The notes below the pieces were generated by a model that was not told the origin of the DNA, ran no database searches, and saw only the letters and a list, made by a program, of their open reading frames with translations. From the NCBI RefSeq assembly GCF_000165735.1, contig NZ_GL538209.1, positions 1 to 64,000 on the forward strand: 64,000 bases of DNA, read 5' to 3'. The DNA is from Megasphaera micronuciformis F0359. GTDB taxonomy: Bacteria > Bacillota > Negativicutes > Veillonellales > Megasphaeraceae. Positions within the stretch are counted from its first letter, which is position 1. Each line of letters opens with the position of its first letter. The translations under genes and the position numbers were made by a program. Of the stretch, positions 1-64,000 are shown one piece after another.

Positions 1-72
1 AGCCTCTGGCAATACTCCGACGAGGGACAGATTAACGGATGCGCCGTTGATTTAGACGTTATGTACGACTAA
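1..72 (+). CDS. C-terminus of GH25 lysozyme (phage endolysin), partial
   Basis: The reading frame open from base 1 to the TAA at 70-72 encodes 23 residues, beginning SLWQYSDEGQINGC and ending VDLDVMYD. The LWQYS...G...VDLD pattern is the last beta strand of the glycoside hydrolase 25 muramidase fold, where the WQY motif and the VDLN/D motif are strongly conserved. The enzyme would cleave the beta-1,4 bond of peptidoglycan. Only the end is in the window, so the catalytic DxE residues cannot be checked. The next gene begins within 15 bases, which suggests a lysis operon. Confidence 0.75.
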   Translation, partial: SLWQYSDEGQINGCAVDLDVMYD

Positions 73-85
73 CCGAGGTGACATG

Positions 86-676
86 ATGAAAATTCCGATG
101 ATAAAAGATGAGAAACAGGCGAAACTTGTAAGAATCACGCTCATTGCGATTTTGACGACTTTTTGCTTAGGATGTATATACTTTGCCGTGCAGCATGAGA
201 AAAAGCCCGTAGAGAGCCCCGTGCGAATGCGTTTTTCAGACACGACCGATAAAAATGCGGTAAAGAAGAATTTACACGTCGACGATAAGACTGCGGGGGA
301 ACTGGTGACGAGAATTGAACGAATTCATGAGGGGACCGTATCACCGAATGTAACTTATTACGTATCGGCTCCTGATTTACAAACGGCTGCCGATACGACA
401 GAGGCCGCTATTCGAAATAAGGACCCGCGCTTACCGAAAGAGGCGGTAGCTAAAAGTGATCGCACGGTAGTCACGGTAGACGATACCAAGCAGAAAGTCG
501 ACGTATACAAAATTAACCTTAGAAACAACCACAAAGTAAAGGCCGGCGGCACCTACATAGACGGGAAACCATATCTATCTATCGGGTATCAAGCGGGCCG
601 TGTGGAAGGCATAGCCCATATCGGACAAGATGGCCGACAGGGGGGTACCCTGTTATATACAATTAAAGAATGGTAA
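86..676 (+). CDS. Membrane-anchored extracytoplasmic protein in phage lysis region, unknown function
   Basis: This 196-residue protein has a short charged N-terminus, one hydrophobic segment at about residues 17-36 (LVRITLIAILTTFCLGCIYF) and then a soluble domain, so it is probably anchored in the inner membrane and faces the periplasm. I chose the second of two tandem ATGs because the GAGGTG ribosome site at 75-80 is only 2 bases from the first. The C-terminal half is rich in small beta-type stretches with many glycines (residues about 150-195). It follows the lysozyme gene directly. Its position and topology would suit a host-envelope or lysis accessory role, for example a spanin-like partner in a diderm host, but no family is recognised and that remains speculation. 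Confidence 0.7.
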   Translation: MKIPMIKDEKQAKLVRITLIAILTTFCLGCIYFAVQHEKKPVESPVRMRFSDTTDKNAVKKNLHVDDKTAGELVTRIERIHEGTVSPNVTYYVSAPDLQTAADTTEAAIRNKDPRLPKEAVAKSDRTVVTVDDTKQKVDVYKINLRNNHKVKAGGTYIDGKPYLSIGYQAGRVEGIAHIGQDGRQGGTLLYTIKEW

Positions 677-680
677 TGTA

Positions 681-715
681 AAAGGCTCTCAGAAATTATT
701 CTGAGAGCCTTTTTT
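681..715 (+). terminator. Rho-independent terminator after prophage lysis genes
   Basis: A 14-bp perfect stem (681-694 with 699-712) closes a 4-base ATTA loop and runs into a T tract. It sits 5 bases after the stop codon of the preceding gene. Confidence 0.9.
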
Positions 716-720
716 GGTGC

Positions 721-749
721 TTGATTAGAAATTTTTAAAATATTATAAT
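721..749 (+). promoter_or_regulatory. Sigma-A promoter of the toxin-antitoxin-like pair
   Basis: TTGATT at 721-726 and TATAAT at 744-749 are separated by exactly 17 bases. The element lies between the preceding terminator and the small antitoxin-like gene at 825, giving an independent transcript for the pair. Confidence 0.7.
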
Positions 750-824
750 GTATAGACAAATAGATCGCGTTCTTCGAAAAGCGGGATTGCTCTATAAGCG
801 GATATCTATAAGGGGTGATAACAG

Positions 825-995
825 ATGGCAACTAAAAGTTTTTTGAAAAACATCACTATAAAAAATAAAAGAGAGTGCAACAATTTAGTAAAAGCATTAG
901 AAAATGCTGCCAATAAGCATCAACCTAAGATTACCTTTTCCAAAAGTTATTCGGTTGCTACGCGGGAAGACGTAAGAAAGATGTTTGCTAAATGA
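825..995 (+). CDS. Small antitoxin-like protein paired with a GNAT protein
   Basis: A 56-residue protein (MATKSFLKNITIKNK... ending DVRKMFAK). Lys-rich small proteins of this form (KSFL-N-x-I at the start, a central ALE(N/x)A segment, a C-terminal I/VRKMF) commonly precede GNAT-domain genes in Firmicutes and are annotated as antitoxin or accessory partners. The gene has an AGGGGTG ribosome site at 811-816 and overlaps the next start codon as ATGA (992-995), a sign of translational coupling. DNA-binding or toxin-neutralising function is inferred from this arrangement, not shown by a named domain. Confidence 0.8.
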   Translation: MATKSFLKNITIKNKRECNNLVKALENAANKHQPKITFSKSYSVATREDVRKMFAK

Positions 996-1603
996 GTCGA
1001 GGTTATAAAATTGTCCGGCTTGATTTCGTAATTGATGAAATTGGGGAAGAGGAAACACGACAATATCTTAGCGACTTTGAATCACCGCTAAACAAGGATG
1101 TAGAAGCGTTTTTGCGGTACAAGGCAATAGAATTTTCAAAACAAGGAATTGCGAAAACCCACTTAGTTATAGCTTCATATCAGAATAAGGATAGGATTGC
1201 CGGATACTTTGCATTATCCGGCAATAAGTTTTTTGTTGTAAAAGCTAAGAGCAAGGCAATTACGGCAAAAATGAAACAGCGAATTTCCCGATTTGGGCAA
1301 TATGATGCTAATTTAAAGCAGTATCATATATCTGCGCCTTTAATTGGGCAGTTAGGAAAAAATTACAGGTACCCCCAATTAATAACTGGTAATGAATTAC
1401 TGGGGATTGCCTGTAAGATAATTCAGTCCGTTCAATTAGATATAGGCGGGAAATTTGTCTATCTTGAATGTGAGCCAGTATCAAAACTTCGAGAGTTTTA
1501 TGGGTGCAATGGGTTCATTGAATTTGGAGAGCGTGAGCTAGATGGAGACGAACGAGGGTTTCAGCATCAAACGCTAGTACAGATGTTGAAGTATTTAGGA
1601 TAG
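992..1603 (+). CDS. GNAT-family acetyltransferase, probable toxin of a toxin-antitoxin-like module
   Basis: This 203-residue protein has the GNAT fold order: an early ligand-binding region, a central strand-turn around ITGNELLGIACKI (residues about 131-143) that matches motif A with the acetyl-CoA pyrophosphate loop region, and a C-terminal beta strand plus helix ending FYGCNGFIEFG (about 170-180), the classic FY...GF motif B. GNAT toxins acetylate charged tRNA or other targets, and many carry a small upstream antitoxin, as here. The start ATG overlaps the upstream stop by 4 bases. The substrate is unknown. It could instead be a phage moron acetyltransferase. Confidence 0.8.
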   Translation: MSRGYKIVRLDFVIDEIGEEETRQYLSDFESPLNKDVEAFLRYKAIEFSKQGIAKTHLVIASYQNKDRIAGYFALSGNKFFVVKAKSKAITAKMKQRISRFGQYDANLKQYHISAPLIGQLGKNYRYPQLITGNELLGIACKIIQSVQLDIGGKFVYLECEPVSKLREFYGCNGFIEFGERELDGDERGFQHQTLVQMLKYLG

Positions 1604-1768
1604 CGGTGAATACATAAATATACATATTATTGCGAGAACCTGTCCTGACTACATCCTGACCTCATCTTACCGAAAACTATCTTGTGTAGTCAGATAATAA
1701 CAGAGGGAAAAACCGTTTAAAATCAGTAAAATAGCTAGTTCTAGGGATTTGTAAAAGCCGATTTCTGG

Positions 1769-1824
1769 GACTCAAAATCAAGCGATGAATAGTCGTGTGG
1801 GTTCAAGTCCCACCTCCGGCACCA
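1769..1824 (+). repeat. attR: 3' half of tRNA-Leu(CAA) left by prophage integration
   Basis: The sequence from 1769 contains an anticodon loop CTCAAAA (anticodon CAA), the 3' anticodon strand TCAAG, a variable arm CGA...TCG, a perfect T arm (1797-1801 with 1809-1813, loop TTCAAGT), the acceptor strand CTCCGGC, discriminator A and an encoded CCA ending at 1824. Upstream of 1769 there is no D arm, and the bases before the loop pair only as GA with TC. The 5' half is therefore missing, as expected for the distal attachment site of an element integrated in a tRNA-Leu gene. The intact copy would lie left of the window. Confidence 0.8.
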
Positions 1825-1827
1825 AAT

Positions 1828-1862
1828 AAAAACAGTCCCGGTAACGGGGCTGTTTTTATTTT
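1828..1862 (+). terminator. Terminator of the original tRNA-Leu transcript
   Basis: AAAAACAGTCCCG (1828-1840) pairs with CGGGGCTGTTTTT (1845-1857) around a GTAA loop and is followed by a T-rich tail. It starts 4 bases after the tRNA CCA end. Confidence 0.85.
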
Positions 1863-1919
1863 CGGATTATCTGGGGGAGTGCGGGCGTAGTATAGGACGG
1901 TTGTGTTGGCTTTAGGTGC

Positions 1920-1956
1920 GATACATCGGATACATCTCCGATGTATCGTTTTTTAT
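1920..1956 (+). terminator. Hairpin with T tract, second terminator
   Basis: GATACATCGGA (1920-1930) and TCCGATGTATC (1937-1947) form an 11-bp stem with a 6-base loop, followed by GTTTTTTATT. No gene is visible between this and the preceding terminator. The stretch 1604-2080 otherwise holds only the attR site and noncoding sequence. Confidence 0.75.
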
Positions 1957-2080
1957 TCGGTTAAGAAATATAAAGGGATCAGAGTCTTAAAACGAGGCAG
2001 GTTACAATGTGGGCGGTCAATGAAATTCACGTTTTCAGGTATGAATATGGATATAAACCGGTCTAAGTATCCTTAAAATC

Positions 2081-2377
2081 GTGGAGTACCGAGTTTTTAA
2101 CCTTATCAATGAATACTTATATAACTATTATGTGAATCTTGTAAATATGGGTGTAACCTATAAATTCGGCAATGTGGGTGAAAGAAAGGCTGTTCCCGAA
2201 CGATATAGAGGCGGTCCTATCAGTGCCGTTTACGTGTTGGAAGATGAAATGACGGCTATGAAAGAAATAAACTAGGGTCTTGTGGAAAAGGTAGCGGCTC
2301 AAGACGGTGAAATTCAATCGCTAAAACAGGAAGTAGCCGATTTAAAAGGCATAGTGAAACGATTAATAGGTCAATAG
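2081..2377 (+). pseudogene. Decayed C-terminal remnant of a YadA-like trimeric autotransporter adhesin
   Basis: The frame encodes MGVTYKFG, then AVPERYRGGPISAVYVLEDE, an in-frame TAG at 2273-2275, and then a heptad-like tail (LVEKVAAQDGEIQSLKQEVA...) ending at the TAG at 2375-2377. GVxYxFG is the last strand of the YadA membrane anchor, and the MPxRYxxGPISxVYVxxDE segment with a short coiled coil is typical of Negativicutes adhesins of this family. Only the last strand is left. The other anchor strands, stalk and passenger are absent and the frame is broken, so I call it a pseudogene. It lies immediately beyond the prophage end. Confidence 0.75.
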
Positions 2378-2403
2378 TTCGTCAAAAGACCGTATAATTG
2401 AGT

Positions 2404-2460
2404 AAAAAGGGTTGAATTTTATTCGTCTGTAAGACGTTTGTAGTCAACCCTTTTTGTCAT
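2404..2460 (+). terminator. Terminator after the adhesin remnant
   Basis: AAAAAGGGTTGA (2404-2415) pairs perfectly with TCAACCCTTTTT (2444-2455). A smaller inner hairpin (CGTCTGTAAGACG) sits in the loop. Confidence 0.85.
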
Positions 2461-2488
2461 TTTCACTCTTTCCGTCCTGTGGTATACT
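2460..2488 (+). promoter_or_regulatory. Promoter of tatA-tatC with extended -10
   Basis: TTTTCA at 2460-2465, a 17-base spacer and TATACT at 2483-2488 preceded by TGG, an extended -10 form. The same TGG-TATAMT element recurs before several other genes in this window. Confidence 0.55.
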
Positions 2489-2519
2489 GGGCACAGATAT
2501 ACAAAGGGGGAAGTCGTTC

Positions 2520-2948
2520 ATGTTTAATATCGGCATGAGTGAAATGATTTTGGTCTTCATCGTGGCTCTCATAGTCTTCGGTCCTGACCGGTTGCCGGAA
2601 ATTGCACGAACATTGGGAAAGAGCGTCAATGAATTGAAAAAAATGGGCAATGATATTGTCGACGCGGCGACGGAAACGAAGGATACGGCAAAGAACGTCA
2701 GTCAGATAGAAATGAAAGAAGTCGAAGAGTCGTTACAAAAGTTTAAAGAAGCACATGATATGTTGGCTGAAGGCAGTGATGCGGTGAGAAACGAAGTGGA
2801 GGAAACGACAGAGCTTGCTGATGAAGTAGCCAGAAAAAGTATGACAGCCGATATTACGGCACCGGTCAGAAAAGAGGCGGTCACAAAGGCCGCTGACATT
2901 GCACGGAAGGAAGAAAACTCGGTAAAGGAGCATGACCTTGAAACCTGA
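2520..2948 (+). CDS. tatA: Twin-arginine translocase subunit TatA/TatB
   Basis: This 142-residue protein starts MFNIGMSEMILVFIVALIVF, one transmembrane helix at residues 4-20, followed by the hinge FGPDRLPEIAR and an amphipathic helix (LGKSVNELKKMGNDI), the signature of TatA/TatB. The GP after the helix is the conserved hinge. The rest is a long charged, helix-forming tail (residues about 45-142), longer than in a minimal TatA and more like TatB. The start is the ATG after AAAGGGGGAAG, not the upstream in-frame ATG at 2454, which has no ribosome site. It overlaps tatC by 17 bases, so the pair is one operon for exporting folded proteins across the inner membrane. Confidence 0.9.
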   Translation: MFNIGMSEMILVFIVALIVFGPDRLPEIARTLGKSVNELKKMGNDIVDAATETKDTAKNVSQIEMKEVEESLQKFKEAHDMLAEGSDAVRNEVEETTELADEVARKSMTADITAPVRKEAVTKAADIARKEENSVKEHDLET

Positions 2949-3645
2949 TGTACAGACGGAACAGCCCTTACGCGACCACTTACAGGAATTCAGAAAACGC
3001 CTCATTATCTGTCTGGTTGTCGTCGCCATAGCGGCCTTGGCCTGTTATAACTATGTAGATGATATTATTGCCTTGTTATCGGGACCGGCAGGTAAATTGT
3101 ACTTTATGAACCCGTCGGAGGTTTTCTTTACCTATATGGAAATAGCCCTATATGCGGGGATCTTATTCACCTTGCCCGTCCTTTTGTATGAAGTATGGGC
3201 TTTCGTGGCGCCGGCCCTGTGGCCGGAGGAGAGACGGGCCGTTTTGGTTATATTGCCGACGGCAGTTATTTTATTTTACGTAGGTCTTGTTTTTGCCTAC
3301 TATTTGGTCATTCCTGCAGCGGTGACCTTCTTTATGGGGTTTGCGACGCAGACACTTCAACCCATGTTCTCGCTGGAATCATATCTTTCCTTTATTTTGG
3401 CCTTGACATTACCCTTCGGGTTCATTTTTGAATTACCGCTTATTGTAGTCTTTTTAGCCAAGATCGGGTTGGTAACAGGCGACTTTTTAAAGGGAAAACG
3501 AAAGATTTTAATTGTTATTGCCTTTATCTTTGCCGCTGTCGTATCCCCTACTACGGATATATTTACGCAGACAATGATTGCCGTGCCGCTCATTGTATTG
3601 TATGAAATCAGCCTGTTTATTGTGTGTAAAGTCATGCACAAATAA
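2932..3645 (+). CDS. tatC: Twin-arginine translocase subunit TatC
   Basis: A 237-residue polytopic protein with about six transmembrane helices. TatC hallmarks are visible: PLRDHLQEFRKRLI at residues 11-24 (the conserved HLxELRxRL signal-peptide contact region) and the FxxFMxPAxxxxE-type loop, here YEVWAFVAPALWPEERR near residue 85. It forms the receptor of the Tat export complex with TatA. The start ATG at 2932 lies inside the end of tatA with AAAGGAG just upstream, so translation is probably coupled. Confidence 0.95.
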   Translation: MTLKPDVQTEQPLRDHLQEFRKRLIICLVVVAIAALACYNYVDDIIALLSGPAGKLYFMNPSEVFFTYMEIALYAGILFTLPVLLYEVWAFVAPALWPEERRAVLVILPTAVILFYVGLVFAYYLVIPAAVTFFMGFATQTLQPMFSLESYLSFILALTLPFGFIFELPLIVVFLAKIGLVTGDFLKGKRKILIVIAFIFAAVVSPTTDIFTQTMIAVPLIVLYEISLFIVCKVMHK

Positions 3646-3670
3646 ATTTTGTATACAGTATTTATAGGCT

Positions 3671-3698
3671 CCGCCCCTTTGTACGGGGCGGTTCTTTT
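3671..3698 (+). terminator. Terminator after tatC
   Basis: CCGCCCC (3671-3677) pairs with GGGGCGG (3685-3691) around a short loop, followed by TTCTTTTGTT. Confidence 0.75.
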
Positions 3699-3706
3699 GT
3701 TATAAT
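3679..3706 (+). promoter_or_regulatory. Possible pyc promoter overlapping the terminator
   Basis: TATAAT at 3701-3706 with TTGTAC at 3679-3684 (16-base spacer). The -35 candidate falls in the loop of the preceding terminator, so the assignment is tentative. Confidence 0.4.
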
Positions 3707-3778
3707 ATACGAGTAGGTCTATGCTGGTATATAAGACGCAAGTACCACATCTCTATGACAGTAGGAGGTTTTTATTAT

Positions 3779-6700
3779 ATGAAAAAGATTAATTCGGTTT
3801 TAGTTGCAAACCGCGGCGAAATCGCTATTCGTGTATTTCGTGCCTGTAATGAATTAGGTATTCGTACCGTAGCGATTTACTCCAAAGAAGATTCCCTTTC
3901 GCTGCATCGTTTTCGGGCGGATGAATCTTATTTGGTAGGTAAGGGCAAGAAACCGGTTGACGCATATCTTGATATTGAGGATATTGTCCGTATTGCACAC
4001 GAACACGATGTCGACGCTATTCATCCGGGCTACGGATTCCTGTCGGAAAACGCGGAATTGGCTAAACGTTGTGAAGAGGAAGGTATTATCTTTATCGGAC
4101 CTAAGGTAGAGCACCTGATTATGTTCGGTGATAAGATTAACGCTCGTATTCAAGCTAAAAAGGCGGGTATTCAGTTTATTCCCGGCAGTGACGGTCCGGT
4201 TATGAACTATGCTGAAGTTGAACGCTTTGCCAAAGAAGTCGGTTTGCCGATTATGTTAAAGGCTGTTAACGGCGGTGGCGGTCGCGGTATGCGTATGGTC
4301 GATAAAATGGCCGACCTTAAGGATGCATATGAACGCGCTAAATCCGAAGCGAAGCTTGCTTTCGGCAGTGACGAAATTTATTTGGAAAAATGCATTATCA
4401 ACCCCAAGCATATTGAAGTACAGATCATGGGGGACGAGCACGGCAATGTAATCCATCTTTTCGAACGAGATTGCTCTATTCAGCGTCGTCATCAAAAGGT
4501 GGTCGAAATTGCTCCTGCTTTTTCTCTTTCGAAAAAATTGCGTCAGGACATTTGTGATGCGGCCTTGAAGTTGATGAAAAACGTTAACTATGTCAATGCG
4601 GGTACGGTAGAATTCCTTGTTACAAGCGATGAAAAATTCTACTTCATTGAAGTTAACCCTCGTGTTCAGGTTGAACATACGGTAACGGAAATGATTACAG
4701 GCATCGATATTGTACAGACACAGATTAAGGTTGCCGAAGGCTATGCATTGGATAGTGAAGAGATAGGTATTCCTTCGCAAGAATCGGTACAATGCATCGG
4801 CAATGCCATTCAGTGCCGTATTACGACGGAAGATCCTTTAAACGGTTTTATGCCTGACTCGGGTAAGATTATTGCATATCGTAGCGGCGGCGGCTTCGGT
4901 GTTCGTCTTGACAGCGGCAATGCTTATACGGGAGCCATCATTACACCGTACTACGATTCACTTCTTGTTAAGGCTACGACGTATAATTTGACTCATGCCG
5001 GGGCCGTACAAAAGATGATTCGTGTCTTGAAGGAGTTCCGTATCCGTGGTGTTAAGACAAATATCGGTTTCCTCATCAACGTATTATCCAGCCCCTTGTT
5101 TGAAAGCGGAGATTATGACGTTAACTTTATTGATGAACATCCGGAACTTTTTGATCTGCCGGTTACGCATGACCGCGGAACAAAGTTGCTCCGATATATT
5201 GCCGACACGACTATTAACGGATATATGGCAGCAGGTCATCAGGAAAAGCCCGAATTCGAGCCTTTGGAATTACCGATTACACCGAAAGGGGACTTCCCTC
5301 AAGGAACGAAGCAGATTTTTGATGAAAAGGGTGCTGAAGGTCTGTCCAAGTGGATTCTTGACCAGAAGAAAGTTCTTTTTACCGATACCACTATGCGTGA
5401 TGCTCATCAGTCTCTTATGGCGACACGTGTTCGTTCTATTGACATGTTGCGCGTTATGGATGCGGCTGCCAAGAAGATGCCGAATCTCTTTTCTTTTGAA
5501 TGCTGGGGCGGGGCGACTTTCGACGTAGCGTATCGTTTCCTTTATGAAGATCCTTGGGTACGCTTGCGTGAAATGAGAGAAAAGTCTCCCAACATTCTTT
5601 TACAAATGTTGATTCGCGGTGCCAATGCCGTAGGCTATACGAGTTATCCCGATAATGTAGTTAAGAATTTCGTTGACTTGTCAGCTAAAAACGGCATTGA
5701 CGTATTCCGTATTTTTGATAGTCTGAACAGCTTGGATAATATGTATGAAACTATTCAGGCCGTACGGGAAACGGGTAAGATTGCCGAAGTAGCCTTGTGC
5801 TATACAGGAGATATTTTAAATCCCAATCGACCGAAGTACAATCTTGACTACTACGTTAAGATGGCTAAGGAATTGGAAAATGCGGGTGCTAACATTATTG
5901 CTATTAAGGACATGGCCGGCCTCTTGAAACCGGAAGCGGCATATCAGCTGGTTTCGTCTCTTAAAGATGCGGTTACCTTACCGATTCATTTACATACTCA
6001 TGACGGCTCGGGTAACGGTGTGACGACCTATTGCCGTGCTATTGATGCAGGCGTAGACATCGTTGACGTAGCCTTGTCTTCCATGGCAAGCAATACGAGT
6101 CAGCCGAGCATGAATACCCTGTATTATGCCTTGACGGGTAAGGAACGTCAGCCTGAAATGGACATCGATTCAATGGAAGAGCTGTCTCGTTATTGGGCTA
6201 CCGTTCGTCCGTACTACAAGGGTGTTGATAAGGCGGAACCGTATTCCAATACGGAAGTATACCAGCATGAAATGCCGGGAGGACAGTTTTCCAACTTGCG
6301 TCAGCAAGCTAAAGGAGTCGGTTTGGGCGAACGTTGGAATGAAGTCAAGAAAATGTATCACGATGTTAACATGATGTTCGGTGATATTATCAAGGTTACG
6401 CCGTCTTCTAAAATCGTCGGGGATATGACTCTCTTCATGGTACAAAATAACTTGACGGAAAAGGATATTTACGAAAAAGGAGACACACTCGATTTCCCGC
6501 AATCGGTTGTAGAATTTTTCGAAGGCCGTATCGGTGTTCCTTATCAGGGATTCCCCGAAAAGCTGCAGAAGATTATCTTAAAGGGTAAGAAGCCTTTAAC
6601 GGAACGACCGGGCAAGGTTTTACCGCCGGCGGATTTTGAAGCTATTGCCAAAAAGTTAGCTGATGCCGGGTATGGCCACACGCCGGAAGATGTCAACGCT

Positions 6701-7210
6701 TATTGCCAATATTCGAAGGTTTTCACTGATTACAGTGAACGCTTGAAAGAATTCGGAGATGTGAGCGTTCTCGATACGCCGACCTTCTTCTTCGGCATGA
6801 AAAAAGATGAAGAAATTCATGTAGGCATTGAAAAGGGTAAAGATCTCGTCATTACTCTGGTTAATATCAGTGATTGTGATGATGACGGTGTACGTACCAT
6901 TACGTTTATGTTTAACGGTGCGGAACGTGAAATTCGCATGCTGGATAAGAGTGTCGACATGACGACGGTAGCCAAGAAAAAGGCCGACCCGACGAAGCCG
7001 GGTGACGTAGGTGCAACTCTCTCCGGTTCCGTAGTCAACATTCTCGTCTCGAAGGGACAGAAGGTTAAGAAAGGTGAACCTCTTGTTGTTACGGAAGCTA
7101 TGAAGATGGAAACGACTATTACAGCTCCTATGGACGGGACAGTGGCCGATATTCATGTAACAAAGGGCCAAGCCATTATTTCCGGTGATTGCCTTGTAGA
7201 GATCGAATAA
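3779..7210 (+). CDS. pyc: Pyruvate carboxylase
   Basis: This 1143-residue single-chain enzyme carboxylates pyruvate to oxaloacetate with ATP and biotin. Domains in order: biotin carboxylase (residues 1-450; ATP-grasp GGGGRGMR near 164 and EVNPRVQVEHTVTE near 290), carboxyltransferase (about 525-810; FTDTTMRDAHQS near 533, IKDMAG with the carboxylated lysine near 707, LHTHDGSG near 740), and a C-terminal biotinyl domain with the AMKMET motif, biotin lysine about 1109. Length is normal for Pyc. I chose the ATG at 3779 because AGGAGG lies at 3763-3768. The in-frame ATG at 3755 precedes that site. It stands alone between terminators and would feed oxaloacetate to the succinate/propionate branch or to gluconeogenesis. 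Confidence 0.97.
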   Translation: MKKINSVLVANRGEIAIRVFRACNELGIRTVAIYSKEDSLSLHRFRADESYLVGKGKKPVDAYLDIEDIVRIAHEHDVDAIHPGYGFLSENAELAKRCEEEGIIFIGPKVEHLIMFGDKINARIQAKKAGIQFIPGSDGPVMNYAEVERFAKEVGLPIMLKAVNGGGGRGMRMVDKMADLKDAYERAKSEAKLAFGSDEIYLEKCIINPKHIEVQIMGDEHGNVIHLFERDCSIQRRHQKVVEIAPAFSLSKKLRQDICDAALKLMKNVNYVNAGTVEFLVTSDEKFYFIEVNPRVQVEHTVTEMITGIDIVQTQIKVAEGYALDSEEIGIPSQESVQCIGNAIQCRITTEDPLNGFMPDSGKIIAYRSGGGFGVRLDSGNAYTGAIITPYYDSLLVKATTYNLTHAGAVQKMIRVLKEFRIRGVKTNIGFLINVLSSPLFESGDYDVNFIDEHPELFDLPVTHDRGTKLLRYIADTTINGYMAAGHQEKPEFEPLELPITPKGDFPQGTKQIFDEKGAEGLSKWILDQKKVLFTDTTMRDAHQSLMATRVRSIDMLRVMDAAAKKMPNLFSFECWGGATFDVAYRFLYEDPWVRLREMREKSPNILLQMLIRGANAVGYTSYPDNVVKNFVDLSAKNGIDVFRIFDSLNSLDNMYETIQAVRETGKIAEVALCYTGDILNPNRPKYNLDYYVKMAKELENAGANIIAIKDMAGLLKPEAAYQLVSSLKDAVTLPIHLHTHDGSGNGVTTYCRAIDAGVDIVDVALSSMASNTSQPSMNTLYYALTGKERQPEMDIDSMEELSRYWATVRPYYKGVDKAEPYSNTEVYQHEMPGGQFSNLRQQAKGVGLGERWNEVKKMYHDVNMMFGDIIKVTPSSKIVGDMTLFMVQNNLTEKDIYEKGDTLDFPQSVVEFFEGRIGVPYQGFPEKLQKIILKGKKPLTERPGKVLPPADFEAIAKKLADAGYGHTPEDVNAYCQYSKVFTDYSERLKEFGDVSVLDTPTFFFGMKKDEEIHVGIEKGKDLVITLVNISDCDDDGVRTITFMFNGAEREIRMLDKSVDMTTVAKKKADPTKPGDVGATLSGSVVNILVSKGQKVKKGEPLVVTEAMKMETTITAPMDGTVADIHVTKGQAIISGDCLVEIE

Positions 7211-7220
7211 AGCATATAGT

Positions 7221-7260
7221 AAAGCCGCACATCTTTGATGTGCGGCTTTATTCATTTCTT
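7221..7260. terminator. Bidirectional terminator between pyc and the MFS gene
   Basis: A perfect 13-bp stem (7221-7233 with 7237-7249, loop TTT) has A/T tails on both sides and lies between convergent genes. Confidence 0.9.
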
Positions 7261-7285
7261 CAGAGTGTATTCTCTTGCTTTATGT

Positions 7286-8458
7286 TTATAAGGGCTTGGG
7301 CCTATGTTTTCGTACGAGTAAACTGATCAATAAAAGGACAGCACCGGCAACAATAAAGATTGAATGCATACCCGTTACGGTAGCAATGGCGGCTCCTGCC
7401 AACGGGCCCATGAAAGAACCGGTTTGCTGAGCGGAAAAGAGAAGACCGAAAACACGACCTTTCACATTGTTTGTGGTAGCATTTGCCAGAATCGCGTTGA
7501 TAGACGGGTTAATGCCGGAGAAGAAGAGGCCGACTCCAAATTGGCAGACAGCGAAAAGCGTGAGCGTTTTCGGCAGCGATTGAAGAACAGCTACGATACC
7601 GGCCAAGGTGAGTGCGTAGATTAAAGATGTATAAAAGCCGTGTTTTTGGCCGAACCGTCCCCATAAAGGGGCAGTAACAGCTCCCGCAATGCCGCTTAAT
7701 GAGAAAACGACGCCGGCTTTCATGGCAATGGAATCGGAGGTGCCTGTCAACTCTTCAATGTAAGGTGCCATAATCGGCTGGACGAGAAAGATGACCATTT
7801 GGACTAAGACGGCGAAAAGAAGCATGTCGCGAATGATAGGGGATTTAAGCACACTGAAGGAGGGCTGCTTTTCCTCCGGAGACGGGAGGGTGTGTGGCGG
7901 CTCTTTAATGACGACGAGTAGCATGATAAAGTTAAAAAATAAGGCGCCTGTAGCTATAAAAAAGGAGGTACGCATGCCGAAAATCTCGGAAAGTACGCCT
8001 CCGAACAGCGGGCCGATTACACTGCCGGCCGTCAAAGCGCCTTGCATAATGCCGAGGCAAAAGCCTGTTTTCTCGGTAGGGGCATAGGAGGTCATGATGG
8101 CTAAATTCATGGGCCACAGTCCGGATGCAAATCCTTGGAATAGGCGGACACACATGAGTTGAATCGGTGTCGTTACGATACCTCCGAGAAAATAACTGAT
8201 TGATAATAAAAAGCTGGCACGTAATGCCATGATCCGTTTGCCGCGATTGTCGGCCATACGTCCCCAGATAGGAGCCATAACAGAGCTGACAATGAAAGAA
8301 GCGGAAAAAATAATACCCGACCAAAGATGGATTTCGGCAGGGATTACCCCCAGTTCTTTCGTTAAATAGACGGGTAAAAAAGGGATAATCATCGTATAAC
8401 TTGAAGACATAAACAGTACGTTACAGGTTAAGACGGCAAGACATAATTTCCAATTCAT
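7286..8458 (-). CDS. Major facilitator superfamily exporter (multidrug efflux type)
   Basis: About 390 residues with twelve hydrophobic segments. The first inter-helix loop carries GRMADNRGKR, matching the MFS motif A (GxLaDrxGrk), and the second half repeats it as APLWGRFGQKHG. The N-terminus (MNWKLCLAVLTCNVLFMSSSY... PFLPVYLTKELG) resembles drug and sugar-efflux MFS proteins such as MdtG/YttB. The substrate is unknown. I start it at 8458: the more distal ATG at 8476 would leave a leader of only about 13 bases after the promoter at 8496-8524, with no ribosome site. No partner gene is adjacent. Confidence 0.9.
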   Translation of the reverse strand: MNWKLCLAVLTCNVLFMSSSYTMIIPFLPVYLTKELGVIPAEIHLWSGIIFSASFIVSSVMAPIWGRMADNRGKRIMALRASFLLSISYFLGGIVTTPIQLMCVRLFQGFASGLWPMNLAIMTSYAPTEKTGFCLGIMQGALTAGSVIGPLFGGVLSEIFGMRTSFFIATGALFFNFIMLLVVIKEPPHTLPSPEEKQPSFSVLKSPIIRDMLLFAVLVQMVIFLVQPIMAPYIEELTGTSDSIAMKAGVVFSLSGIAGAVTAPLWGRFGQKHGFYTSLIYALTLAGIVAVLQSLPKTLTLFAVCQFGVGLFFSGINPSINAILANATTNNVKGRVFGLLFSAQQTGSFMGPLAGAAIATVTGMHSIFIVAGAVLLLISLLVRKHRPKPL

Positions 8459-8495
8459 AAGCACACTCTTTTCCATGTGAATAAACTATTGTTTT

Positions 8496-8524
8496 ATTAT
8501 ACGAGGGCAGATGTGGTATGACAA
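8496..8524 (-). promoter_or_regulatory. Promoter of the MFS gene
   Basis: On the minus strand TTGTCA (8519-8524) and TATAAT (8496-8501) are separated by exactly 17 bases. This is one of the best consensus promoters in the window. Confidence 0.75.
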
Positions 8525-8609
8525 GGCGATTGCTATACTTTTACCGGGGAGGACGGTATAATGAAACTTATGTTATGCAGGATTATTTAAGCTTTTAACG
8601 AGGTGTATT

Positions 8610-9545
8610 ATGGTTCCTTATCTGTTGAAAAGACTCGGCGGGGCCCTGATCGTTTTATGGGCCGTTATTACACTTACCTTTTTTTTAATGCATGCCGTTC
8701 CCGGAGGCCCTTTTACAGCTGAAAAGAAATTACCACCCTCAGTTTTGACAGCTGTAGAAGCCAGGTATAAGTTAAATGATCCCTTGTGGAAACAGTATAC
8801 GGACTATTTGGGTCATGTCGTGCAGGGAGATTTCGGCCCGTCCTTTAAATATCCCGGACGTACGGTAAACAATATTATCGCCGAAACGGCTCCGGTCTCA
8901 GCGGTATTAGGCGGTATCAGTCTGATTGTATCTTTGATTGTCGGCATTGTATCGGGACTTGCGGCGGCATCTCGCAAAAATTCACTTCTTGATTATGTCT
9001 GTCTGATTTTTGCTACCTTGGGTGTCTCCGTGCCCGGATTTATCATTGCGGCCCTCCTTGTTGAAGTATTTGCTTTTTGGTGGCCCGTATTACCTGCAGC
9101 TCTGTGGAAGGGACCGACTTATGCCGTCTTACCGGCTCTGGCATTAGCAGCCGCTCCTACGGCGTTTATTATGAGGCTCACCAGAGCCGGCGTACTTGAT
9201 GCATTAGAGCAGGACTATATCCGTACGGCGCGGGCTGCCGGTGTCGGTAAATGGAGAATTTTATACCATCATGCACTTCGTAACGCACTCTTACCGGTAG
9301 TTAGTTATACGGGACCGCTGGCAGCCTCTCTCCTTACCGGCAGTTTTGTTGTCGAGACGCTTTTTGCCATACCCGGATTGGGTCGATATTTTGTGACCAG
9401 TATATATAACCGAGATTATACGGTTATTTTAGGAATCACCCTTTTTTACAGTATTTTTGTTATTTTCGTGAACCTTTTAGCAGATTTAATATATCCCTTG
9501 TTGGACCCGCGTATTTCTGTCACGAAGGGAGGAGAAAAGAAATGA
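8610..9545 (+). CDS. Peptide ABC transporter permease, DppB/OppB type
   Basis: A 311-residue inner-membrane protein starting MVPYLLKRLGGALIVLWAVITLTFFLMHAVPGGPF, the conserved N-terminus of Opp/Dpp permease 1 (R-R-L, then TFxLMxxxPGdPf). The EAA loop that contacts the ATPase is seen as YIRTARAAGVGKWRIL near residues 205-220. It is the first gene of an eight-gene run. It overlaps the second permease by 4 bases (ATGA). Together with the next four genes it forms a complete oligopeptide importer. Confidence 0.95.
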   Translation: MVPYLLKRLGGALIVLWAVITLTFFLMHAVPGGPFTAEKKLPPSVLTAVEARYKLNDPLWKQYTDYLGHVVQGDFGPSFKYPGRTVNNIIAETAPVSAVLGGISLIVSLIVGIVSGLAAASRKNSLLDYVCLIFATLGVSVPGFIIAALLVEVFAFWWPVLPAALWKGPTYAVLPALALAAAPTAFIMRLTRAGVLDALEQDYIRTARAAGVGKWRILYHHALRNALLPVVSYTGPLAASLLTGSFVVETLFAIPGLGRYFVTSIYNRDYTVILGITLFYSIFVIFVNLLADLIYPLLDPRISVTKGGEKK

Positions 9546-10459
9546 TACGACATGATGATTTCGAGCCTGTACCGTTTGCAACAAGAAAGGCGGTGCAAAG
9601 AAGTCGTAGGCCCGTAACTTATCGAGGCCTGCAGCGATTAAAGAAAAATCGTTTGGCCGTGGCGGGAGGCATTATTATCTGTCTAATTGCGCTTTGGGCC
9701 CTCATCGGGCCCGCCTTTTCGCCCTATACGTATGACGGGCAGAATTTTGCCGAAGCCAATGCGGCTCCATCGGTACGGCATTGGTTCGGTACCGATTCTT
9801 TGGGCCGAGATTTATATACGCGTGTGCTTTACGGGGCACGGATATCCTTATCCATCGGTATCGTAGCGGCACTTATTAATGTGACTATCGGTGTTATTTA
9901 CGGCGGTATTGCCGGCTTTGTCGGAGGTAAGACAGATCGGATTATGATGCATATCGTGGATGTTTTGTACTCTGTGCCTGTTTTATTATATGTTATTTTA
10001 TTGATGGTTGTTTTTAAGCCGGGACTACTTAATATTTACATTGCTTTGGGCATTGCCTATTGGTTGAACATGGCACGCATTGTGCGCGGTCAAATTTTGA
10101 GTTTGAAGACGTCTGATTACATTACGGCTGCACGCTCCTGTAATGCAGGCTCTTTTGATTTATTGCGACGACATTTATTGCCCAATGCGGCCGGTCCGAT
10201 TGTTGCCGCCTTGACGTTGTCAGTACCGGATGCAATTTTCACGGAAGCTTTTTTAAGCTTTATAGGCCTGGGGGTGTCGGCTCCCATGGCCAGCTGGGGT
10301 GTTTTGACGTCCGAGGGGATTAACAGCATCCGATCCTTTCCGTTCCAACTCTTTTTCCCCGCCGCGGCCTTGTGCTTAACTATGTTGGGATTTGTTTTTT
10401 TAGGTGACGGTCTATATGATTTGGCGGATCCGCAGACGGGAAAGGATGGGAATATATGA
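9542..10459 (+). CDS. Peptide ABC transporter permease, DppC/OppC type
   Basis: A 305-residue permease with the OppC pattern: a cytoplasmic N-terminus with RLKKNRLAVAGGIII before the first helix, a periplasmic segment with HWFGTDSLGRDLYTRVLYGARISL (the HxxGTDxxGRDxxSRxxYGxRxSL signature), and the EAA loop YITAARSCNAGSFDLLRRHLLPN. It pairs with the preceding permease and overlaps the ATPase gene by 4 bases (ATGA at 10456-10459), so expression is coupled. Confidence 0.95.
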   Translation: MIRHDDFEPVPFATRKAVQRSRRPVTYRGLQRLKKNRLAVAGGIIICLIALWALIGPAFSPYTYDGQNFAEANAAPSVRHWFGTDSLGRDLYTRVLYGARISLSIGIVAALINVTIGVIYGGIAGFVGGKTDRIMMHIVDVLYSVPVLLYVILLMVVFKPGLLNIYIALGIAYWLNMARIVRGQILSLKTSDYITAARSCNAGSFDLLRRHLLPNAAGPIVAALTLSVPDAIFTEAFLSFIGLGVSAPMASWGVLTSEGINSIRSFPFQLFFPAAALCLTMLGFVFLGDGLYDLADPQTGKDGNI

Positions 10460-11448
10460 AGCATTTATTAGAGGTAGATAATATTTCCGTCTCTTTTGCG
10501 ACACCTCACGGTCAGGTAGAGGCCGTTCACGGCGTATCGTTTTATATTGATGAGGGAGAAACGGTCGGTATTGTGGGCGAATCGGGATGCGGTAAGTCCG
10601 TTACCTCCCAAACTGTAATGAAGCTCTTACCGCCGTCCGTATCAAAACTTACATCGGGACGAATTATTTGGGACGGTTTTAATATTGAAAACTTTTCGGA
10701 ACGGGAAATGAATACGCTACGAGGTAAGGACATGGCCATGGTATTTCAAGATCCTATGACCTCATTAAATCCCGTGCTTACGGTAGGCGAGCAAATTGAA
10801 GAAGGCCTGAGACTCCACCTTCACTTGTCAAAGAAAGAAGCTGCTGAAGAAGCCGTTCGGCTTCTTCAATCTGTAGGGATAAGCGGGGCATCTCAACGTG
10901 TCCGCTCCTATCCGCACGAACTGTCGGGAGGGATGCGCCAACGTTGTCTCATAGCGGCAGCCATTGCCTGTAAGCCGCGACTTCTTTTCGCCGACGAACC
11001 GACGACGGCCCTTGATGTCACGACGGAAGCACAGGTACTGAACGTTCTGCAACAAATGCAGGAAGACTTACATATGGCCGTACTCCTTATTTCTCATAAT
11101 TTGGGCGTTATTGCCCGTATGTGTCGGCGAGTTTATGTCATGTATGCCGGTACCGTCGTGGAGGAGGCAACGACAGAACGACTTTTTGACGAACCGGCCC
11201 ATCCGTATACGAAAGGCCTTTTATCGTCCCTACCGGCTTTACATGATAAGGGGGAGATATTGAAAGGAATAGGAGGACAGGCCCCGGACTTATTCCATTT
11301 GCCGCAGGGCTGCCGCTTTTTTTCGCGTTGTCGTGACGGCATGCGCATTTGTGAACGCTTGGAACCGCCTACTTTTGATCTGGAAAAGGGACAAAGGGTG
11401 GCGTGCTGGCTGTATAGCCCTGAAAGGAGTGCGTCTTCATGTATCTGA
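10456..11448 (+). CDS. Peptide ABC transporter ATPase, DppD/OppD type
   Basis: A 330-residue ABC ATPase. Walker A is GESGCGKS (residues about 41-48), the signature is LSGGMRQR near 155-162, Walker B is LLFADEPT near 177-184 and the H-loop ISHNLG follows. The C-terminal oligopeptide-transporter extension with cysteines (CRFFSRC...MRICERL...CWL) matches the OppD/DppD extension, where four cysteines bind a cluster in some family members. It works as a heterodimer with the next gene and overlaps it by 10 bases. Confidence 0.95.
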
Positions 11449-12407
11449 TAGAGGCACGGCACGTGCGCAAGGACTTTGTGACGAAGCGGAATATTTTCGG
11501 CAAGCCGGTCCGTACCATTACGCCTGTTCTGGATGTCTCCCTGGGCATATTGAGAGGTATGACAGTCGGGCTCGTCGGCGAATCCGGTTGCGGTAAATCC
11601 ACTTTTCTTAAAACCGTACTCGGTCTTGCCGGAACCTGGGGCGGGGAGATTTATTATAAAGGCCGTAATGTCTTACAGCCTGAAACGGCACAGGAATTCA
11701 GACGAAATGTACAAATGATTTTCCAGGACCCTTATTCATCCTTGGATCCGCGCATGAATATAGAGGACATTATCAGTGAACCTCTATATAATTATAGAAT
11801 CGGCACAGCTTCACAGCGGCGGCAGAAGGCTGCCGAGCTTTTGGAACAAGTAGAACTTCCCAAAGAGGCGGCTCATCGCTACCCGTTCGAGTTTAGCGGG
11901 GGACAACGACAACGAATCGGAATCGCCAGAGCCCTGGCTCTGAATCCGGAGTGTATCTTTTGTGATGAACCCGTATCGGCTCTTGATGTATCCGTACAGG
12001 TTCAGATTATTAACATGCTGAAACGATTGCAAAAAGAACGAGACTTATCGTATCTTTTTATTTCTCATGATTTGTCGGTCGTCTATTATATGAGCGATTA
12101 TATAGGGATTATGTACGGCGGGTGTATCGTCGAATATGGATGTAGTGAAGATATTTACAGGCGGCCGCTACATCCGTATACAAAGTTGTTGCTTCAATCG
12201 ATACCGAAGGCGGAACCGTCCCGTAAGAAGTCGATTGTGTCGGTACTTACAGAAGAAAAGGCAGAAGAAGGGGCCTGTGCTTTTTATCCTCGCTGTTCTT
12301 TTTCGAATCGTCGTTGTCTGATAGAAGTCCCGGTTTTGAAAAAACATGAAAATAATCGAGTTATAGCTTGTCATTATGTAGAAGGAGGGGCTGTATGCGG
12401 CGGATAG
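11439..12407 (+). CDS. Peptide ABC transporter ATPase, DppF/OppF type
   Basis: A 322-residue ABC ATPase with Walker [10 protein letters not shown] (about 47-55), signature FSGGQRQRIGIARAL (about 151-165), Walker B CIFCDEPVSALDVS (about 172-185) and H-loop ISHDLS. The IFQDPYSSLDPRM segment and the cysteine-containing C-terminal extension (CAFYPRCSFSNRRC) are typical of OppF/DppF. It overlaps the binding-protein gene by 13 bases, continuing the tight operon. Confidence 0.95.
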   Translation: MYLIEARHVRKDFVTKRNIFGKPVRTITPVLDVSLGILRGMTVGLVGESGCGKSTFLKTVLGLAGTWGGEIYYKGRNVLQPETAQEFRRNVQMIFQDPYSSLDPRMNIEDIISEPLYNYRIGTASQRRQKAAELLEQVELPKEAAHRYPFEFSGGQRQRIGIARALALNPECIFCDEPVSALDVSVQVQIINMLKRLQKERDLSYLFISHDLSVVYYMSDYIGIMYGGCIVEYGCSEDIYRRPLHPYTKLLLQSIPKAEPSRKKSIVSVLTEEKAEEGACAFYPRCSFSNRRCLIEVPVLKKHENNRVIACHYVEGGAVCGG

Positions 12408-13975
12408 TTGTACTATGTATGTGTCTTATAGCCCTTGTTCTTGTCGGGTGTAGTGAGGAGAGGGTATGGCAGGAGAACGCTGTCGTATACGCATTGGAGG
12501 CGGAGCCGTCCGATCTGGATCCGGCTATGACTACCTCTTTACCTGAAAGTATTGCGGAACTCCAAATTTTTGAAGGCTTGACTCGTCTTGATAAGGACAA
12601 TGTACCGCAGCCCGCCTTGGCAGAGCGGTGGAATGTATCCGATGACGGAAAAACCTGGACCTTTGTATTGCGACCCGGCCTCGTTTGGAGTGACGGCACG
12701 GCCATAACGGCCGATGATTTCGTGTATTCCTGGTTGCGTGTGTTATCGCCTGAGAAAGCATCGGAAAACGCATATATGCTCTTTTGTATTGATAAGGCGG
12801 AAGAATATTTTTCCGAAAAAGCTACGGCGGAAGACGTGGGCATTAAAGCTCTGGATCATCGTACCTTACAAGTTCGATTGAAGAATCCCGTACCTTATTT
12901 TCTGAATTTGACCGCCTTTCATTGTTTTTATGTCGTACCGCGGCAGGCTGTTGAAAAAAATCCCGAAACGTGGGCAGCTACGGCTGATTTTCCCTGTAGC
13001 GGACCTTTTCGCATTACGTCGTGGATCCATTCAGGAGAAATAGACTTCGTCAAAAATGAACATTATTGGGATGCGACTGCCGTAAGGACAGAGAGCTTAC
13101 AGTTTCCTATCAGTGATTCCCAGGCTACAAGATTGACTATGGTCGAAAGCGGCCAGGCGGATATGATGACAGAGCCGCCGCCGGCAGATGAAGCACGGTT
13201 GGAAGAAAAAGGGTTATATCGAGTTGCACCGTATTCGGGCCTATATTATTACGTATTCAATGTGACGGTACCGCCCTTTGATGATGTAAGGGTACGCCGG
13301 GCCTTTGCCGAGGCTATTGAGCGGAAAAATTTAGTAGAACACGTTGTACGCAGTCACAAACAACCGGCATATTCATTGGTGTCTCCTGAAATCTCCGACT
13401 CGGAAGGGCATGAATTCAGAAAGGCCGGTGGAGATATACAGTACGAAGATGCTGCCGAGGCAAAACGGCTTTTACAGGAAGCGTATGGGAATAAGAGTTT
13501 ACCGGAAATTACAGTCCTCTATAATACGAATGAGTTGCATAAGGCTATTGCTGAAAGCCTGCAGGATATGTGGAAGCGGAACTTGGGGGTTACGGTATAC
13601 TTGCGTAACCAGGAATCTAAAGTCTTTATGGAGGCCAGAGCCAACGGCGACTACCAGATTGCTCGGGCTTCGTGGATTGCCGACTATGATGATCCGATGA
13701 CCTTTTTGGAAGTCTTTTCGGCCCAAGACAACGATGCGCAATATCACAATCCTAAATATAACGCACTCATTGAAGAGGCTCAGCAAACCAATGATAAAAC
13801 ACGGCGGAACGAACTCATGCATGAGGCGGAAAAACTGTTGTTTGATGACTGTGTAATCATTCCGATTTATTATACGACGCAGCCTTATGTGGTGCGTCCT
13901 GGTATTCAGGAGTATCATTGGTCGCCATTAGGACTCATAGATTTTAAATATGCATATAAAGAGCAGGTGAAATAA
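12395..13975 (+). CDS. Peptide-binding lipoprotein of the Opp/Dpp transporter (SBP family 5)
   Basis: A 526-residue extracytoplasmic binding protein. The N-terminus MRRIVVLCMCLIALVLVGC is a lipoprotein signal with the lipobox LVGC and lipidated Cys19. The mature part has family-5 landmarks: EAEPSDLDPAMTTSLPE, GLTRLDKDN..PQPALAERW, and TFVLRPGLVWSDGTAITADDFVYSW. The start is the ATG at 12395, set by GAAGGAGGGG at 12381-12390. It overlaps the following gene as TAATG. It captures peptides, perhaps murein peptides given the carboxypeptidase encoded next. Confidence 0.95.
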   Translation: MRRIVVLCMCLIALVLVGCSEERVWQENAVVYALEAEPSDLDPAMTTSLPESIAELQIFEGLTRLDKDNVPQPALAERWNVSDDGKTWTFVLRPGLVWSDGTAITADDFVYSWLRVLSPEKASENAYMLFCIDKAEEYFSEKATAEDVGIKALDHRTLQVRLKNPVPYFLNLTAFHCFYVVPRQAVEKNPETWAATADFPCSGPFRITSWIHSGEIDFVKNEHYWDATAVRTESLQFPISDSQATRLTMVESGQADMMTEPPPADEARLEEKGLYRVAPYSGLYYYVFNVTVPPFDDVRVRRAFAEAIERKNLVEHVVRSHKQPAYSLVSPEISDSEGHEFRKAGGDIQYEDAAEAKRLLQEAYGNKSLPEITVLYNTNELHKAIAESLQDMWKRNLGVTVYLRNQESKVFMEARANGDYQIARASWIADYDDPMTFLEVFSAQDNDAQYHNPKYNALIEEAQQTNDKTRRNELMHEAEKLLFDDCVIIPIYYTTQPYVVRPGIQEYHWSPLGLIDFKYAYKEQVK

Positions 13976-14910
13976 TGTATTATCCTTCAGGTTTAAAGCC
14001 GGGCGATACGATTCGAGTAGTAGCCCCTGCGGCATATAATTGCAGCGAAGAATGGGAGCGTTGCAGGGAGTTATTATGTGAATGGGGGTATAAGGTAAAG
14101 GTAAGCCCCTTTGTAGACTCTCAATGGGGATATTTAGCAGGTCGCGATGAGGAGCGGGCGAGGGATTTGGAGGCGGCTTTTATGGATGATGAGTGCGCTG
14201 CCGTTCTTTGTTTGCGCGGCGGCTATGGGACAACACGGATTTTAGATCTCATTGATTATGACCTTATTCGCAGGAATGCTAAATTGTTTATCGGCTTCAG
14301 TGATATAACGGCTCTGCATACCGTTTTCAGACAAGCGTGTGATATGGCTGTTATACACGGTCCCATGGCTTTGTCATTGGGGAGAAAAAGCAGTGACTTT
14401 ACACGCGAAGGATTTAAAGACATGTTGACGAGTCCGTGGAAGGAGCGGATACTAACCGAAAAAAACGCCGGACTGCAACCCTTGATAGAAGGGCGGGCTT
14501 GCGGACGACTGGGGGGAGGGAATCTGATGCTTCTATCCGTTACGTCCGGTACGCCTTATGCTTGCAAAGAAGATAATGCGATTCTCTTTTTGGAAGAAGT
14601 GGGAGAGGAAGCCTATTCACTGGATCGTATGTTTCGTCAATTGGAGCAAAGCGGACTTATTGAGCGTGCGGCGGCTGTTTTATTTGGCGAGTTTCATCGT
14701 TGTATACCGACGGAAAAAGCAGATGGTGAGTTTACAGTTGAAGAAGTGATTCGTCAGTATGCCCGCCGCTGGCAAAAGCCGGCAGTATTCGGTATTCCGG
14801 CAGGGCATGGTGAAGATAATCTTTGTCTACCATTAGGCGTTTATTGTACGGTAGATGTTCGGAGTGATAGTGTGACTATAACCTATGGGGGGCGCAAAGA
14901 CGATGAATAA
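13975..14910 (+). CDS. LD-carboxypeptidase, peptidase family S66 (LdcA-like)
   Basis: A 311-residue protein. S66 landmarks are visible: GDTIRVVAPAAY at 10-21, CLRGGYGTTRIL at about 80-91, FIGFSDITALH near 105-115 with the nucleophilic serine in the GFSD context, and HGPMA near 130; the later Glu (FLEEVGEE) and His (GIPAGHGEDN) regions supply the rest of the Ser-Glu-His triad. LdcA removes the terminal D-alanine from muropeptide tetrapeptides in the cytoplasm during cell-wall recycling. It overlaps the peptide-binding protein (TAATG), so it is part of the transporter operon. Microcin-immunity homologues (MccF) belong to the same family and are an alternative. Confidence 0.92.
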   Translation: MYYPSGLKPGDTIRVVAPAAYNCSEEWERCRELLCEWGYKVKVSPFVDSQWGYLAGRDEERARDLEAAFMDDECAAVLCLRGGYGTTRILDLIDYDLIRRNAKLFIGFSDITALHTVFRQACDMAVIHGPMALSLGRKSSDFTREGFKDMLTSPWKERILTEKNAGLQPLIEGRACGRLGGGNLMLLSVTSGTPYACKEDNAILFLEEVGEEAYSLDRMFRQLEQSGLIERAAAVLFGEFHRCIPTEKADGEFTVEEVIRQYARRWQKPAVFGIPAGHGEDNLCLPLGVYCTVDVRSDSVTITYGGRKDDE

Positions 14911-16036
14911 AAAAGAATTAAAAGAGCGCTTATGGGATGCTGTCGATGAATATGAAGAATTATTAAGGCACATCGGCACAACCTTATATGAACATCCTGA
15001 AACAGGAAAGAATGAATATAAGGCGGCGGCAGAATTAAAAAATATTCTTTCTCGCCAAGGCTTTACGGTAACAAATCCCGTTGAGGATCAATTTCCGACA
15101 GCTTTCGAGGCCGTCAAGGGGTCGGGGGCTGTACATATCGGTTTTTTGGCGGAATACGACGCTTTGCCCGAACTGGGGCATGCGTGCGGTCATAATTTAA
15201 TTGCTGCCATGAGTACGGTTGCGGCCGTGGCGACAGCTCAATGTTGTTCAGAGGAACTGACGATTCATCTCTATGGTTGTCCGGCGGAAGAAACGGAAGG
15301 CAGTAAAGTTTATATGGCTCAAAAAGGCCTCTTCGATGATTTGACGGCAGCCTTGATTATTCATCCGTCCGACAGGACCATGATCGGAGGTACGTCATAT
15401 GCAACCCATCCCCTGCGGGTGACCTTCATAGGGAAGGCGGCCCATGTGGCGGATAAGGAATATAAGGGCCTTAACGCTTTGGACAGCTTGGTCGATTTTT
15501 ACAAACGGTTAAAGGAATTGGAAGAGACCTTCGACAAGCCGCACCTTTTAGGCTGTATTATTACAGAAGGCGGTACGGCACCTAATATTGTACCTGACAG
15601 GGCTACGTTAAAGGCAACCGTACGGGCTCTTGATACGGATTATTTAGAGAATGTCATGTTGCCGCAGATTAAAGCATTGGCGGCAGAGGTTGCAAAGGAC
15701 CATCATACGCCTGTGGAAACGGAACATTATGAACCTTTGTATAAGAACATGATTAACAATGCAGCTCTGAATGTATATTTTATTGAAGCGTTCAATGCCC
15801 TGCATGAAGAGTTCGGCGTTTATGAAGAAGAGGATGCGGAAGGGTCTACTGATGTAGGTAACGTAAGTCATGTGACGCGTGCAGCTCAACCGGAAATCGC
15901 TATCGGCTATCATATTAATGCCCATACACCTGAGTTTGCTACAGCGGCCAACAGTGATTTTGCTTATATACAGGCACTTACGGGAGCTAAGGCTATGGTG
16001 GCCGTAGCAGCAGAAGTTTTATTTGAAAAACGATAG
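14903..16036 (+). CDS. M20-family metallopeptidase / amidohydrolase (M20D type)
   Basis: About 377 residues. Metal-binding motifs of the M20 fold are present: GHACGHNLIAAMS (about 91-103), CPAEETEGSK (about 125-134) with the catalytic glutamate pair, the dimerisation-domain stretch after IHPS, and GSTDVGNVSHV and HINAHTPEFA near the C-terminus. M20D enzymes cleave acyl or peptide amide bonds of small substrates, for example aminoacyl or p-aminobenzoyl-glutamate amides. I start at the ATG at 14903 because the GGGGGG ribosome site at 14887-14892 precedes it. It overlaps the carboxypeptidase by 8 bases. Its position suggests hydrolysis of imported peptides. Confidence 0.9.
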   Translation: MNKKELKERLWDAVDEYEELLRHIGTTLYEHPETGKNEYKAAAELKNILSRQGFTVTNPVEDQFPTAFEAVKGSGAVHIGFLAEYDALPELGHACGHNLIAAMSTVAAVATAQCCSEELTIHLYGCPAEETEGSKVYMAQKGLFDDLTAALIIHPSDRTMIGGTSYATHPLRVTFIGKAAHVADKEYKGLNALDSLVDFYKRLKELEETFDKPHLLGCIITEGGTAPNIVPDRATLKATVRALDTDYLENVMLPQIKALAAEVAKDHHTPVETEHYEPLYKNMINNAALNVYFIEAFNALHEEFGVYEEEDAEGSTDVGNVSHVTRAAQPEIAIGYHINAHTPEFATAANSDFAYIQALTGAKAMVAVAAEVLFEKR

Positions 16037-16067
16037 GGCGGGTTTATAGCCCAACGAGGTACATATT

Positions 16068-16739
16068 ATGGTAGAGTTAACATATTACGGTCATTCGACG
16101 TTTATGCTGAAAGCGGGAAAAACGGCTCTGGTTGTCGATCCTTTCTTTACAGGAAATACTTGGCAGATAGCACAGGCAGATGATATTCGCTGTGATTATA
16201 TCTTCGTCAGTCACGGTCATGACGACCACTACGGTGATAGCGGATGTATCGGTAAGGCTAACGATGCTTTATTTATTTCGACACCGGAAGTAGTTAAAGA
16301 GTTGGCTGAAAAAGACGGGCTACGGAGCGATTACTTGCACTTAGGCGGAAAGGCGGATTATCCTTTCGGCTGCATACGCCTTGTCCCGGCTTTTCACGGC
16401 TCCGGCGTAGCCGGAGGTCATGCGGCAGGAGCTCTCATTAATTTTTTTGGAAAAAATATATATTATGCAGGTGATACGGCTTTTTTCAGTGACATGGGTC
16501 TATTGAATCGATTCGGGCCTATTGACTATGCTCTTTTACCTATAGGCGACCGATTTACCATGGGAATGGACGATGCCTTATTGGCCGCATCCTATGTTAA
16601 AGCCTCTGTTACGATTCCCGTTCATTACGGGACATGGCCGATTATTGAGAGCGATCCCCTGGAATTTGCTGATCGTTTATACAAGGAATACGGGCAGGAA
16701 GGGTTGCATGTAAAACCGGGAATGAAAATAATATTATAA
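16068..16739 (+). CDS. Metal-dependent hydrolase, MBL fold, UPF0173 family
   Basis: A 223-residue metallo-beta-lactamase-fold protein. The metal motif SHGHDDHYGD (about 46-55) matches HxHxDH, HGSGVAGG and YYAGDTAFFSD (about 135-145) supply further ligands, and the end has PVHYGTWP (about 187-194). The start MVELTYYGHSTFML is characteristic of the UPF0173 (YtkL-like) subfamily, whose substrate is not established. It is the last gene of the peptide-transport operon, 31 bases after the M20 gene, and is followed by a strong terminator. Confidence 0.92.
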   Translation: MVELTYYGHSTFMLKAGKTALVVDPFFTGNTWQIAQADDIRCDYIFVSHGHDDHYGDSGCIGKANDALFISTPEVVKELAEKDGLRSDYLHLGGKADYPFGCIRLVPAFHGSGVAGGHAAGALINFFGKNIYYAGDTAFFSDMGLLNRFGPIDYALLPIGDRFTMGMDDALLAASYVKASVTIPVHYGTWPIIESDPLEFADRLYKEYGQEGLHVKPGMKIIL

Positions 16740-16750
16740 CGGAGTATGAT

Positions 16751-16790
16751 AAAACGGCTCATCTTAAAAAGATGAGCCGTTTTACTTATA
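16751..16790. terminator. Bidirectional terminator between the peptide operon and the activase gene
   Basis: A perfect 15-bp stem (16751-16765 with 16769-16783) with a 3-base AAA loop and T/A tails lies between convergent genes. Confidence 0.92.
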
Positions 16791-16792
16791 CC

Positions 16793-19700
16793 TTATTTGT
16801 TTAAAGAACCGTTAATGTGGACTCCGGGTATAAAGGGCAATACCGGTTTTTCCTCAGCTGCAGCTGACGGTTGGCGAATGCTCTCAAAGGTTGTTGTTAA
16901 CATGAGTTTCAATCGGTTTGTCTGATTGACTGCACTGGCACTGGGATCGTAGTCGATAGCTACAATATTCGTTTCGGGGAAAGCCGATTTCAAGGTCTTA
17001 ATCATACCCTTACCTGTTACATGATTGGGAAGACAAGCCCAAGGTTGCAGGCAAACGACATTTTTAGCACCCCTGTGGATAAGATCAATCATATCGCCTG
17101 TAAGGAACCAGCCTTCGCCGGCTACGTGGCCGAGAGACAGGTATTCTTTAGCTTCGTCGGCAATTTCGTAAATAGAGGTAACGGGGTCGAAACGTTTGCT
17201 GGCAGCGACGGCTTCAGCATAAGGCTTACGATACCAATCGAGAAGCTTGATTGCCGCTTTGCCGCCCAAGGCGGACCAGAATGAGCCGGACAAATATTTG
17301 TGTCGGAAATTGTTATCCAATAGACCGTAGTAGAAAAAGTCGGCTAAACCGGAAGTGACTATTTCTCCGCCTTCTTCCTCAATGAGTTTAATGATCTGGT
17401 TATTAGCTATAGGATGGAACTTAACGTAAATTTCTCCGACAATACCGATGCGGGGTTTTTTAATATCCTCCCAAATGGGGAGACTGTCAAAGTCCGCAAC
17501 AATTTGACGGATATTTTTTACGAACGTACTTCTGTCCGCCTTGTTCAAATCGACGGCCAGCTTTTCCTGCCATTTTTTAAAGAGACTTTCGGCTGCCCCG
17601 CGTACCTTTTCGTACGGCCGCGTGCGATACAATACTTGTTGCAATGTATCGCCGTAAATAACACCCTGTAAAAGTCTATGCCAGAAACCGAGAGACGGTT
17701 TAAAGCCCGGCTGTTCGTTTAATCCTTTCGTATTTAATGAAATGATAGGAATCTGGGGCATATTTGCGTCGGCTAAAGCCTTTCTCAACATACCGATATA
17801 GTTGGTAGCACGGCAGCAACCGCCTGTTTGGGAAATAATGACCGATGTGCGGTTCAAGTCGTATTTTCCCGATCTCAAGGCGGTCATTATCTGGCCGAGA
17901 GACATGATGGCCGGATAGCAGGCATCATTATGAATGAAGGAAAGTCCCGTATCGATAGCTTCTTGACCCTGGTGGGGCAAGAGTTCCATCTTGTAGCCTT
18001 CGTGTGCAAAGGCTGCTTTGAATAGAGGGAAATGAATAGGTGTCATTTCAGGGGCCAAGATAGTATGCGTTTTCTTGTCTTCCTTTGTAAAAACAGCCTT
18101 ATGATACGAATAAGGCTTGGTGTGTTCTACTCGAGTCATTTTGCGGTGATTCATGACGAATAACAAGGAACGCAAGCGAATGCGAATGGCTCCGAGATTG
18201 GAACCCTCGTCGATTTTTAACAACGTGTGGATTTTGTTGGCGTTTGCCAGAATTTCCTGTACCTGATCGGCAACGATAGAATCCAAGCCGCAACCGAAAG
18301 AGTTAAGTTCTACTAGCTCCAGGTTTTTATGTTCCGCTACATATTGGGCGGCCCTATACAAACGAGAGTGGTAGGACCATTGGTCGACAACGCGCAACGA
18401 ATCGGGTGCAGACCCCAAGGGAGCCACGCCGTCTTCTGTAAGGACGGCAAGACCGAGACTGTTAATGAGTTCGGGGATGCCGTGGTTGATTTCCGGATCC
18501 AGATGATAAGGACGCCCACTCAAGACGATGGCTCTGTCCCCGTCTTTTTCCAGTTTTTCCACTGTCTTTTTGGTTAATTCGTAATAGTCGGACTTGAACT
18601 TCTCTTCCTCATCCCAAGCTGCGTGGGCAGCTTTTTTGATATCATGGCCAGACAGACCCCAAGATTTTAGTTCCTCTGACAGTCTGGTTATAATTCGTTT
18701 TTTGTCGTGCAAAGGTAGGAACGGACTGATAAAAGGGGTCTGTGTAATTGCCAGACGTTCGTCCATATTGTGCTTAATTACTTCAGGATAAGACATGACC
18801 ATGGGACAATTGAAGTTGTTATCCTTACTGCCTTCGGCCGGTCCGTGTTGGATGCAGGGGTAGAAGATGCGATCCACCTTCTTTTCCAACAAGTTTTCAA
18901 TATGGCCGTGAACCAATTTAGCCGGATAACATGCCGAGTCTGACGGAATTGTATCCATCGCTTTCTGGAAGAGCTCCTTAGTGGACTGGTCGGATAAGAC
19001 GACTTCATAGCCTAGGTGTGTAAAGAAGGTAAACCAGAAAGGGTAATCTTCATACATGTTCAGGACCCGCGGAATTCCCACGGTGCCGCGAGGCGCTCCT
19101 TTTACGGGCTTGTAATGTGCAAAAAGGCGGTTGTATTTTACCTTGTATAAATCAGGCAAGTGTTTTACCTTTTTGGCCGAAGAACCGGCAGCACCGCGTT
19201 CACAGCGGTTACCGGTAATAAAGGAACGACCGTCGTTAAAGGTATTGACTGTAAGCAGGCAATTATTGGTACATAAGCCGCAATGGCGAATTGTCGTATC
19301 AATACGAAGAGAATCAATACCCGCTACATCCAATAGAGTAGAAGGTGCTGCATCTTCCTGATACGCTTGACGACAAATGAGACCCATGCCGTATGCACCC
19401 ATGAGGCCGGCAATTGCGGGACGAATGACCCGGCGACCCAAAAGTTGTTCAAAAGCACGTAATACGGCGTCGTTGTAGAAGGTGCCGCCTTGAACGACAA
19501 TGTGTTTTCCCAGTTTTGAAGGGTCTTTTACTTTAATAACCTTGTAGAGTGCATTTTTTATAATGGAGTAGGACAGGCCGGCTGAAATATCGGCCATGGT
19601 GGACCCCTCTTTTTGTGCCTGTTTTACCTTGGAGTTCATGAAGACTGTACAACGAGAACCCAAATCGATGGGTTCTTCCGCCAGTAAAGCTGCTTCGGAA

Positions 19701-21100
19701 AATTCTTGAATCGACTTGTTCAAGGACTTGGCAAACGTATCCAGGAAGGAACCGCAACCGGCAGAGCAAGCTTCGTTTAAAAGGATATCTTCGATATGGC
19801 CGTCTTTCAAACGGCAACATTTCATATCCTGGCCGCCAATGTCCAAAATGAAGTCCACGTCGGGGCAAAAATGAGCGGCAGCTTGATAATGGGCAATGGT
19901 TTCCACTTCGCCCAAATCAATACGGAGTGCTTCTTTTAAAAGAAACTCCCCATATCCCGTAATACCCGATTTGGCAATGAAAGCGCCTTCGGGCAGTCGG
20001 TTATAAATATCTTTAATGATAGATTTTGCAGCTTCTAAAGGACTGCCTTCATTATTCTGATAGTGAGAATAAAGAATCTCGCCCGTTTCGCCGATAACGA
20101 CAGCTTTAATCGTCGTAGAACCCGCATCGAGGCCGATATAGCAGGGACCCGTATAGGTCGATAAATCACCGAAAGGAACACAGGCCTGAGCATGACGAGC
20201 GCGGAAGGCTTCCAATTCTTCACGCGAGGTGAAGAGACGGTCAATACGGTCCGTTTTCGGTAACGATGAATCATCTACCTGTCGGATGCGGGCCATCAGA
20301 GACTGAAAGGACTGTGGCTTTTCTTCGAAGCTGCCCAAGGCCGCTCCGATAGCTACATATACCTGGGCATTTTCCGGAGCAATAACTTCTTCGGGTGTTA
20401 ATTCCAAGGTGTCGGCAAATTGTTTGCGAAGGCGGGGCAAAAAGGTCAGCGGACCGCCGAGAAAGCATACGGAACCCTTAATAGGTCTGCCGCAGGCAAG
20501 GCCCGTAATGGTTTGTAAAACAATGGATTGGAAAACGGAAGCGGCAATATTTTCCTTGCTGGCTCCTTCATTCAGCAGAGCCTGAACGTCCGTTTTAGCG
20601 AAAACGCCGCAACGTGCGGCAATAGGATAAAGCGTATCTGAATGCTCCGCCATTTCATTTAATCCCGCCGCATCAGTGTGTAAAAGCGTTGCCATTTGAT
20701 CAATAAAAGCACCGGTACCGCCGGCGCAGGCCCCGTTCATGCGGTGTTCGTTACCGCCTGTGAGATACGTGATTTTAGCATCTTCGCCGCCTAATTCAAT
20801 AATGACATCCGCCTGCGGATGATAGGTGCGAACGGATTTCGTACCGGCAATGACTTCCTGAATAAAAGGAATGTGCAAGTGGTCAGCCAAGGCCATACCG
20901 CCGGAACCGGTCATGGCAATAGAAATTTGCCGATCTCCGAAAACTTCATAGGCGTTTTCCAACAGGTCAAGCACTTTTTGTCGAATGTCTGTATAGTGAC
21001 GTACGTAACAGGCGTGAAGACACTGCTTTACGTTATTTAAGACGGCAATTTTAACGGTAGTAGACCCGATATCAATGCCGATGTGCAATAAGTCTTTCAT
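16793..21100 (-). CDS. Giant 2-hydroxyacyl-CoA dehydratase activase-type protein (tandem BadF/BcrA ATPases + DUF2229)
   Basis: This 1435-residue protein starts at the ATG at 21100 behind GGAG; an upstream in-frame ATG lacks a site. It has two ASKHA-type BadF/BadG/BcrA/BcrD domains: the first begins IGIDIGSTTVKIAV (residues about 6-19) and has the cluster motif NGACAGGTGAFID near 138; the second begins YIGLDAGSTTIKAVV near 323, with DIGGQDMKC and NEACSAGCGSFLD. These resemble the activator of 2-hydroxyglutaryl-CoA dehydratase, whose bridging [4Fe-4S] cluster uses such cysteines. The C-terminal two-thirds is the DUF2229/CoA-dehydratase-related region with many cysteines (GLCTNNCLLT, SACYPAKLVHGH, YPCIQHG, NDACYPA, CCRATNYIG). 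It probably couples ATP hydrolysis to a low-potential electron transfer; the partner is unknown and no dehydratase gene is adjacent. Confidence 0.9.
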   Translation of the reverse strand: MKDLLHIGIDIGSTTVKIAVLNNVKQCLHACYVRHYTDIRQKVLDLLENAYEVFGDRQISIAMTGSGGMALADHLHIPFIQEVIAGTKSVRTYHPQADVIIELGGEDAKITYLTGGNEHRMNGACAGGTGAFIDQMATLLHTDAAGLNEMAEHSDTLYPIAARCGVFAKTDVQALLNEGASKENIAASVFQSIVLQTITGLACGRPIKGSVCFLGGPLTFLPRLRKQFADTLELTPEEVIAPENAQVYVAIGAALGSFEEKPQSFQSLMARIRQVDDSSLPKTDRIDRLFTSREELEAFRARHAQACVPFGDLSTYTGPCYIGLDAGSTTIKAVVIGETGEILYSHYQNNEGSPLEAAKSIIKDIYNRLPEGAFIAKSGITGYGEFLLKEALRIDLGEVETIAHYQAAAHFCPDVDFILDIGGQDMKCCRLKDGHIEDILLNEACSAGCGSFLDTFAKSLNKSIQEFSEAALLAEEPIDLGSRCTVFMNSKVKQAQKEGSTMADISAGLSYSIIKNALYKVIKVKDPSKLGKHIVVQGGTFYNDAVLRAFEQLLGRRVIRPAIAGLMGAYGMGLICRQAYQEDAAPSTLLDVAGIDSLRIDTTIRHCGLCTNNCLLTVNTFNDGRSFITGNRCERGAAGSSAKKVKHLPDLYKVKYNRLFAHYKPVKGAPRGTVGIPRVLNMYEDYPFWFTFFTHLGYEVVLSDQSTKELFQKAMDTIPSDSACYPAKLVHGHIENLLEKKVDRIFYPCIQHGPAEGSKDNNFNCPMVMSYPEVIKHNMDERLAITQTPFISPFLPLHDKKRIITRLSEELKSWGLSGHDIKKAAHAAWDEEEKFKSDYYELTKKTVEKLEKDGDRAIVLSGRPYHLDPEINHGIPELINSLGLAVLTEDGVAPLGSAPDSLRVVDQWSYHSRLYRAAQYVAEHKNLELVELNSFGCGLDSIVADQVQEILANANKIHTLLKIDEGSNLGAIRIRLRSLLFVMNHRKMTRVEHTKPYSYHKAVFTKEDKKTHTILAPEMTPIHFPLFKAAFAHEGYKMELLPHQGQEAIDTGLSFIHNDACYPAIMSLGQIMTALRSGKYDLNRTSVIISQTGGCCRATNYIGMLRKALADANMPQIPIISLNTKGLNEQPGFKPSLGFWHRLLQGVIYGDTLQQVLYRTRPYEKVRGAAESLFKKWQEKLAVDLNKADRSTFVKNIRQIVADFDSLPIWEDIKKPRIGIVGEIYVKFHPIANNQIIKLIEEEGGEIVTSGLADFFYYGLLDNNFRHKYLSGSFWSALGGKAAIKLLDWYRKPYAEAVAASKRFDPVTSIYEIADEAKEYLSLGHVAGEGWFLTGDMIDLIHRGAKNVVCLQPWACLPNHVTGKGMIKTLKSAFPETNIVAIDYDPSASAVNQTNRLKLMLTTTFESIRQPSAAAEEKPVLPFIPGVHINGSLNK

Positions 21101-21128
21101 GAAAATCTCCTGTAATAAATTTGAATCG

Positions 21129-21171
21129 GACCATAAAGAATACAATAATAGTATAAATTAGGCTTATGGTC
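21129..21171. promoter_or_regulatory. Inverted repeat in the activase promoter region
   Basis: GACCATAA (21129-21136) and TTATGGTC (21164-21171) are perfect 8-base arms separated by 27 bases that include a minus-strand TATACT (21150-21155). The arms flank a likely -10 element of the activase gene, as an operator would. The regulator is unknown. Confidence 0.4.
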
Positions 21172-21316
21172 TATATATCATTATACCACATGCATGGAAA
21201 TAGAAAGCTTAAAAACACAAGTGTTTTGTAACAATTCCCAATTTAGTATATCCTGTTCGAGAGTATAGAAGTATGTTAAAATAAAAAGGCATAATGTTAA
21301 GAGACGGAGGCTTTTT

Positions 21317-22165
21317 ATGAAAAATTATATAACGGAACATCAGTCCCCGTATTTGGATTTACGGGCCGAAGTGACGGATATTCTTTTTGAAGGCAAGTCT
21401 GATTTCCAGGATATTGTTGTAGCCGATAGTAAAGAGTACGGAAGAATGTTGATGTTGGACGGTGTTTTTCAAACGTCGGACAAAGATGAATTTACGTATC
21501 ATGAAAATATTACACACATCCCCCTTTTTCTGCATCCTTCTCCTAAAAATGTATTGATCATCGGCGGCGGGGACGGGGGGGCCGCAAGAGAAGCCGTACG
21601 TCATCCGGAAGTGGAACGGGTGACGATGGTAGATATTGACGGTAAGGTGATTGAACTGTCGAAAAAATATTTCCCCAAGATTTCGGCAGCTATTTTGGAA
21701 AACAATCCCAAGCTGACGGTTAAAGTAGGAGACGGAATTGCTTTTATGAAAGAAGCGGAAAATTTCTACGACGTTATTATTGTAGACTGCTCCGACCCGG
21801 TCGGTCCCGGAGAAGGCTTGTTTACGTACGATTTTTATAAGGACACGTATAAGGCTTTGAAGGATGACGGCATTTTCGTGCAGCAGACAGAGTCTCCGTT
21901 TATGCATCGTAAATTAGTACGTGAAGTATTTGATGCCGTAGGTGCCATTTTCCCGATTACGCGCCTATATACGGCTTTCATACCCCTCTACCCTACGGGT
22001 ATGCACTGCTTTACCATGGGTTCGAAAAAATATGACCCTTTAACATGGGAATCCAATCGGAAGCAGACTTTTGAAACGAAATACTATAATGAAGGCATTC
22101 AAAAAAGTGCCTTTGTATTACCGAACTTCGTAAAAGAGTTGCTTTACGGCGAAAAACATGAGTGA
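21317..22165 (+). CDS. speE: Spermidine synthase (polyamine aminopropyltransferase)
   Basis: A 282-residue protein with the normal SpeE length. Landmarks: the N-terminal beta domain with SDFQDIVVADSKEYGRMLMLDGVFQTSDKDEFTYHE, then the Rossmann motif VLIIGGGDGGAAREAVRH (about 75-92), the acidic VDIDGKVIELSKKYFP, and the catalytic-loop VDCSDPVGPGEGLF (about 154-167). It transfers an aminopropyl group from decarboxylated S-adenosylmethionine to putrescine. The ribosome site GGAGG is at 21306-21310. It stands alone, with no speD neighbour, upstream of a terminator. A second, membrane-bound homologue lies about 2.4 kb downstream. Confidence 0.95.
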   Translation: MKNYITEHQSPYLDLRAEVTDILFEGKSDFQDIVVADSKEYGRMLMLDGVFQTSDKDEFTYHENITHIPLFLHPSPKNVLIIGGGDGGAAREAVRHPEVERVTMVDIDGKVIELSKKYFPKISAAILENNPKLTVKVGDGIAFMKEAENFYDVIIVDCSDPVGPGEGLFTYDFYKDTYKALKDDGIFVQQTESPFMHRKLVREVFDAVGAIFPITRLYTAFIPLYPTGMHCFTMGSKKYDPLTWESNRKQTFETKYYNEGIQKSAFVLPNFVKELLYGEKHE

Positions 22166-22170
22166 TCGGT

Positions 22171-22208
22171 AAAAAAAGAGCTGTTTTATAACAGCTCTTT
22201 TTTTTATG
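22171..22208 (+). terminator. Terminator of speE
   Basis: A 15-bp perfect stem (22171-22185 with 22190-22204) around TTAT, with a T-rich 3' arm, begins 6 bases after the stop codon. Confidence 0.92.
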
Positions 22209-22412
22209 TATGCGGCTCAATATAAAAACGATAGAAGGCAGAAAGGGGAGGTATTCAACTTCGTCCGGTGACCGGTATTCATGGAATGCGAGAGAAGGGT
22301 AGTTCGGGTCAGCCATTTATGCACCGCTTGCAGCTTTGCATTCCGGGACACGCTTACAGGCGACCTGTAAGCCACGCAGTAGACGGCAACCCCGCAGTCT
22401 TCGCCAGAAGGC
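22209..22412 (+). other. Intergenic stretch with strong secondary structure, unassigned
   Basis: No convincing gene is seen between the speE terminator and the tRNA promoter. The stretch is rich in hairpins: a perfect 9-bp stem at 22352-22360 with 22364-22372 (loop CGA), and a longer-range pairing GGAATGC (22283-22289) with GCATTCC (22338-22344). I compared it by eye with 6S, tmRNA, RNase P, 4.5S and 5S RNA and found no match. It may be an uncharacterised structured RNA or relic sequence. Confidence 0.35.
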
Positions 22413-22441
22413 TTGACTTTGAGGGGACGTCATGGTAAGAT
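22413..22441 (+). promoter_or_regulatory. Promoter of the tRNA-His/Gln/Lys operon
   Basis: TTGACT at 22413-22418 and TAAGAT at 22436-22441 have exactly 17 bases between them, 36 bases before tRNA-His. Confidence 0.6.
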
Positions 22442-22476
22442 TATTAGCGTCATCGATTATGTCGAGGACTCTATAT

Positions 22477-22553
22477 GGCGGGTATGGTGAAGTGGTTAAC
22501 ACGGCGGATTGTGGCTCCGTTATTCAAGGGTTCGATCCCCTTTACTCGCCCCA
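22477..22553 (+). tRNA. tRNA-His (anticodon GTG)
   Basis: The acceptor GCGGGTA (22478-22484) pairs with TACTCGC, with the extra 5' G(-1) at 22477 opposite C73, the identity element of tRNA-His. Anticodon loop TTGTGGC carries GTG at 22511-22513. The T arm has GTTCGAT. CCA is encoded (22551-22553). Confidence 0.95.
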
Positions 22554-22554
22554 T

Positions 22555-22629
22555 AGGGGTATAGCCAAGTGGTAAGGCACCGGACTTTGACTCCGCTATG
22601 CGCTGGTTCGAATCCAGCTACCCCTGCCA
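22555..22629 (+). tRNA. tRNA-Gln (anticodon TTG)
   Basis: Acceptor AGGGGTA (22555-22561) pairs with TACCCCT (22619-22625), G73, and an encoded CCA ends at 22629. Anticodon loop CTTTGAC gives TTG. One base separates it from tRNA-His. Confidence 0.95.
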
Positions 22630-22634
22630 AGTAT

Positions 22635-22710
22635 GATCCACTAGCTCAGTCGGTAGAGCACCTGACTTTTAATCAGGGTGTCCCGAGTTCGAATCTCGGG
22701 TGGATCACCA
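22635..22710 (+). tRNA. tRNA-Lys (anticodon TTT)
   Basis: Acceptor GATCCAC (22635-22641) pairs with GTGGATC. The anticodon stem CCTGA/TCAGG closes loop CTTTTAA with TTT. A73 and an encoded CCA end at 22710. Confidence 0.95.
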
Positions 22711-22712
22711 AT

Positions 22713-22754
22713 AAGTCGGACGAACGAGGTCACCTCGGTCGTCCGACTTTTTCG
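22713..22754 (+). terminator. Terminator of the tRNA operon
   Basis: AAGTCGGACGA (22713-22723) pairs with TCGTCCGACTT (22739-22749), with an inner CGAGG/CCTCG stem and a T tract. Confidence 0.9.
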
Positions 22755-22848
22755 TTGTAAACAAGGATTGTGACGGAATTCAAGGCAGTAAGAACGGGTG
22801 TATTGAAAAGGCTGAAGGGTTAGTGTAAGATGATTTTGAAAAGGGTGT

Positions 22849-22877
22849 TTGACTATATCGGTAGACGTTCGTAAGAG
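22849..22877 (+). promoter_or_regulatory. Possible promoter of the DUF4178 module
   Basis: TTGACT (22849-22854), 17 bases, then TAAGAG (22872-22877). The -35 and spacing are good and the -10 is weak. It lies 39 bases before the DUF4178 start codon. Confidence 0.4.
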
Positions 22878-22916
22878 AAACAATAAATATAAAATTTTTC
22901 CGATTGCGAGTGTGAC

Positions 22917-24101
22917 ATGAACTTTAAATACGGCGATACACTGCGTATCGAAAACGATTTATATACGGTTTTAGGGACAATTGCATATGAAAATAAGGAG
23001 GGCTACTCATGGGTTGAGCATCTCCTCATAGAACATCGTACCGATACGGAATATTGGCTCAGGAAGGATGACGGCAGTCGTGGGTACGAAAATCGCGAGT
23101 ATCAGTTGTCGCGAGTTGTTTCAACAGGCATAATTCCCGCCGGCATGCGTCTTGTTGACAGTGGTAGGGAGCGTGTTACCGACGTTTGGGATATATACGG
23201 GTCCGATGATGTAGAACGCGGCGACGAAGCCGATTATAAAAACTACCGGAATAATAAAGGGATGTTCTTTTCTATAGAAAAGTGGGAAGATTGCACGGAA
23301 TATTCGCGCGGCCGGTATATAGATGAAAAGGTTGTGCGAATTGAGGAAAATGCGGAGTTAACCGACTTTATTAAACGCCAAATGCTCCGTAGACGCCTTA
23401 TTAAGACCGGTGTATTCTTGTTTTTCGTCGTAGGGATTTGTATTCTTTTGTATATGGGTTATTCTATGCGACACGATATACGGGACTTCTTCGGATATCC
23501 TTATACGGTAGCCGAATATGTAAAGGATAAGCCGGGGACTTATACATATGTCACTTCCGTCACGGATGCCAATAATACTAAGTCCGATATTTATCAGTCC
23601 GACAAAGATTTGGATGCGACTGTACAGGATATCATTAAGGGCGTAGACGGTAAGGTTTCGGAAGTTACTCAAGACGGCGATACGGCACTGGAAAATATGG
23701 ATAGCCAAGCTGATGAGGAATTGACGGATTTGGTGCGAACGACCGGTGTTCCCACACAGACTGTAACGATTTTGACGGATAACGAGTTTATTACCGTATA
23801 TATATCGACGGAAGGGACGGTATTGCTTCGCGTTGAAAGTCGGGAAGCGGCTTACAACAACACGGATGACGGCGGCTATCACAGTACCACCCATTCATAC
23901 GGTTTTTATCGCTATGCTTACTGGCGTAATGGATATGACCGAGATCGCGGGCGTTACGGAGGAACGTCTTCATACGCCGCTTACACACCGGGATCATCGC
24001 ATACCACTTATTCGCCGTACAATCAATATGCATCCAGCGTGCGTCGAAACAGCGTGAGCAGTCGGACCGGATCCCATGGCGGTACGAGTGTGGGAAAATA
24101 A
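22917..24101 (+). CDS. DUF4178-type membrane protein with Tyr/Ser-rich tail
   Basis: This 394-residue protein begins with a DUF4178-like beta domain (residues 1-75: YGDTLRIENDLYTVLGTIAYENKEG, then WVEHLLIEHRTDTEYWL), in which the W-x-E-Y/H-L-L and WL motifs are typical. A related second segment follows to about residue 150. One transmembrane helix lies at about 165-185 (FLFFVVGICILLYMGY), then an extracytoplasmic domain with VTVTILTDNEFITVYISTEG-like strands, and a low-complexity tail rich in Tyr, Ser, Gly and Arg (about 315-394). Function is unknown. DUF4178 genes often neighbour DUF350 and spermidine-synthase-like genes, as here, 38 bases upstream of DUF350. Confidence 0.8.
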   Translation: MNFKYGDTLRIENDLYTVLGTIAYENKEGYSWVEHLLIEHRTDTEYWLRKDDGSRGYENREYQLSRVVSTGIIPAGMRLVDSGRERVTDVWDIYGSDDVERGDEADYKNYRNNKGMFFSIEKWEDCTEYSRGRYIDEKVVRIEENAELTDFIKRQMLRRRLIKTGVFLFFVVGICILLYMGYSMRHDIRDFFGYPYTVAEYVKDKPGTYTYVTSVTDANNTKSDIYQSDKDLDATVQDIIKGVDGKVSEVTQDGDTALENMDSQADEELTDLVRTTGVPTQTVTILTDNEFITVYISTEGTVLLRVESREAAYNNTDDGGYHSTTHSYGFYRYAYWRNGYDRDRGRYGGTSSYAAYTPGSSHTTYSPYNQYASSVRRNSVSSRTGSHGGTSVGK

Positions 24102-24139
24102 AAAGTTAGGAAATATTTCTATGTATACGGGAGGAACTT

Positions 24140-24571
24140 ATGCCTTATATTGCGGATATTGTGAATGTATTGATATTCTCCTTCTTGGGAATTATTTTGA
24201 TGATTGTCGGGAATATGATTATCGATCAGTTTATTCCCGGTGATTTTCCGACGGAAATAAAAAAAGGGAATAGTGCTGTTGCCTGGGTCTGTGCCGGTTC
24301 GTTTATCGGCATGGGAGAGATTGTTCGGACAGCCATTCAATCACCGACAGCGGCAGAAGTAGAAGAATTTCTTTTACACGGCATTATGTTCAGTCTTATT
24401 TATGCCGTCATAGGAATAGCCGTTTTCCTTATGGGCTTTTTCTTTATCAGTGCCTTTCAGCGTAAGTATTCCTTGTCTAAAGAAATTATGAGCGGTAATG
24501 TAGCGGCAGGTATTGTTACCTTCGGTATTTTTGTAGGCTTGGCACTTGTCGTAGCCGGGGCCATTCAGTGA
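24140..24571 (+). CDS. DUF350 integral membrane protein
   Basis: A 143-residue protein with about four transmembrane helices arranged as two related halves. The central GNSAVAWVCAGSFIGMGEIV and the later SGNVAAGIVTFGIFVGLALVV match the GN-x-A-x-A...G-x-(I/L)-G pattern of DUF350 (YjfL family). The biochemical role of the family is not established. It ends as CAG-TGATG with the next start codon overlapping by one base, so it is tightly coupled to the spermidine-synthase-like gene. Confidence 0.88.
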   Translation: MPYIADIVNVLIFSFLGIILMIVGNMIIDQFIPGDFPTEIKKGNSAVAWVCAGSFIGMGEIVRTAIQSPTAAEVEEFLLHGIMFSLIYAVIGIAVFLMGFFFISAFQRKYSLSKEIMSGNVAAGIVTFGIFVGLALVVAGAIQ

Positions 24572-26073
24572 TGAAGTCGGAACGCCTGTTGCTGCTTACA
24601 GCTTTTATCGTATCAGGGTGTTCTCTGTGCTATGAATTGATCATAGGCGCTATCAGTTCATACATATCCGGTGATACGGTGTGGCAGTATTCCGTTACCA
24701 TCGGTCTTTATATGGCGGCCCTGGGGTTCGGATCTTATATCAGTAAATATATTCGCCGTAATTTATATGACTGGTTTATCGGTATTGAGGTGATTATCGG
24801 TATTATAGGAGGACTTAGTGCGACCTTTATTTTTTTGGCTAATTTGTACTTGGAAGCCTATCAGGTCGTGATGTATGCCTTTATTATCGGAATCGGCATA
24901 CTTGTAGGTATGGAAATTCCCTTGTTGGCACGAATTTTGGAAGTGGAGCGGGGAGACTTACGACATACCCTGTCATCTGTATTTGCCTTTGACTATATGG
25001 GCGGATTGGCCGGTTCCGTCGTCTTTCCTCTTTTATTTTTGCCGCATTTAGGGTATTTGGCGACGGCTTTTTTGTGTGGGGTTTTGAATGTGGCTGCGGC
25101 GGGAATCGTCATTGGAGCCCATTATCGAAAATTGAGATTGCGTCGGATTTGGCGGGCTGTTGTCATCATGCTGACGATCGGGTTGTTTACAGGCGTGGCT
25201 TTTGCAGGGAATATTTCCAAATATGTTGAAGGCGGCTTGTATCGCGATACCATTATTTTTTCCACGCAGACGGAGTACCAAAAAATTGTCGTTACTCGTC
25301 ATAAAGATGATGTGCGGCTGTTTATTGATGGAAATTTACAGTTTTCCTCGAGCGATGAATACCGATATCATGAAGCGTTGATTCATGTGCCTATGGCACA
25401 GGTACAAAATCCGCAACGTGTTTTGATACTCGGAGGCGGAGACGGCTTGGCAGCTCGCGAGCTTTTAAAGTATGAAGGCGTAGAGATTACGTTGGTAGAC
25501 TTGGATAAGGCTATAACCGACTTGGCTTCTACCAACCCCGTCTTGACGAAGCTTAATGAACACTCTTTAACGGATCCGCGGGTTACGATTATTAATGATG
25601 ATGCCCTTAAGTTTTTGGAACAGACGAATCATATATACGATGTCATTGTCATAGACTTACCGGACCCCAATAATGCGACTCTTGTCAAGTTGTACAGCAA
25701 CATCTTTTATCGCCTTTGCTACAAGGCCCTGGGGGAAAACGGTGTTATGGTGGTGCAATCGACGAGTCCCTATTATGCGACTAAGACGTTTTGGAGTATT
25801 CATAAAACTCTTGAATCGGAAGGTTTTTATGTCTACCCTTATCATTTACAAGTACCGTCTTTCGGTGATTGGGGATTCAATTTGGCTAGCAAACACTCTT
25901 TGGCAATTATTCATCCCGTTCGAGCCGTAAATACACGCTTCTTAACGGATGACGTTATGAATAAAATGTTTGTTTTCGGAAAAGATGAAATAGCCGGTGA
26001 TGTAGAAATAAACGCTGTTACGCGGCCTGTTATACTGGATTATTATATGGATGCCGTTCATAAGTGGCGATAG
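24571..26073 (+). CDS. Membrane-bound spermidine-synthase-like protein (polyamine aminopropyltransferase fold)
   Basis: A 500-residue protein in two parts. Residues 1-215 hold about seven transmembrane helices (starting LLLLTAFIVSGCSLCYELIIGAISSYI). Residues about 225-500 are a SpeE-like domain: TQTEYQKIVVTRHKDDVRLFIDGNLQFSSSDEYRYHEAL, Rossmann VLILGGGDGLAARELLKY (about 290-307), LVDLDKAITDLA, and VIDLPDPNNATLVKLYS in place of the soluble enzyme's catalytic D-x-x-D(P) loop. The YRYHE and GGGDG motifs are retained. It may make a polyamine at the membrane or modify another amine. GTG at 24568 is an alternative start one codon upstream. Confidence 0.88.
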   Translation: MKSERLLLLTAFIVSGCSLCYELIIGAISSYISGDTVWQYSVTIGLYMAALGFGSYISKYIRRNLYDWFIGIEVIIGIIGGLSATFIFLANLYLEAYQVVMYAFIIGIGILVGMEIPLLARILEVERGDLRHTLSSVFAFDYMGGLAGSVVFPLLFLPHLGYLATAFLCGVLNVAAAGIVIGAHYRKLRLRRIWRAVVIMLTIGLFTGVAFAGNISKYVEGGLYRDTIIFSTQTEYQKIVVTRHKDDVRLFIDGNLQFSSSDEYRYHEALIHVPMAQVQNPQRVLILGGGDGLAARELLKYEGVEITLVDLDKAITDLASTNPVLTKLNEHSLTDPRVTIINDDALKFLEQTNHIYDVIVIDLPDPNNATLVKLYSNIFYRLCYKALGENGVMVVQSTSPYYATKTFWSIHKTLESEGFYVYPYHLQVPSFGDWGFNLASKHSLAIIHPVRAVNTRFLTDDVMNKMFVFGKDEIAGDVEINAVTRPVILDYYMDAVHKWR

Positions 26074-26078
26074 AAAAT

Positions 26079-26109
26079 AAAAGCGAGGAATTGAGATTCC
26101 TCGCTTTTT
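26079..26109. terminator. Bidirectional terminator between the polyamine module and the antiporter gene
   Basis: AAAAGCGAGGAAT (26079-26091) pairs perfectly with ATTCCTCGCTTTT (26096-26108), loop TGAG, between convergent genes. Confidence 0.92.
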
Positions 26110-26125
26110 AAAGTTGAGTATTTGC

Positions 26126-27568
26126 TTATAAGAAGAATACGACCATGTCGATAATGAAGGTGGGAATGAGGATAGCTATAGACCAACCCATATAACCGAA
26201 GAAGCTGGGCATTTTAATGCCGTTTTCTTCAGCAATGGACTTAACCATAAAGTTGGGGGCATTGCCGATATAGGTGTTGGCGCCCATGAACACGGCACCG
26301 GCCGAGATGGCTTCCAGCATGATTTGTGAAACAGTGCCGACGGATGTGTGAATGCCCGTCGTCGAGCCGATAGCACCGGCTGTCTGTAAGAAGACCAAGT
26401 AGGTAGGCGTATTGTCCAAAAAGGACGAAAGGAACCCTGTGGCCCAGAAGAGCTGCCACGGGTCGTGAATACCCAATTGGGCACCGTGAACCTTTAAGAA
26501 AATGAGCGCCGGAATCATGGTGATAAAAATCCCCAAGAATAGGGTTGCTACTTCAATGATTGGTGCGTGAGAGAACTCGTTCAATTCGTGGATCGACTCT
26601 TTCGTCGTCTTCAGGGAAAGAAAAGCTGCTACTAAAATAATGATGATTTCCACTATGGTAGCATAGGGAAAGACGATTTCATCGTATACGGGAATTCCCG
26701 CATTATCGGCAAAGAAGGCGAATTCCTTCGGTAAAAGACCGTTGGCAATAACTCCGACGATAATCATGCCAATAAAGATGAGATTATGCAGCCCTTCAAT
26801 CCGGATGGGTTCCTTTTCGGATTCAGACAGTTCGTCCAAGGGGGAACGGCCTTCGGCCAACTCTTTTTTACAGAAGTAGCTGTCAATAAAGTAGAAGGCT
26901 GCAAATAGGATAATCATGTTCAGTAGTAAAAAGGGTGCCAAATGGAAGGTCCAGGTGAAGGGGACTCCGCGTTGGAACCCCATGAAAAGAGGCGGATCGC
27001 CGAGAGGGGTAAGACAGCCGCCGATATTGGCTACGAGGAAGATGAAGAAGACGATAACATGAGCCGCTTTCTTTCTCCACTTGTTGGCACGAATTAACGG
27101 ACGAATCATGACCATAGCCGCACCGGTAGTACCGATCCAGCTGGCTAACATCGTACCGATGAAGAGAATGAGCATATTAACCTTCGGCGTTCCCGGCAAG
27201 GTGCCTCTTACGGCAATGCCGCTGGCAGCCACAAAGAGCCCGAAAAGCAGTACGATAAACGGCACGTAGTCGAGGAGCATGGATTCAAGGAGACGGAACC
27301 AGGCTTCGCTGAAACCGTAGGCAAAAGCAAAAGGAACGATAAAAACGAGAGACCAGATGCCTGCCGCCACATGCATATTCTTTTCCCACCAATGGGGGTG
27401 TGTTAACGGGATGACAGCGATAGACAAGAGCATACCGATAAAAGGAATAACACTCCACGCCGGCAGTACGGCGGCAACCGCCTCGTGCCCGTCATTAGCC
27501 GCAATAGGCAAGATGGTTGTCATTGCGACGGTTGACAATGATAAAAGAAATTTTAAAAACCTGTTCAT
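26126..27568 (-). CDS. nhaD: Sodium/proton antiporter, NhaD-type (ion transporter superfamily)
   Basis: A 480-residue protein with a probable cleavable or anchor N-terminal segment (MNRFLKFLLSLSTVAMTTILPIA) and about 12 more hydrophobic helices. Landmarks of the NhaD group: PLTHPHWWEKN near 55-65, ASWIGTTGAAMVMIRPLIRAN near 140-160, NIGGCLTPLGDPPLFMGFQRGVPF near 180-203, and SSFLDNTPTYLVFLQ near 386-400, where the DNTPT and GDPPL motifs are shared. It exchanges sodium for protons at the inner membrane. It is a single gene transcribed away from the universal stress gene. Confidence 0.85.
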   Translation of the reverse strand: MNRFLKFLLSLSTVAMTTILPIAANDGHEAVAAVLPAWSVIPFIGMLLSIAVIPLTHPHWWEKNMHVAAGIWSLVFIVPFAFAYGFSEAWFRLLESMLLDYVPFIVLLFGLFVAASGIAVRGTLPGTPKVNMLILFIGTMLASWIGTTGAAMVMIRPLIRANKWRKKAAHVIVFFIFLVANIGGCLTPLGDPPLFMGFQRGVPFTWTFHLAPFLLLNMIILFAAFYFIDSYFCKKELAEGRSPLDELSESEKEPIRIEGLHNLIFIGMIIVGVIANGLLPKEFAFFADNAGIPVYDEIVFPYATIVEIIIILVAAFLSLKTTKESIHELNEFSHAPIIEVATLFLGIFITMIPALIFLKVHGAQLGIHDPWQLFWATGFLSSFLDNTPTYLVFLQTAGAIGSTTGIHTSVGTVSQIMLEAISAGAVFMGANTYIGNAPNFMVKSIAEENGIKMPSFFGYMGWSIAILIPTFIIDMVVFFL

Positions 27569-27727
27569 AAGAACCGCCTTTCCATAAAAAATAAGTTTTA
27601 TTTTAATATCTTCTAAAATATTGTATCATAATATTATATGAAAATGTACTATTTTTGCATATAGGGCATAGAGACTAAAATTATAATTTTAAAAATAAAA
27701 GAAGGAATTTTGTTTTTGACGGCGAAT

Positions 27728-27736
27728 TGTTATAAT
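27728..27736 (+). promoter_or_regulatory. Extended -10 promoter of the universal stress gene
   Basis: TGT followed by TATAAT (27731-27736) forms an extended -10. TTTTGT at 27708-27713 is a weak -35 at 17 bases. The start codon lies 30 bases downstream, behind AGGAGGGG at 27752-27759. Confidence 0.5.
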
Positions 27737-27765
27737 ACAAGTAGAATTCATAGGAGGGGTCTAAT

Positions 27766-28212
27766 ATGAAAGATTATAGAACAATTGTTGTTCCCGTCGA
27801 CGGTTCGGATAACTCGAAGCGCGCAGTTGAACATGCTGTTACAATCGCCTCTACCGTAGGAGCGTCCTTAACATTGGTATACGTAGCCAACATCGTATCC
27901 GTTATTTCCAATTTCGATCAGATTCCTAATGCCAGCGGTTATGTAACCGAGCAGGTAGCCTTAGATATGGAAGAAGAAGGAAAGAAGATTCTGGATGCCG
28001 TTACGGCGAACATTCCCGATTCGGTAACGGTGGGGGAAGCCTTCGAAGTCGGCTCGCCCGGACCGGCTATTCTTTCGGTAGCTAAGAAGAATAATGCCGA
28101 TTTAATTGTTATGGGAAGTCGTGGCTTAGGGCCCCTCAAAGGTTTGTTTATGGGGTCCGTCAGCAGTTTTGTTGTTACTCATGCGGCATGCCCTGTCATG
28201 ATTGTGAAATAG
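27766..28212 (+). CDS. Universal stress protein (UspA family, ATP-binding type)
   Basis: A 148-residue single-domain protein. It begins RTIVVPVDGSDNSKRAVEHAV and has the ATP-binding signature GSRGLGPLKGLFMGSVSSFVVTHAACPVMIVK (about residues 117-148), matching G-x2-G-x9-G(S/T). Such proteins bind ATP and are induced on growth arrest or other stress. It is a single gene with its own extended -10 promoter, ending in a terminator shared with the LacI-type gene. The inducing signal cannot be read from the sequence. Confidence 0.95.
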   Translation: MKDYRTIVVPVDGSDNSKRAVEHAVTIASTVGASLTLVYVANIVSVISNFDQIPNASGYVTEQVALDMEEEGKKILDAVTANIPDSVTVGEAFEVGSPGPAILSVAKKNNADLIVMGSRGLGPLKGLFMGSVSSFVVTHAACPVMIVK

Positions 28213-28233
28213 TTTATAGCGAAATTCTGATAA

Positions 28234-28278
28234 AAACAGCGGAAAGCCGTTTATGCGACTTTCCGCTGTTTCGTTTTG
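28234..28278. terminator. Bidirectional terminator between the stress and LacI-type genes
   Basis: AAACAGCGGAAAG (28234-28246) pairs with CTTTCCGCTGTTT (28259-28271), with A/T flanks on both sides. Confidence 0.9.
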
Positions 28279-28289
28279 TAGAGAATCGG

Positions 28290-29324
28290 TTATAGAGGTT
28301 GAAAACTTCGGTTTTCAGGAGACGAATCGGCAATAATTTTTTCTCCTTCAATATAAGTAACAAGAGGTAGAGTACGTTTTTTTTCGATTAAATCGATGAT
28401 CATCTTCATGCATTCTTCGCCGATTTTTCCCATAGGAATATCGATGCGAGATAAAGACGGAATGGAGAAGTCATTTATTTCCGGCATGGTAATACCGACG
28501 GTAAAAACTTCCAAATCGTGAGGAATGGAAATGCCTTCGTTATGACAACCGTAAAGAACCCCGTGGGCCAATACGTCGGATTCACAAAACAGGGCTTGCG
28601 GCATTCGGTCACGGTGAATCAGCTCTTTGCAGACTTTAACGGCATCTGCCAGTGATTGGTCACAAAGAAAGATGTCGTCATCCGATACGGGATAGCCTGC
28701 TTGAGCGAATACTTCCAAAAAGCCGTCCATCCACATACGCATAATGGGAAATGAAGTATCGTGAGTCAAAACGCCCGGGTGAATGCAGCCTTTATTTAAC
28801 AAGTGTCGTCCTACGCTGCGACCGATTTCATAGTTGTCCATGGTCACACACCCGTATTTTTCGGAGGTACGATTAAAGAGGACAATGGGGCAAGGGAAGT
28901 CGGAATTTTCCAAGTATTCCATATCTTTTTCGGACATATTGGCAATAATAATGCCGTTGAAGAAGCGGTTCTGCTCTACTTCCAGTTGTTTTTGTAATTC
29001 ATCGACCTTGTACGGAACAACTGTTAAATGGATCGGCTTGTCGTACTTCATGATTTCTCGTTGCAAGCCGAGTGTAATACGGGCCAGATAATTGATACGG
29101 AAGTCCGTAGCCCAATAAAAGGCGACTGAGTATGAATCACCGCCGGTGACCCGCAACTTTTTGGCCGATTGATTGGGGACATAATTCATTTTGTGGGCAA
29201 TTTCAAGAATTCGTTTTTGTGTTTCGCCGGAAATTTTCCTTTCTTTGCCCTTACCGTTCAGTACAATTGAGACGGTAGCAATGGAAACATCGGCTGCTTT
29301 GGCAATATCTTTTATTGTCGGCAT
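28290..29324 (-). CDS. LacI/PurR-family transcriptional regulator
   Basis: A 344-residue regulator. The start is MPTIKDIAKAADVSIATVSIVLNGKGKERKIS, the LacI helix-turn-helix with hinge (KKLR preceded by YVPNQSA). I chose the ATG at 29324 because AAGGTG precedes it and the HTH then begins at residue 3; an ATG 18 codons upstream is unlikely. The C-terminal periplasmic-binding-like sensor domain (about 63-340) includes VGITMPEINDFSIPSLSRIDIPMGKIGEECMKMI, typical of LacI proteins. Ligand unknown. No carbohydrate genes are adjacent, so its targets probably lie elsewhere or include its own promoter. Confidence 0.92.
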   Translation of the reverse strand: MPTIKDIAKAADVSIATVSIVLNGKGKERKISGETQKRILEIAHKMNYVPNQSAKKLRVTGGDSYSVAFYWATDFRINYLARITLGLQREIMKYDKPIHLTVVPYKVDELQKQLEVEQNRFFNGIIIANMSEKDMEYLENSDFPCPIVLFNRTSEKYGCVTMDNYEIGRSVGRHLLNKGCIHPGVLTHDTSFPIMRMWMDGFLEVFAQAGYPVSDDDIFLCDQSLADAVKVCKELIHRDRMPQALFCESDVLAHGVLYGCHNEGISIPHDLEVFTVGITMPEINDFSIPSLSRIDIPMGKIGEECMKMIIDLIEKKRTLPLVTYIEGEKIIADSSPENRSFQPL

Positions 29325-29346
29325 AATTTGAGTCACCTTCTTTATT

Positions 29347-29400
29347 ATTATTCTGCCATATAAATACATAGTTTTCAATTATAATTGATTATTCTGCATA
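29347..29400. promoter_or_regulatory. Palindrome and direct repeats upstream of the LacI-type gene
   Basis: A perfect 14-bp palindrome TCAATTATAATTGA lies at 29375-29388. It is flanked by direct repeats ATTATTCTGCCATA (29347-29360) and ATTATTCTGCATA (29388-29400), 41 bases apart. This suggests autoregulatory operators. LacI operators usually have a central CG, which this one lacks. The rest of 29401-29668 has no visible gene. Confidence 0.4.
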
Positions 29401-29519
29401 AGCCTGATTTCATATGTCTCCGGAACGGTAACGATAAGGAGAACCGCATTCAATAAGGGGCGGGACTTAATTATAAGCGTTGAATGAAAAGAAGCTGTAA
29501 AAATATTGATAAAAACCTG

Positions 29520-29528
29520 TGGTATACT
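29520..29528 (+). promoter_or_regulatory. Extended -10 element upstream of cobT
   Basis: TGG followed by TATACT at 29523-29528, the same form as at tatA. No good -35 is seen. It lies about 140 bases before the cobT start. I looked for cobalamin-riboswitch boxes in the 290-base gap and did not see them. Confidence 0.4.
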
Positions 29529-29668
29529 TAACTACAAATGTATAGAAGTTCATGAATTACATCATATTTTATATACCTGTTGAGTCTGTAAAAGGTGATT
29601 GATATAATATAAAAATGAGAAAATAAAGATAGATTATGCATTCACTTTAATAAAGAAAGAGCGTTGCC

Positions 29669-30697
29669 ATGACTTTTAAAGAAGAAGTAGAAGAGAAACT
29701 GCGGAATTTAGCGAAACCTCCGGGAAGTCTCGGGCTATTGGAGCAGCAAGCAAAAAAGATATTTTTGGCTTGGCAGAAGACAGAACCGGACCTTAGGCCC
29801 AAGCACATTATTTTCGCCGCCGATAATGGTGTAGTCTGGTCCGGAGCGGCTGTGCAACTGCCGGAAATTACATATTTACAGACTCGTAATATGGTAGACG
29901 GACTGGCGGCTATCTCCTGTTTTTGTGATTACAATCGAATTCCTTATGAAGTCGTCGATGTGGGGATTGATTCTCCCGATGCAGTGGGATTGAATTATAA
30001 AATCCGGCAAGGGACGCGGAATTTCTCCGTAGAACCGGCTATGACGGAAGCGGAAGTAAAACGGGCTGTAGAAGTCGGACGGGAACGGGTCAGCTTTGCG
30101 GCTCATATGGGATATAATTTACTTTCCTTCGGGGAAATGGGCATCGGAAACACGACGACATCGGCAGCTGTACTGACGGCTCTGGCACCTGATTATGCGT
30201 CTTTAATTGCCGGATACGGGTCGGCTAAGGGCAATTATCGCCTGTTGAGGCATAAAGAAGAACTTATTTCCGAAGCCATGGAACAATACGGCAGTCTTAT
30301 GTTTGGACCTATCGATGTATTGCGGTACGTCGGAGGCTTCGATTTAGCGGCGATTACAGGGGCTATGTTGGCTTGTGCGGAGCGAAGAATTCCTTTTTAT
30401 GTAGACGGGTTCATTACGGCTGTGGCCTTGGTTTGTGCTGTTAAAATACGTGATGACGTGAGGGATTATGCCCTCTTATCGCACCTGTCACGAGAAGCGG
30501 GGATGACATTGGCTCTGCGTATTATCGACATGGATGAATCTGAAATCCCTTTACATTGCGGTTTTTCTTTAGGAGAAGGAACGGGAGCCGTATTGGCCGT
30601 ATCGCTTATGCAATCCCTGATGTATGCCATAGGCCATATGGGAACTCTTGACGAAGTGAACAAGAATGCCAAGAGGCGTCGTAAGGGGGGAGTGTAA
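29669..30697 (+). CDS. cobT: Nicotinate-nucleotide--dimethylbenzimidazole phosphoribosyltransferase (CobT)
   Basis: A 342-residue enzyme of normal CobT length that makes alpha-ribazole phosphate for the lower ligand of cobalamin. Landmarks: KPPGSLGLLEQQA at 16-28, FAADNGVVWSGAAVQLP (about 48-64), SFGEMGIGNTTTSAAVLTAL (about 154-173), then FVDGFITAVAL-type YVDGFITAVALVCA (about 247-260), and the C-terminal GEGTGAVLAVSLMQ with the catalytic glutamate region. The corresponding phage-type ADHGV motif is ADNGV here. No other cobalamin gene is in the window. It is followed 0 bases later by a small antitoxin-like gene. Confidence 0.95.
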   Translation: MTFKEEVEEKLRNLAKPPGSLGLLEQQAKKIFLAWQKTEPDLRPKHIIFAADNGVVWSGAAVQLPEITYLQTRNMVDGLAAISCFCDYNRIPYEVVDVGIDSPDAVGLNYKIRQGTRNFSVEPAMTEAEVKRAVEVGRERVSFAAHMGYNLLSFGEMGIGNTTTSAAVLTALAPDYASLIAGYGSAKGNYRLLRHKEELISEAMEQYGSLMFGPIDVLRYVGGFDLAAITGAMLACAERRIPFYVDGFITAVALVCAVKIRDDVRDYALLSHLSREAGMTLALRIIDMDESEIPLHCGFSLGEGTGAVLAVSLMQSLMYAIGHMGTLDEVNKNAKRRRKGGV

Positions 30698-30913
30698 GTG
30701 GAAATACAGGTTGAACAACAAATAAAGGATGCGGCTGTCGAGGTTTTTCAAAAGGCGGGTCTTACGGAAGAAGAAGCGGTGGCCCTGTTTTATAAACGGA
30801 CGGCAGCGACGGGGAAACTGACCTTTCCCGTTGAGGAAGAACGAAAAGATGAAAATAAAAAAGTGAAAAGACGGCGTATGAATGAGCGTTTTGCCGAATG
30901 GGATGCGTTTTAA
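30698..30913 (+). CDS. Orphan RelB/DinJ-like antitoxin protein
   Basis: A 71-residue protein with GTG start immediately after the cobT stop (GTG-TAA-GTG) and AAGGGGGGA just upstream. The first half, IQVEQQIKDAAVEVFQKAGLTEEEAVALFYKRTAATGKLTFPVE, has the RelB/DinJ ribbon-helix-helix layout: an initial strand, VDxxxKxxA, GLT-x-x-x-A-(V/I)-x-(L/M)-F and G-(x)-LPFP. The C-terminal half is Lys/Arg/Glu-rich. No RelE/YafQ-type toxin is adjacent, and the gene is co-transcribed with cobT. It could be a domesticated DNA-binding protein or the survivor of a lost toxin-antitoxin pair. Confidence 0.65.
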   Translation: MEIQVEQQIKDAAVEVFQKAGLTEEEAVALFYKRTAATGKLTFPVEEERKDENKKVKRRRMNERFAEWDAF

Positions 30914-30914
30914 T

Positions 30915-30967
30915 AAAAGGAGCTGTAAGTATGTGCGGAAAACCGCATTTTCTTACAGCTCTTTTTA
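30915..30967 (+). terminator. Terminator after cobT and the antitoxin-like gene
   Basis: AAAGGAGCTGTAAG pairs with CTTACAGCTCTTTTT (arms about 30916-30929 and 30952-30966) with an inner TGCGG/CCGCA stem and a T tract. Confidence 0.85.
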
Positions 30968-30969
30968 GA

Positions 30970-31300
30970 TGGAGATATCGTTAAGTTATACCGCTGCCTA
31001 CAAGTGCATCAGTTTTTGTAAACTGTAACCCGACGGCCGATAGGGCAGGGATAATCTGCTCGTATGATTTCTGTGTTGTCATCATGCTCCGTGCTTTGAC
31101 ATAAATGCGTTTTTAGTCTGTTTGCCGTCTTTCTTGCCCTTCATCTATTGATCTAAATTAATTTGCCATTGCTCTTTTCGGATGATCAGTACCTTTTTAT
31201 GCCAATCAACCCAAATGACTCTTGCAGAGTCGACAGGACTATATAAATTAAAAGTATAGTTGAGAAAAATCTTTACTTGATTGTATATTACACATCTATA
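30970..31300 (-). pseudogene. Probable decayed genes downstream of the LRR gene
   Basis: No complete gene is seen. Read on the minus strand, an open frame without an ATG ends VIWVDWHKKVLIIRKEQW-QINLDQ-stop at about 31153-31155. A 20-codon frame (MKGKKDGKQTK...) overlaps it, and a 34-codon frame (MTTQKSYEQIIPALSAVG... GSGIT) overlaps that. The pieces join by stop-start overlaps (TAGATGA, ATGATGA). These could be relics of small genes co-transcribed with the LRR gene, or simply chance frames. I do not recognise them. Confidence 0.35.
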
Positions 31301-31321
31301 GTAGAATCTCCTTCAAAGGCA

Positions 31322-32125
31322 TTAATTCGGTGAAGTGTTCGGGGTGTGTGTGATTGGCACGCTGTCATTGTATAAATAAGGGCGAGTTACCAGCGTACCG
31401 TACTTCAATTTAGGCAGGGCTATTAATTGAGGATACAAATCCTTCACCTCTTTGCAAGATTTCAAAGTCAGACTTTCGAGCTCTATAAGTTCTAAAAGGG
31501 GGCTGTAATCCTTGTCCAGTACGCGTGCGGTCAACAAACTGAAGGAACGTAAACGGGGCATGTGTCGTAAGAAGCTCAAGGATTGAAGTCGTAAATTTCT
31601 AGGGGCTGCGAAATCACCTTCCAGAGAAAGACTTTCCAGATGTTTCAGTGCGGACAGTGCGCTATAATCTTCAATTTTTTGGAAATTTTCAATTGATAGG
31701 GCAACCAGATTTTTCAGTTTTGCAATCGGATTGATAGAGGAAACACTTCTGCCGGATCCCAGATGCAGATACTTTAAGGACTGTAAGTGTTCTAATTTTG
31801 ATATATCCGGATATACGCCCCATTTAATGTGCAGGTCTGTCAGTTTACGTTGGCAACATACTGCATCAAACAACTCTTGGGGCATCCTTGTACAGAATAC
31901 GAGTTTACTGAAAGCATCAGGGTTTTCTAGCAGAAATTCGCACCATTCTCTGAGAATTCGCTTTTTGTCTCGTGACGAATAAGTATCCTCCAGCTGGGTA
32001 CAATTAATAACCAGTTCTTTTTCACCTGTATATTCAGACACCGTAACTACGGATTTAGGATGGGCGTCATCGTTATGATAATAATTGAAGCCGTATTTTA
32101 TTTGTTTTTCAGTCAGTACCGACAT
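31322..32125 (-). CDS. Leucine-rich-repeat-like protein, unknown function
   Basis: A 267-residue cytoplasmic-looking protein with no signal peptide. From about residue 90 it shows repeated L-x-x-L-x-L units (LTDLHIKWGVYPDISKLEHLQSLKYLHLG, then LKNLVALSIENFQKI, then LKHLESLSLEGDF, then MPRLRSFSLLTARVL, then LIELESLTLKSCKEV, then LPKLKYGTLV), an irregular LRR of about 22-25 residues per unit. The first 85 residues are a separate domain rich in charged and aromatic residues. The start is set by AAGGGGGTG upstream. It lies 18 bases after the aldo/keto reductase in the same direction. LRR proteins bind other proteins; an immunity or effector-partner role is only a guess. Confidence 0.75.
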   Translation of the reverse strand: MSVLTEKQIKYGFNYYHNDDAHPKSVVTVSEYTGEKELVINCTQLEDTYSSRDKKRILREWCEFLLENPDAFSKLVFCTRMPQELFDAVCCQRKLTDLHIKWGVYPDISKLEHLQSLKYLHLGSGRSVSSINPIAKLKNLVALSIENFQKIEDYSALSALKHLESLSLEGDFAAPRNLRLQSLSFLRHMPRLRSFSLLTARVLDKDYSPLLELIELESLTLKSCKEVKDLYPQLIALPKLKYGTLVTRPYLYNDSVPITHTPNTSPN

Positions 32126-32143
32126 TTCAGCACCCCCTTGGGT

Positions 32144-32995
32144 TTATAAGGTTCTGGTGAGCATATTTTCCGTGTAGGCGCCGTCCTGACTGTTACCGAC
32201 AAGAATCTTATTCCTATCAAGGGCTTCCAAGGCTTTCATTTCAACATCCGTTAAGGAAAAGTTGAAAATATCCGCGTTGGCGGCAATGCGGTCAGGGTGA
32301 GACGATTTCGGCAAGACCGAAATACCTTGTTGCACTAAAAAGCGCAAGGCAATTTGGTGGGGTGTTTTTCCGTACTTTTCAGCCGGTATGGTGACAGCCG
32401 GTTCTTTATACATAGACGTATCTCTATTTCTGCCGAAGGGAGAATAGGCTTGATGGATGACTCCGTATTTTTTCATTACCTTTTGAAGCTCCGAATATTG
32501 GCAGTATAAATGGGTCTCAATTTGATTGACTGTCGGGCACAGGGTATTGAAATGAATCAGGTCTATAAGTTGGCTGGGCATGAAGTTGGATACTCCGATG
32601 GAACGCACGAGACCGTCGGAAACGGCCTGTTCCAAGTCACGCCACGCTCTGTATACATCGTTGTATGGCCAGTGAAGAAGCACCAAGTCGAGATAATCTG
32701 TTGAGAGCTTTTTCAAGGACTCTTCCAGACTTTTACGACAGTTACCGTCGGAAAAGCGGGTGAACCAGATCTTGGTGGTTAAAAATAGATCTTCTCGTGC
32801 TATGCCGCAGTATTTTACGGCATTTCCGACGATTTCTTCGTTTTTGTAAGCTTGAGCCGTATCAAGCAGCCTGTATCCGGAATGAATTGCCGTGACAATT
32901 GCCGCTTCGTCCGCTTTCGGGTCGGTCAGCTTATAGGTACCGAATCCAAGAAGCGGTATTTCATATCGGCTGGTTAATGTGATCGTATTTTTCAT
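32144..32995 (-). CDS. Aldo/keto reductase
   Basis: A 283-residue NADPH-dependent oxidoreductase of the AKR TIM-barrel type. The catalytic tetrad is visible in order: Asp in RLLDTAQAY (about 46), Tyr in AQAYKNEE (about 51), Lys in LTTKIWF (about 77), His in LVLLHWP (about 109). GVSNF, QIETH and the late PKSSHPDRI cofactor-binding segment follow. It starts MKNTITLTSRYEIPLLGFGTYKL. Substrate unknown. The AAGGACC and GGGAGGG sequences precede the start. It is the first gene of a two-gene run with the LRR gene. Confidence 0.93.
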   Translation of the reverse strand: MKNTITLTSRYEIPLLGFGTYKLTDPKADEAAIVTAIHSGYRLLDTAQAYKNEEIVGNAVKYCGIAREDLFLTTKIWFTRFSDGNCRKSLEESLKKLSTDYLDLVLLHWPYNDVYRAWRDLEQAVSDGLVRSIGVSNFMPSQLIDLIHFNTLCPTVNQIETHLYCQYSELQKVMKKYGVIHQAYSPFGRNRDTSMYKEPAVTIPAEKYGKTPHQIALRFLVQQGISVLPKSSHPDRIAANADIFNFSLTDVEMKALEALDRNKILVGNSQDGAYTENMLTRTL

Positions 32996-33137
32996 GGTCC
33001 TTACCCTCCCGGATGATTACTATACATACTGTCTTATATATTATATATTAATCCTGAAAGCTTATGGGTGAAAAGATATGACTGTCGAATTTGTATGGAT
33101 TTAAAATCTTTTAGTATGGTATCCTTATAATAACTGA

Positions 33138-33146
33138 TGGTATAAT
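33138..33146 (+). promoter_or_regulatory. Extended -10 of the CXXC-ferredoxin-TlpA operon
   Basis: TGG plus TATAAT (33141-33146), 20 bases before the first start codon; no clear -35. Confidence 0.5.
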
Positions 33147-33165
33147 AGGAAAAAGGAGGCGGCAC

Positions 33166-33297
33166 ATGTTAAAAAAAAGAATGGTTCTCCTTCTCGTAGC
33201 AGCCGCTTTATTGGCTTTAGGGCTAAGTCGAGGTGAGGATCAGGCTGTCTGGCAAAAGGGCTCAATGATTTGCTTGGAGTGTATCGGTCTTGGTTAG
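33166..33297 (+). CDS. Small membrane CXXC protein (CD1871A family)
   Basis: This 43-residue protein (MLKKRMVLLL... ending GSMICLECIGLG) has one N-terminal transmembrane helix (about residues 5-20) and a C-terminal CLEC motif at Cys36 and Cys39, followed by IGLG. This matches the short CXXC-motif proteins named after CD1871A, which precede membrane ferredoxin and thioredoxin genes. AAGGAGG at 33153-33159 sets the ATG. It overlaps the next gene by 8 bases, so the pair is coupled. It is probably a redox-active partner of the next two proteins. The role is inferred from context. Confidence 0.88.
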   Translation: MLKKRMVLLLVAAALLALGLSRGEDQAVWQKGSMICLECIGLG

Positions 33298-34135
33298 TCG
33301 CAGAATTATTCAAGGTATCAGTGCTTTTCTTACAAATGCCAACTGGAAGGGATTCAGGGACGGTACTATCTATAACGGAGATACTAAGGCACTGTGCGTA
33401 CCGGGTTTAAACTGTTACTCCTGCCCCGGGGCGGTCGGCGGATGTCCGATAGGTGCATTACAAAGTTCGCTTAGCGGGTTTATTCCGCGGATTCCGTTCT
33501 ATGTGTTGGGCTTTATCGCCCTTTTCGGAGTGTTATTTGGCCGCGTCGTTTGCGGCTATTTATGTCCCTTCGGGTTACTTCAGGATTTATTGGATTGTGT
33601 ACCTTGCAGAAAAATAAGAAAATCAAAGATTACGAGACAATTGACGAAAGTAAAATATGCTTTTCTGGGCCTGGTTTTTTTTGGTCCCCTTATGTCATTT
33701 GCCGTTATCGGGTTGGGAGAGCCTTTGTTTTGCAAATATATCTGTCCGGCCGGTACAGTAGAAGGTGCGCTACCCTTATTTGTTGTCAATGAAGGCTTGC
33801 GCTCCGCTGCCGGAAGCTTAACGGTATGGAAAGGATTGTTGGCCGGGAGTATTTTGCTGATGTCGACTTTCGTTTTTCGTCCTTTTTGCCGTTTCATATG
33901 TCCCTTGGGAGCCATATACGGATTCTTTAATCGGTATGCGTTGACGGGAATTGCAGTGGATAAGAACAAATGTATTCACTGCGGACGCTGTGCAGCTGTT
34001 TGCAAATCGGATGTGACGCTGGCAGGAGATAAAGAATGTATTTCTTGCGGTGAATGCGTGGATGTTTGCCCTGTCCATGCAGTGTACAAGAGAAAACTTA
34101 TAATGAGAAAGGTTGAGGAGAGAGATAATGTTTAA
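33290..34135 (+). CDS. Membrane 4Fe-4S protein, NapH/CcoG-like electron carrier
   Basis: A 281-residue polytopic protein with a TTG start at 33290 (GGAG at 33276-33279; overlaps the CXXC gene). Several CxxC-type motifs sit at helix ends: CVPGLNCYSCPGAVGGCP near 37-54, CGYLCPFG near 86-93, CKYICPAG and CRFICPLGAIYG, the NapH-like pattern. The C-terminal ferredoxin domain has two 4Fe-4S motifs: CIHCGRCAAVC and CISCGECVDVCP (about 228-262). It would carry electrons across or along the inner membrane, plausibly to the TlpA thioredoxin encoded next through the CXXC protein. It overlaps the thioredoxin gene by 8 bases. Confidence 0.9.
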   Translation: MVSRRIIQGISAFLTNANWKGFRDGTIYNGDTKALCVPGLNCYSCPGAVGGCPIGALQSSLSGFIPRIPFYVLGFIALFGVLFGRVVCGYLCPFGLLQDLLDCVPCRKIRKSKITRQLTKVKYAFLGLVFFGPLMSFAVIGLGEPLFCKYICPAGTVEGALPLFVVNEGLRSAAGSLTVWKGLLAGSILLMSTFVFRPFCRFICPLGAIYGFFNRYALTGIAVDKNKCIHCGRCAAVCKSDVTLAGDKECISCGECVDVCPVHAVYKRKLIMRKVEERDNV

Positions 34136-34670
34136 AAAATATATGATTGTATTGGCAGCCGCTTTATGTGTTGTCTCACTTACGGCGTGCGGTAATCAAA
34201 AGGCCGAGGCCCAACAACAGACGGCTCAAGCGGAAGCGGTAGCGGATTTAAAAATCGGAGCGCCTGCACCTGATATAGATTTGCCGGCTGCTGACGGAAA
34301 GAGCGTAAAACTTTCTCAACTATACGCACAAGGCCCTGTTTTTATTAACTTCTGGGCATCGTGGTGCCCGCCGTGTGTCGGAGAAATGCCGGACATACAA
34401 AAGGCTTATGATGCACATAAACAGGAAATTCAATTTATTGCCGTGAATATGGACCAGAAAAAAGATGACGGCGTTGCCTTTTGGCGTGACGGAAAATATA
34501 CGATTCCCATGTATCAGCCGAATATTCAAAAGGTGAGCCGTGACTATCGCATTTCGGGAATACCGATGTCCGTTCTCGTAGATACGAGGGGAATCATTGT
34601 AAACATGAGGGTCGGCTCGATGGATGAAAAGGAATTGGAAGAATTCCTCAATTCTATATCGAAGAAATAG
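34128..34670 (+). CDS. TlpA/ResA-family thioredoxin lipoprotein
   Basis: A 180-residue lipoprotein: MFKKYMIVLAAALCVVSLTAC, lipobox LTAC with Cys21. After a Gln/Ala-rich linker (to about residue 40) comes a thioredoxin fold with active site WCPPC (Cys80 and Cys83), ...GIPMSVLVDTRG containing the cis-proline Pro, and a typical C-terminal helix. The start is the ATG behind GAGGAGAGA. It acts in the periplasm, reducing or oxidising disulfides, with electrons supplied by the membrane proteins encoded just upstream. A role in maturation of exported redox proteins is an inference. Confidence 0.93.
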   Translation: MFKKYMIVLAAALCVVSLTACGNQKAEAQQQTAQAEAVADLKIGAPAPDIDLPAADGKSVKLSQLYAQGPVFINFWASWCPPCVGEMPDIQKAYDAHKQEIQFIAVNMDQKKDDGVAFWRDGKYTIPMYQPNIQKVSRDYRISGIPMSVLVDTRGIIVNMRVGSMDEKELEEFLNSISKK

Positions 34671-34704
34671 CCTTTATACCAGTAAAGGTATATATTAAAA
34701 AATA

Positions 34705-34750
34705 AAGGAATGACGAGGGAGCTTATGCTTACCTCGTCATTGCTTTGTGT
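34705..34750 (+). terminator. Terminator after the TlpA operon
   Basis: AATGACGAGG (34709-34718) pairs with CCTCGTCATT (34732-34741), with a short GC-rich core. The T tract is weak (GCTTTGTG). Confidence 0.55.
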
Positions 34751-34756
34751 TACGAC

Positions 34757-34790
34757 CGGCATGATAAAGATCTTTATTTTTATCATGCCG
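34757..34790 (+). promoter_or_regulatory. Perfect inverted repeat before the sulfite-reductase-like gene
   Basis: CGGCATGATAAA (34757-34768) and TTTATCATGCCG (34779-34790) are perfect 12-base arms separated by 10 bases. It ends 25 bases before the start codon. It lacks the T tract of a terminator and may be an operator or an mRNA hairpin. Confidence 0.5.
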
Positions 34791-34815
34791 CATAAGTGAA
34801 GGGGGAGTGCTTGTT

Positions 34816-36354
34816 ATGAACAAAAGATGGACGGAGCATTTTAAAGCCGACTTACCGACATTTTATGATGCAACGCGTAAGTTTTATGCTAAAGAATTGA
34901 AGCCGGCAGAATACAAAGGAATTTCCGGCGGTTTCGGGTGCTATGGAGAACGTGGCGGTGAAACGACCATGATTCGCCTACGTTTTACAGGCGGTATCCT
35001 GGAACGAGAGGACCTTATACAACTCCGTGAAGCGATAAAAAAATATAATTTGAAATTTGTTCATTTTACAACATGTCAATCTGTACAATTTCATCATCTC
35101 AAGGAAAATCAAATACTCGGTTTGATGAAGGAGTGTTATGAACAAGGCATATTAACTCGAGGAGCCGGGTCTGATTTTCCCCGTAATATTACGGCACCTG
35201 CTTTACGCGGGGTCGACCCTTTGGAATACTTCGATATTACGGAATTGGTTAAAGCGGCGGCCGACTATTTGTTGAGTTTTATCGGCGTAGTCGGGTTGCC
35301 GCGTAAATTAAAGGTATCCTTTAATAATACGGGTACCAATGCTCCGCATACGACAGTTCGCGATCTTGGATTTGTCGGACGACCTGACGGGTTGTTCGAT
35401 GTATATGCCGCCGGAGGCTTGGGGCCGAATCCCCGTTTGGGAGTTTTAATCGAAAGCGGAGTCTGTCGAGAACGCGTACTTTATTATATTCATGCTATGT
35501 ACATGCTTTTCTCGGAAACGGGAGATTATAAAAACAGGGCTCGTAATCGCACCCGCTATTTCCAAACTACTCTCGGTGCGGATGAATTCAGAAAACTCTT
35601 TCATACATATCTGGAGAAGGCAAGTTCTCTCGACCTTACGGTGAAGTCGAAGGAAAAAGAAGTGGAGAAAAACGGTTGTAGCGGAGATATAATCCATCCC
35701 TGTGTACACCGTCAAAAGCAAGAAGGTCTCTATTATGTGGAATATCATCCCCAAGGCGGAACGCCGACGATTGACGAATTTACGGAGTTGATTTCCGCGA
35801 TTATTGACATAAACGGGGCACAATTGCGCCTCGGTGCCGAGGAAACTGCATATGTTACAAATTTAACGGCTCGTGAAGCCAAAACAATTGCCGGGATCAT
35901 TGAAAATCACACGGCTCGCACATCGTTTGAAAAGTCTGTTTCTTGCGTAGGTTGCACAATCTGTCAAATCGGGTTGCGTGATTCGGCCGGCCTTCTGCGG
36001 GATATACTGTCGGCAGTCGAACCGTATCATTTTGCAGAAGGCGTCTTGCCGCGTCTGTATATTTCAGGGTGTCCCAATTCTTGCGGTACTCATGAGTTGG
36101 CAAGTATGGGATTTATGGGAGGTGCTAAACGAGTAAACGGGGAAACAGTTCCGGCCTTTGTCTTGTTTACCGGTGGGTCCGAAGACTTAGGTAAAGAGAA
36201 ATTAGGGAAAGAGCGAGGTGTATTATCAGCTATCGATATCCCCCAATTTATAGTCGATCTGGGCAAGTCCATTGAAGCGACAAAAAGTACCTTTGCAGCT
36301 TGGCAAGTTGAGCATGCTGATGAATTTCAACAGTTGATCGATAAATATGTATAA
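34816..36354 (+). CDS. Siroheme/4Fe-4S nitrite or sulfite reductase-like protein
   Basis: A 512-residue protein with two ferredoxin-like half domains and the siroheme-cluster ligands Cys-x5-Cys (SCVGCTICQIG, about residue 379-385, with an extra cysteine in the middle) and Cys-x3-Cys (ISGCPNSCGTHE, about 421-425). Supporting motifs: FGCYGERGGE-IRLRF, VHFTTCQSVQFHHLK, RNITAPALRGVDPLEYFD and KVSFNNTGTNAPH. The enzyme class reduces sulfite or nitrite by six electrons with siroheme. The start is the ATG at 34816 behind GGGGGAG (34801-34807). It is a single gene between a repeat and a strong terminator. Assimilatory versus dissimilatory role cannot be told. Confidence 0.88.
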   Translation: MNKRWTEHFKADLPTFYDATRKFYAKELKPAEYKGISGGFGCYGERGGETTMIRLRFTGGILEREDLIQLREAIKKYNLKFVHFTTCQSVQFHHLKENQILGLMKECYEQGILTRGAGSDFPRNITAPALRGVDPLEYFDITELVKAAADYLLSFIGVVGLPRKLKVSFNNTGTNAPHTTVRDLGFVGRPDGLFDVYAAGGLGPNPRLGVLIESGVCRERVLYYIHAMYMLFSETGDYKNRARNRTRYFQTTLGADEFRKLFHTYLEKASSLDLTVKSKEKEVEKNGCSGDIIHPCVHRQKQEGLYYVEYHPQGGTPTIDEFTELISAIIDINGAQLRLGAEETAYVTNLTAREAKTIAGIIENHTARTSFEKSVSCVGCTICQIGLRDSAGLLRDILSAVEPYHFAEGVLPRLYISGCPNSCGTHELASMGFMGGAKRVNGETVPAFVLFTGGSEDLGKEKLGKERGVLSAIDIPQFIVDLGKSIEATKSTFAAWQVEHADEFQQLIDKYV

Positions 36355-36399
36355 AGAAAACAATCCCTTGGCTATATAAGCCAAGGGATTGTTTTCTTT
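36353..36399. terminator. Bidirectional terminator, 21-bp perfect stem
   Basis: Arms 36353-36373 and 36379-36399 are perfect complements with a 5-base loop and A/T-rich ends. It is shared by the reductase gene and ychF. Confidence 0.95.
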
Positions 36400-36404
36400 A
36401 TATC

Positions 36405-37511
36405 TTAAACATTAAATCTGAAATAGGTGACATCGCCGTCTTGCATAGGATAATCTTTTCCTTCCAAGCGGACGAGTCCTTTTTCTTTAGCGGCTAATTC
36501 GCTACCGCAGGCAATGAGATCGTCGTATGATACAATTTCCGCACGAATGAAACCGCGTTCAATATCCGTATGAATTTTACCTGCCGCTTTTTGTGCCCGC
36601 GTTCCCTTGACAATCGTCCAAGCGCGGACTTCATCGGCACCGGCCGTGAAGAAGTTAATTAAGCCCAAGAGTGCATAGCTGGCATGGATTAACTTTGTAA
36701 GCCCCGCTTCGGGAAGACCGAGCTCTTCCAGGAACATAGCCGCTTCATCATCGGGAAGTTCGGCGATTTCCGATTCTATTTTTGCCGATACGGCAACGAC
36801 TTGGGAACCTTCGGCGGCAGCGAATTCCGTCACCTTCTGTACGAGCGGATTTTCCGTAGCTGTGGCGGCTTCATCTTCCGCTACGTTACAAATATATAAA
36901 ATGGGTTTAAGGGTCAATAAATTCAATTCTTTGAGTAAGGGCAACTCATCTTTTGTCAGCTGTGCCTTGCGGGCGCCTTCACCGTTTTCCAGGCAGGCGA
37001 GCACTTTCTCGAGGACTGTCAATTCGGCTTTGGCAGCCTTGTCGCCGCTTTTGGCAATTTTATTCAGTCTGTCTGCACGTTTTTGAGTTGTTTCCAAGTC
37101 GGCAAGGCATAGTTCAGTGTTAATAATATCAATATCGCGCAACGGGTCTACGGACCCGGAGACATGGGTTATGTTTTCGTCCTCAAAACAACGGACTACT
37201 TCAGCAATGGCATCGGTTTCGCGAATGTGGCTGAGAAATTTATTCCCCAGACCTTCGCCCTTGGAGGCACCTGCAACAAGGCCTGCAATATCGACGAAAC
37301 GCATAACTGCCGGGACGACGCTTTTAGGATGATACATATCCGTAAGGACGGAAATGCGCTTATCGGGAACTTCTACGACCCCGACATTTGGTTCGATAGT
37401 GCAGAACGGATAGTTTGCCGCTTCGGCACCGGCTTTGGTTATGGCATTGAACAGCGTGCTTTTTCCGACATTCGGTAAGCCGACAATACCGACTTCAAGA
37501 TTTGTACTCAT
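36405..37511 (-). CDS. ychF: Redox-regulated ATPase / Obg-like GTPase YchF
   Basis: A 368-residue protein of normal YchF length. Walker A is [13 protein letters not shown] (about 10-22); switch region [27 protein letters not shown] (about 70-97); the G4-like element is altered in YchF (YICNVAED in place of NKxD), giving ATP preference. The C-terminal TGS-like domain ends [23 protein letters not shown], the conserved YchF tail. It associates with the ribosome. I start at the second of two tandem ATGs for better distance from AAAGGTG. Confidence 0.96.
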
Positions 37512-37563
37512 CATATCACCTTTAATCGTTAATATATAATCAAAATTATCAGTTCAAATACAC

Positions 37564-37572
37564 ATTATACCA
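37564..37572 (-). promoter_or_regulatory. Extended -10 of ychF
   Basis: On the minus strand TGG (37570-37572) precedes TATAAT (37564-37569), 53 bases upstream of the start codon. Confidence 0.5.
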
Positions 37573-37620
37573 TAAAACGGGGCCTTGTGATGAGATCCGC
37601 ACTTGGCACTTTTTAGGAGT

Positions 37621-37667
37621 AAAAAAGAACCGCAACCGTTTAAGTTATAGGGTTGCGGTTCTTTTTT
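37621..37667 (-). terminator. Terminator of ddh (minus strand)
   Basis: AAAAAAGAACCGCAACC (37621-37637) pairs with GGTTGCGGTTCTTTTTT (37651-37667) just after the ddh stop. Confidence 0.9.
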
Positions 37668-37670
37668 ATT

Positions 37671-38645
37671 TTATAAGGAATGTGCGCGTAATTCTTCGTC
37701 TGAGTGAACGGAAATCCATGCAGGCGGAATATCAAATACCGTAAACGCCCCCGTAGCCTTATGTTTTGCTAACCGGTTTAAACCACGTGCATATGCGGTT
37801 AATACGGAACCTGTAAATTCAGGATTGCTGTCGAGTTGCAAGCGATATTCTACAACATGTTTCGTACCCGGAGTGCTTTCGCCGCTGCGTAAAACAAAAC
37901 CGCCGTGGGGAATGCCCTTGTGATCGCGATCGAGTTCTTCTTGAGAAATGAAGTGAACGACCGTTTCATAACCGACGAAATAGTTCTTCATTGTTTTGAT
38001 TTCATTTTCAATGCGAGCTTTGTCAGCCCCTTCGGCAGCTACGACGTAGCAGTCTCTTAAGTGGGCTTCTTGACCCGTAACTTCCGGCATTTCACCGTTG
38101 CGGATAGCATTTAAGTATTTATCCTTAGGAACTGTATATTGACGGGCGTCTACGACGCCGTCAATACGGCGAATGGCGTCGGAATGACCTTGGCTTACTC
38201 CACGCCCCCAGAATGTATAAGACTTACCTTGCGGTAAAATAGCTTCTGCAAAAACACGTTGCAATGAGAACATGCCCGGGTCCCAACCGCAGGAAATGAG
38301 AGCTGCTGTACCGGCGGCTTTAGCGGCCTTATCTACATTATTGAAGTGTTCCGTAATACGCGGATGCGTATCAAAGCTGTCAATACATGTGAAGTGGGCA
38401 GCTACTGCCGGGGTTTGTTCAATTAAGTCCGTTGCAGAACCGCCGCACAGAATCATGACGTCGATTTTACCCTTGAAATTAAGCATTTCATCCATTGTAT
38501 AAGCCGGTACGCCGCTTACTGTTTTAATACCCTTACGGCGAGAAAAAACGCCTATCAGTTCCATGTCCGGCTGTAATTTTACGGATGCTTCCGCGCCGCG
38601 ACCCAAGTTTCCATAACCGACAATACCGATGCGAATTTTGTCCAT
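37671..38645 (-). CDS. ddh: Meso-diaminopimelate D-dehydrogenase
   Basis: A 324-residue protein of normal length. It begins IRIGIVGYGNLGRGAEASVKLQPDMELIGVFSRRKG (Rossmann GYGNLG at about 10-15), followed by ILCGGSATDLIEQTP, SFDTHPRITEHF, SCGWDPGMFSLQR, WGRGVSQGHSDAIRRI (about 150-165), PHGGFVLRSG and PEFTGSVLTAYARGLNRL. These match meso-DAP dehydrogenase, which converts tetrahydrodipicolinate and ammonia directly to meso-DAP with NADPH. AGGAGG precedes the ATG. The gene lies just downstream of dapL in the same direction (86 bases apart), so two DAP routes sit together. Confidence 0.95.
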   Translation of the reverse strand: MDKIRIGIVGYGNLGRGAEASVKLQPDMELIGVFSRRKGIKTVSGVPAYTMDEMLNFKGKIDVMILCGGSATDLIEQTPAVAAHFTCIDSFDTHPRITEHFNNVDKAAKAAGTAALISCGWDPGMFSLQRVFAEAILPQGKSYTFWGRGVSQGHSDAIRRIDGVVDARQYTVPKDKYLNAIRNGEMPEVTGQEAHLRDCYVVAAEGADKARIENEIKTMKNYFVGYETVVHFISQEELDRDHKGIPHGGFVLRSGESTPGTKHVVEYRLQLDSNPEFTGSVLTAYARGLNRLAKHKATGAFTVFDIPPAWISVHSDEELRAHSL

Positions 38646-38731
38646 GTCGTGCCTCCTGTATAAATACCTTTACTTCTATAAATCGGTTTTTATTGTATCA
38701 CATTCGTCGTTTGTTGTGTATGTATTTTTGC

Positions 38732-39964
38732 TTAAAACCTTAATTTTTTAATTCTATCCACAGCCTCAACCGTATTTTCTCTTGAACCGAATGCCGTAAG
38801 CCTCATATATCCTTCTCCGTGCGGACCGAAACCGCTACCGGGAGTGGTGACAACACCGGCTTGTTCCAAAAGCAGGTCGAAGAAGTCCCAACTTTTCATG
38901 CCTTTAGGCGTTTGTACCCAGGCATAAGGAGAGTTGAGAGCTCCGTAAACAGTATATCCCGCATCTGTTAAACCGTCGCGAATGATACGGGCGTTTTCCA
39001 TGTAATAGGCTATATCTGCACGGCATTGCTTTTGACCTTCTTCGGAGTAGTATGCTTCGGCAGCACGTTGAATGATATACGGCGTACCGTTGAAGAAGGT
39101 GCATTGGCGACGATTCCACATGGGGTTTAGAGGGGTTTTAATGCCGTCGTGAGTATAAGCGACACAGGCTTTAGGTACGACTACGTAGGAACAACGAGTG
39201 CCTGTAAAGCCTGCATTTTTCGAAAAAGAACGTAGTTCGATGGCCACCTCTTTGGCCCCGTCTATTTCGAAAATACTGTGGGGAACGTCGTTTTCCGTAA
39301 TATAAGCCTCATAGGCCGAGTCATAGATCAAGATGACCTTATTGCGATGAGCGTAATCCACCCATTCCTGCAAATCCTCACGCGACATGGCTGTGCCCGT
39401 CGGATTGCTGGGATTGCACAGGTAAACGATGTCGACAGGTTCAGTAGGCGGGGTAGCTTTAAAGCCGTTTTCCGGCGTGCAGGGTAAGTAGACGACGCCG
39501 TCGTAACGCCCCGTTTTTTCATTAAAGGCTCCTGTATGGCCGAACATAACATTAGAGTCGAGGTATACGGGATATACAGGGTCGGCAATTGCAAAGGTAA
39601 GATTGTGGCCAAAAATTTCCTGAATGCAGGCTACATCTGTTTTGGCTCCGTCACCGATAAAAACTTCGTCCGTATCAAGGCTTACTCCGCGGGTTTCATA
39701 ATCGCCCTTAATGATGGCATGACGGAGAAAATCATACCCCTGTTCGGGGCCGTAGCCGTGAAATGTTTCGGCAGTTGCCATGTCGTCAACTGCTTTGTGG
39801 AGTGCTTCAATAATAGCGGGTGCCAGAGGTTTTGTGACGTCACCGATACCGAGACGGATTACTTGTCTGTCAGTTTTCTTTTCATAGTCGGCAACCTTCT
39901 TGGCAATTGTTTGGAATAAATAATTCCCGGGAAGTTTGTTGTAGTTTTCGTTTACGTGAGCCAT
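38732..39964 (-). CDS. dapL: LL-diaminopimelate aminotransferase
   Basis: A 410-residue fold-type I PLP enzyme. It begins AHVNENYNKLPGNYLFQTIAKKVADYEK, with IRLGIGDVTKPLAPAIIEALHKAVDDMA and FHGYGPEQGYDFLR (about 70-83). PLP site residues: NPSNPTG near 186-192, IYDSAYEAYI near 217-226, and the lysine in ELRSFSKNAGFTGTRC (about 248-263, Schiff-base Lys in SFSKNAG). It makes LL-DAP from tetrahydrodipicolinate and glutamate, bypassing DapD/C/E. AAGGAGG precedes the ATG. Upstream is a dyad that may be its operator. Confidence 0.96.
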   Translation of the reverse strand: MAHVNENYNKLPGNYLFQTIAKKVADYEKKTDRQVIRLGIGDVTKPLAPAIIEALHKAVDDMATAETFHGYGPEQGYDFLRHAIIKGDYETRGVSLDTDEVFIGDGAKTDVACIQEIFGHNLTFAIADPVYPVYLDSNVMFGHTGAFNEKTGRYDGVVYLPCTPENGFKATPPTEPVDIVYLCNPSNPTGTAMSREDLQEWVDYAHRNKVILIYDSAYEAYITENDVPHSIFEIDGAKEVAIELRSFSKNAGFTGTRCSYVVVPKACVAYTHDGIKTPLNPMWNRRQCTFFNGTPYIIQRAAEAYYSEEGQKQCRADIAYYMENARIIRDGLTDAGYTVYGALNSPYAWVQTPKGMKSWDFFDLLLEQAGVVTTPGSGFGPHGEGYMRLTAFGSRENTVEAVDRIKKLRF

Positions 39965-40055
39965 AAGGGCCTCCTTAAGAAGATTTATTCATTTTATATA
40001 AAATGATATTTTATTCTACTATACCCCTTTTTTGTTGAAAAGGCGGAAAAATCAT

Positions 40056-40094
40056 ATTTGTACACTGTACTATACAAATGGGTAATACAGTGTA
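40056..40094. promoter_or_regulatory. Dyad upstream of dapL
   Basis: TACACTGTA (40061-40069) and TACAGTGTA (40086-40094) are perfect 9-base inverted repeats 16 bases apart. An overlapping ATTTGTA/TACAAAT pair lies at 40056-40062 and 40073-40079. They sit 92 bases or more upstream of dapL and at the start of the divergent region toward the CpXC gene. A transcription-factor operator is likely. I saw no lysine-riboswitch boxes here. Confidence 0.4.
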
Positions 40095-40147
40095 GCACAT
40101 AACGGTATATGTGTAGCTTATGAATAGACGGGGAATGTGTGCTGACG

Positions 40148-40176
40148 ATGACAGCAGGCTTTCTGTTTGGTATACT
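40148..40176 (+). promoter_or_regulatory. Promoter of the CpXC gene
   Basis: ATGACA (40148-40153), 17-base spacer, TATACT (40171-40176) preceded by TGG. It lies inside the longest open frame, which supports the downstream ATG at 40228 as the true start. Confidence 0.6.
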
Positions 40177-40227
40177 GGGCGTACGGGAAACATGGCGGAA
40201 TACGAGCCGAAGAAAGAGGGGAAGATA

Positions 40228-41019
40228 ATGGGTATTGAAAAAACGGAAACCTATACGCAAACACGCGAATTGCCACTAAATTGTCCGGCTTGCAGTGCGG
40301 CCGGCACGACCATAATATATGAGAAAATTGACGGAACGACACAAATGAGGGACAGAATTCTTACAGACAGCAATTTGTTTATGTATGAATGTCCGCATTG
40401 CGGTGAACGGGTGCGCATAGAAGCTCCTTGCATTTATGTGGATGAAAAACGGAAAATCGCCGTCTGGAATATGCCTGATCCGAAGTTTGAATTTACGGAA
40501 CAAGCTTTGGCTGAAAAAATCGGTAATTGGGACATAAGTGATTATACATGTCGCATTACGCGCAGCTGGGGGGAATTGAGGGAAAAGATTATCGAACTTG
40601 AGAGCTCGGTAGACGATCGCATTTGTGAGGTCATCAAAAGCGGTGCTTACAGTTTGATTAAGGCTGAAGATCGTAAAGTGTTACCTCTTGAGTCGTATCA
40701 TATAGATTATTGCACACAAGAAGGAGATAGTCGGGCTATCGGATTAGTATTTATGCGATCCGATATGGGTGGACAAGCGTATGTATATCCCTTGACGGAT
40801 CGGGTAATACAGGTAACGGACGACATCTTCCGACCTTTGCTGGACGGGCTGGACTTATATAATCGTCGCGGCGAGTTTTTCCGGTTTACTTATGAAACGG
40901 CACACAATTTTGTTATGCAAACGACTGAGGCGGCACAAGAACAAAATAAGAAATATGAAGAACTCATCAGCCTGTGGGTGAAGACCTTGGCTAAAGAACT
41001 ATATCATGTCGACTTGTAA
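40228..41019 (+). CDS. CpXC-domain zinc-binding protein
   Basis: A 263-residue protein. Residues about 18-90 are a CpXC domain: NCPACSAAG at 18-26 and ECPHCGERVRIEAPCIYVDEKRKIAVW at 52-78, with the CPxC pairs and the conserved P-x-x-Y-x-D segment. The rest is an alpha-rich region of unknown function. The start is set by AGAGGGGAAG at 40215-40223; earlier in-frame ATGs lie before the promoter. CpXC proteins have two zinc-binding CPxC motifs and their role is not established. It is a single gene followed by a terminator. Confidence 0.85.
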   Translation: MGIEKTETYTQTRELPLNCPACSAAGTTIIYEKIDGTTQMRDRILTDSNLFMYECPHCGERVRIEAPCIYVDEKRKIAVWNMPDPKFEFTEQALAEKIGNWDISDYTCRITRSWGELREKIIELESSVDDRICEVIKSGAYSLIKAEDRKVLPLESYHIDYCTQEGDSRAIGLVFMRSDMGGQAYVYPLTDRVIQVTDDIFRPLLDGLDLYNRRGEFFRFTYETAHNFVMQTTEAAQEQNKKYEELISLWVKTLAKELYHVDL

Positions 41020-41040
41020 AACTGATAGATCAGGGTAACG

Positions 41041-41078
41041 AAAACCGTGCCTTTTAGATAAGGTGCGGTTTTTTTGTT
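41041..41078 (+). terminator. Terminator after the CpXC gene
   Basis: AAAACCGTGCCTT (41041-41053) pairs with AAGGTGCGGTTTT (41060-41072) with G-T wobbles, followed by a T tract. Confidence 0.8.
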
Positions 41079-41203
41079 ATGCTGTAGACGTATAAAAAGG
41101 TCTTAGCGTATGTATAAAGCGGTGGGGTTCTTTCGTCGCCCTGCGTAAGGATATATAATCAAGATATATAGTTCTGTTGATAAATAATTATAGGAGAACG
41201 GGT

Positions 41204-44200
41204 ATGAATGCATACACTCTTTCAAATTTGACGGATATGGTTAAAGAAGGCTTGCATACAAGACGATTTTTAAAACAAATCAATCTTACGGCAGAAGCCT
41301 TGGACCGTATTATTACACGAACTTCTGTAGATGAGGCCGTTGCGGAAGTCGCATTCATGACAAATGAAGACGGTCGTTTTAGAACCGAGGCCGTACCGGG
41401 TGTTTTAAAGCGGCATATACCGGTGCTGGTAAACGAGCCGTCATGCGGTTGGTTAAAATATTGTTATTACTATATACTGGCCCGTATTTATCCGGAAAAT
41501 GTGGCTTATTGGACAGACGATCACATTGAAACGGTGCTGTCTCGAGATGATGAGTACGGATTGGGACGTGCCGTTGTGTTGCAGATTTTGCGTAGCCTAT
41601 ATAGATTTGAACGCCGATATCTTCCGTTTTCTCCTTTACGGGAAATGAGATTTTTGTCGCCGGAAGAGATTATAGAAAACGGCTTTAGTGAAGAATATCT
41701 GAAACTTCGCGACATCAGTACGGAGTATTATATTTATGAATTTATGCGTATCGGCTATGCCATTACCCCTTACGATACACTGGGACATATAGGAGGGGTG
41801 CATTATGTGGCTGTATACGCGGCACGGCAACTTTTTGCCGCCGGGGTGCCCGTTGATGTAGCCATTGTATCCGGAGCGGCAGCTGTACATGACATAGGAA
41901 AGTACGGGTCCAAGAAGAGCGAAGAACGCAGAGTTCCGTACCTGCACTATTTTTATACGGATCTTTGTTGTCGCCGTGTAGGTATCCCCGAAATCGGTCA
42001 TATTGCGGCAAACCACTCTGTTTGGGATTTGGAACTGGAAAACTTGCCGGTTGAGGCGTTGTTATTAATTTATGCTGATTTTCGCGTTAAAAGTCGGCGA
42101 GAAAACGGTCGTGAAAAAGTTTGTTTCTATACATTAAAAGAAGCTTTTGATGTTATTTTGCAAAAGCTGGATAATGTAGACGAGGCTAAAAAGCATCGCT
42201 ATCAAAGAGTGTACGAGAAGTTGGCCGACTTTGAACAATATATGACTATGTCCGGTGTCAATACGGTTTTACCTGATGATTTTTCCGATTGGCCGGCCAG
42301 TCCGGGAAAACGTGAGAATGAGGAGCCTGTGTTGCAGGAAGGGGAATCGGTCGTTCGCGCTTTGACCTATACGGCTATTGATCACAATATCCGTATGATG
42401 CGTCTTTTCCAAAAAGGGAATGAGTTTTCACGTTTTTTGGAAGGGGCTCGCAGTGAGCGCAGTTGGAAGAATGTACGTAATTACATAAGTACGCTTGAAG
42501 AGTATTTTACATATATGACGGAGCGCCAGAAAACGATTACACTGCAATTTCTTTATGAAATTTTGTCGTATCAGGATGTAGACATTCGTATGCAGGCTGC
42601 CAGATTGATGGGAAATATTGTCGCGACTTTTGAAGAAAAGTATCGAAAGGAAATTCCCGAAGGCGTTACTTTACCCCCCAGAGAGGTAACCAGTGCCGGC
42701 CTTTTCGCACATTACATGTCGCTAATCGTAAAGCCCGGCTGGCGTTTTACGCAGCAACATCGGAACTGGATTTCCTACTGCCTGGGAGAATTTGTGCAAA
42801 GTGCCTTACAATATTGTGATGAAGATGAGCGCCGGGAATATTTGGATATTTTACAACGATACTATAGCCGCACGAACTATCAAAGTGAGATTTTCATTGT
42901 CTTGCTTACTGCCTTGAATCGCGCTGATATTATACAGGGTGCAACGGGATTTATTGAAACCTTGGGGACTTTTATCGAAGCGGCTTTGAGTCATGCCGAT
43001 TTAAATGTACGCGTTGCGGCTTTGCGTTGCAAAGCCACTCTGGTAGATGCGTATGATGAGGAGATGTACTTTGCCGACTTGTTGAAGACCTTGAGACTTT
43101 CGGCTAATGAGGCGGACTTAAATGAAGAATCGGGGGCTCTTTTTCTGGACAATTTGAAGATGAGCACTCACTGGGTCATTAAGGCCGCTAATATAGAGAT
43201 TCTTTTACACTTTTTACAAATGACACATCAGCCGAGCAGCGTTATGCACTTGGGCACGCATTTAGCCAATGTTTTGAAAGTCAGCGAAAGTTGTTTCGTT
43301 AGAGCCGCCGCCGGTGCGGCTTTGTTGCGAGTTGCCTCCCATATGACGTTTACACAACGCAATGAAATTGCCGTGGAACTGTTTAACGGTCTCGAATTGG
43401 GAGATTTGCGCATATCAAAGTATGTTCCCGAATATTTAGGCCGGCTTGTATTACAACTGTCGCCGAGCGAAGTGGATGAATTTATCGGTAATATTGAAAA
43501 TCAAATTGTAACGGCCACGACTCATGTAGCCGCCTCAATGGTTCATACGGTGGGTGTCATGGTCGGCAATTTTCAGGAATTTGCCGAACGCTTTCCCCAG
43601 GAAGAAATTCGAAACGAGAGTCGGAAACGGCGATTACTGTATATCATGATTAAGACATATGCGCACTTTAACAGGGAACTGAGTCGCGATGCCTTTAGAC
43701 AAATGGGGCGGTTTATCTTTGCCAACCCTGTCTTGTCTTTGGATGAAGTGGATTTTTTCTTTTCTCATGCGTATAAGAAATTGCTCGTCTTATTGTCTGA
43801 GCAACGAGAAGAGGCTCTCGATTTTTATAACAATGCGGCAGTGCTTAATCACATTTATCGCTATATCGGGATTCATCGATTGGAACGGGAACGTTTTGAT
43901 TTTGCCCCACCTCGCAAGGTGTGCTTTTATCCGGGAACCTTCGATCCTTTCAGCCTGGGCCATAAAGCGATTGCCATTCAGATTCGAGATTTGGGCTTTG
44001 ACGTGTATTTGGCACTTGATGAATTTTCTTGGTCGAAGCATACACAGCCGCGCTTGATGCGAAGGAAGATTATGAATATGTCCGTTGCCGATAAAGAGCA
44101 TATTTACCCCTTCCCCGACGATATTTCTATCAATATGGCTAACCCGTCCGACCTGAAGAGGTTGAAAGAAATTTTTGCGGGTCGCGAACTGTACTTGGCT

Positions 44201-46027
44201 GTCGGTACGGACGTTATAGAAAATGCGTCGGCATACAGAAATGAGCCGTCGGAACACTCAGTTCACACATTGAATCATATTGCTTTTGAGCGGGAGACAA
44301 GAGACGGAAAATACGATCCCGAATCGTTTTGTCATCCCGTACAGGGAGACTTAATCACCTTAAAGCTGGATAAGTTTTATGAGGATATCAGCTCTACGCG
44401 TATTCGTGAGAACATCGACTTAAATCGGGATATATCGAATCTTATCGATGCGGTGGCACAGCAGTTTATTTATGAAAATAATTTATATTTACGTGAACCG
44501 GCATACAAGCACGTTTTTGATGCAAAGAACATGGATATAAGCCTCTTTGAAACGCATCAAAAGAGTGAAGAGATGCCGTCTGCAGGAGAATTGAATGCCG
44601 CAGGCTACGACGGTATGTGTGTTTCATCCTATGTTTGCCGTGATGATGTTCGTTCTTTGTATATAGAGTGGACCGAAAAGGAACGACAAGTCATCGCTTA
44701 TGCGGCGGCTCATCATGTGGGTATTCGTGAATTGCACACCGAATTCGGTGATACGGATATTGCGTCTCGCATCCGTGAGGCTGCGGAAGGATCCGTTGCG
44801 TCCATCGGCTTCCTTTATACCCGGATGGCGGTTGCAGCGGGAGATATTCGGGAAATTCTTATTACGGAGCTGATGACCGCTCTTATTGCCCAAGATTATG
44901 CATATGCCTTGTATCACCCTGTTGATGCGGTCGGCGGCTACGGGGATGAAGCGATGATTGAGGCCTTGCAAGACAGAGGATTTCAGAATATTGCCCCGCC
45001 CGGAGCCGATCCGGTATATGCCGTCAGCCTGAAGAGTCCCGTGGTTCTTTTTAGAGATGTGGAAACTGTTTTGAAAAATCCGTTTAACAAGAACCTTACG
45101 GTATTACAGGCTTTGGATAAGGCTCATGAACGGTTGCTGGAAACCATGCGACGCATTTATCCGGGAAAGCTTATTCTTTCCTTTACCCCGAGCGTTGTAC
45201 ACAAAAAGATTATTAATGAGGCCGTGCGCTTGAACGGGGTTTCCGCAGTAAATGACGGTAAACGACGTTACGGTCCGTACATGTCCGTACCCTTCGGTAA
45301 GACCTTAAGTGATGTCTTAATACCCAATACGGTAACGAAGGCTTTACACATAGAAAAGTATTTTGAACGGTCTGTGCGAGGTTTTAAAATGGCGGAATCA
45401 CGGTACTATTCGTCTGTAATAAATCAGGTAAAGACTATCCGCTCCTTTAATCGGCCGGTGATGTTGATTGACGATTTATTACATAAGGGTTATCGCATGC
45501 GTATGCTCGTTCCTTATTTAGAGGAATGCGGAATCGATATTAAGGCCGTCTTAACAGGTGTAATGACAGGTCGGGCGGCCGATATGATGAGTGAATGGGG
45601 AATACGGGCTGAGTGTGCTTACTTTCTGCCTACTCTGGAGGTATGGCTGAATGAACGCGACTGTTATCCTTTCTTAGGGGGCGACAGTATTATGCAGGCT
45701 GACGGAAGCGGCGATGACAATCCGTTCATCAATCTTGTCTTGCCTTATGTAAAACCCGGATTTATCGGTAAGGGGGATGACGAGGCCGTATACCGGTATT
45801 CGCTCACTTGCCTGAAAAATGCACTGCACATTATGGAAACTTTGCAGGAGACATATCAGCAGACATTTGAAAGACGCCTAACTTTGAAACGTCTGGGTGA
45901 GGTGGTTTCACCCTTGCGCATTCCCGATATGAACCCCGGAGTAATCTTTGATAAGAGTATGAATCCGTCACGGTTTATAGAAAATGATATTGAACAATTA
46001 CTAAGATTTCGATGGAAAAATTCGTAG
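41204..46027 (+). CDS. Giant multidomain protein: HD domain, HEAT-like repeats, NMNAT-like, GNAT-like and PRTase-like domains
   Basis: A 1607-residue protein, ATG behind GGAG at 41193-41196. From the N-terminus: an HD phosphohydrolase-like domain (about 190-300; GHIGGVHYVAV with His200, AAVHDIGKYG with His229-Asp230, ANHSVWD with His271, YADFR); helical HEAT-like repeats (about 400-880); a nucleotidyltransferase domain of the NadD/cytidylyltransferase superfamily with FYPGTFDPFSLGHKA (about 908-922, the TxGH-like loop) and EDISSTRIREN (about 1060-1070, the ISSTxIR loop); a GNAT-like segment (about 1140-1265); and a phosphoribosyltransferase-like domain with VMLIDDLLHKGYRMRMLV (about 1419-1436). 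This looks like nucleotide or cofactor chemistry in a single chain. It is the first gene of three in one run. Function unknown. Confidence 0.85.
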   Translation: MNAYTLSNLTDMVKEGLHTRRFLKQINLTAEALDRIITRTSVDEAVAEVAFMTNEDGRFRTEAVPGVLKRHIPVLVNEPSCGWLKYCYYYILARIYPENVAYWTDDHIETVLSRDDEYGLGRAVVLQILRSLYRFERRYLPFSPLREMRFLSPEEIIENGFSEEYLKLRDISTEYYIYEFMRIGYAITPYDTLGHIGGVHYVAVYAARQLFAAGVPVDVAIVSGAAAVHDIGKYGSKKSEERRVPYLHYFYTDLCCRRVGIPEIGHIAANHSVWDLELENLPVEALLLIYADFRVKSRRENGREKVCFYTLKEAFDVILQKLDNVDEAKKHRYQRVYEKLADFEQYMTMSGVNTVLPDDFSDWPASPGKRENEEPVLQEGESVVRALTYTAIDHNIRMMRLFQKGNEFSRFLEGARSERSWKNVRNYISTLEEYFTYMTERQKTITLQFLYEILSYQDVDIRMQAARLMGNIVATFEEKYRKEIPEGVTLPPREVTSAGLFAHYMSLIVKPGWRFTQQHRNWISYCLGEFVQSALQYCDEDERREYLDILQRYYSRTNYQSEIFIVLLTALNRADIIQGATGFIETLGTFIEAALSHADLNVRVAALRCKATLVDAYDEEMYFADLLKTLRLSANEADLNEESGALFLDNLKMSTHWVIKAANIEILLHFLQMTHQPSSVMHLGTHLANVLKVSESCFVRAAAGAALLRVASHMTFTQRNEIAVELFNGLELGDLRISKYVPEYLGRLVLQLSPSEVDEFIGNIENQIVTATTHVAASMVHTVGVMVGNFQEFAERFPQEEIRNESRKRRLLYIMIKTYAHFNRELSRDAFRQMGRFIFANPVLSLDEVDFFFSHAYKKLLVLLSEQREEALDFYNNAAVLNHIYRYIGIHRLERERFDFAPPRKVCFYPGTFDPFSLGHKAIAIQIRDLGFDVYLALDEFSWSKHTQPRLMRRKIMNMSVADKEHIYPFPDDISINMANPSDLKRLKEIFAGRELYLAVGTDVIENASAYRNEPSEHSVHTLNHIAFERETRDGKYDPESFCHPVQGDLITLKLDKFYEDISSTRIRENIDLNRDISNLIDAVAQQFIYENNLYLREPAYKHVFDAKNMDISLFETHQKSEEMPSAGELNAAGYDGMCVSSYVCRDDVRSLYIEWTEKERQVIAYAAAHHVGIRELHTEFGDTDIASRIREAAEGSVASIGFLYTRMAVAAGDIREILITELMTALIAQDYAYALYHPVDAVGGYGDEAMIEALQDRGFQNIAPPGADPVYAVSLKSPVVLFRDVETVLKNPFNKNLTVLQALDKAHERLLETMRRIYPGKLILSFTPSVVHKKIINEAVRLNGVSAVNDGKRRYGPYMSVPFGKTLSDVLIPNTVTKALHIEKYFERSVRGFKMAESRYYSSVINQVKTIRSFNRPVMLIDDLLHKGYRMRMLVPYLEECGIDIKAVLTGVMTGRAADMMSEWGIRAECAYFLPTLEVWLNERDCYPFLGGDSIMQADGSGDDNPFINLVLPYVKPGFIGKGDDEAVYRYSLTCLKNALHIMETLQETYQQTFERRLTLKRLGEVVSPLRIPDMNPGVIFDKSMNPSRFIENDIEQLLRFRWKNS

Positions 46028-46048
46028 GTTCTAAATAGGAGATATATC

Positions 46049-47014
46049 ATGTATATTCATGATTTACCAAAGGAAGCGGGCATTCTTAAGACTATAGACT
46101 TAGTTGCGTTTCAAATGCCGCAACGGCGTTTGAAAGTAAATATTGCGGCTCTCGGTGATGTAGGGACTACTATGCTGACAGGTCTGCGCCTTTTAGGCGG
46201 AGATTGTCTTGACCGATGCGGTATGTATGACATTAACAAGGCCAATCTGGAACGGCTGGAAATGGAGATGAATCAAATCATTTATCCTGACGGGTCTGTG
46301 CGGGTGCCGCCCGTTGAAATTGTGACGGAAGAGACACTCTTTGATTGTGATGTCTTTATCTTTTGTGCTACTAAGGCTGTGCCGCCGGTAAGTGTCGGAG
46401 GGGATGTGCGCATGGCCCAGTACGAAGCAAACAAAGGATTGGTGAAGCATTTTGCTTGTTTAGCTCGCGAACGAAAATTCTCCGGGCTGACCTGCATCGT
46501 GTCGGATCCCGTGGATCCGTTATGTCGAGTGTTTTTAAAAGAAGCGGCAGTGCCGCCCGGATATGTGCAAGGATTCGGCTTGGGAGTGATGTACGGACGA
46601 GCCTTGTATTATGCTGAAAAAAACGGTATAGGTGAAAGATTTAAAGCCGAGGGGCGCGTATACGGGCCGCACGGGGCCGATTTAGTCGTAGCCGACAGTT
46701 TGAAGGATTATGATGACGAACTTTCTCGACAGTTAACGGAGAGGGTCGTAACGGCTAATCTTGTTGTCCGTGATTTGGGCTACAAACCGTATATTGCCCC
46801 GGCCTTGTCATCAGCGGCACTGTCTATTCTTTATGCCTTACGCGGACAATGGCATTACGGTTCAGTGTGGTTGGGAGATGAAGAACGGGGGGCATTTATG
46901 GGGGTGCGAAACAGATTTATCTCCGGACATATAGAGTATGAAGACCCGGATCTTCCCGATGACTTGTATAGGCGGATTTGTAAGGCTTACTTGACCCTTT
47001 GCACTTTGTCGTAA
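46049..47014 (+). CDS. LDH/MDH-like NAD-dependent dehydrogenase, atypical
   Basis: A 321-residue Rossmann protein. The nucleotide-binding loop is VNIAALGDVGTTMLTGLRLLGG (about 30-51; a G-x-V-G variant of the lactate/malate dehydrogenase loop). SDPVDPLCRVF (about 151-161) corresponds to the NPVD motif of that family and YGPHGADLVVADS (about 207-219) to the GEHGD catalytic-histidine motif. The second half is all-alpha/beta like the LDH catalytic domain. It differs enough from LDH and MDH that the substrate cannot be assigned. AGGAGA precedes the ATG and it starts 21 bases after the giant gene, so it belongs to the same operon. Confidence 0.82.
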   Translation: MYIHDLPKEAGILKTIDLVAFQMPQRRLKVNIAALGDVGTTMLTGLRLLGGDCLDRCGMYDINKANLERLEMEMNQIIYPDGSVRVPPVEIVTEETLFDCDVFIFCATKAVPPVSVGGDVRMAQYEANKGLVKHFACLARERKFSGLTCIVSDPVDPLCRVFLKEAAVPPGYVQGFGLGVMYGRALYYAEKNGIGERFKAEGRVYGPHGADLVVADSLKDYDDELSRQLTERVVTANLVVRDLGYKPYIAPALSSAALSILYALRGQWHYGSVWLGDEERGAFMGVRNRFISGHIEYEDPDLPDDLYRRICKAYLTLCTLS

Positions 47015-47030
47015 AAAGGACGGTGATATC

Positions 47031-48098
47031 ATGTACATCATCCGATTACAAGGCGGTGACGAAACGGTACGCAGGCGTCAGGATGAGGCTTTAAAACAAG
47101 CGTTGGTCGGACACAAGTATATCCGGACGGAGACCCCGGAAGAGTTGCAGGACTTAACGGGGCGCTTAGAGGGGAGTGCGTGTCTGTTTGTCATAGCATT
47201 GGGTGCAGGCGGTTATAATGAGGCATACAGAAAACTCGTTGCCGTATTATACGAAAACAAGACCTTGTTGGCAGGTGTTCGTGGCGGCATTCTTGTTGAC
47301 GGACCCGATGAATTATTTACTAAAAAGACGGCACGTGAGTTGTTATTTATAGCTAATCGTGCCGGTTGCATCTTTCCCGGTACCCCGCTTGTAGAAGGCA
47401 CGGGATCATTATATAATTTTACTGTTCGTGCCCGCATCAGAAAGGTTTCCAAGAAAGAGGCCTATATACTTGCCGTTTGCGATCTGGTAGAAAAGCTGTC
47501 CGGCCCCTTACCGCAACAGCCTGAAACAACGAGGCTTCTTGTCGTGCATGCGAGCCGGCATTCCACATCAAACACCTTACTTTTATGGGAAATGGTGAAA
47601 AAAAATTTGACGGCAGCGACGTGTGTAGAAGAAATCTCCCTCCTTGACGGGGAACTGATTGATTGTCGCGGGTGTGCTTACGAAATGTGTTTGCATTACG
47701 GGGAGCAGAGTGCCTGCTTTTACGGCGGGCATATGGTGGAATCCGTATATCCGGCTTTGAAACGATGCAATGCCCTTCTGCTCGCATGTCCCAATTACAA
47801 TGATGCCGTGGGAGCTAATATGGCGGCCTTTTTTAATCGTCTGACGGCACTGTTTCGTTCCGAATACGATAATTTTGCGGCAAAGCGCTTGTATGCTCTG
47901 GTAGTTTCCGGTTATAGCGGCGGGGACATTGTGGCTGAGCAAATCGCCTCAACCATGTGTCTTAACAAAAATTTCATGTTACCGCCGTATTTTGCCCTCG
48001 TTGAGACGGCACACGAACCGAAGAGCATTCTTGCGTGTGAAAAGATAGAAGAAAAGGCACGCCTAATGGCTTCTCATATAGAAGGAAAGTATAAATAG
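47031..48098 (+). CDS. NADPH-dependent FMN reductase-like flavoprotein with Cys motif
   Basis: A 355-residue protein. The C-terminal 200 residues carry a flavodoxin-like FMN fold: LLVVHASRHSTSNTLLLWEMV (about 165-185, phosphate loop), then LIDCRGCAYEMCLHYGEQSACFYG (about 207-230, a Cys-rich CxxCxxxxC...C motif as in iron-sulfur flavoproteins), and LLLACPNYNDAVGANMAAFFNRL (about 250-272, flavin site). The N-terminal 150 residues (RLQGGDETVRRRQDEALKQ...) form another alpha/beta domain I do not recognise. It follows the dehydrogenase by 16 bases and completes the three-gene operon. A cluster or flavin could shuttle electrons to the dehydrogenase. This is inference. Confidence 0.82.
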   Translation: MYIIRLQGGDETVRRRQDEALKQALVGHKYIRTETPEELQDLTGRLEGSACLFVIALGAGGYNEAYRKLVAVLYENKTLLAGVRGGILVDGPDELFTKKTARELLFIANRAGCIFPGTPLVEGTGSLYNFTVRARIRKVSKKEAYILAVCDLVEKLSGPLPQQPETTRLLVVHASRHSTSNTLLLWEMVKKNLTAATCVEEISLLDGELIDCRGCAYEMCLHYGEQSACFYGGHMVESVYPALKRCNALLLACPNYNDAVGANMAAFFNRLTALFRSEYDNFAAKRLYALVVSGYSGGDIVAEQIASTMCLNKNFMLPPYFALVETAHEPKSILACEKIEEKARLMASHIEGKYK

Positions 48099-48101
48099 TG
48101 T

Positions 48102-48129
48102 TTGCAGGTACCCGTATTTGTATTATAAT
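48102..48129 (+). promoter_or_regulatory. Promoter of pta
   Basis: TTGCAG (48102-48107), 16-base spacer, TATAAT (48124-48129), 48 bases before the start codon. Confidence 0.65.
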
Positions 48130-48176
48130 GTATTGGTATTAATTGTTATTAAGTAGCTATTAAGGGGTGGTACTCA

Positions 48177-49202
48177 ATGAGATTTACAGATGACTTGAAG
48201 GCTCGCGTAAGCAAGGCACAGAAAAGAATCGTCTTGCCCGAAACTAACAGCCGTCGTGTATTGAAAGCAGCTGAACGCGTATTGGCGGACGGTTTTGCCA
48301 AAATTATCCTGATCGGTAGTGAAGAACAGATTCACAAAGATGCCGAAAAATTCCAAATCACATTGGAAGGTGCTGAAATTATCGATCCTGCAACATATGC
48401 CCGTATGGACGAATTATGTGCTTATTTTGCAAAAAAACGTGAAAAAAAGGGCATGACACCGGAAAAAGCTCGTGAAATTATGCTGAATAATTACACTATG
48501 TTTGCTTGCGGTATCTTGGCTCTCGGCGATGCTGACGGTGTTGTATCCGGGGCGGCTACGACTTCGGCTGATGTTATTCGTGCCGGTTTACAGGTTATCG
48601 GGCCTAAGCCGGGCAATAAGACCGTATCAAGTGCCTTTATTTTGATTACCAATACTCCTCAGTACGGTGATAACGGTATTCTCGTTCTCGGTGACTGCGG
48701 CGTTATTCCTGATCCGACTGCTGAACAGTTGGCTGATATTGCTACTATGTGTGTTGATCGTGCACGTCGTACTGTTCAGATTCTTAACCCGAAGGTTGCT
48801 ATGCTTTCTTATTCCACTAAGGGAAGCGGCAGTGGCGGCTCTGTTGATGTTGTACGTGAAGCTGTCGAAATACTTAAGTCCCGTAACGTAGACTTCGAAT
48901 TTGACGGTGAAATTCAGGCCGATGCGGCTATCGTTCCGGAAGTCGGCGCAAATAAAGCTCCGGGTTCGAAAGTTGCAGGTCATGCCAATATTCTTGTATT
49001 CCCCAGCTTAGATGCGGCTAATATCGGGTACAAGTTGGTACAGCGTTTTGCCAATGCGACGGCTTTAGGACCCTTGGTACAAGGCCTTGCCAAACCGGTA
49101 CTTGACTTGTCTCGCGGTGCTTCGGCAGAAGATGTGGCGGACGTTGTTGCCGTTTGCTGCTCCGATGCTATTGCAGTAGATAAAGAAAAGAAAAACGCAT
49201 AA
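48177..49202 (+). CDS. pta: Phosphate acetyltransferase
   Basis: A 341-residue protein of the short Pta class (about 330 residues, without the N-terminal P-loop domain). Landmarks: RIVLPETNSRRVLKAAERVLADGFAKIILIG (about 17-48), DADGVVSGAATTSADVIRAGLQVIG (about 118-142), NTPQYGDNGILVLGDCGVIPDPTAEQLADIA (about 158-189), and SYSTKGSGSGGSVDVVREAV. It interconverts acetyl-CoA and acetyl phosphate, the substrate-level ATP step from acetyl-CoA with acetate kinase. No ackA gene is adjacent. AAGGGGTG sets the ATG. It is transcribed from its own promoter. Confidence 0.96.
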   Translation: MRFTDDLKARVSKAQKRIVLPETNSRRVLKAAERVLADGFAKIILIGSEEQIHKDAEKFQITLEGAEIIDPATYARMDELCAYFAKKREKKGMTPEKAREIMLNNYTMFACGILALGDADGVVSGAATTSADVIRAGLQVIGPKPGNKTVSSAFILITNTPQYGDNGILVLGDCGVIPDPTAEQLADIATMCVDRARRTVQILNPKVAMLSYSTKGSGSGGSVDVVREAVEILKSRNVDFEFDGEIQADAAIVPEVGANKAPGSKVAGHANILVFPSLDAANIGYKLVQRFANATALGPLVQGLAKPVLDLSRGASAEDVADVVAVCCSDAIAVDKEKKNA

Positions 49203-49210
49203 GTTTTATA

Positions 49211-49248
49211 AAAATCGGATTCGGTCTCGGCCGGGTCCGATTTTTTTC
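49211..49248 (+). terminator. Terminator of pta
   Basis: AAAAATCGGA (49211-49220) pairs with TCCGATTTTTTT (49237-49248), with inner TCGG/CCGG pairing and a strong T tract. Confidence 0.9.
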
Positions 49249-49320
49249 GTCTTAAGCTTGCTTTATCGAATGTGGTAAAATAGGGCATATAGAGTTTGAC
49301 GTAGATGCAGGAGGAACTTC

Positions 49321-51069
49321 GTGTCTTGGGAAATTGAACAAGAACTTAAAAATATAAGAAGTGCAGAACGGGGATATTACTCATATCCCTTCGGCACGAG
49401 ACGGACTATGGCTGTCTGTTACGCCAATACATACGAAGTAGCCATGAGTAATTTGGGATTTCAAATCGTCTACGATATTGTCAATAAACGGAATGATTGG
49501 CAATGCGAACGAGCATTTCTGCCTGACGGCAAGTTGGCCGGTTTATATGAAAAGTCAAATACGCCCTTGCTAACTGTAGAAAATGCCCGTCCTGTAAGAG
49601 ACTTTGAAGTGGTCGGAATTTCCGTTAATTTTGAAATGGATTATTTCCATGTACCGGAACTGTTGGCACGCAGTCGGATCACGGTTCTTGCGTCCGAACG
49701 AGGGGAAGACGAGCCGTTGGTTGTTATGGGTGGGCCGGTAGCCTTCTTCAATCCCGAACCGCTTACTCCGTTTATCGATGTATGCATTGTCGGTGAAGGG
49801 GAAACGACGATTCCCGACTTCCTTGATTGCCTTAATGAATGTAAGGAAAGAGGATATACGAGAAAAGAGACCTTGAAGGCACTGGCGAAGGTACCGGGAA
49901 TGTACATACCGTCCTTATATGAACACCGCTATGATGAAACGGGACGGTTATTGGCCATCATACGGCATGACGGAGCCCCTTTAAAGGTAGAACGGCAATG
50001 GGCAGAGTTAACTTTACCGGGAGAAACGGTAGTCGATACGCCGCATACTGAATTCGGTGCCATGTATTTGGTGGAAGTAGGGCGCGGTTGCGGTCGCCAT
50101 TGTCGATTTTGTATGGCCGGATATTGCTATCGTAAGCCGCGCATGCGACCTCTGGCGTATGTAAAAGAGGCGGTTTTGCGCGGCAAGGCGGCGGGAAAGA
50201 AAATCGGTCTCATGGGAGCGGCTATTTCCGATTATCCACACATTGACGAATTGGTTGAATTTATTCGCAGTGAAAAATTATCGTTTTCCTGTGCGTCTTT
50301 GCGAGCCGATTCGATAACGCCGGTAATCGTCAAAGGCCTTGCAGAAAGCGGGCAGAAAACGATTACGCTGGCGCCTGAAGCCGGCAGTGTACATATGCGT
50401 AACATTATTAATAAAGGAATTGAAGAAGAACATCTGATGCATTCGGTCGATTTGGCTACAGCAGCAGGTATTAAACATGTCCGTATGTACATTATGGTGG
50501 GACTGCCGATGGAAACGGACGAAGATATACAGGGAATTATCGACATGACGTTGCGTGTGCGTGATCACATGTCGTCCATAGGCAATATGAGTAAAATTAC
50601 GCTGAGTATCAACCCCTTTATCCCAAAGCCGTGTACACCTTTTCAGTGGATGGCCGTAACGGACAAAAAGACGGTTGATGCCCGGTTGGCCTCTATCAAG
50701 GCGGCTTTTAAAAAGGACAGGCGTATTGAAGTGTTAATCGAATCAACTCGGGAATGTTATATACAGGCCATTCTTTCACGTGGCGACAGACGGGTCGGTG
50801 CCGTCTTGGCAAAGTCATGGGAGTACGGCGGTGTGAAGGGATGGAAACGGGCTGTGAAAGAGTTGAAATTCGACAGTGACGCCTTTTTATACAGACAGCG
50901 GGATTTAGATGAAATTCTGCCTTGGGCCGTTCTTGATACGGGATTGAAAGAAGGCTATTTAGAGGAAGAATTAGTTAAAGCCGAGAAGGGTGAGTATACA
51001 CTGCCCTGCTTTGACGGTTGTAAACGGTGCCGAGTTTGCGGAGGTTCTCATGACTGTCCGAATCTCTAA
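49321..51069 (+). CDS. B12-binding-type radical SAM protein, YgiQ/TIGR03960-like
   Basis: A 582-residue protein with GTG start (CAGGAGGAACTTC upstream). Residues about 1-210 form the N-terminal region with B12-binding-fold-like strands (VVGISVNFEMDYFHVPELLARSRI, VVMGGPVAFFNPEPLTPFIDVCIVGEGE). The radical SAM core begins near residue 255 with VEVGRGCGRHCRFCMAGYC, a CxxxCxxC cluster motif, and TLAPEAGSVHMRNIINKGI. The C-terminus has a cysteine-rich tail (CFDGCKRCRVCGGSHDCPNL). Proteins of this type are annotated as TIGR03960; their reaction is unknown. It overlaps the next gene by 20 bases, forming an operon with it. Confidence 0.85.
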   Translation: MSWEIEQELKNIRSAERGYYSYPFGTRRTMAVCYANTYEVAMSNLGFQIVYDIVNKRNDWQCERAFLPDGKLAGLYEKSNTPLLTVENARPVRDFEVVGISVNFEMDYFHVPELLARSRITVLASERGEDEPLVVMGGPVAFFNPEPLTPFIDVCIVGEGETTIPDFLDCLNECKERGYTRKETLKALAKVPGMYIPSLYEHRYDETGRLLAIIRHDGAPLKVERQWAELTLPGETVVDTPHTEFGAMYLVEVGRGCGRHCRFCMAGYCYRKPRMRPLAYVKEAVLRGKAAGKKIGLMGAAISDYPHIDELVEFIRSEKLSFSCASLRADSITPVIVKGLAESGQKTITLAPEAGSVHMRNIINKGIEEEHLMHSVDLATAAGIKHVRMYIMVGLPMETDEDIQGIIDMTLRVRDHMSSIGNMSKITLSINPFIPKPCTPFQWMAVTDKKTVDARLASIKAAFKKDRRIEVLIESTRECYIQAILSRGDRRVGAVLAKSWEYGGVKGWKRAVKELKFDSDAFLYRQRDLDEILPWAVLDTGLKEGYLEEELVKAEKGEYTLPCFDGCKRCRVCGGSHDCPNL

Positions 51070-51832
51070 GAAAATAGATCCAATCTGGGAAGACTGGCCT
51101 GAATTACGGAATTTCTCATTTTTACACGGTGTGACGGAACGGGTTGGCGGATGCAGTTCCGGAGAATATGCTTCCTTGAACTGTGACTTTGAAGGCGGTG
51201 ATACCGCTTTTTCCGTGTTAGAGAACAGACGACGTCTTTGTGCCGCTTTAGCTTGCGACCCTTTGAACATTACGACGACAGGAACCGGTGAGCCGGGACA
51301 TATTGTCGTCGTAGGAGAAGCTGAGCGGGGGGCTGGAGCGGGAGATTATTTCTGTGCGTTAAAAAGAACGAAGGCCCTGATGACGGATTTGCGAGATACT
51401 CCTTTATTCATGTTTGCCGCCGATGCAGTGCCGCTTATTCTTTTTGATGCACAACATCATGCCTGTGCCGTAGTGACGGCAGATATTCCGGAATTGAAAA
51501 GTAGATTGGTTTCGTCCGTCCTTTTTGCAATGAATATCATTTACGGAAGTAGACCCGAAGAGTTGTTTGCCTATATCGGTCCGGCTGCTTCGGAGGAGTA
51601 TGTAACCGTAAATGTTGCCGATGCTTTGATGAAAAAGCAAGGTGAGATAGGATTAACCGTGCATGTGAATATGAAAGAGGCGGTTGAAAGGGAGCTGAAA
51701 CAGGGCGGAGTCGACAGTCAGCATATATTCGTCAGCAACTCGTGTACTTATAAAGAAAGAGAGCGATTTTTTTCTTTGCGACGGCAAGGCATTTATTGCG
51801 GGCGTAATACGGTTTTCGCTTTATTACTATAA
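51050..51832 (+). CDS. Laccase-domain (PgeF/YlmD-like) protein lacking key ligands
   Basis: A 260-residue protein with the order of the DUF152/PgeF fold: FLHGVTERVGGCSSGEYASLNCDF (about 24-47), a central strand, and MFAADAVPLILFDAQHHACAVV (about 121-142), then C-terminal helices ending ERFFSLRRQGIYCGRN, which matches the family's FYSYRR-GxxGR(M/N) tail. The usual copper/zinc ligands are altered: the Cys of ADCVP is Ala126, the QVHG motif is absent (GEPGH here), and HAGWRG is replaced by TADIPELK. It may have lost nucleosidase activity. The ATG at 51050 sits behind GAGG, 20 bases inside the radical SAM gene. It precedes the ylmE-sepF cluster, as ylmD does. Confidence 0.85.
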   Translation: MTVRISKKIDPIWEDWPELRNFSFLHGVTERVGGCSSGEYASLNCDFEGGDTAFSVLENRRRLCAALACDPLNITTTGTGEPGHIVVVGEAERGAGAGDYFCALKRTKALMTDLRDTPLFMFAADAVPLILFDAQHHACAVVTADIPELKSRLVSSVLFAMNIIYGSRPEELFAYIGPAASEEYVTVNVADALMKKQGEIGLTVHVNMKEAVERELKQGGVDSQHIFVSNSCTYKERERFFSLRRQGIYCGRNTVFALLL

Positions 51833-51921
51833 CAAAGCTTTTTGTAAAAAAGACTGGTAATTGTGCAGATAACTATATATAATAGGAACGTATAAGTTTT
51901 TTTTAGACAGGGGGATACGGC

Positions 51922-52605
51922 TTGATTGCAGAAAACCTTGAAAATGTCCGCTCGCGCATGGCTTCAGCTATGGCTCGAGCAGGTCGAGTCGATACGGTAA
52001 CTCTTGTTGCCGTTACGAAGAATCATCCTGTAGAGGATATGATTGAAGCGGCTTCATGCGGCGTTACCGATGTAGGTGAAAACCGGGTGAAGGAAGGAAC
52101 GGACAAGCAAAAAGCATTCCCCGATAATAAGCTGAAGTGGCACCTTATCGGTCATTTACAGACCAATAAAGTGAAGCAGGCCGTAGCTCATTTCGACCTC
52201 ATTCACTCCGTCGACTCGCAACATTTGCTGGCGGCGATTGACAAAGAGGCGGAAAAAATCGGGAAAGTACAGGATATTTTATTGCAAGTAAATGTAGCTC
52301 GAGAAGAGAGTAAAACCGGAGCTGCCGTCGAAGAGTTTCCAAAGTTGTGTTGTTTGGCTAAGGAGGCTCAACACGTACGCGTTTGCGGTTTTATGTGCAT
52401 GGCACCCAACTTTGAAAATGTCGAAGAGACGAGGCCCGTATTTCGTATTGCAAAGGCCTTGTACGATGACATGAAAGGAAAATTTCCTGACGGGCAGGTC
52501 CGTTATTTATCAATGGGCATGACTCACGATTTTGAGATAGCAATTGAAGAAGGCGCCAATATTGTCCGCGTCGGTACGGCTATATTCGGACCGAGAAATT
52601 ACTAA
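51922..52605 (+). CDS. PLP homeostasis protein YggS/YlmE
   Basis: A 227-residue alanine-racemase-fold protein with TTG start behind AGGGGG (51909-51914). It has VTLVAVTKNHPVEDMIEAASCG with the PLP lysine in AVTKNHP (about residue 37), VGENRVKEG, KWHLIGHLQTNKVKQ (about 74-88), SVDSQHLLAAID, LLQVNVAREESKTGA, CGFMCMAP, LSMGMTHDFEIAIEEGANIVRVGTAIFG. These are characteristic of the YggS family, which maintains pyridoxal phosphate and amino-acid balance. In Firmicutes it is ylmE, next to sepF, as here (13 bases). Confidence 0.96.
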   Translation: MIAENLENVRSRMASAMARAGRVDTVTLVAVTKNHPVEDMIEAASCGVTDVGENRVKEGTDKQKAFPDNKLKWHLIGHLQTNKVKQAVAHFDLIHSVDSQHLLAAIDKEAEKIGKVQDILLQVNVAREESKTGAAVEEFPKLCCLAKEAQHVRVCGFMCMAPNFENVEETRPVFRIAKALYDDMKGKFPDGQVRYLSMGMTHDFEIAIEEGANIVRVGTAIFGPRNY

Positions 52606-52618
52606 GGAGGATTTTATC

Positions 52619-53116
52619 ATGGGATTGAAAAGTTTATGGAACAAAGTAGTTAACAACGTAGGCGGGTTCAATGACGACGATTACGAAAATGATGACGACT
52701 ATGTAGATGAAGAAGATGAAGTGGAAGAAGCACAGCCGGCTCGTCGCACCGTCGCAGCGCCTCGTCGTTCTTCCTTAGGCAGTGCCCAGTCCGATCGGCC
52801 GATGAAGATGATGATTGTCGAACCGGAAACTTTTGATGACTCTCAAAATATTGCCGATTATTTACGTGAACGCAAGCCGGTTGTCATTAATTTCGAGAAT
52901 ACGGCGGCAGATGTTTCCAAACGGGTTGTTGATTTCATTAGCGGGGCAACCTATGCATTGGACGGGAATATCCAAAAAGTCGGCAAGGATATCTTCCTGT
53001 GTGTGCCCAGCAATGTAGCTGTCGACCATGGTAAACGTGATTACGGTGATTTCACGGCGCAACTTACGTCGTGGCAAACAGGCGGAGAAGAAACACAGCA
53101 ACCGCCTCGCGTATAA
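52619..53116 (+). CDS. sepF: Cell division protein SepF
   Basis: A 165-residue protein. N-terminal membrane-targeting amphipathic helix MGLKSLWNKVVNNVGGF, an acidic linker (DDDYENDDDYVDEEDE) and an Ala/Arg-rich stretch, then the SepF core (about 60-150): VEPETFDDSQNIADYLRERKPVVINFENTAADVSKRVVDFISGATYALDGNIQKVGKDIFLCVPSNV. Conserved features are GATYALDG and the F-L-C/x-x-P segment. It anchors FtsZ to the membrane at the division site. The start is set by AGGAGG at 52605-52610. It lies within the ylmE-sepF-ylmH-divIVA order. Confidence 0.96.
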   Translation: MGLKSLWNKVVNNVGGFNDDDYENDDDYVDEEDEVEEAQPARRTVAAPRRSSLGSAQSDRPMKMMIVEPETFDDSQNIADYLRERKPVVINFENTAADVSKRVVDFISGATYALDGNIQKVGKDIFLCVPSNVAVDHGKRDYGDFTAQLTSWQTGGEETQQPPRV

Positions 53117-53128
53117 ACGGAGTTTTGG

Positions 53129-53914
53129 GTGAAAAACAGAGATAATATTATTCGCTATTACAAGGGAATGGATAACGGCGAGTTTGCCGCCCGCCTAATC
53201 GACTTGGCGGATAGCACCAATAAGGGGCGACCTTATGCAGTTAGCGAATTCGCTTCGCCCGGTGCTGTACAAATCGGGGAGACGGTCAAGGCTCATGCCA
53301 CAGGCTTGGAACTTCGTATCAACGGCGGTTATGAAGGCGCGGAGCGAGTAAAGCTGGCCTTTGTACGTCAAGACTATGACGGTCCTGTGGACTTCGGTAT
53401 TACGGCTTGCCGCCTGACATGGGATGTACGGTATCGACTGTTGGGACACCGCGACGTATTGGGCTCTTTAACGGGTCTCGGTATTGATCGGAGTCGTTTC
53501 GGCGATATTATTATGCATGAAGACGGGGCCGTTATTTTAGCTGACTCGACTTTGTATGATTATTTGCGGCAAAACCTGGAAAAAATAGCCATGGTAACCG
53601 TAACGGTAACGGAGATTCCTTTATCTGATATACCGCCTCGAAAAGAGAAGGTCAAGGAAGTAAAGACCACTGTAGCTTCTCTGCGATTGGATGCTATTGT
53701 CTCGTCCGGTTTCGGTATATCGCGGACAAAAGCGGCTGAGGCTATTAAAGGCGAGCGCGTACAGGTCAATTGGCAACCTGCTAAGGGACCGGCACAGGAA
53801 GTCGGTGCCGGAACGGTTATTTCTTTACGCGGCAAAGGGCGTATGGAAGTGGCGGAGATTACAGGAACGTCAAGAAAGGGACGCACAGGCGTATTGCTTA
53901 AACGGTTTATATAA
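53129..53914 (+). CDS. S4-domain RNA-binding protein YlmH
   Basis: A 261-residue protein with GTG start (GGAG at 53119-53122). An N-terminal domain (about 1-85: VKNRDNIIRYYKGMDNGEFAARLIDLAD) and a middle domain (VLGSLTGLGIDRSRFGDIIMHEDGAVILADS, about 110-140) precede a C-terminal S4 fold (SLRLDAIVSSGFGISRTKAAEAIKGERVQVNW, about 185-215), which binds RNA. YlmH homologues act on stalled ribosomes in rescue or quality control. It follows sepF by 12 bases; the small ylmG (yggT) gene that often lies between them is absent here. Confidence 0.94.
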   Translation: MKNRDNIIRYYKGMDNGEFAARLIDLADSTNKGRPYAVSEFASPGAVQIGETVKAHATGLELRINGGYEGAERVKLAFVRQDYDGPVDFGITACRLTWDVRYRLLGHRDVLGSLTGLGIDRSRFGDIIMHEDGAVILADSTLYDYLRQNLEKIAMVTVTVTEIPLSDIPPRKEKVKEVKTTVASLRLDAIVSSGFGISRTKAAEAIKGERVQVNWQPAKGPAQEVGAGTVISLRGKGRMEVAEITGTSRKGRTGVLLKRFI

Positions 53915-53942
53915 AGAAACGGATCAGAGGAGGAATTGTACT

Positions 53943-54446
53943 ATGCTGACACCTATGGATATTCATAATAAAGAGTTTAAAAAGGGCTTTCGCGGATATG
54001 CTGAAGAAGACGTAGATAATTTTATGGAAACTCTTGCGACAGATTATGAAAAAGTTTATCGTGAATACAGCGAACTGAAGGAACGTTGTGAGTCGTTGCA
54101 GGATAAGTTGGCTCAATATGAAAAAATGGAAGCAACGATGAACAGTACTTTGATGCTGGCTCAAGAAACGGCGGAAAATGTCAAGGTACAGGCTCGTAAA
54201 GAGGCAGAGCTTATTTTACAGGAAGCGGAAAACAAGAAAAAGCAAATGGTAGACGAAACGTCTATTAACATGCAGACGACGCAGCAGGAAGTAGACAGCC
54301 TGAAAGCTCAGACGAATGCTTTCCGTGCTAAATGTAGAGCTATCTTGACAAGCCAGTTGCGCCTTTTGGACGATATGGTTATTGACGGCTCTTCTGAAGA
54401 GGGTGTTGCAGAAACGCCGGAAACCGTGGAATCGGAAGAAAATTAA
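53943..54446 (+). CDS. divIVA: Cell division protein DivIVA
   Basis: A 167-residue protein starting MLTPMDIHNKEFKKGFRGYAEEDVDNFMETLATDYEKVY, the DivIVA signature with KEFKKGFRGYxxxEVDxFL. The N-terminal amphipathic region targets curved membranes. From about residue 35 to 145 it is a long coiled coil. The C-terminus is acidic and ends EENs. I start at the ATG at 53943, behind AGAGGAGGAATTG, inside a longer open frame. It recruits division and cell-wall proteins to poles and septa. It closes the ylm cluster and is followed by a hairpin. Confidence 0.96.
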   Translation: MLTPMDIHNKEFKKGFRGYAEEDVDNFMETLATDYEKVYREYSELKERCESLQDKLAQYEKMEATMNSTLMLAQETAENVKVQARKEAELILQEAENKKKQMVDETSINMQTTQQEVDSLKAQTNAFRAKCRAILTSQLRLLDDMVIDGSSEEGVAETPETVESEEN

Positions 54447-54461
54447 GCTTTGAATGACATG

Positions 54462-54516
54462 ATATGCTCTCTATGTGACTGTATCGAATGCAGTTGCCGG
54501 AGAGTATATTTTTTAT
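54462..54516 (+). terminator. Terminator after divIVA
   Basis: ATATGCTCTC (54462-54471) pairs with GAGAGTATAT (54500-54509), one G-T wobble, with an inner stem and T tract. Read-through to the next gene is possible since a new ribosome site follows. Confidence 0.7.
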
Positions 54517-54532
54517 CTCATAGGAGACAAAA

Positions 54533-54925
54533 ATGAAAAAAGCCATTATGATGACCCTATTGGCAGTAGGGGCGATTACTTCGTCAGTATGGGCTTATAA
54601 TCCGTATGCTCCCAATCCGTTTGATGCTGTCGAGAAAAAATCGCAAGCCTATATATATGTAAAAGAACTGACAGAGGCAGGATTGACCGGAGTCGGACGG
54701 GATAGAGTAAGTCCGACCTACCCTCTTACCCATTACGAAATGATAAAAATGGTGGAGACGGCCCTTACAAATAAGGATAAGGCGACACCTGAGCAGGTTG
54801 AGAAAATAGATGCATTAAGCAAAGAGTTTGGTGACGAGCTATCGGCTGATGTGAGAACTTCACATGGAGACAAAAGCGAAGGAAAGCCTTTCGAGTGGAA
54901 GCCGACGGAGAAGAATTATGAATAA
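54533..54925 (+). CDS. Small secreted SLH-like protein
   Basis: A 130-residue protein with a signal peptide (MKKAIMMTLLAVGAITSSVWAY, cleavage probably near 21). The mature part (YVKELTEAGLTGVGRDRVSPTYPLTHYEMIKMVETALTNKDKA, about 42-84) resembles a single S-layer homology domain of the Negativicutes OmpM type (WAY-xAVxxLxxxGxxxGxx... TRYExAxxV), and is followed by a charged tail to residue 130. OmpM SLH domains bind pyruvylated or polyamine-modified peptidoglycan and tie the outer membrane to the wall. This one has no porin domain, so it would be a soluble or wall-bound periplasmic protein. It overlaps the next gene by 8 bases. Confidence 0.7.
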   Translation: MKKAIMMTLLAVGAITSSVWAYNPYAPNPFDAVEKKSQAYIYVKELTEAGLTGVGRDRVSPTYPLTHYEMIKMVETALTNKDKATPEQVEKIDALSKEFGDELSADVRTSHGDKSEGKPFEWKPTEKNYE

Positions 54926-55715
54926 GCCCGAACTGATAGCCTTTGATTTGGACGATACATTGTTGCGTGATGACGGGACTATATCGGAACGAACGCTGCA
55001 TGACCTGCACCGTTTGGCAAAAGAGGGTATTATCACCGTTATTGCTACAGGCAGAATGTATGCTACGGCCAAACCTTATGCGGACTTGCTTGCACTTCCC
55101 GACATGCCGTTGATCTTATTTTCAGGAGCCTTGATTCAGAAAATATCCGGTGAAAAATTGTATGAAAAGACCTTGTCACCCGAGCTTACGGCACAGATTA
55201 ACAAGGAGGCTTTTAGACACGGATGGACGGCACAGACCTATATTAATGATACTTTATATGTCAGAGAAAAGAACGCGTTTGTAGAATCCTATGAACGGCA
55301 TACGGGTATATGCGCCGTAGAAACGGGAACTATTGGCAAAATTCCTCAACAAGGGGCTGATAAGATACTCATACACGGACGAGCCGATGAGTTGCCGGCC
55401 GTAAAGGAGTATTTGCGTAAGGTGACCGGGCAGGAAGCGGAACTGTTGTTTTCACGCTCTGAATATTTGGAAATTATGGCTTCGGGAACCTCTAAGGGAA
55501 GGGCTCTGGAAGTTGTGTGTGATTACTATAAAATTGATGTGAGTCGAGCTATGGCATTCGGTAACGGACAAAATGATACGGAAATGTTAAAGAAAGCGGG
55601 CTTTTCCGTAGCTGTCGCCAATAGTGCGGATGAAGTGAAAAAAGCGGCAGACTTTGTGACAGAAAGCAATAATGAAGACGGCGTCGCCGTTGCCTTGGAA
55701 CGATTCGTTTTGTAA
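54918..55715 (+). CDS. Cof-type HAD-IIB family phosphatase
   Basis: A 265-residue haloacid-dehalogenase phosphatase. Motif I is FDLDDTLLRDDG (about 8-19), motif II is ILFSGALI with Ser around 68, motif III is MASGTSKGRAL with Lys near 195, and motif IV is FGNGQNDTEMLKKAG (about 214-228); a Cof-type cap domain lies between. These enzymes dephosphorylate small sugar or nucleotide phosphates in the cytoplasm. The true substrate is not known. I start at the ATG at 54918 behind GGAG. It is followed by rapZ after 17 bases. Confidence 0.93.
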   Translation: MNKPELIAFDLDDTLLRDDGTISERTLHDLHRLAKEGIITVIATGRMYATAKPYADLLALPDMPLILFSGALIQKISGEKLYEKTLSPELTAQINKEAFRHGWTAQTYINDTLYVREKNAFVESYERHTGICAVETGTIGKIPQQGADKILIHGRADELPAVKEYLRKVTGQEAELLFSRSEYLEIMASGTSKGRALEVVCDYYKIDVSRAMAFGNGQNDTEMLKKAGFSVAVANSADEVKKAADFVTESNNEDGVAVALERFVL

Positions 55716-55732
55716 CACGAGGGGGAACTTGT

Positions 55733-56644
55733 ATGGGACAGTTTCATTTAATCATTCTTACAGGTATGTCCGGTTCGGGAAAGAGCCATGCATTGCAAAT
55801 TTTGGAAAATATGGGGTATTTTTGTATCGACAATATTCCGCCGGCACTGATTCCCGAATTTGCTTCGATTTGTGCCAAAAGCGGCGGAGACCGGGTTCGG
55901 CATGTAGCTGTCAGTGCCGATATAGGCGATGACGCTTATCTGGGCGGCTTGGAAAAGGCCGTAAAAGATATGAGAGACCGAGGGATTTCCTGTGAAGTTG
56001 TCTTTATGGAAGCTTCGGAACGAACCTTGATCAGTCGTTATAAGGAAATGCGCAGGGTTCACCCTTTTGCCGTACAAGGGAGAATCAGTAAGGGCATTGA
56101 GGTGGAAAGAGAACGTTTTGCTCAACTGAGAAGACATGCCGATGTCATCCTTGACACGACAGGGCTGACTATGAAGGAATTGCGGGAAGTTTTTCGAAAA
56201 AAATATACGTTACGAAAAAAGGATGAAAAACTGTCAGTGACGGTAGTGTCCTTCGGCTTTAAATACGGCATTCCCATTGATGCCGATATTGTAGAAGATG
56301 TACGCTTTTTGCCCAATCCTTTTTATGTGGAAGAACTACGTCACTCTACAGGGCGAGTTCCGGCAGTTCGCGATTATGTGGAAGCGTCGGATGTAACGAG
56401 CGTATTCAAAGAAAAATGGTTTTCTTTTATCGATTTTCTTTTACCTCACTATAAAGCTGAGGGAAAGGGCCAGTTGGTGATTGCAGTCGGTTGTACCGGC
56501 GGGTTACATCGCAGTGTAGCGATGGCGGAAGCCATGTATAAGCATTTGCGTGAACAACAGGTGCCGGTGACGATTGAACACCGCGATATGGATAAAAATG
56601 AAGTAAAATGCGATGCCCCCGGATATGAAGGGGACGAACGATAG
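55733..56644 (+). CDS. rapZ: RNase adapter / nucleotide-binding protein RapZ (YvcJ)
   Basis: A 303-residue P-loop ATPase/GTPase. Walker A is GMSGSGKSHAL (about 10-20). CIDNIPPALI, VVFMEASERTLISRYKEMRRVHPF and the C-terminal domain (SVTVVSFGFKYGIPIDADIVEDVRFLPNPFYVEELRHSTG and IAVGCTGGLHRSVAMAEAM) match RapZ/YvcJ, with the conserved GCTGGxHRSV near 265. In E. coli RapZ steers RNase E to GlmZ; in Firmicutes YvcJ is less clear. It is the first of the rapZ-yvcK-whiA trio, 12 bases before yvcK. Confidence 0.96.
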   Translation: MGQFHLIILTGMSGSGKSHALQILENMGYFCIDNIPPALIPEFASICAKSGGDRVRHVAVSADIGDDAYLGGLEKAVKDMRDRGISCEVVFMEASERTLISRYKEMRRVHPFAVQGRISKGIEVERERFAQLRRHADVILDTTGLTMKELREVFRKKYTLRKKDEKLSVTVVSFGFKYGIPIDADIVEDVRFLPNPFYVEELRHSTGRVPAVRDYVEASDVTSVFKEKWFSFIDFLLPHYKAEGKGQLVIAVGCTGGLHRSVAMAEAMYKHLREQQVPVTIEHRDMDKNEVKCDAPGYEGDER

Positions 56645-56656
56645 GAGAGACTTCTT

Positions 56657-58000
56657 ATGAAACTTTTCAGATGGTTGCGTCCCGGTGTTCATGTCAAACG
56701 ATGGCTATTTCTTTTTGGTATCGGAATGATGATTACCAGCTTCGGTTTGATTCTTACCTTCAACTATGAATGGATTGGGGCTTTGGAAGAATGGACTTTT
56801 CGCATGCTGTATGAAGTGACAGGTCATTACAACTATACGGTGTTGGCTTCGTCGGGTATAGTCATACTTTTTGCAGGTCTATTGGTCATGGGGTGGACTA
56901 CTCGCCGGCTGGTTCGTAATATGTTATCCATTGTCATGCCCGGTGAGTCGGGTAATTTCAGTGACCTGATTTTAGAAAATCTTAAACTGTCCAAGGGACC
57001 GAAGGTTGTCGTTATCGGCGGCGGTACGGGCTTATCCGTTCTGCTACGCGGCTTGAAAAGTAAGACTTATAATTTAACGGCTGTTGTTACGGTTGCTGAT
57101 GACGGCGGCTCATCCGGTCGTATTCGGCAGGACTTGGATATGATAGCCCCCGGAGACTTACGTAACTGCTTGGTGGCTATGGCCGATAAAGAAGGGCTGA
57201 TGGAAAAACTCTTTGACCATCGCTTCGGCGGATCCGGTAACTTATCGGGACATAGCTTCGGCAATCTTTTTATTGCTGCACTTATTGAAGTATTGGGCGA
57301 TGCCGAAGGAGCCATGGATGCGACCAGTAAGATTTTGAAAATACGAGGTAATGTCATTCCTTCGTCAGCGGAAACGATTCTGCTTAATGCGGAAATGACA
57401 GACGGCACTGTTGTACAAGGTGAGTCGCAGATTCCCTTGGTGAAGGGGAAAATAAAGCGGGTCTTTACGACGCCGGCAGAACCGAAAGCCGTAACATCCG
57501 CTATTCAGGCTATCCGCGAAGCGGATGCTATCGTTCTTGGCCCCGGCAGCTTGTATACCAGTATTATGCCGAACTTGCTTATTCCTGATATTGCAGCGGC
57601 AATCAGAGAGAGCGAGGCAAAGAAAATTTATATTTGTAATGTAATGACTCAGCCCGGTGAAACGGACGGCTATAGTGTGTCCGACCATGTGGCGGCGATT
57701 AATCGTCATGCAGGAGCGGAGATTATAGATTTTGTACTGGCCAATAACGGGGCTGTCGAACCGGCTGTATTGCAGCACTATGCAGAGGCGGGGCAACAAC
57801 CTGTGCGCATTGACAAAAAAGAAACGGGGAAAGAAGGCGCAACGGTCATTTTAGCGGACCTCGTCAGTAAGGAAACGGGTTCTACTCATGACCCCAAAAA
57901 ATTAGCGACTGTTCTCTTCGATTTAATCAATGCCTTGCGCAGTGACTTATCTCCTCAACTTTTAAATTATTATTTGAAACGATATAATCGTAAGCACTAG
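56657..58000 (+). CDS. YvcK-type gluconeogenesis factor with N-terminal membrane helices
   Basis: A 447-residue protein of the CofD/YvcK superfamily. The N-terminal ~105 residues hold two transmembrane helices (WLFLFGIGMMITSFGLILTF, about 18-37, and VLASSGIVILFAGLLVMGW, about 62-80), which the roughly 320-residue Bacillus YvcK lacks. The core starts KVVVIGGGTGLSVLLRGLKS (about 116-135), with VADDGGSSGRIRQDLDMIAPGDLRNCLVAM (about 146-175), GGSGNLSGHSFGNLFIAAL and IVLGPGSLYTSIMPNLLI. YvcK proteins bind UDP-GlcNAc and affect cell-wall and central metabolism. It is part of the rapZ-yvcK-whiA operon. Confidence 0.93.
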   Translation: MKLFRWLRPGVHVKRWLFLFGIGMMITSFGLILTFNYEWIGALEEWTFRMLYEVTGHYNYTVLASSGIVILFAGLLVMGWTTRRLVRNMLSIVMPGESGNFSDLILENLKLSKGPKVVVIGGGTGLSVLLRGLKSKTYNLTAVVTVADDGGSSGRIRQDLDMIAPGDLRNCLVAMADKEGLMEKLFDHRFGGSGNLSGHSFGNLFIAALIEVLGDAEGAMDATSKILKIRGNVIPSSAETILLNAEMTDGTVVQGESQIPLVKGKIKRVFTTPAEPKAVTSAIQAIREADAIVLGPGSLYTSIMPNLLIPDIAAAIRESEAKKIYICNVMTQPGETDGYSVSDHVAAINRHAGAEIIDFVLANNGAVEPAVLQHYAEAGQQPVRIDKKETGKEGATVILADLVSKETGSTHDPKKLATVLFDLINALRSDLSPQLLNYYLKRYNRKH

Positions 58001-58008
58001 GAGGCATT

Positions 58009-58929
58009 ATGTCCTTTGCGGAAGATGTGAAAAATGAAATCGCTCATTACGAGACGACGGACGAAAGGGTTCGTCGAGCCGAGTTGGCTGCTTTGTTATG
58101 TATCGGCGGTACTGTATTACACGGTACCGCCGATTGTACGGCAGGATTGGAATTCAGCACTGCCAATAATGCCGTAGCCCGTCGAGCTCTTTCAGGGTGG
58201 CGACTGATTTCACGGGTTCCGCCGGAAGTCAGTGTGCGTCGAGGTTTGAAACTACGCAAAAAGAATTATTATGTCTTGCGTTTATCGCCGACAGTTGAAA
58301 CGACGTCGGCTTTGGAAAATTTAGCTGTATGGCCCGAAGACCGGGATTTTTCCAAGCTGGGATTAAAAAAAAGTGAATGCGGGCGAGCCTTTCTTCGCGG
58401 TGCGTTTATGGGAGGCGGTTCGGTTAACAAGCCTAACGGTGATTACCATTTGGAGCTCATGACGGAACATGAAAGGTTAGCCGCATTTTTATTGAAGTTA
58501 ATGCATCGCTTTAAATTGCCGGCTAAGATGACGGATCGCAAGGGCGAGTTTTTGGTCTACATAAAAGAAGGAAACGGAGTATCTGACTTTTTACAATATA
58601 TAGGTGCCGACAGAGCTTACTTGGAGTTTGAAAGTGTGAGAGTCCTTAAAGAGATGCGCAATAATGTGAATCGAGTGGTTAATTGTGAAACGGCCAATTT
58701 GCAAAAGACCGTTGATGCGGCAATAGGACAGATTCGTGATATTGAGCGATTACAAGTTTCGGGGAGATATGGGGAACTGTCGCCTAAATTGCGAGAGACC
58801 GCCGAGATACGGTTGGAAAATCCGGAGGCGACACTCGGTGAATTGGCCGAGATGTCAGGCATATCCAAGTCGGGGCTGTCACATCGTTTCAGTAAAATTC
58901 GACAATTAGCCGAAAAAACGGAAAGGTAG
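58009..58929 (+). CDS. whiA: DNA-binding protein WhiA
   Basis: A 306-residue protein starting SFAEDVKNEIAHYETTDERVRRAELAALLCIGGT. It has the two halves of a degenerate LAGLIDADG homing-endonuclease fold (about 5-205; FLRGAFMGGGSVNKPNGDYHLEL near 127-149) and a C-terminal helix-turn-helix (LGELAEMSGISKSGLSHRFSKIRQLAE, about 275-301). In Gram-positive and diderm Firmicutes it affects cell division and chromosome functions. AGGAGG precedes it. It is the last gene of the trio. Confidence 0.96.
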   Translation: MSFAEDVKNEIAHYETTDERVRRAELAALLCIGGTVLHGTADCTAGLEFSTANNAVARRALSGWRLISRVPPEVSVRRGLKLRKKNYYVLRLSPTVETTSALENLAVWPEDRDFSKLGLKKSECGRAFLRGAFMGGGSVNKPNGDYHLELMTEHERLAAFLLKLMHRFKLPAKMTDRKGEFLVYIKEGNGVSDFLQYIGADRAYLEFESVRVLKEMRNNVNRVVNCETANLQKTVDAAIGQIRDIERLQVSGRYGELSPKLRETAEIRLENPEATLGELAEMSGISKSGLSHRFSKIRQLAEKTER

Positions 58930-58939
58930 GAAGAAACAT

Positions 58940-60208
58940 ATGAAGTTTGGTAAGAAACATTTCTTGCAATGTACGGTAGCGGCCTTTGCTGTCTTAGCCG
59001 GGTTTACCGTATACGGTGCCGATGTACGAACGCCGGCTGTGGCCGATAAGATAGTACGGTTACCTATGAAACAGATAGCCTTAGGGATTCCGAAGGATAC
59101 GGGAAATTTGTTGTTTTCCGACAGCCCTGAGTACGCAACACGTGACGGCATGCTGTATAGTGACATGGTACGAGGTGATAGTCGTATGTACTTTTACCAT
59201 GTTAATCAGACGAGTGAGAATAAAAAAATACTTGTTGTCGCATCCAATACGGAGGATAAGCCCGTTGATATTTATGTGCACGGGTCCTGGTACAGTCATC
59301 CCAGTGAAGATTACTACGGCGTAGGCAGGGAACTATCGGAAATTTACTATAAGGATAAACAAAAAGAATATAAGATTACGGTTCAGCCGCGGAGCACGGC
59401 CCTTCTTGACGAACGCTTGAATGATGTTGTTGTGTACCCCGACCAATTATTTTCAGGGATTGTCGATTTTCGAGTAGACGGAGCAGCACAGGTCTCTTCC
59501 GTTATGATGCCTGCGTATGAAGATCCTCATGAGTTTATGAAACGCGCCTTTTTATTGTCCAGTGATGATGTGAAATTACGTGGCCGGTTTAAGGGTAAGG
59601 ATCGGGCCCTGAAAACCTTGGTTCCTTATACTCCGAAGGACGGTATTTCATATATTCTCTTAGCTGACGGACAGAGTGACCCGTTTTTAAAAGGGCCGGA
59701 TATACTTGACAATCGCCCGTCTGAAAATTTCGGTAATTACGGTGTTGACTACACGGTAACTGTAGATACAAAGGGAAAAGGGCCTGTGCATTTGTACTTT
59801 AATCCCATTGGCGGAGAATATTCGGGCGTTGTTGAAGTGACGAGAAAACACGGCGGTGAATCATCGACGGAAACGGTAGGCTTGCCTCGAACGGGACATA
59901 GCATGGGGTTCGGCAATGCTTACGCCATAGAATATGTAACGACATTTAAGAGCGGAGATGTCGTTAACATACATTTCATGCCGCCCGGTGCGGCGAACCT
60001 GCCCGTTCGGTATATTTTGGTACCCGATGAGGTTGCGAAAACTGTTGTAAAAGACGTGACCGATGAGGAAAATCGTTTGAAAGCGCTACTCGACTCGGCT
60101 GTGAAAGTGGATCGATCGGATGATCAGGCCGCTGAAAATCGTGATGTCGAAGCAAGTGACCATTCTACGCCGCCTGTCCATCTCTTGGACGTAGAAGAAA
60201 CAAAATAG
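58940..60208 (+). CDS. Secreted protein of unknown function
   Basis: A 422-residue protein with a signal peptide (MKFGKKHFLQCTVAAFAVLAGFTVYGAD, cleavage probably near residue 26-27). The mature part is rich in beta-type sequence, glycine and tyrosine, with VPYTPKDGISYILLADGQSDPFLKGPD and GLPRTGHSMGFGNAYAIEYVTTFKSGDVVNIHFMPPGAANLPVRY. No family or transmembrane segment is recognised and there are few cysteines. It starts 10 bases after whiA and may be co-transcribed. An extracytoplasmic, perhaps carbohydrate- or wall-associated, protein is the most I can say. Confidence 0.75.
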   Translation: MKFGKKHFLQCTVAAFAVLAGFTVYGADVRTPAVADKIVRLPMKQIALGIPKDTGNLLFSDSPEYATRDGMLYSDMVRGDSRMYFYHVNQTSENKKILVVASNTEDKPVDIYVHGSWYSHPSEDYYGVGRELSEIYYKDKQKEYKITVQPRSTALLDERLNDVVVYPDQLFSGIVDFRVDGAAQVSSVMMPAYEDPHEFMKRAFLLSSDDVKLRGRFKGKDRALKTLVPYTPKDGISYILLADGQSDPFLKGPDILDNRPSENFGNYGVDYTVTVDTKGKGPVHLYFNPIGGEYSGVVEVTRKHGGESSTETVGLPRTGHSMGFGNAYAIEYVTTFKSGDVVNIHFMPPGAANLPVRYILVPDEVAKTVVKDVTDEENRLKALLDSAVKVDRSDDQAAENRDVEASDHSTPPVHLLDVEETK

Positions 60209-60233
60209 TGTATAATGCCTGAAACAGGCATAG

Positions 60234-60285
60234 AAAAACACCGATGTCTTGCCAGATGTATCCGGCAGACATCGGTGTTTGCTTT
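60234..60285. terminator. Bidirectional terminator between whiA operon and SBP operon
   Basis: Arms AAACACCGATGTCT and AGACATCGGTGTTT (with flanking GCC/GGC) form a strong stem between convergent transcripts, with A- and T-rich flanks. Confidence 0.85.
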
Positions 60286-60298
60286 CTGTGAAAGATAA

Positions 60299-61072
60299 TT
60301 ATTCTTTCGGTTCCGTTCCGAACCATTTTTTATACAACTTAGCATAAGTTCCGTCAGCTTTTAAGTCTTGGAGAGCCTTGTTAATTTGTTGTGTCAAATC
60401 AGTTTTGTCTTTGGCGGTTGCCATAGCGACGCCGCGAGAAAGAATGGGTTCGCCGGCCAGTTTTAACTTAGCGTTGCCGCCCTGCTGTAAATAGTAGAGT
60501 GCGACAGCCTGATCGATAGCGACGGCATCAATTGTACCGGCTTCCAATTCCATCCAGCCTTGTGTATTCGTGTCGAACTGTTTAACTGTTGCGCCGTGTT
60601 CTTGCGCGATTTCAACCGGTTTTGATCCCACTTGTGCGCCTACGGTTTTTCCTGAAAGGGAGTCGAAGCCTGTAATATCTGTATTATCTTTTCTTACGAC
60701 AACAGAGTAACCGCCCTTAAAGTATACGTCCGTGAAATTTACTTTTTCCTGACGTTCAGGTGTCGCATCCATTCCGGCTGCAATTAAATCTATTTGACCG
60801 CTTTGCAGTGCAGGGATAAGAGCGTCGAAGCCCATGTTTTTAACTTCCATCTTGTAGCCCAATTTATCACAAATAGCCTGGGCTAAGTCTATGTCAAAGC
60901 CTACGTCTTTTTCATTTTCTGTAAATTCAAAAGGCGGGAAAGTGGGTTCAGTGCCGACAACCAAGGTCTTTTCCGAAGACGAAGAGGTGGATGAACTGCT
61001 GCCGCAACCGGCAGCAAAAAGGGATACGGCTGCCACTGATGCAGCTAATACTGCTAAATACTTCTTTTTCAT
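60299..61072 (-). CDS. Amino-acid-binding lipoprotein, SBP family 3 (copy 1)
   Basis: A 257-residue lipoprotein: MKKKYLAVLAASVAAVSLFAAGC with lipidated Cys23 and a serine-rich linker. The SBP3 core has VVGTEPTFPPFEFTENEKDVGFDIDLAQAICDKLGYK (about 38-74), LIPALQSGQIDLIAAGMDATPERQEKVNFT (about 85-114), and DAVAIDQAVALYYL. The motifs match glutamine/arginine-type binding proteins. A transporter partner is absent from the window. It is the last gene of a three-gene minus-strand run and is closely related to the copy encoded by 61752-62519. Confidence 0.93.
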   Translation of the reverse strand: MKKKYLAVLAASVAAVSLFAAGCGSSSSTSSSSEKTLVVGTEPTFPPFEFTENEKDVGFDIDLAQAICDKLGYKMEVKNMGFDALIPALQSGQIDLIAAGMDATPERQEKVNFTDVYFKGGYSVVVRKDNTDITGFDSLSGKTVGAQVGSKPVEIAQEHGATVKQFDTNTQGWMELEAGTIDAVAIDQAVALYYLQQGGNAKLKLAGEPILSRGVAMATAKDKTDLTQQINKALQDLKADGTYAKLYKKWFGTEPKE

Positions 61073-61084
61073 TGTAAAACCCTC

Positions 61085-61720
61085 CTAAATTAATTCGCTT
61101 AGATTTTGCAGAATTCTATACTGACCGGCTGCTGTAAAATCGGCAACCGTTGTCATACCTGTCGTAACGGCGGCAAAATTAACGCCGGCAGCTCGCGCCG
61201 TGTCCATATCAATCAGACTGTCGCCGATGTAGAGCACATCGCTATGAGCAAGGTCGAAGCGATGTAGAATGAGATGAATCCCTTCACCGGAAGGCTTCGG
61301 TTCCGTTACGTCTTCAAAACCGATAATGCAGTCGATGAGTGACTCTATGCCGTCACGCTGTAAGGTTTCCGAAATTCGGGAGCGGGTTTTGGTTGAAACA
61401 ATACAACACAGAGCTCCGTTTTTCTTTAAATGAGTCAACACGGGAATCGTGTCGTCATATAAACGGGTGTTGGCTGTCATTAAAACATCGGAATACCGTA
61501 TCTTATATAAGTTTATAAGTGATTTTATTTTAGACGAATCGGTTTCGCCTGTCAATTGAGCCATGGCGTCGTACATAGTCATACCGATGGTTCGTCGTAT
61601 TACATCTTTAGGAAAAGGACCATATCCTTCATCGGCAAAGAGTTTTTCAAAGCACATGACAATTCCTTTTTCGGAATTTGCCAAAGTGTAATCAAAGTCA
61701 AAAATATAAGCCTTGTACAT
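61085..61720 (-). CDS. HAD-family phosphatase, phosphoglycolate-phosphatase-like
   Basis: A 211-residue HAD hydrolase. Motif I is FDFDYTLANSE (about 7-17) with the two aspartates, motif II is CIVSTKTRS (about 110-118), motif III is the Lys in FEDVTEPKPSGEG, and motif IV is LYIGDSLIDMDTARAAG (about 165-181). It is smaller than a Cof-type enzyme and resembles Gph-like phosphatases. It lies between the two binding proteins, 12 and 31 bases from its neighbours, so the three form an operon. Substrate unknown. Confidence 0.92.
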   Translation of the reverse strand: MYKAYIFDFDYTLANSEKGIVMCFEKLFADEGYGPFPKDVIRRTIGMTMYDAMAQLTGETDSSKIKSLINLYKIRYSDVLMTANTRLYDDTIPVLTHLKKNGALCCIVSTKTRSRISETLQRDGIESLIDCIIGFEDVTEPKPSGEGIHLILHRFDLAHSDVLYIGDSLIDMDTARAAGVNFAAVTTGMTTVADFTAAGQYRILQNLSELI

Positions 61721-61751
61721 AATGAATCCTTGTCTTTATGTTACTAACAGG

Positions 61752-62519
61752 TTAATAGGTCGGTTCCGTACCGAACCATTTCTTATATAATGTAGCATAT
61801 GTGCCGTCAGCTTTCAATTCATCCAAGGCCTTGTCGACCTTTGCGGTCAATTCTGAATTTTCTTTTGTCGTGGCCATTGCTACGCCGGCCGACAGAATAG
61901 GTTCGCCGACTGTTTTAAAAGCTTTATTTCCTCCTTGATTTAGGAAGTATAAAGCCACGACTCTGTTAACGACTACGGCATCACATGTATGTGATTCTAA
62001 CTCCATCCAACATTGGTCGTTTTGGTTAAATTCTTTTACTACAGCCCCGTATTGTTTGGCATAATCGGCTGCTTTAGTACCCATTTGCGCACCTACGGTT
62101 ATATCTTTTAAATCATCAAAGCTGTGAATGGTGTCATTATCTTTGCGTACGACAATCGTATATCCGTCTTTAAAATATGTTTGTGTGAAATTAACATGCT
62201 CTCTTCTTTCGGGAGTGGCATCCATGCCCGAAGCAATTAAGTCTATTTGACCGCTTTGCAAAGCCGGAATGAGTCCGTCAAACGCCATGGCCTTGATTTC
62301 GGGTTTCATGCCCAACTTCTCGGCAATAGCCTTGGATAAATCTACATCGAAGCCGACGTAGTCTTCACCTTGCGTAAATTCGAAAGGTGGGAAGTTGGGG
62401 TTCATGCCTATGATGAGCGTTTTTTCGGTGTTGCCTTGAGGACTCGAGGTGCCGCAACCTGTTAAGGCACTGACAGCAATGAGAGTAAGAGTAATAAGTG
62501 CGAGAAATTTTTTAAACAT
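61752..62519 (-). CDS. Amino-acid-binding lipoprotein, SBP family 3 (copy 2)
   Basis: A 255-residue lipoprotein: MFKKFLALITLTLIAVSALTGC, lipidated Cys22. The core NPNFPPFEFTQGEDYVGFDVDLSKAIAEKLGMK, LIPALQSGQIDLIASGMDATPERREHVNFT and DAVVVNRVVALYFL is paralogous to copy 1. Many positions are identical, including PTYATLYKKWFGTEP-type end motifs (KKWFGTEP in both). The start is the ATG at 62519; a more distal ATG is upstream of the promoter arm. It is the first gene of the minus-strand operon, with its own promoter. Confidence 0.93.
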   Translation of the reverse strand: MFKKFLALITLTLIAVSALTGCGTSSPQGNTEKTLIIGMNPNFPPFEFTQGEDYVGFDVDLSKAIAEKLGMKPEIKAMAFDGLIPALQSGQIDLIASGMDATPERREHVNFTQTYFKDGYTIVVRKDNDTIHSFDDLKDITVGAQMGTKAADYAKQYGAVVKEFNQNDQCWMELESHTCDAVVVNRVVALYFLNQGGNKAFKTVGEPILSAGVAMATTKENSELTAKVDKALDELKADGTYATLYKKWFGTEPTY

Positions 62520-62552
62520 ATAAAATCGCCTACCTTTCTTTAAGATGGTATA

Positions 62553-62581
62553 AGTATACAACAATGGATAAATAAAAACAA
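62553..62581 (-). promoter_or_regulatory. Promoter of the SBP operon
   Basis: On the minus strand TTGTTT (62576-62581) and TATACT (62553-62558) have a 17-base spacer, 34 bases before the start codon. Confidence 0.6.
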
Positions 62582-62807
62582 GTAAAAAATGAATAAAAAT
62601 AAAAGCAAACGATAAATAAGCAGTGTAGAATGGCTTAGCTATGCGAATAAGAAGAAAAATAAAGACATAAAAATTAATAAAGCGGACAGAAGAGGCTGTT
62701 TAAATCAAAGCGTGTAAAGAAGGTAATTGAGGAATATGATACACCGGTATGGCAGAAAAGAACGATATACCCATAAAGAAAGATGTTAAAAATAAAAGAA
62801 AATCTAG
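62582..62807. other. AT-rich intergenic stretch, no gene seen
   Basis: The region between the divergent SBP operon promoter and the nuclease gene is AT-rich. No supported gene, RNA or repeat is visible. A weak TATAAT (62808-62813) just beyond may serve the nuclease gene. Confidence 0.5.
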
Positions 62808-62850
62808 TATAATTAAGAGGATAAGGAGTGACACGAACGGAGGTATGAGT

Positions 62851-64000
62851 GTGAAACACAACCTTTTTGCATTTGCTACGAGTGAACTTTCGCAAGACGC
62901 TTTTTTCTGCTGGGCCTTGGATTGTTTAAATCGGAATGAAGACTCGCCATTATATGGACTCGGTAGAAGTTTTTGGGCCTTGCTGTCAGGCCGTAAGAAT
63001 GATGCCTTGCTGTCAGGCCGTAAGAATGATGCCTTGCCGAAGATTAAAGGTGTTGTTATCAGGCGGCAATTTAAGCATATGGATGTTCTGGCTTTGGTAG
63101 TGTATAGTGATCAGACGGTAGATGCCCTGGTTATTGAAGACAAGGTGAACACATCGGAGCATGACGATCAGATACAAACGTATTTAACGGAACTAGGCAA
63201 CTTGTTGGACAGTCTTTCGATAGAAGACAGTAGGAATAAAGATATAGAAGAAGATTTAAAAAAAATTGTGCGTAATGAATATACGTTGAAAGAGTGCTGG
63301 TTTAACTGTTTCGTAGCCTATGTAAAGACGGGATTTTTCAGTGATGCCGACTGGGATACGGTGAAACGGGAAAGAAAACTGAAAAGAAAACTGAAAAGAA
63401 AACTGAGCGAAGAGGCGATTCCTGTTTTGGCAGTGTCTGCCGAGGATTTAGTCAAAGTCGTTGATACATATGTTCATGACAGTGAAATCGTAAGCATGTA
63501 TAGCACTTATTTGCATGAAGAGTTCTTGGACAAAGCGAATTTGTATGAGCGTGCCTTGACGGAAGGGGCGGATTTAAAAACTCTATTAAAGACTACGGAA
63601 GTCGTGCCGTATTATTTTTTACGTATCTTATTTGACGGTGAAACGGCTTTGGGAATCAGTCGTCGAATGTGGGAGTCCCGGACAAGGGGAGACGGAAGTC
63701 GTGTTATTAATTCCGGCCATAATATCGGCGGCAGACGTTGGTCACACATAAAATTTTGGCGTAGACCCCTTGAATGGGGTGACGAAACACACCCCTACCT
63801 CTTTTGGCGTATTGATACTGACGGTAATGGAATGTATTTAGCCTTAAGGTATTATGATGAATCGGGACGGGGCAACGGATTAAATCGTGAAGAAACTTTC
63901 TTGCGCTTACAGGAAATCATAAGAGAGACATATGATGTTCTTAAAAAGGATATAGAAGGGTTGGAAGTTCCGTTTAAAGACAAGGAAGCTCTACCATTAG
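62851..64000 (+). CDS. PD-(D/E)XK nuclease-superfamily protein, partial (3' end outside window)
   Basis: The frame is open from GTG at 62851 to the window end (383 residues seen). GTG suits the GGAGG at 62839-62843 better than the in-frame ATG at 62845. It starts FAFATSELSQDAFFCWALDC, the N-terminus of PDDEXK_4-type proteins, and has the catalytic pattern Asp78 (FKHMDVLALVV) and Glu96-Asp97-Lys98 (LVIEDKVNTSEHDDQIQTYL). Two in-frame tandem repeats interrupt it (LLSGRKNDA twice near residues 44-61, and RKLK units near 175-185). Later residues (RRWSHIKFWRRP...LFWRIDTDG) may be a target-binding region. Such proteins occur in defence or nucleic-acid-processing loci. The neighbours to the right are unknown. 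Confidence 0.8.
   Translation, partial: MKHNLFAFATSELSQDAFFCWALDCLNRNEDSPLYGLGRSFWALLSGRKNDALLSGRKNDALPKIKGVVIRRQFKHMDVLALVVYSDQTVDALVIEDKVNTSEHDDQIQTYLTELGNLLDSLSIEDSRNKDIEEDLKKIVRNEYTLKECWFNCFVAYVKTGFFSDADWDTVKRERKLKRKLKRKLSEEAIPVLAVSAEDLVKVVDTYVHDSEIVSMYSTYLHEEFLDKANLYERALTEGADLKTLLKTTEVVPYYFLRILFDGETALGISRRMWESRTRGDGSRVINSGHNIGGRRWSHIKFWRRPLEWGDETHPYLFWRIDTDGNGMYLALRYYDESGRGNGLNREETFLRLQEIIRETYDVLKKDIEGLEVPFKDKEALPL
62977..63030 (+). repeat. 27-base tandem repeat inside the nuclease-like gene
   Basis: Two perfect copies of a 27-base unit at 62977-63003 and 63004-63030 (plus GCCTTG of a third), in frame, coding ALLSGRKND twice. Confidence 0.95.
63373..63405 (+). repeat. 12-base tandem repeat inside the nuclease-like gene
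   Basis: AGAAAACTGAAA is repeated about 2.75 times in frame, coding RKLK-RKLK-RKL. Confidence 0.95.

What the first reader, a model, noticed from the sequence alone, without database searches (positions are those of the whole stretch)
22917..26073. DUF4178 / DUF350 / membrane spermidine-synthase-like module
Three tightly spaced genes encode a DUF4178 protein with a Tyr/Ser-rich external tail, a DUF350 membrane protein and a spermidine-synthase-like domain fused to seven membrane helices. The fused enzyme keeps GGGDG but the normal catalytic acidic loop looks modified. A complete soluble speE lies 2.4 kb away, so this one probably has a different amine or substrate. In Negativicutes, polyamines are attached to peptidoglycan and used for outer-membrane tethering, an attractive but unproven link.
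Basis: partly seen in the sequence, partly recalled or inferred. Interest (0 to 1): 0.7.

Follow-up and report, generated by a model that had tools for sequence, protein, structure and literature searches.

The report
Membrane aminopropyltransferase with lysine-tailed partner
Next to a membrane-bound relative of spermidine synthase lies a gene for an exported protein ending in a conserved glycine-lysine tail, and the same pairing in many bacterial phyla suggests that the enzyme may add an aminopropyl group to that lysine.

Summary
The three genes are real and adjacent. The enzyme belongs to a named family (NF002956), and a related operon with PspA was described in 2024 (PMC11237479). The catalytic loop is intact: the key Asp residues are invariant in 91 of 91 homologues.

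New here: the 'Tyr/Ser-rich tail' is a conserved C-terminal motif ending GGxSxGK. In 85 of 93 other 7TM-SpeE loci a same-strand neighbour ends in such a -GK tail; four of the eight misses are cut by contig ends. The tail sits on unrelated scaffolds: DUF4178-TM fusions, DUF4247 lipoproteins, other lipoproteins, short anchored peptides. In Bacillota, 13 of 13 genomes with 7TM-SpeE have it, 0 of 10 with DUF4178 alone do. Charges place the enzyme domain outside the membrane, where lipobox-bearing tails must be.

Best reading: an extracytoplasmic aminopropyltransferase modifies its partner's C-terminal lysine. The pairing is strong; the chemistry is inferred; the donor's route outside is unexplained.

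In Negativicutes the module is rare (2 of 250 genomes), lies beside a tRNA cluster where relatives have nothing, and nests among gut Clostridia homologues, so the peptidoglycan-polyamine idea is not supported.

The parts
22917..24101 (+). DUF4178 - transmembrane helix - external domain - C-terminal GK tail protein (394 aa)
   Evidence: PF13785 34 bits; AlphaFold2 pLDDT 83.5 with residues 384-394 below 50
22929..23324 (+). DUF4178 domain, residues 5-136
24027..24098 (+). conserved C-terminal tail, residues 371-394, ending GGTSVGK; proposed acceptor is the final Lys
   Evidence: alignment A4; 85 of 93 other loci have such a tail
24140..24571 (+). DUF350 membrane protein (143 aa)
   Evidence: PF03994 91.1 bits
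24571..26073 (+). 7TM-SpeE: membrane domain fused to aminopropyltransferase domain (500 aa from ATG; GTG at 24568 also possible)
   Evidence: NF002956 609.7 bits; AlphaFold2 pLDDT 93.2
25441..25443 (+). Asp292 of GGGDG (numbering from GTG), dcAdoMet aminopropyl contact
   Evidence: 91 of 91; role from PMC10146546
25654..25665 (+). Asp363-Leu-Pro-Asp366, catalytic pair
   Evidence: 91 of 91 for both Asp; role
26082..26109 (+). terminator-like inverted repeat with T run after the operon
   Evidence: read from the sequence
22478..22710 (+). tRNA-His, -Gln, -Lys cluster at the 5' border of the inserted module (context)
21317..22165 (+). separate soluble speE (context, not part of the module)
   Evidence: TIGR00417 323.3 bits

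Best explanation
The operon encodes an enzyme and its protein substrate at the membrane. The 7TM-SpeE protein has a complete aminopropyltransferase domain and most likely transfers the aminopropyl group of decarboxylated AdoMet (dcAdoMet) to the side-chain amine of the C-terminal lysine of a neighbouring exported tail, here the end of the DUF4178-TM protein. Enzyme domain and tail are both predicted on the outer face of the cytoplasmic membrane. Shown by sequence: intact catalytic residues and fold, a conserved tail, and its pairing with this enzyme on unrelated scaffolds. Inferred: outer location, lysine as acceptor, dcAdoMet as donor, DUF350 and DUF4178 as accessory or signalling parts. Not explained: how dcAdoMet reaches the outside (the 7TM part or DUF350 might carry it).
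For: Tail: 85 of 93 loci have a same-strand ORF within 7 kb ending in a tail -GK (four of the eight misses have only 18-403 bp upstream); 11 of 971 other called ORFs end in GK. Test on 12 plasmid records not chosen by the tail: 9 of 12 have a neighbour with a C-terminal Lys tail (5 of 6 genera; GK in 4 records, VK in 2, HK in 3), so Lys is more constant than Gly. Control: of 398 Bacillota genomes, 13 of 13 with 7TM-SpeE have the tail and 0 of 10 with DUF4178 but no 7TM-SpeE do (p = 9e-7). L094, L102 and L141 show tail protein plus 7TM-SpeE with no DUF350 or DUF4178 found. Scaffolds: 41 of 84 tail proteins carry DUF4178, 43 do not. Enzyme: Asp292, 311, 313, 345, 363, 366 invariant in 91 of 91, roles as; Z 35.2 to a triamine/agmatine aminopropyltransferase. 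speD lies in 35 of 93 loci. Topology: 12.3 K+R on the N-terminal side against 0.5 on the other, same bias in 91 of 91; lipobox-like motif in 12 of 84 tail proteins.
Against: No biochemistry. dcAdoMet is made in the cytoplasm, and an outer enzyme needs it exported. Seven 7TM-SpeE loci have no tail in the sequence held: L083, L099, L113, L140 and three Burkholderia records. The M. tuberculosis DUF4247 protein Rv2599 appears not to end in a Gly-rich tail, judging from a primer printed in PMC3726780; Actinobacteria could not be sampled. The model lists residues 131-184 as one helix; if that were a single span the enzyme domain would face the cytoplasm, although the most positive loop would then be outside. 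Charge around the anchor of the tail proteins supports N-in in only 54 of 84. PspA itself ends in GK in L061, L175 and L180.
Confidence: 0.45

Rival explanations
1. The enzyme makes a free polyamine (for example from agmatine, cadaverine or spermidine) and the tail protein only binds, senses or scaffolds the enzyme. The terminal lysine would act as an anchor or recognition handle, not as acceptor.
For: Family name and fold; nearest solved fold is a triamine/agmatine enzyme; tail-less copies exist.
Against: Does not by itself explain why unrelated scaffolds share a C-terminal Lys next to this enzyme only.
Confidence: 0.25
2. The tail is a pseudo-substrate: its terminal lysine enters the acceptor pocket and switches the enzyme off until stress pulls the tail away, so that polyamine is made at the membrane on demand.
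For: A lysine side chain resembles the end of putrescine; linked PspA (20 of 93 loci) and K+ channel (23 of 93) genes suggest stress control.
Against: No direct evidence; two-gene loci (L094, L102, L141) have no such control genes in view.
Confidence: 0.15
3. The module supplies polyamines that are attached to peptidoglycan in Negativicutes.
Against: Module in 2 of 250 Negativicutes genomes; recent gain beside a tRNA cluster.
Confidence: 0.04
4. The enzyme is a redundant, membrane-anchored spermidine synthase.
For: Catalytic residues intact.
Against: Below the SpeE cut-off, acceptor-side Tyr lost, conserved pairing with the tail.
Confidence: 0.07

Closest known systems
PspA-linked 7TM-spermidine-synthase operon (Ravi et al. 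2024, PMC11237479; passages read)
   Same: 7TM-SpeE, DUF350 and DUF4178 together, with a lipoprotein; the authors suggest polyamine sensing or aminopropylation of other substrates.
   Different: No PspA in this whole genome; the tail is fused to DUF4178; no tail motif is mentioned in the passages seen ('lysine' 0 hits, 'C-terminal tail' only in a reference title).
NF002956 / PRK03612 polyamine aminopropyltransferase
   Same: Full-length match, 609.7 bits.
   Different: The family name implies free polyamines; the paired tail points to a protein acceptor.
NHMT, fungal 7TM N-terminal histidine methyltransferase (PMC10349129; passages read)
   Same: 7TM plus SpeE-like domain acting on an exported protein.
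   Different: Methyl donor, N-terminal His, and no acid in GxG(D/E)G, which is present here.
GspS-like ATP-grasp operons with DUF4178 and DUF350 (L057, L058)
   Same: DUF4178-TM, DUF350, small anchored tail protein and a modifying enzyme.
   Different: Ligase in place of aminopropyltransferase; tail GFGSxGAR without terminal Lys.
Silaffins and hypusine (recalled, no call)
   Same: Lysine side chains carrying polyamine-derived units.
   Different: Eukaryotic or archaeal, internal lysines, other enzymes.

Membership tests
NF002956 polyamine aminopropyltransferase | score above curated cut-off | tested here: met
   609.7 against 472 bits
NF002956 polyamine aminopropyltransferase | aminopropyl transfer to a free amine | not testable with these tools
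   needs an enzyme assay
SpeE-like aminopropyltransferase domain | fold and catalytic Asp residues | tested here: met
   Z 35.2 to 1uir, rmsd 2.7 over 275 residues; Asp292, 363, 366 in 91 of 91
spermidine synthase SpeE (TIGR00417) | score above curated cut-off | tested here: not met
   155.1 against 249.55 bits
spermidine synthase SpeE | acceptor-contacting Tyr (human Tyr241) | tested here: not met
   Phe432 in 91 of 91 at the aligned column (role from PMC12812037)
7TM-SpeE/DUF350/DUF4178 operon of Ravi et al. | 7TM-SpeE, DUF350 and DUF4178 adjacent | tested here: met
7TM-SpeE/DUF350/DUF4178 operon of Ravi et al. | PspA in the operon | tested here: not met
   no PF04012 match in the genome
7TM-SpeE/DUF350/DUF4178 operon of Ravi et al. 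| CesT/Tir partner | not tested
   no model for it was run on this genome
NHMT-type 7TM methyltransferase | no acid in GxG(D/E)G | tested here: not met
   Asp292 present in 91 of 91 (criterion)
enzyme-tail pair (proposed here) | neighbour with a C-terminal Lys tail | tested here: met
   window and 85 of 93 other loci
enzyme-tail pair (proposed here) | covalent change on the Lys | not testable with these tools
   needs mass spectrometry

The most novel reading that the evidence does not exclude
A widespread bacterial protein modification: aminopropylation of a C-terminal lysine, possibly repeated to give a protein-bound polyamine, carried out on the outer face of the membrane by 7TM aminopropyltransferases on a tail that unrelated exported scaffolds have acquired.
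Probability: 0.4. Interest if true: 0.9.

Novelty: new variant of a known kind. Interest (0 to 1): 0.74.

Why it matters
Many 7TM polyamine aminopropyltransferases are annotated as spermidine synthases. If they modify a protein tail, those annotations, and inferences of polyamine synthesis built on them, need revision, and an exported post-translational modification linked to envelope-stress genes becomes directly testable: one short C-terminal peptide, one predicted mass shift, one gene deletion. It also offers a concrete substrate for the 'aminopropylation of other substrates' that Ravi et al. left open.

Tried and rejected
Methyltransferase reading (by analogy to NHMT): not preferred, because the dcAdoMet Asp is invariant. 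A second speD specific to this module: rejected, 13 of 15 genomes of the genus have two AdoMetDC genes whether or not they have the module. Tail as partner of DUF350 or DUF4178: rejected, loci with these but without 7TM-SpeE lack it, and three loci have tail and enzyme without them. The first 'DUF4178-fused' label (56 loci) was contaminated by tail similarity and was replaced by a domain-only count (41). DUF4178 protein fold: no solved match at E 0.001 or better. Haloarchaeal 'spermidine synthases' (H13-H17, 27-29% identity; two of five fetched) had no tail and were left out of the counts as a distant group. One weak hit (G281, E 6.5e-4, 854-aa frame) was dropped from the 14. Tail proteins were picked by their -GK end, so invariance of the last two residues there is by construction; the tests not selected this way are the 13 Bacillota genomes and the 12 plasmid records. 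and one search are absence or rank lists only for the chains that Foldseek returned.

Full report
What is there. The three reported genes are present and tightly spaced: a 394-aa DUF4178 protein, a 143-aa DUF350 protein whose stop overlaps the next start (TGATG), and a 500/501-aa protein with a membrane domain followed by a SpeE-like domain. The last is a full-length member of NF002956 (609.7 bits, cut-off 472). The soluble speE (21317-22165) lies 2.4 kb upstream, separated by tRNA-His, -Gln and -Lys. A terminator-like repeat follows the operon (read).

Where it comes from. Of 250 Negativicutes genomes, only this one and G165 have a match above the NF002956 cut-off. In three same-genus genomes where both flanks were found, tRNA-Lys and nhaD are about 120 bp apart, against 3.4 kb here (six genomes fetched, three uninformative). 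In a tree of 56 selected homologues the window protein and G165 are sisters (100/100) inside a supported group of Lachnospiraceae, Ruminococcus and relatives. The module was most likely gained from gut Clostridia. This weakens the peptidoglycan-polyamine idea, which rests on the class.

What was already known. One paper in the searched library names DUF4178: Ravi et al. 2024 (PMC11237479) describe operons with a spermidine-synthase domain fused to 7TM, DUF350, DUF4178, a lipoprotein, PspA and CesT/Tir, and suggest polyamine sensing or aminopropylation of other substrates (passages). 'Lysine' does not occur in its main text and 'C-terminal tail' occurs only in a reference. A search for six phrases such as 'protein aminopropylation' or 'aminopropyllysine' found no paper. 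These searches cover open-licence PMC papers only. This genome has no PspA.

The tail. Reading the neighbours of 7TM-SpeE in 12 other Bacillota genomes and G165 showed that a small exported protein ends in RGGGxxxGK or similar, and that in the window, G165 and G633 the same tail ends the DUF4178 protein. A genome-collection scan gave 80 named loci (406 confirmed, best 80 kept). Of these 93 loci, 85 have a same-strand ORF within 7 kb ending in such a -GK tail. Of the eight misses, four (L075, L082, L098, L108) have 18-403 bp of upstream sequence, and four (L083, L099: Thiotrichales; L113, L140: Pirellulaceae) have none in the sequence held. Background: 11 of 971 other called ORFs end in GK. With the stricter filter the count is 84 of 93; among these the tail protein carries DUF4178 in 41, lies beside a separate DUF4178 gene in 35, and has no DUF4178 found in the locus in 8. 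In 37 fused proteins mean column identity is 28%, yet Tyr371, Ser379, Arg383 and Gly389 are invariant, as are Gly393 and Lys394 (rows were chosen among -GK proteins, so the last two are by selection). Separate tail proteins match DUF4247 in 3 of 3 scanned, or are lipoproteins without that match, or anchored peptides of about 60 aa.

Tests not chosen by the tail. (1) In 398 Bacillota genomes, 13 have 7TM-SpeE (14 hits, one weak hit dropped) and all 13 have the tail; of 22 with DUF4178, the 10 without 7TM-SpeE have no Gly-rich -GK tail. Two of these ten have a PspA that ends in GK, and two have unrelated ORFs that do. Four of the ten have a lipoprotein ending in arginines instead (DUF4247 shown for one of them). 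One-sided p = 9e-7; DUF4178 and 7TM-SpeE co-occur in 12 of 13 (p = 3e-16). (2) Twelve plasmid records with near full-length 7TM-SpeE: nine have a neighbour with a terminal-Lys tail (Ensifer GK, Gemmatirosa GK, two Alteromonas GK, two Tritonibacter VK, three Novosphingobium HK); three Burkholderia have none. So Lys, not Gly, is the constant residue. (3) Within the class, G004 and G037 carry DUF4178-TM and DUF350 genes with a GspS-like ATP-grasp enzyme instead; their DUF4178 proteins do not end in GK, and a separate small protein ends in a different tail. (4) L094, L102 and L141 have a tail protein next to 7TM-SpeE with no DUF350 or DUF4178 found.

The enzyme. AlphaFold2 gives mean pLDDT 93.2 and pTM 0.84. 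The SpeE domain matches the Thermus triamine/agmatine aminopropyltransferase at Z 35.2, rmsd 2.7 over 275 residues. Asp292 (binds the aminopropyl part), Asp363 (deprotonates the acceptor amine) and Asp366 (positions it) are invariant in 91 of 91; roles follow PMC12812037 and PMC10146546 (passages). The acceptor-side Tyr is Phe in all 91, the soluble-enzyme stretch IPxYPxG is replaced by VPSFGDWGF-like sequence, and Lys374 is K in 88 and R in 3. The donor side is that of a dcAdoMet user; the acceptor side is not that of a putrescine enzyme. The acid in GGGDG separates it from the fungal 7TM histidine methyltransferase (PMC10349129, passages).

Topology. There are seven hydrophobic spans. Lys and Arg number 12.3 on the side of the N-terminus and loops 2-3, 4-5 and 6-7, and 0.5 on the other side; the bias holds in 91 of 91. 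This gives N-terminus in and enzyme domain out, if there are seven spans. Export of the tail is secure where a lipobox-like motif is present (12 of 84); charge around the anchor agrees in 54 of 84.

Mechanism and limits. The simplest account is that enzyme and tail meet on the outer face and the terminal lysine is the acceptor. A lysine side chain is a butylamine, chemically close to the end of putrescine. Against it: no assay, no known route for dcAdoMet across the membrane, tail-less copies, and Rv2599 of M. tuberculosis, which judging from a printed primer (PMC3726780) does not end in a Gly-rich tail. speD is in 35 of 93 loci, so donor supply is often but not always local; in this genus two AdoMetDC genes are present regardless (13 of 15 genomes). 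I put the pairing of tail and enzyme at about 0.85, outer location at about 0.75, and lysine aminopropylation at about 0.45.

Noticed in passing
L057 7463-9330; L058 8018-9948 and 11575-12135: Parallel system in Negativicutes: DUF4178-TM, DUF350, small anchored protein with a GFGSxGAR tail, and a GspS-like ATP-grasp enzyme (PF03738 shown for L057).
   Followed up: partly
L174 5961-6710, L176 5789-6550, L181 5655-6389, L182 5971-6717: Lipoproteins of DUF4178/DUF350/PspA operons without 7TM-SpeE end in arginines instead of -GK (DUF4247 shown for L174).
   Followed up: partly
L084, L086, L096, L103, L110, L144, L148: Long DUF4178 proteins in these 7TM-SpeE loci end in an acidic run (EDDDD or similar).
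   Followed up: no
L061 6169-6834, L175 7553-8221, L180 6218-6886: PspA proteins that end in LGK; not Gly-rich, perhaps coincidence.
   Followed up: no
L183, L197, L198 (Burkholderia), L083, L099, L113, L140: 7TM-SpeE genes with no tail gene found nearby; possibly another acceptor.
   Followed up: partly
G000 contigs C17 and C33 (L001, L002): Two AdoMet decarboxylase genes, present in 13 of 15 genomes of the genus.
   Followed up: yes
window 41177-46027: A 1616-aa protein that by eye joins an HD-like region, repeats and a nucleotidyltransferase-like part.
   Followed up: no

Follow-up and report, generated by a model that had tools for sequence, protein, structure and literature searches.

The window, the whole stretch of 64,000 nucleotides that was analysed, belongs to the 1.76 Mb draft genome of Megasphaera micronuciformis F0359. 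Three open reading frames, A, B and C, were confirmed on its plus strand, separated by intergenic gaps of 21 and 16 bp. The ORF calls agree with the original prediction, which had placed a three-gene system at 41204-48098.

41204..46027, plus strand: gene A, 1607 aa, with HD, HEAT, NadD-like nucleotidyltransferase, GNAT-fold and PRTase-like parts and with colinear orthologues
46049..47014, plus strand: gene B, 321 aa, an LDH/MDH-fold NAD-binding protein (Pfam Ldh_1_N)
47031..48098, plus strand: gene C, 355 aa, a two-part protein with a C-terminal FMN_red/Isf-like flavodoxin fold and the Cys motif CX2CX4CX8C

An AGGAGA ribosome site precedes the ATG of A at 41204. A TTG at 41177 would give a longer ORF and is the less likely start. 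Pfam identified a cytidylyltransferase-like domain (1e-8) and a sub-threshold HD domain in A, and an NCBIfam search of A, B and C returned no model at its cut-off. A CpXC zinc-ribbon protein is encoded upstream of A (40120-41019). It is kept in Colibacter (L004) and present as fragments in Anaeroglobus (L002), and was not found to be kept in the wider A family. Elsewhere in the window, a protein of 1450 aa with tandem repeats resembling 2-hydroxyacyl-CoA dehydratase activators (BadF-type) is encoded at 16793-21145, and three tRNA genes are clustered at 22478-22707.

The nearest named relatives of this genome are Anaeroglobus geminatus (A 69% identical) and Colibacter massiliensis (A 68%). End-to-end colinear A proteins occur in the Negativicutes Megasphaera, Anaeroglobus, Colibacter and Acidaminococcus, in the Clostridia Eubacterium pyruvativorans and Acetoanaerobium, and in several MAGs. 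The lowest identity, 31%, was that of Acetoanaerobium noterae, in which the A-B-C order is unchanged. In Anaeroglobus geminatus a frame change near residue 1498 (L002 12485-12502) breaks the A gene into ORFs of 1498 and 103 aa, and a second copy of this genome (G235/L014) has the identical break. Sampling was even over species, and the counts of A are prevalences within the sampled collection. Full-length A was identified in 18/300 Negativicutes genomes, the remaining matches of that search being ordinary NadDs, in 32/391 sampled Clostridia and in 133/247 genomes of the Eubacterium pyruvativorans order, with a few fragments at contig ends among the last two counts. A was found in 6/348 genomes of the phylum sample.

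In the 247 genomes of the E. pyruvativorans order, A and C occur together in 125, A alone in 8, some of which have A at a contig end, and C alone in 0 (Fisher p 1.7e-61, by a test that ignores phylogeny). In the window's family, A and C are present in the identical 11/17 genomes. All three genes were called at 38 loci, where they always share a strand and mostly lie <100 bp apart. Pairwise identities correlate across loci (A/B 0.75, A/C 0.86, B/C 0.69). Two complete-looking loci from two lineages, G778 and G802, keep A and truly lack B and C. A-B-C is a conserved operon of real genes, inherited as a unit; a lack of co-inheritance would have refuted the original prediction, and co-inheritance is seen in both the order and the family.

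AlphaFold (AF2) models of A were made in two halves, with 52-59 homologues. The features of A are as follows.

41771..42238, plus strand: HD phosphohydrolase domain, residues 190-345, with ligands H195, H229-D230 and D292 plus the invariant H271
42464..43843, plus strand: HEAT-type alpha solenoid, residues about 421-880, by Pfam HEAT, AF2 and Foldseek
43913..44503, plus strand: nucleotidyltransferase domain, residues 904-1100, with PGTFDPFSLGHK, SWSKHTQP..RR, GTDVI..Y and ISSTRIR
44516..45067, plus strand: GNAT-topology domain, residues 1105-1288, no acetyl-CoA loop, by AF2 element order
45071..45733, plus strand: type I PRTase-like domain, residues 1290-1510, with the altered PRPP loop DDLLHKGYR
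45734..46024, plus strand: helical C-terminal segment, residues 1511-1607, by AF2

The N half (pLDDT 89, pTM 0.88) comprises the HD domain followed by an all-helical alpha solenoid. Pfam HD matches 23/52 members, and the window's own A scores 19.2-20.0, slightly under the cut-off of 22. None of the members examined, whether type I proteins or the type II paralogues encoded without B and C, has lost any of the ligands H195, H229, D230 and D292, and the HD domain has 34 invariant positions. The H...HD...D metal ligands in a helical domain identify A as a member of the HD phosphohydrolase superfamily. Pfam HEAT matches 27/52 members, and the top solved-structure matches of the N half in Foldseek are HEAT/ARM solenoids. 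A 460-residue HEAT solenoid is unusual in a pure metabolic enzyme and commoner among protein-binding scaffolds. Between Negativicutes and clostridial type I proteins, identity is 57% in the HD domain, 51% in the nucleotidyltransferase, 30% in HEAT and 22% in the GNAT fold. No other domain of A is as conserved as HD and the nucleotidyltransferase.

The C half (pLDDT 85.8, pTM 0.83) begins with the nucleotidyltransferase. Pfam CTP_transf_like matches 59/59 members, and the nearest structure is NadD (E 2e-8, target TM 0.65-0.81). The motifs PGTFDPF(S/T)x(G/S)H, SWSKxT and ISSTxIR are kept, varying slightly, in type I members, and Ser or Thr takes the place of the first His of HxGH. By its fold and its GxFDPxxxGH and ISSTxIR-type motifs, A belongs to the NadD/CoaD superfamily. 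On the NadD model TIGR00482 it scores 36.9 bits (protein) or 42.3 bits (genomic match) against a curated cut-off of 112.45, and the true NadD of the same genome scores 198.7 bits. That NadD is encoded elsewhere in a separate, canonical nadD-yqeK pair of overlapping genes. A was therefore ruled out as a NadD replacement, and its presence in addition to nadD-yqeK indicates that A has another job.

In E. coli NadD, H45 and W117 stack the nicotinate ring and Y118 binds it (PMC8035330). An alignment of A with 11 true NadDs found the SYTxDT segment absent from A, Tyr in place of the nicotinate-stacking Trp, and SWSK in place of PPHK. Since the pyridine pocket is not kept, nicotinate mononucleotide is, judging from the aligned residues, very unlikely as a substrate, and a nicotinate/NMN specificity is not supported. 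L134 and L135 have coaBC immediately upstream of A, which prompted a look at CoaD-like phosphopantetheine specificity. This candidate was rejected, as the structural nearest neighbours are NadDs and coaBC adjoins A only in the L134/L135 group and G657. The coaBC genes (L134 4750-5952, L135 10978-12207) are on the same strand as A, and both genomes lack B and C.

The remaining domains are less conserved. AlphaFold places GNAT secondary-structure elements in order in residues 1105-1288, the least conserved part of A with 4 invariant of 184 positions. A GNAT profile match was looked for in this segment and none was found, and the (R/Q)xxGx(G/A) acetyl-CoA loop is not present in the alignment of 45 members. 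The GNAT-fold domain is probably structural. The PRTase-like domain has weak matches to NCBIfam APRT-type (adenine/hypoxanthine PRTase) models in up to 30/47 members (best 1.8e-5), and Pfam Pribosyltran matches 7/59. The profile match to PRTases is confined to the PRPP-motif region, where the acidic pair is kept and a KGxR loop replaces TGxT in nearly all members. Because the TGxT phosphate loop is replaced, PRTase catalysis may be lost. Among the Foldseek matches listed for the C half there were NadDs only, and no structure match for the GNAT-fold or PRTase-like domain. Failure of the domain calls on structure prediction was the other stated ground for refuting the original prediction. Of these calls, HD, HEAT, NadD-like and PRTase-like are supported by structure prediction; the GNAT-like segment holds as a predicted topology, and an active acetyltransferase is not supported.

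Two known systems resemble A. NadD and YqeK are fused in mycoplasmas and encoded by adjacent genes in many Gram-positives; one makes a dinucleotide and the other hydrolyses it. Fused to NadD, the HD hydrolase YqeK acts as a proofreader of NAD synthesis (PMC9426524). A likewise couples a NadD-type nucleotidyltransferase to an HD phosphohydrolase, and differs in its N-terminal HD domain, its additional HEAT, GNAT-fold and PRTase-like domains, the absence of a conserved nicotinate pocket and scores under NadD cut-offs. The earlier suggestion that a nucleotide-like group is made and removed fits the conserved HD and nucleotidyltransferase sites. GlnD joins nucleotidyltransferase and HD eraser activities (PMC4285133), and A likewise combines a nucleotidyl writer and an HD eraser in one chain. 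The nucleotidyltransferase fold of GlnD differs and its target is PII, whereas A has PRTase-like and HEAT domains and no ACT sensor domains. Neither a Pol-beta type nucleotidyltransferase nor ACT domains were matched in A by Pfam or NCBIfam.

The GlnD precedent and a solenoid suited to protein binding favour reversible protein modification. A would nucleotidylate a target protein, which might be B, C or a metabolic enzyme; the HEAT solenoid would bind that target, and the HD domain would remove the group, as GlnD does on PII. The known substrates of NadD-superfamily domains are small phosphorylated molecules and not proteins, and the differing fold of GlnD weakens the parallel. No target was identified, and the PRTase-like domain is left unexplained. 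We consider this explanation unlikely, even with the support it gains from the type II loci.

At 13 loci an A-type gene occurs without B and C; most of these genes are additional copies in genomes with A-B-C. An APH-family kinase gene adjoins A in 12/13 of these loci. It is convergent with the A paralogue in L107, L109, L111, L113 and L122, divergent in L092, L095 and L144, and codirectional in L139, L141, L142 and L143; three orientations indicate that the adjacency has survived rearrangement. The kinase was not found in any A-B-C locus fetched. It has the Brenner-type HxDxxxxN and DFE motifs of APH-family kinases and differs from them in its link to an A-type protein. The nucleotidyltransferase motifs are degenerate in 7/7 type II proteins compared, L139-L144 having been checked for the kinase only. 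Identity of type II proteins falls to 37-40% in the nucleotidyltransferase domain and stays at 61-64% in HD. In type II, the adjoining kinase would take over as writer from the decayed nucleotidyltransferase and the HD eraser would stay. Protein modification accommodates this as the same cycle run with phosphate, the swap keeping the eraser. This kinase-linked second class, missed by the original prediction, limits the possible readings of A. A kinase next to a decayed nucleotidyltransferase is also a direct genetic handle, as both writers should share related targets, whose modification is expected to be reversed by the HD domain common to both classes.

B has profile matches to solved LDH-family structures and scores under the LDH model cut-offs. 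Like L-lactate/malate dehydrogenases it keeps a Rossmann NAD-binding domain, the substrate Arg pair and the active-site His, the equivalents of LDH Arg109, Arg171 and His195 being R121, R184 and H208 (invariant in 42/42). It differs from them in that the catalytic Asp168-His195 pair is incomplete: Asp168 is replaced by Met181, and Asn140 by Asp153, in 42/42. The family fold of an LDH/MDH-like dehydrogenase, as first described, stands, and an ordinary dehydrogenase is not supported. An Asp ending the second Rossmann strand (36/42) favours NAD over NADP as the predicted cofactor, and the fixed Asp to Met substitution argues for a putative changed reaction rather than decay.

C matches Pfam FMN_red (5.8e-15). 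Its four Cys (CX2CX4CX8C) are invariant in 40/40 and its FMN-loop residues are kept or nearly so, confirming the description of an FMN-reductase-like protein with a Cys-rich motif. C has in common with Isf the FMN_red fold, four clustered Cys and an anaerobic distribution. The published Isf motif is CX2CX2CX5-7C (PMC3164229), and C differs both in this spacing and in an extra N-terminal half of ~160 aa.

An NAD-binding LDH fold with altered catalysis next to a flavoprotein also suggests NAD(H) damage repair. B would recognise an aberrant nicotinamide dinucleotide, C would oxidise or reduce it, and A would hydrolyse and rebuild it with its HD and NadD-like domains, for which YqeK is a precedent (PMC9426524). 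We regard this as quite improbable, as A has not kept NadD's pyridine-binding residues and is absent from most Clostridia and Negativicutes sampled, though NAD damage is universal.

Besides B and C, no third conserved neighbour of A was found among the loci examined, nor any neighbour that names a substrate. The lineage-specific neighbours of A-B-C include phosphotransacetylase, PPDK with a regulatory protein, glutamate dehydrogenase, a split glutamate synthase and ribU. In the Megasphaera relatives L003, L005, L007 and L009, the genes immediately upstream of A encode pyruvate phosphate dikinase, a CBS-HTH regulator and the regulatory protein of PPDK. In the window, L002 and L004, C is followed by a phosphotransacetylase gene. 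A split archaeal-type glutamate synthase of three ORFs lies between A and B in L087 (9588-13236) and L089 (14540-17946); in both, the opposite strand carries an ammonium-transporter-like gene. A riboswitch directly before A was looked for in the window and 52 other loci, and none was found. In L053 an FMN riboswitch (546-665) precedes a ribU-like gene, which in turn is the gene directly before A; the position of this gene matches L087 2102-2707, and a ribU-like gene is also near A in L089 and L055. A phage origin of A-B-C was rejected, with no matches in phage records or PHROGs, as was a defence origin, A, B and C having no match in PADLOC.

Several of these neighbours belong to central metabolism (phosphotransacetylase, PPDK with its regulator, glutamate dehydrogenase), and this counts in favour of a regulatory sensor scaffold. 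A would then be a non-catalytic binder of PRPP, NAD(H) or adenylates through which B and C or central fermentation enzymes are controlled. The altered PRPP loop, the GNAT fold without a CoA loop and the large HEAT scaffold are consistent with such a role. The neighbours are lineage specific, however, and the HD metal ligands and nucleotidyltransferase catalytic motifs are among the most conserved residues, as expected of catalysis. We give this explanation a small chance of being correct.

Tentatively, and somewhat short of even confidence, we prefer to read A-B-C as a dedicated small-molecule pathway of anaerobes, in which A is a writer-plus-eraser for a nucleotide-linked small molecule. It is ranked first because NadD-superfamily enzymes use small phosphorylated molecules and the PRTase-like domain fits. 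From the architecture, the conservation of sites, the operon, its co-inheritance and the kinase swap we infer the following reactions and substrates. The NadD-type domain would attach a nucleotide, probably the AMP of ATP, to a phosphorylated small molecule, probably ribosylated and other than nicotinate mononucleotide. The PRTase-like domain would supply or sense the ribose-phosphate partner. By analogy with YqeK beside NadD, the HD domain may hydrolyse the product or wrong products. The HEAT solenoid may hold together the catalytic domains, or B and C. B, as an NAD-binding LDH-fold protein, and C, as a predicted Fe-S flavoprotein, would perform or use a linked redox step. The altered PRPP loop, the lost first His of HxGH, the size of the HEAT solenoid, the two loci without B and C (G778, G802), the lack of a substrate-naming neighbour other than B and C and the absence of a riboswitch directly before A in the loci scanned count against this small-molecule reading. 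It is conceivable, and on balance doubtful, that anaerobic Firmicutes use A-B-C to produce and recycle a nucleotide-linked cofactor or signal that has so far gone unrecognised. It would be assembled from a ribose-phosphate donor and ATP on a single HEAT-scaffolded enzyme, with type II as a parallel kinase-based version.

The architecture was not found in Pfam, NCBIfam, PADLOC, PHROGs, PDB sequence or fold searches or the open-access literature, in keeping with the original view that no function had been described for this domain combination. The novelty is the architecture and the gene unit, the proposed function aside. A co-inherited unit with intact catalytic residues over deep divergence suggests that it serves some step in anaerobic life, metabolic or regulatory. 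Its hosts are amino-acid and organic-acid fermenting anaerobes, many of them from gut and sediment, and the step is unnamed by the annotation libraries searched. Should the product prove to be a new dinucleotide, biochemistry would gain a cofactor or signal. Should it instead be a mark on a protein, A would be, to our knowledge, the first writer of NadD-type fold to act on proteins.
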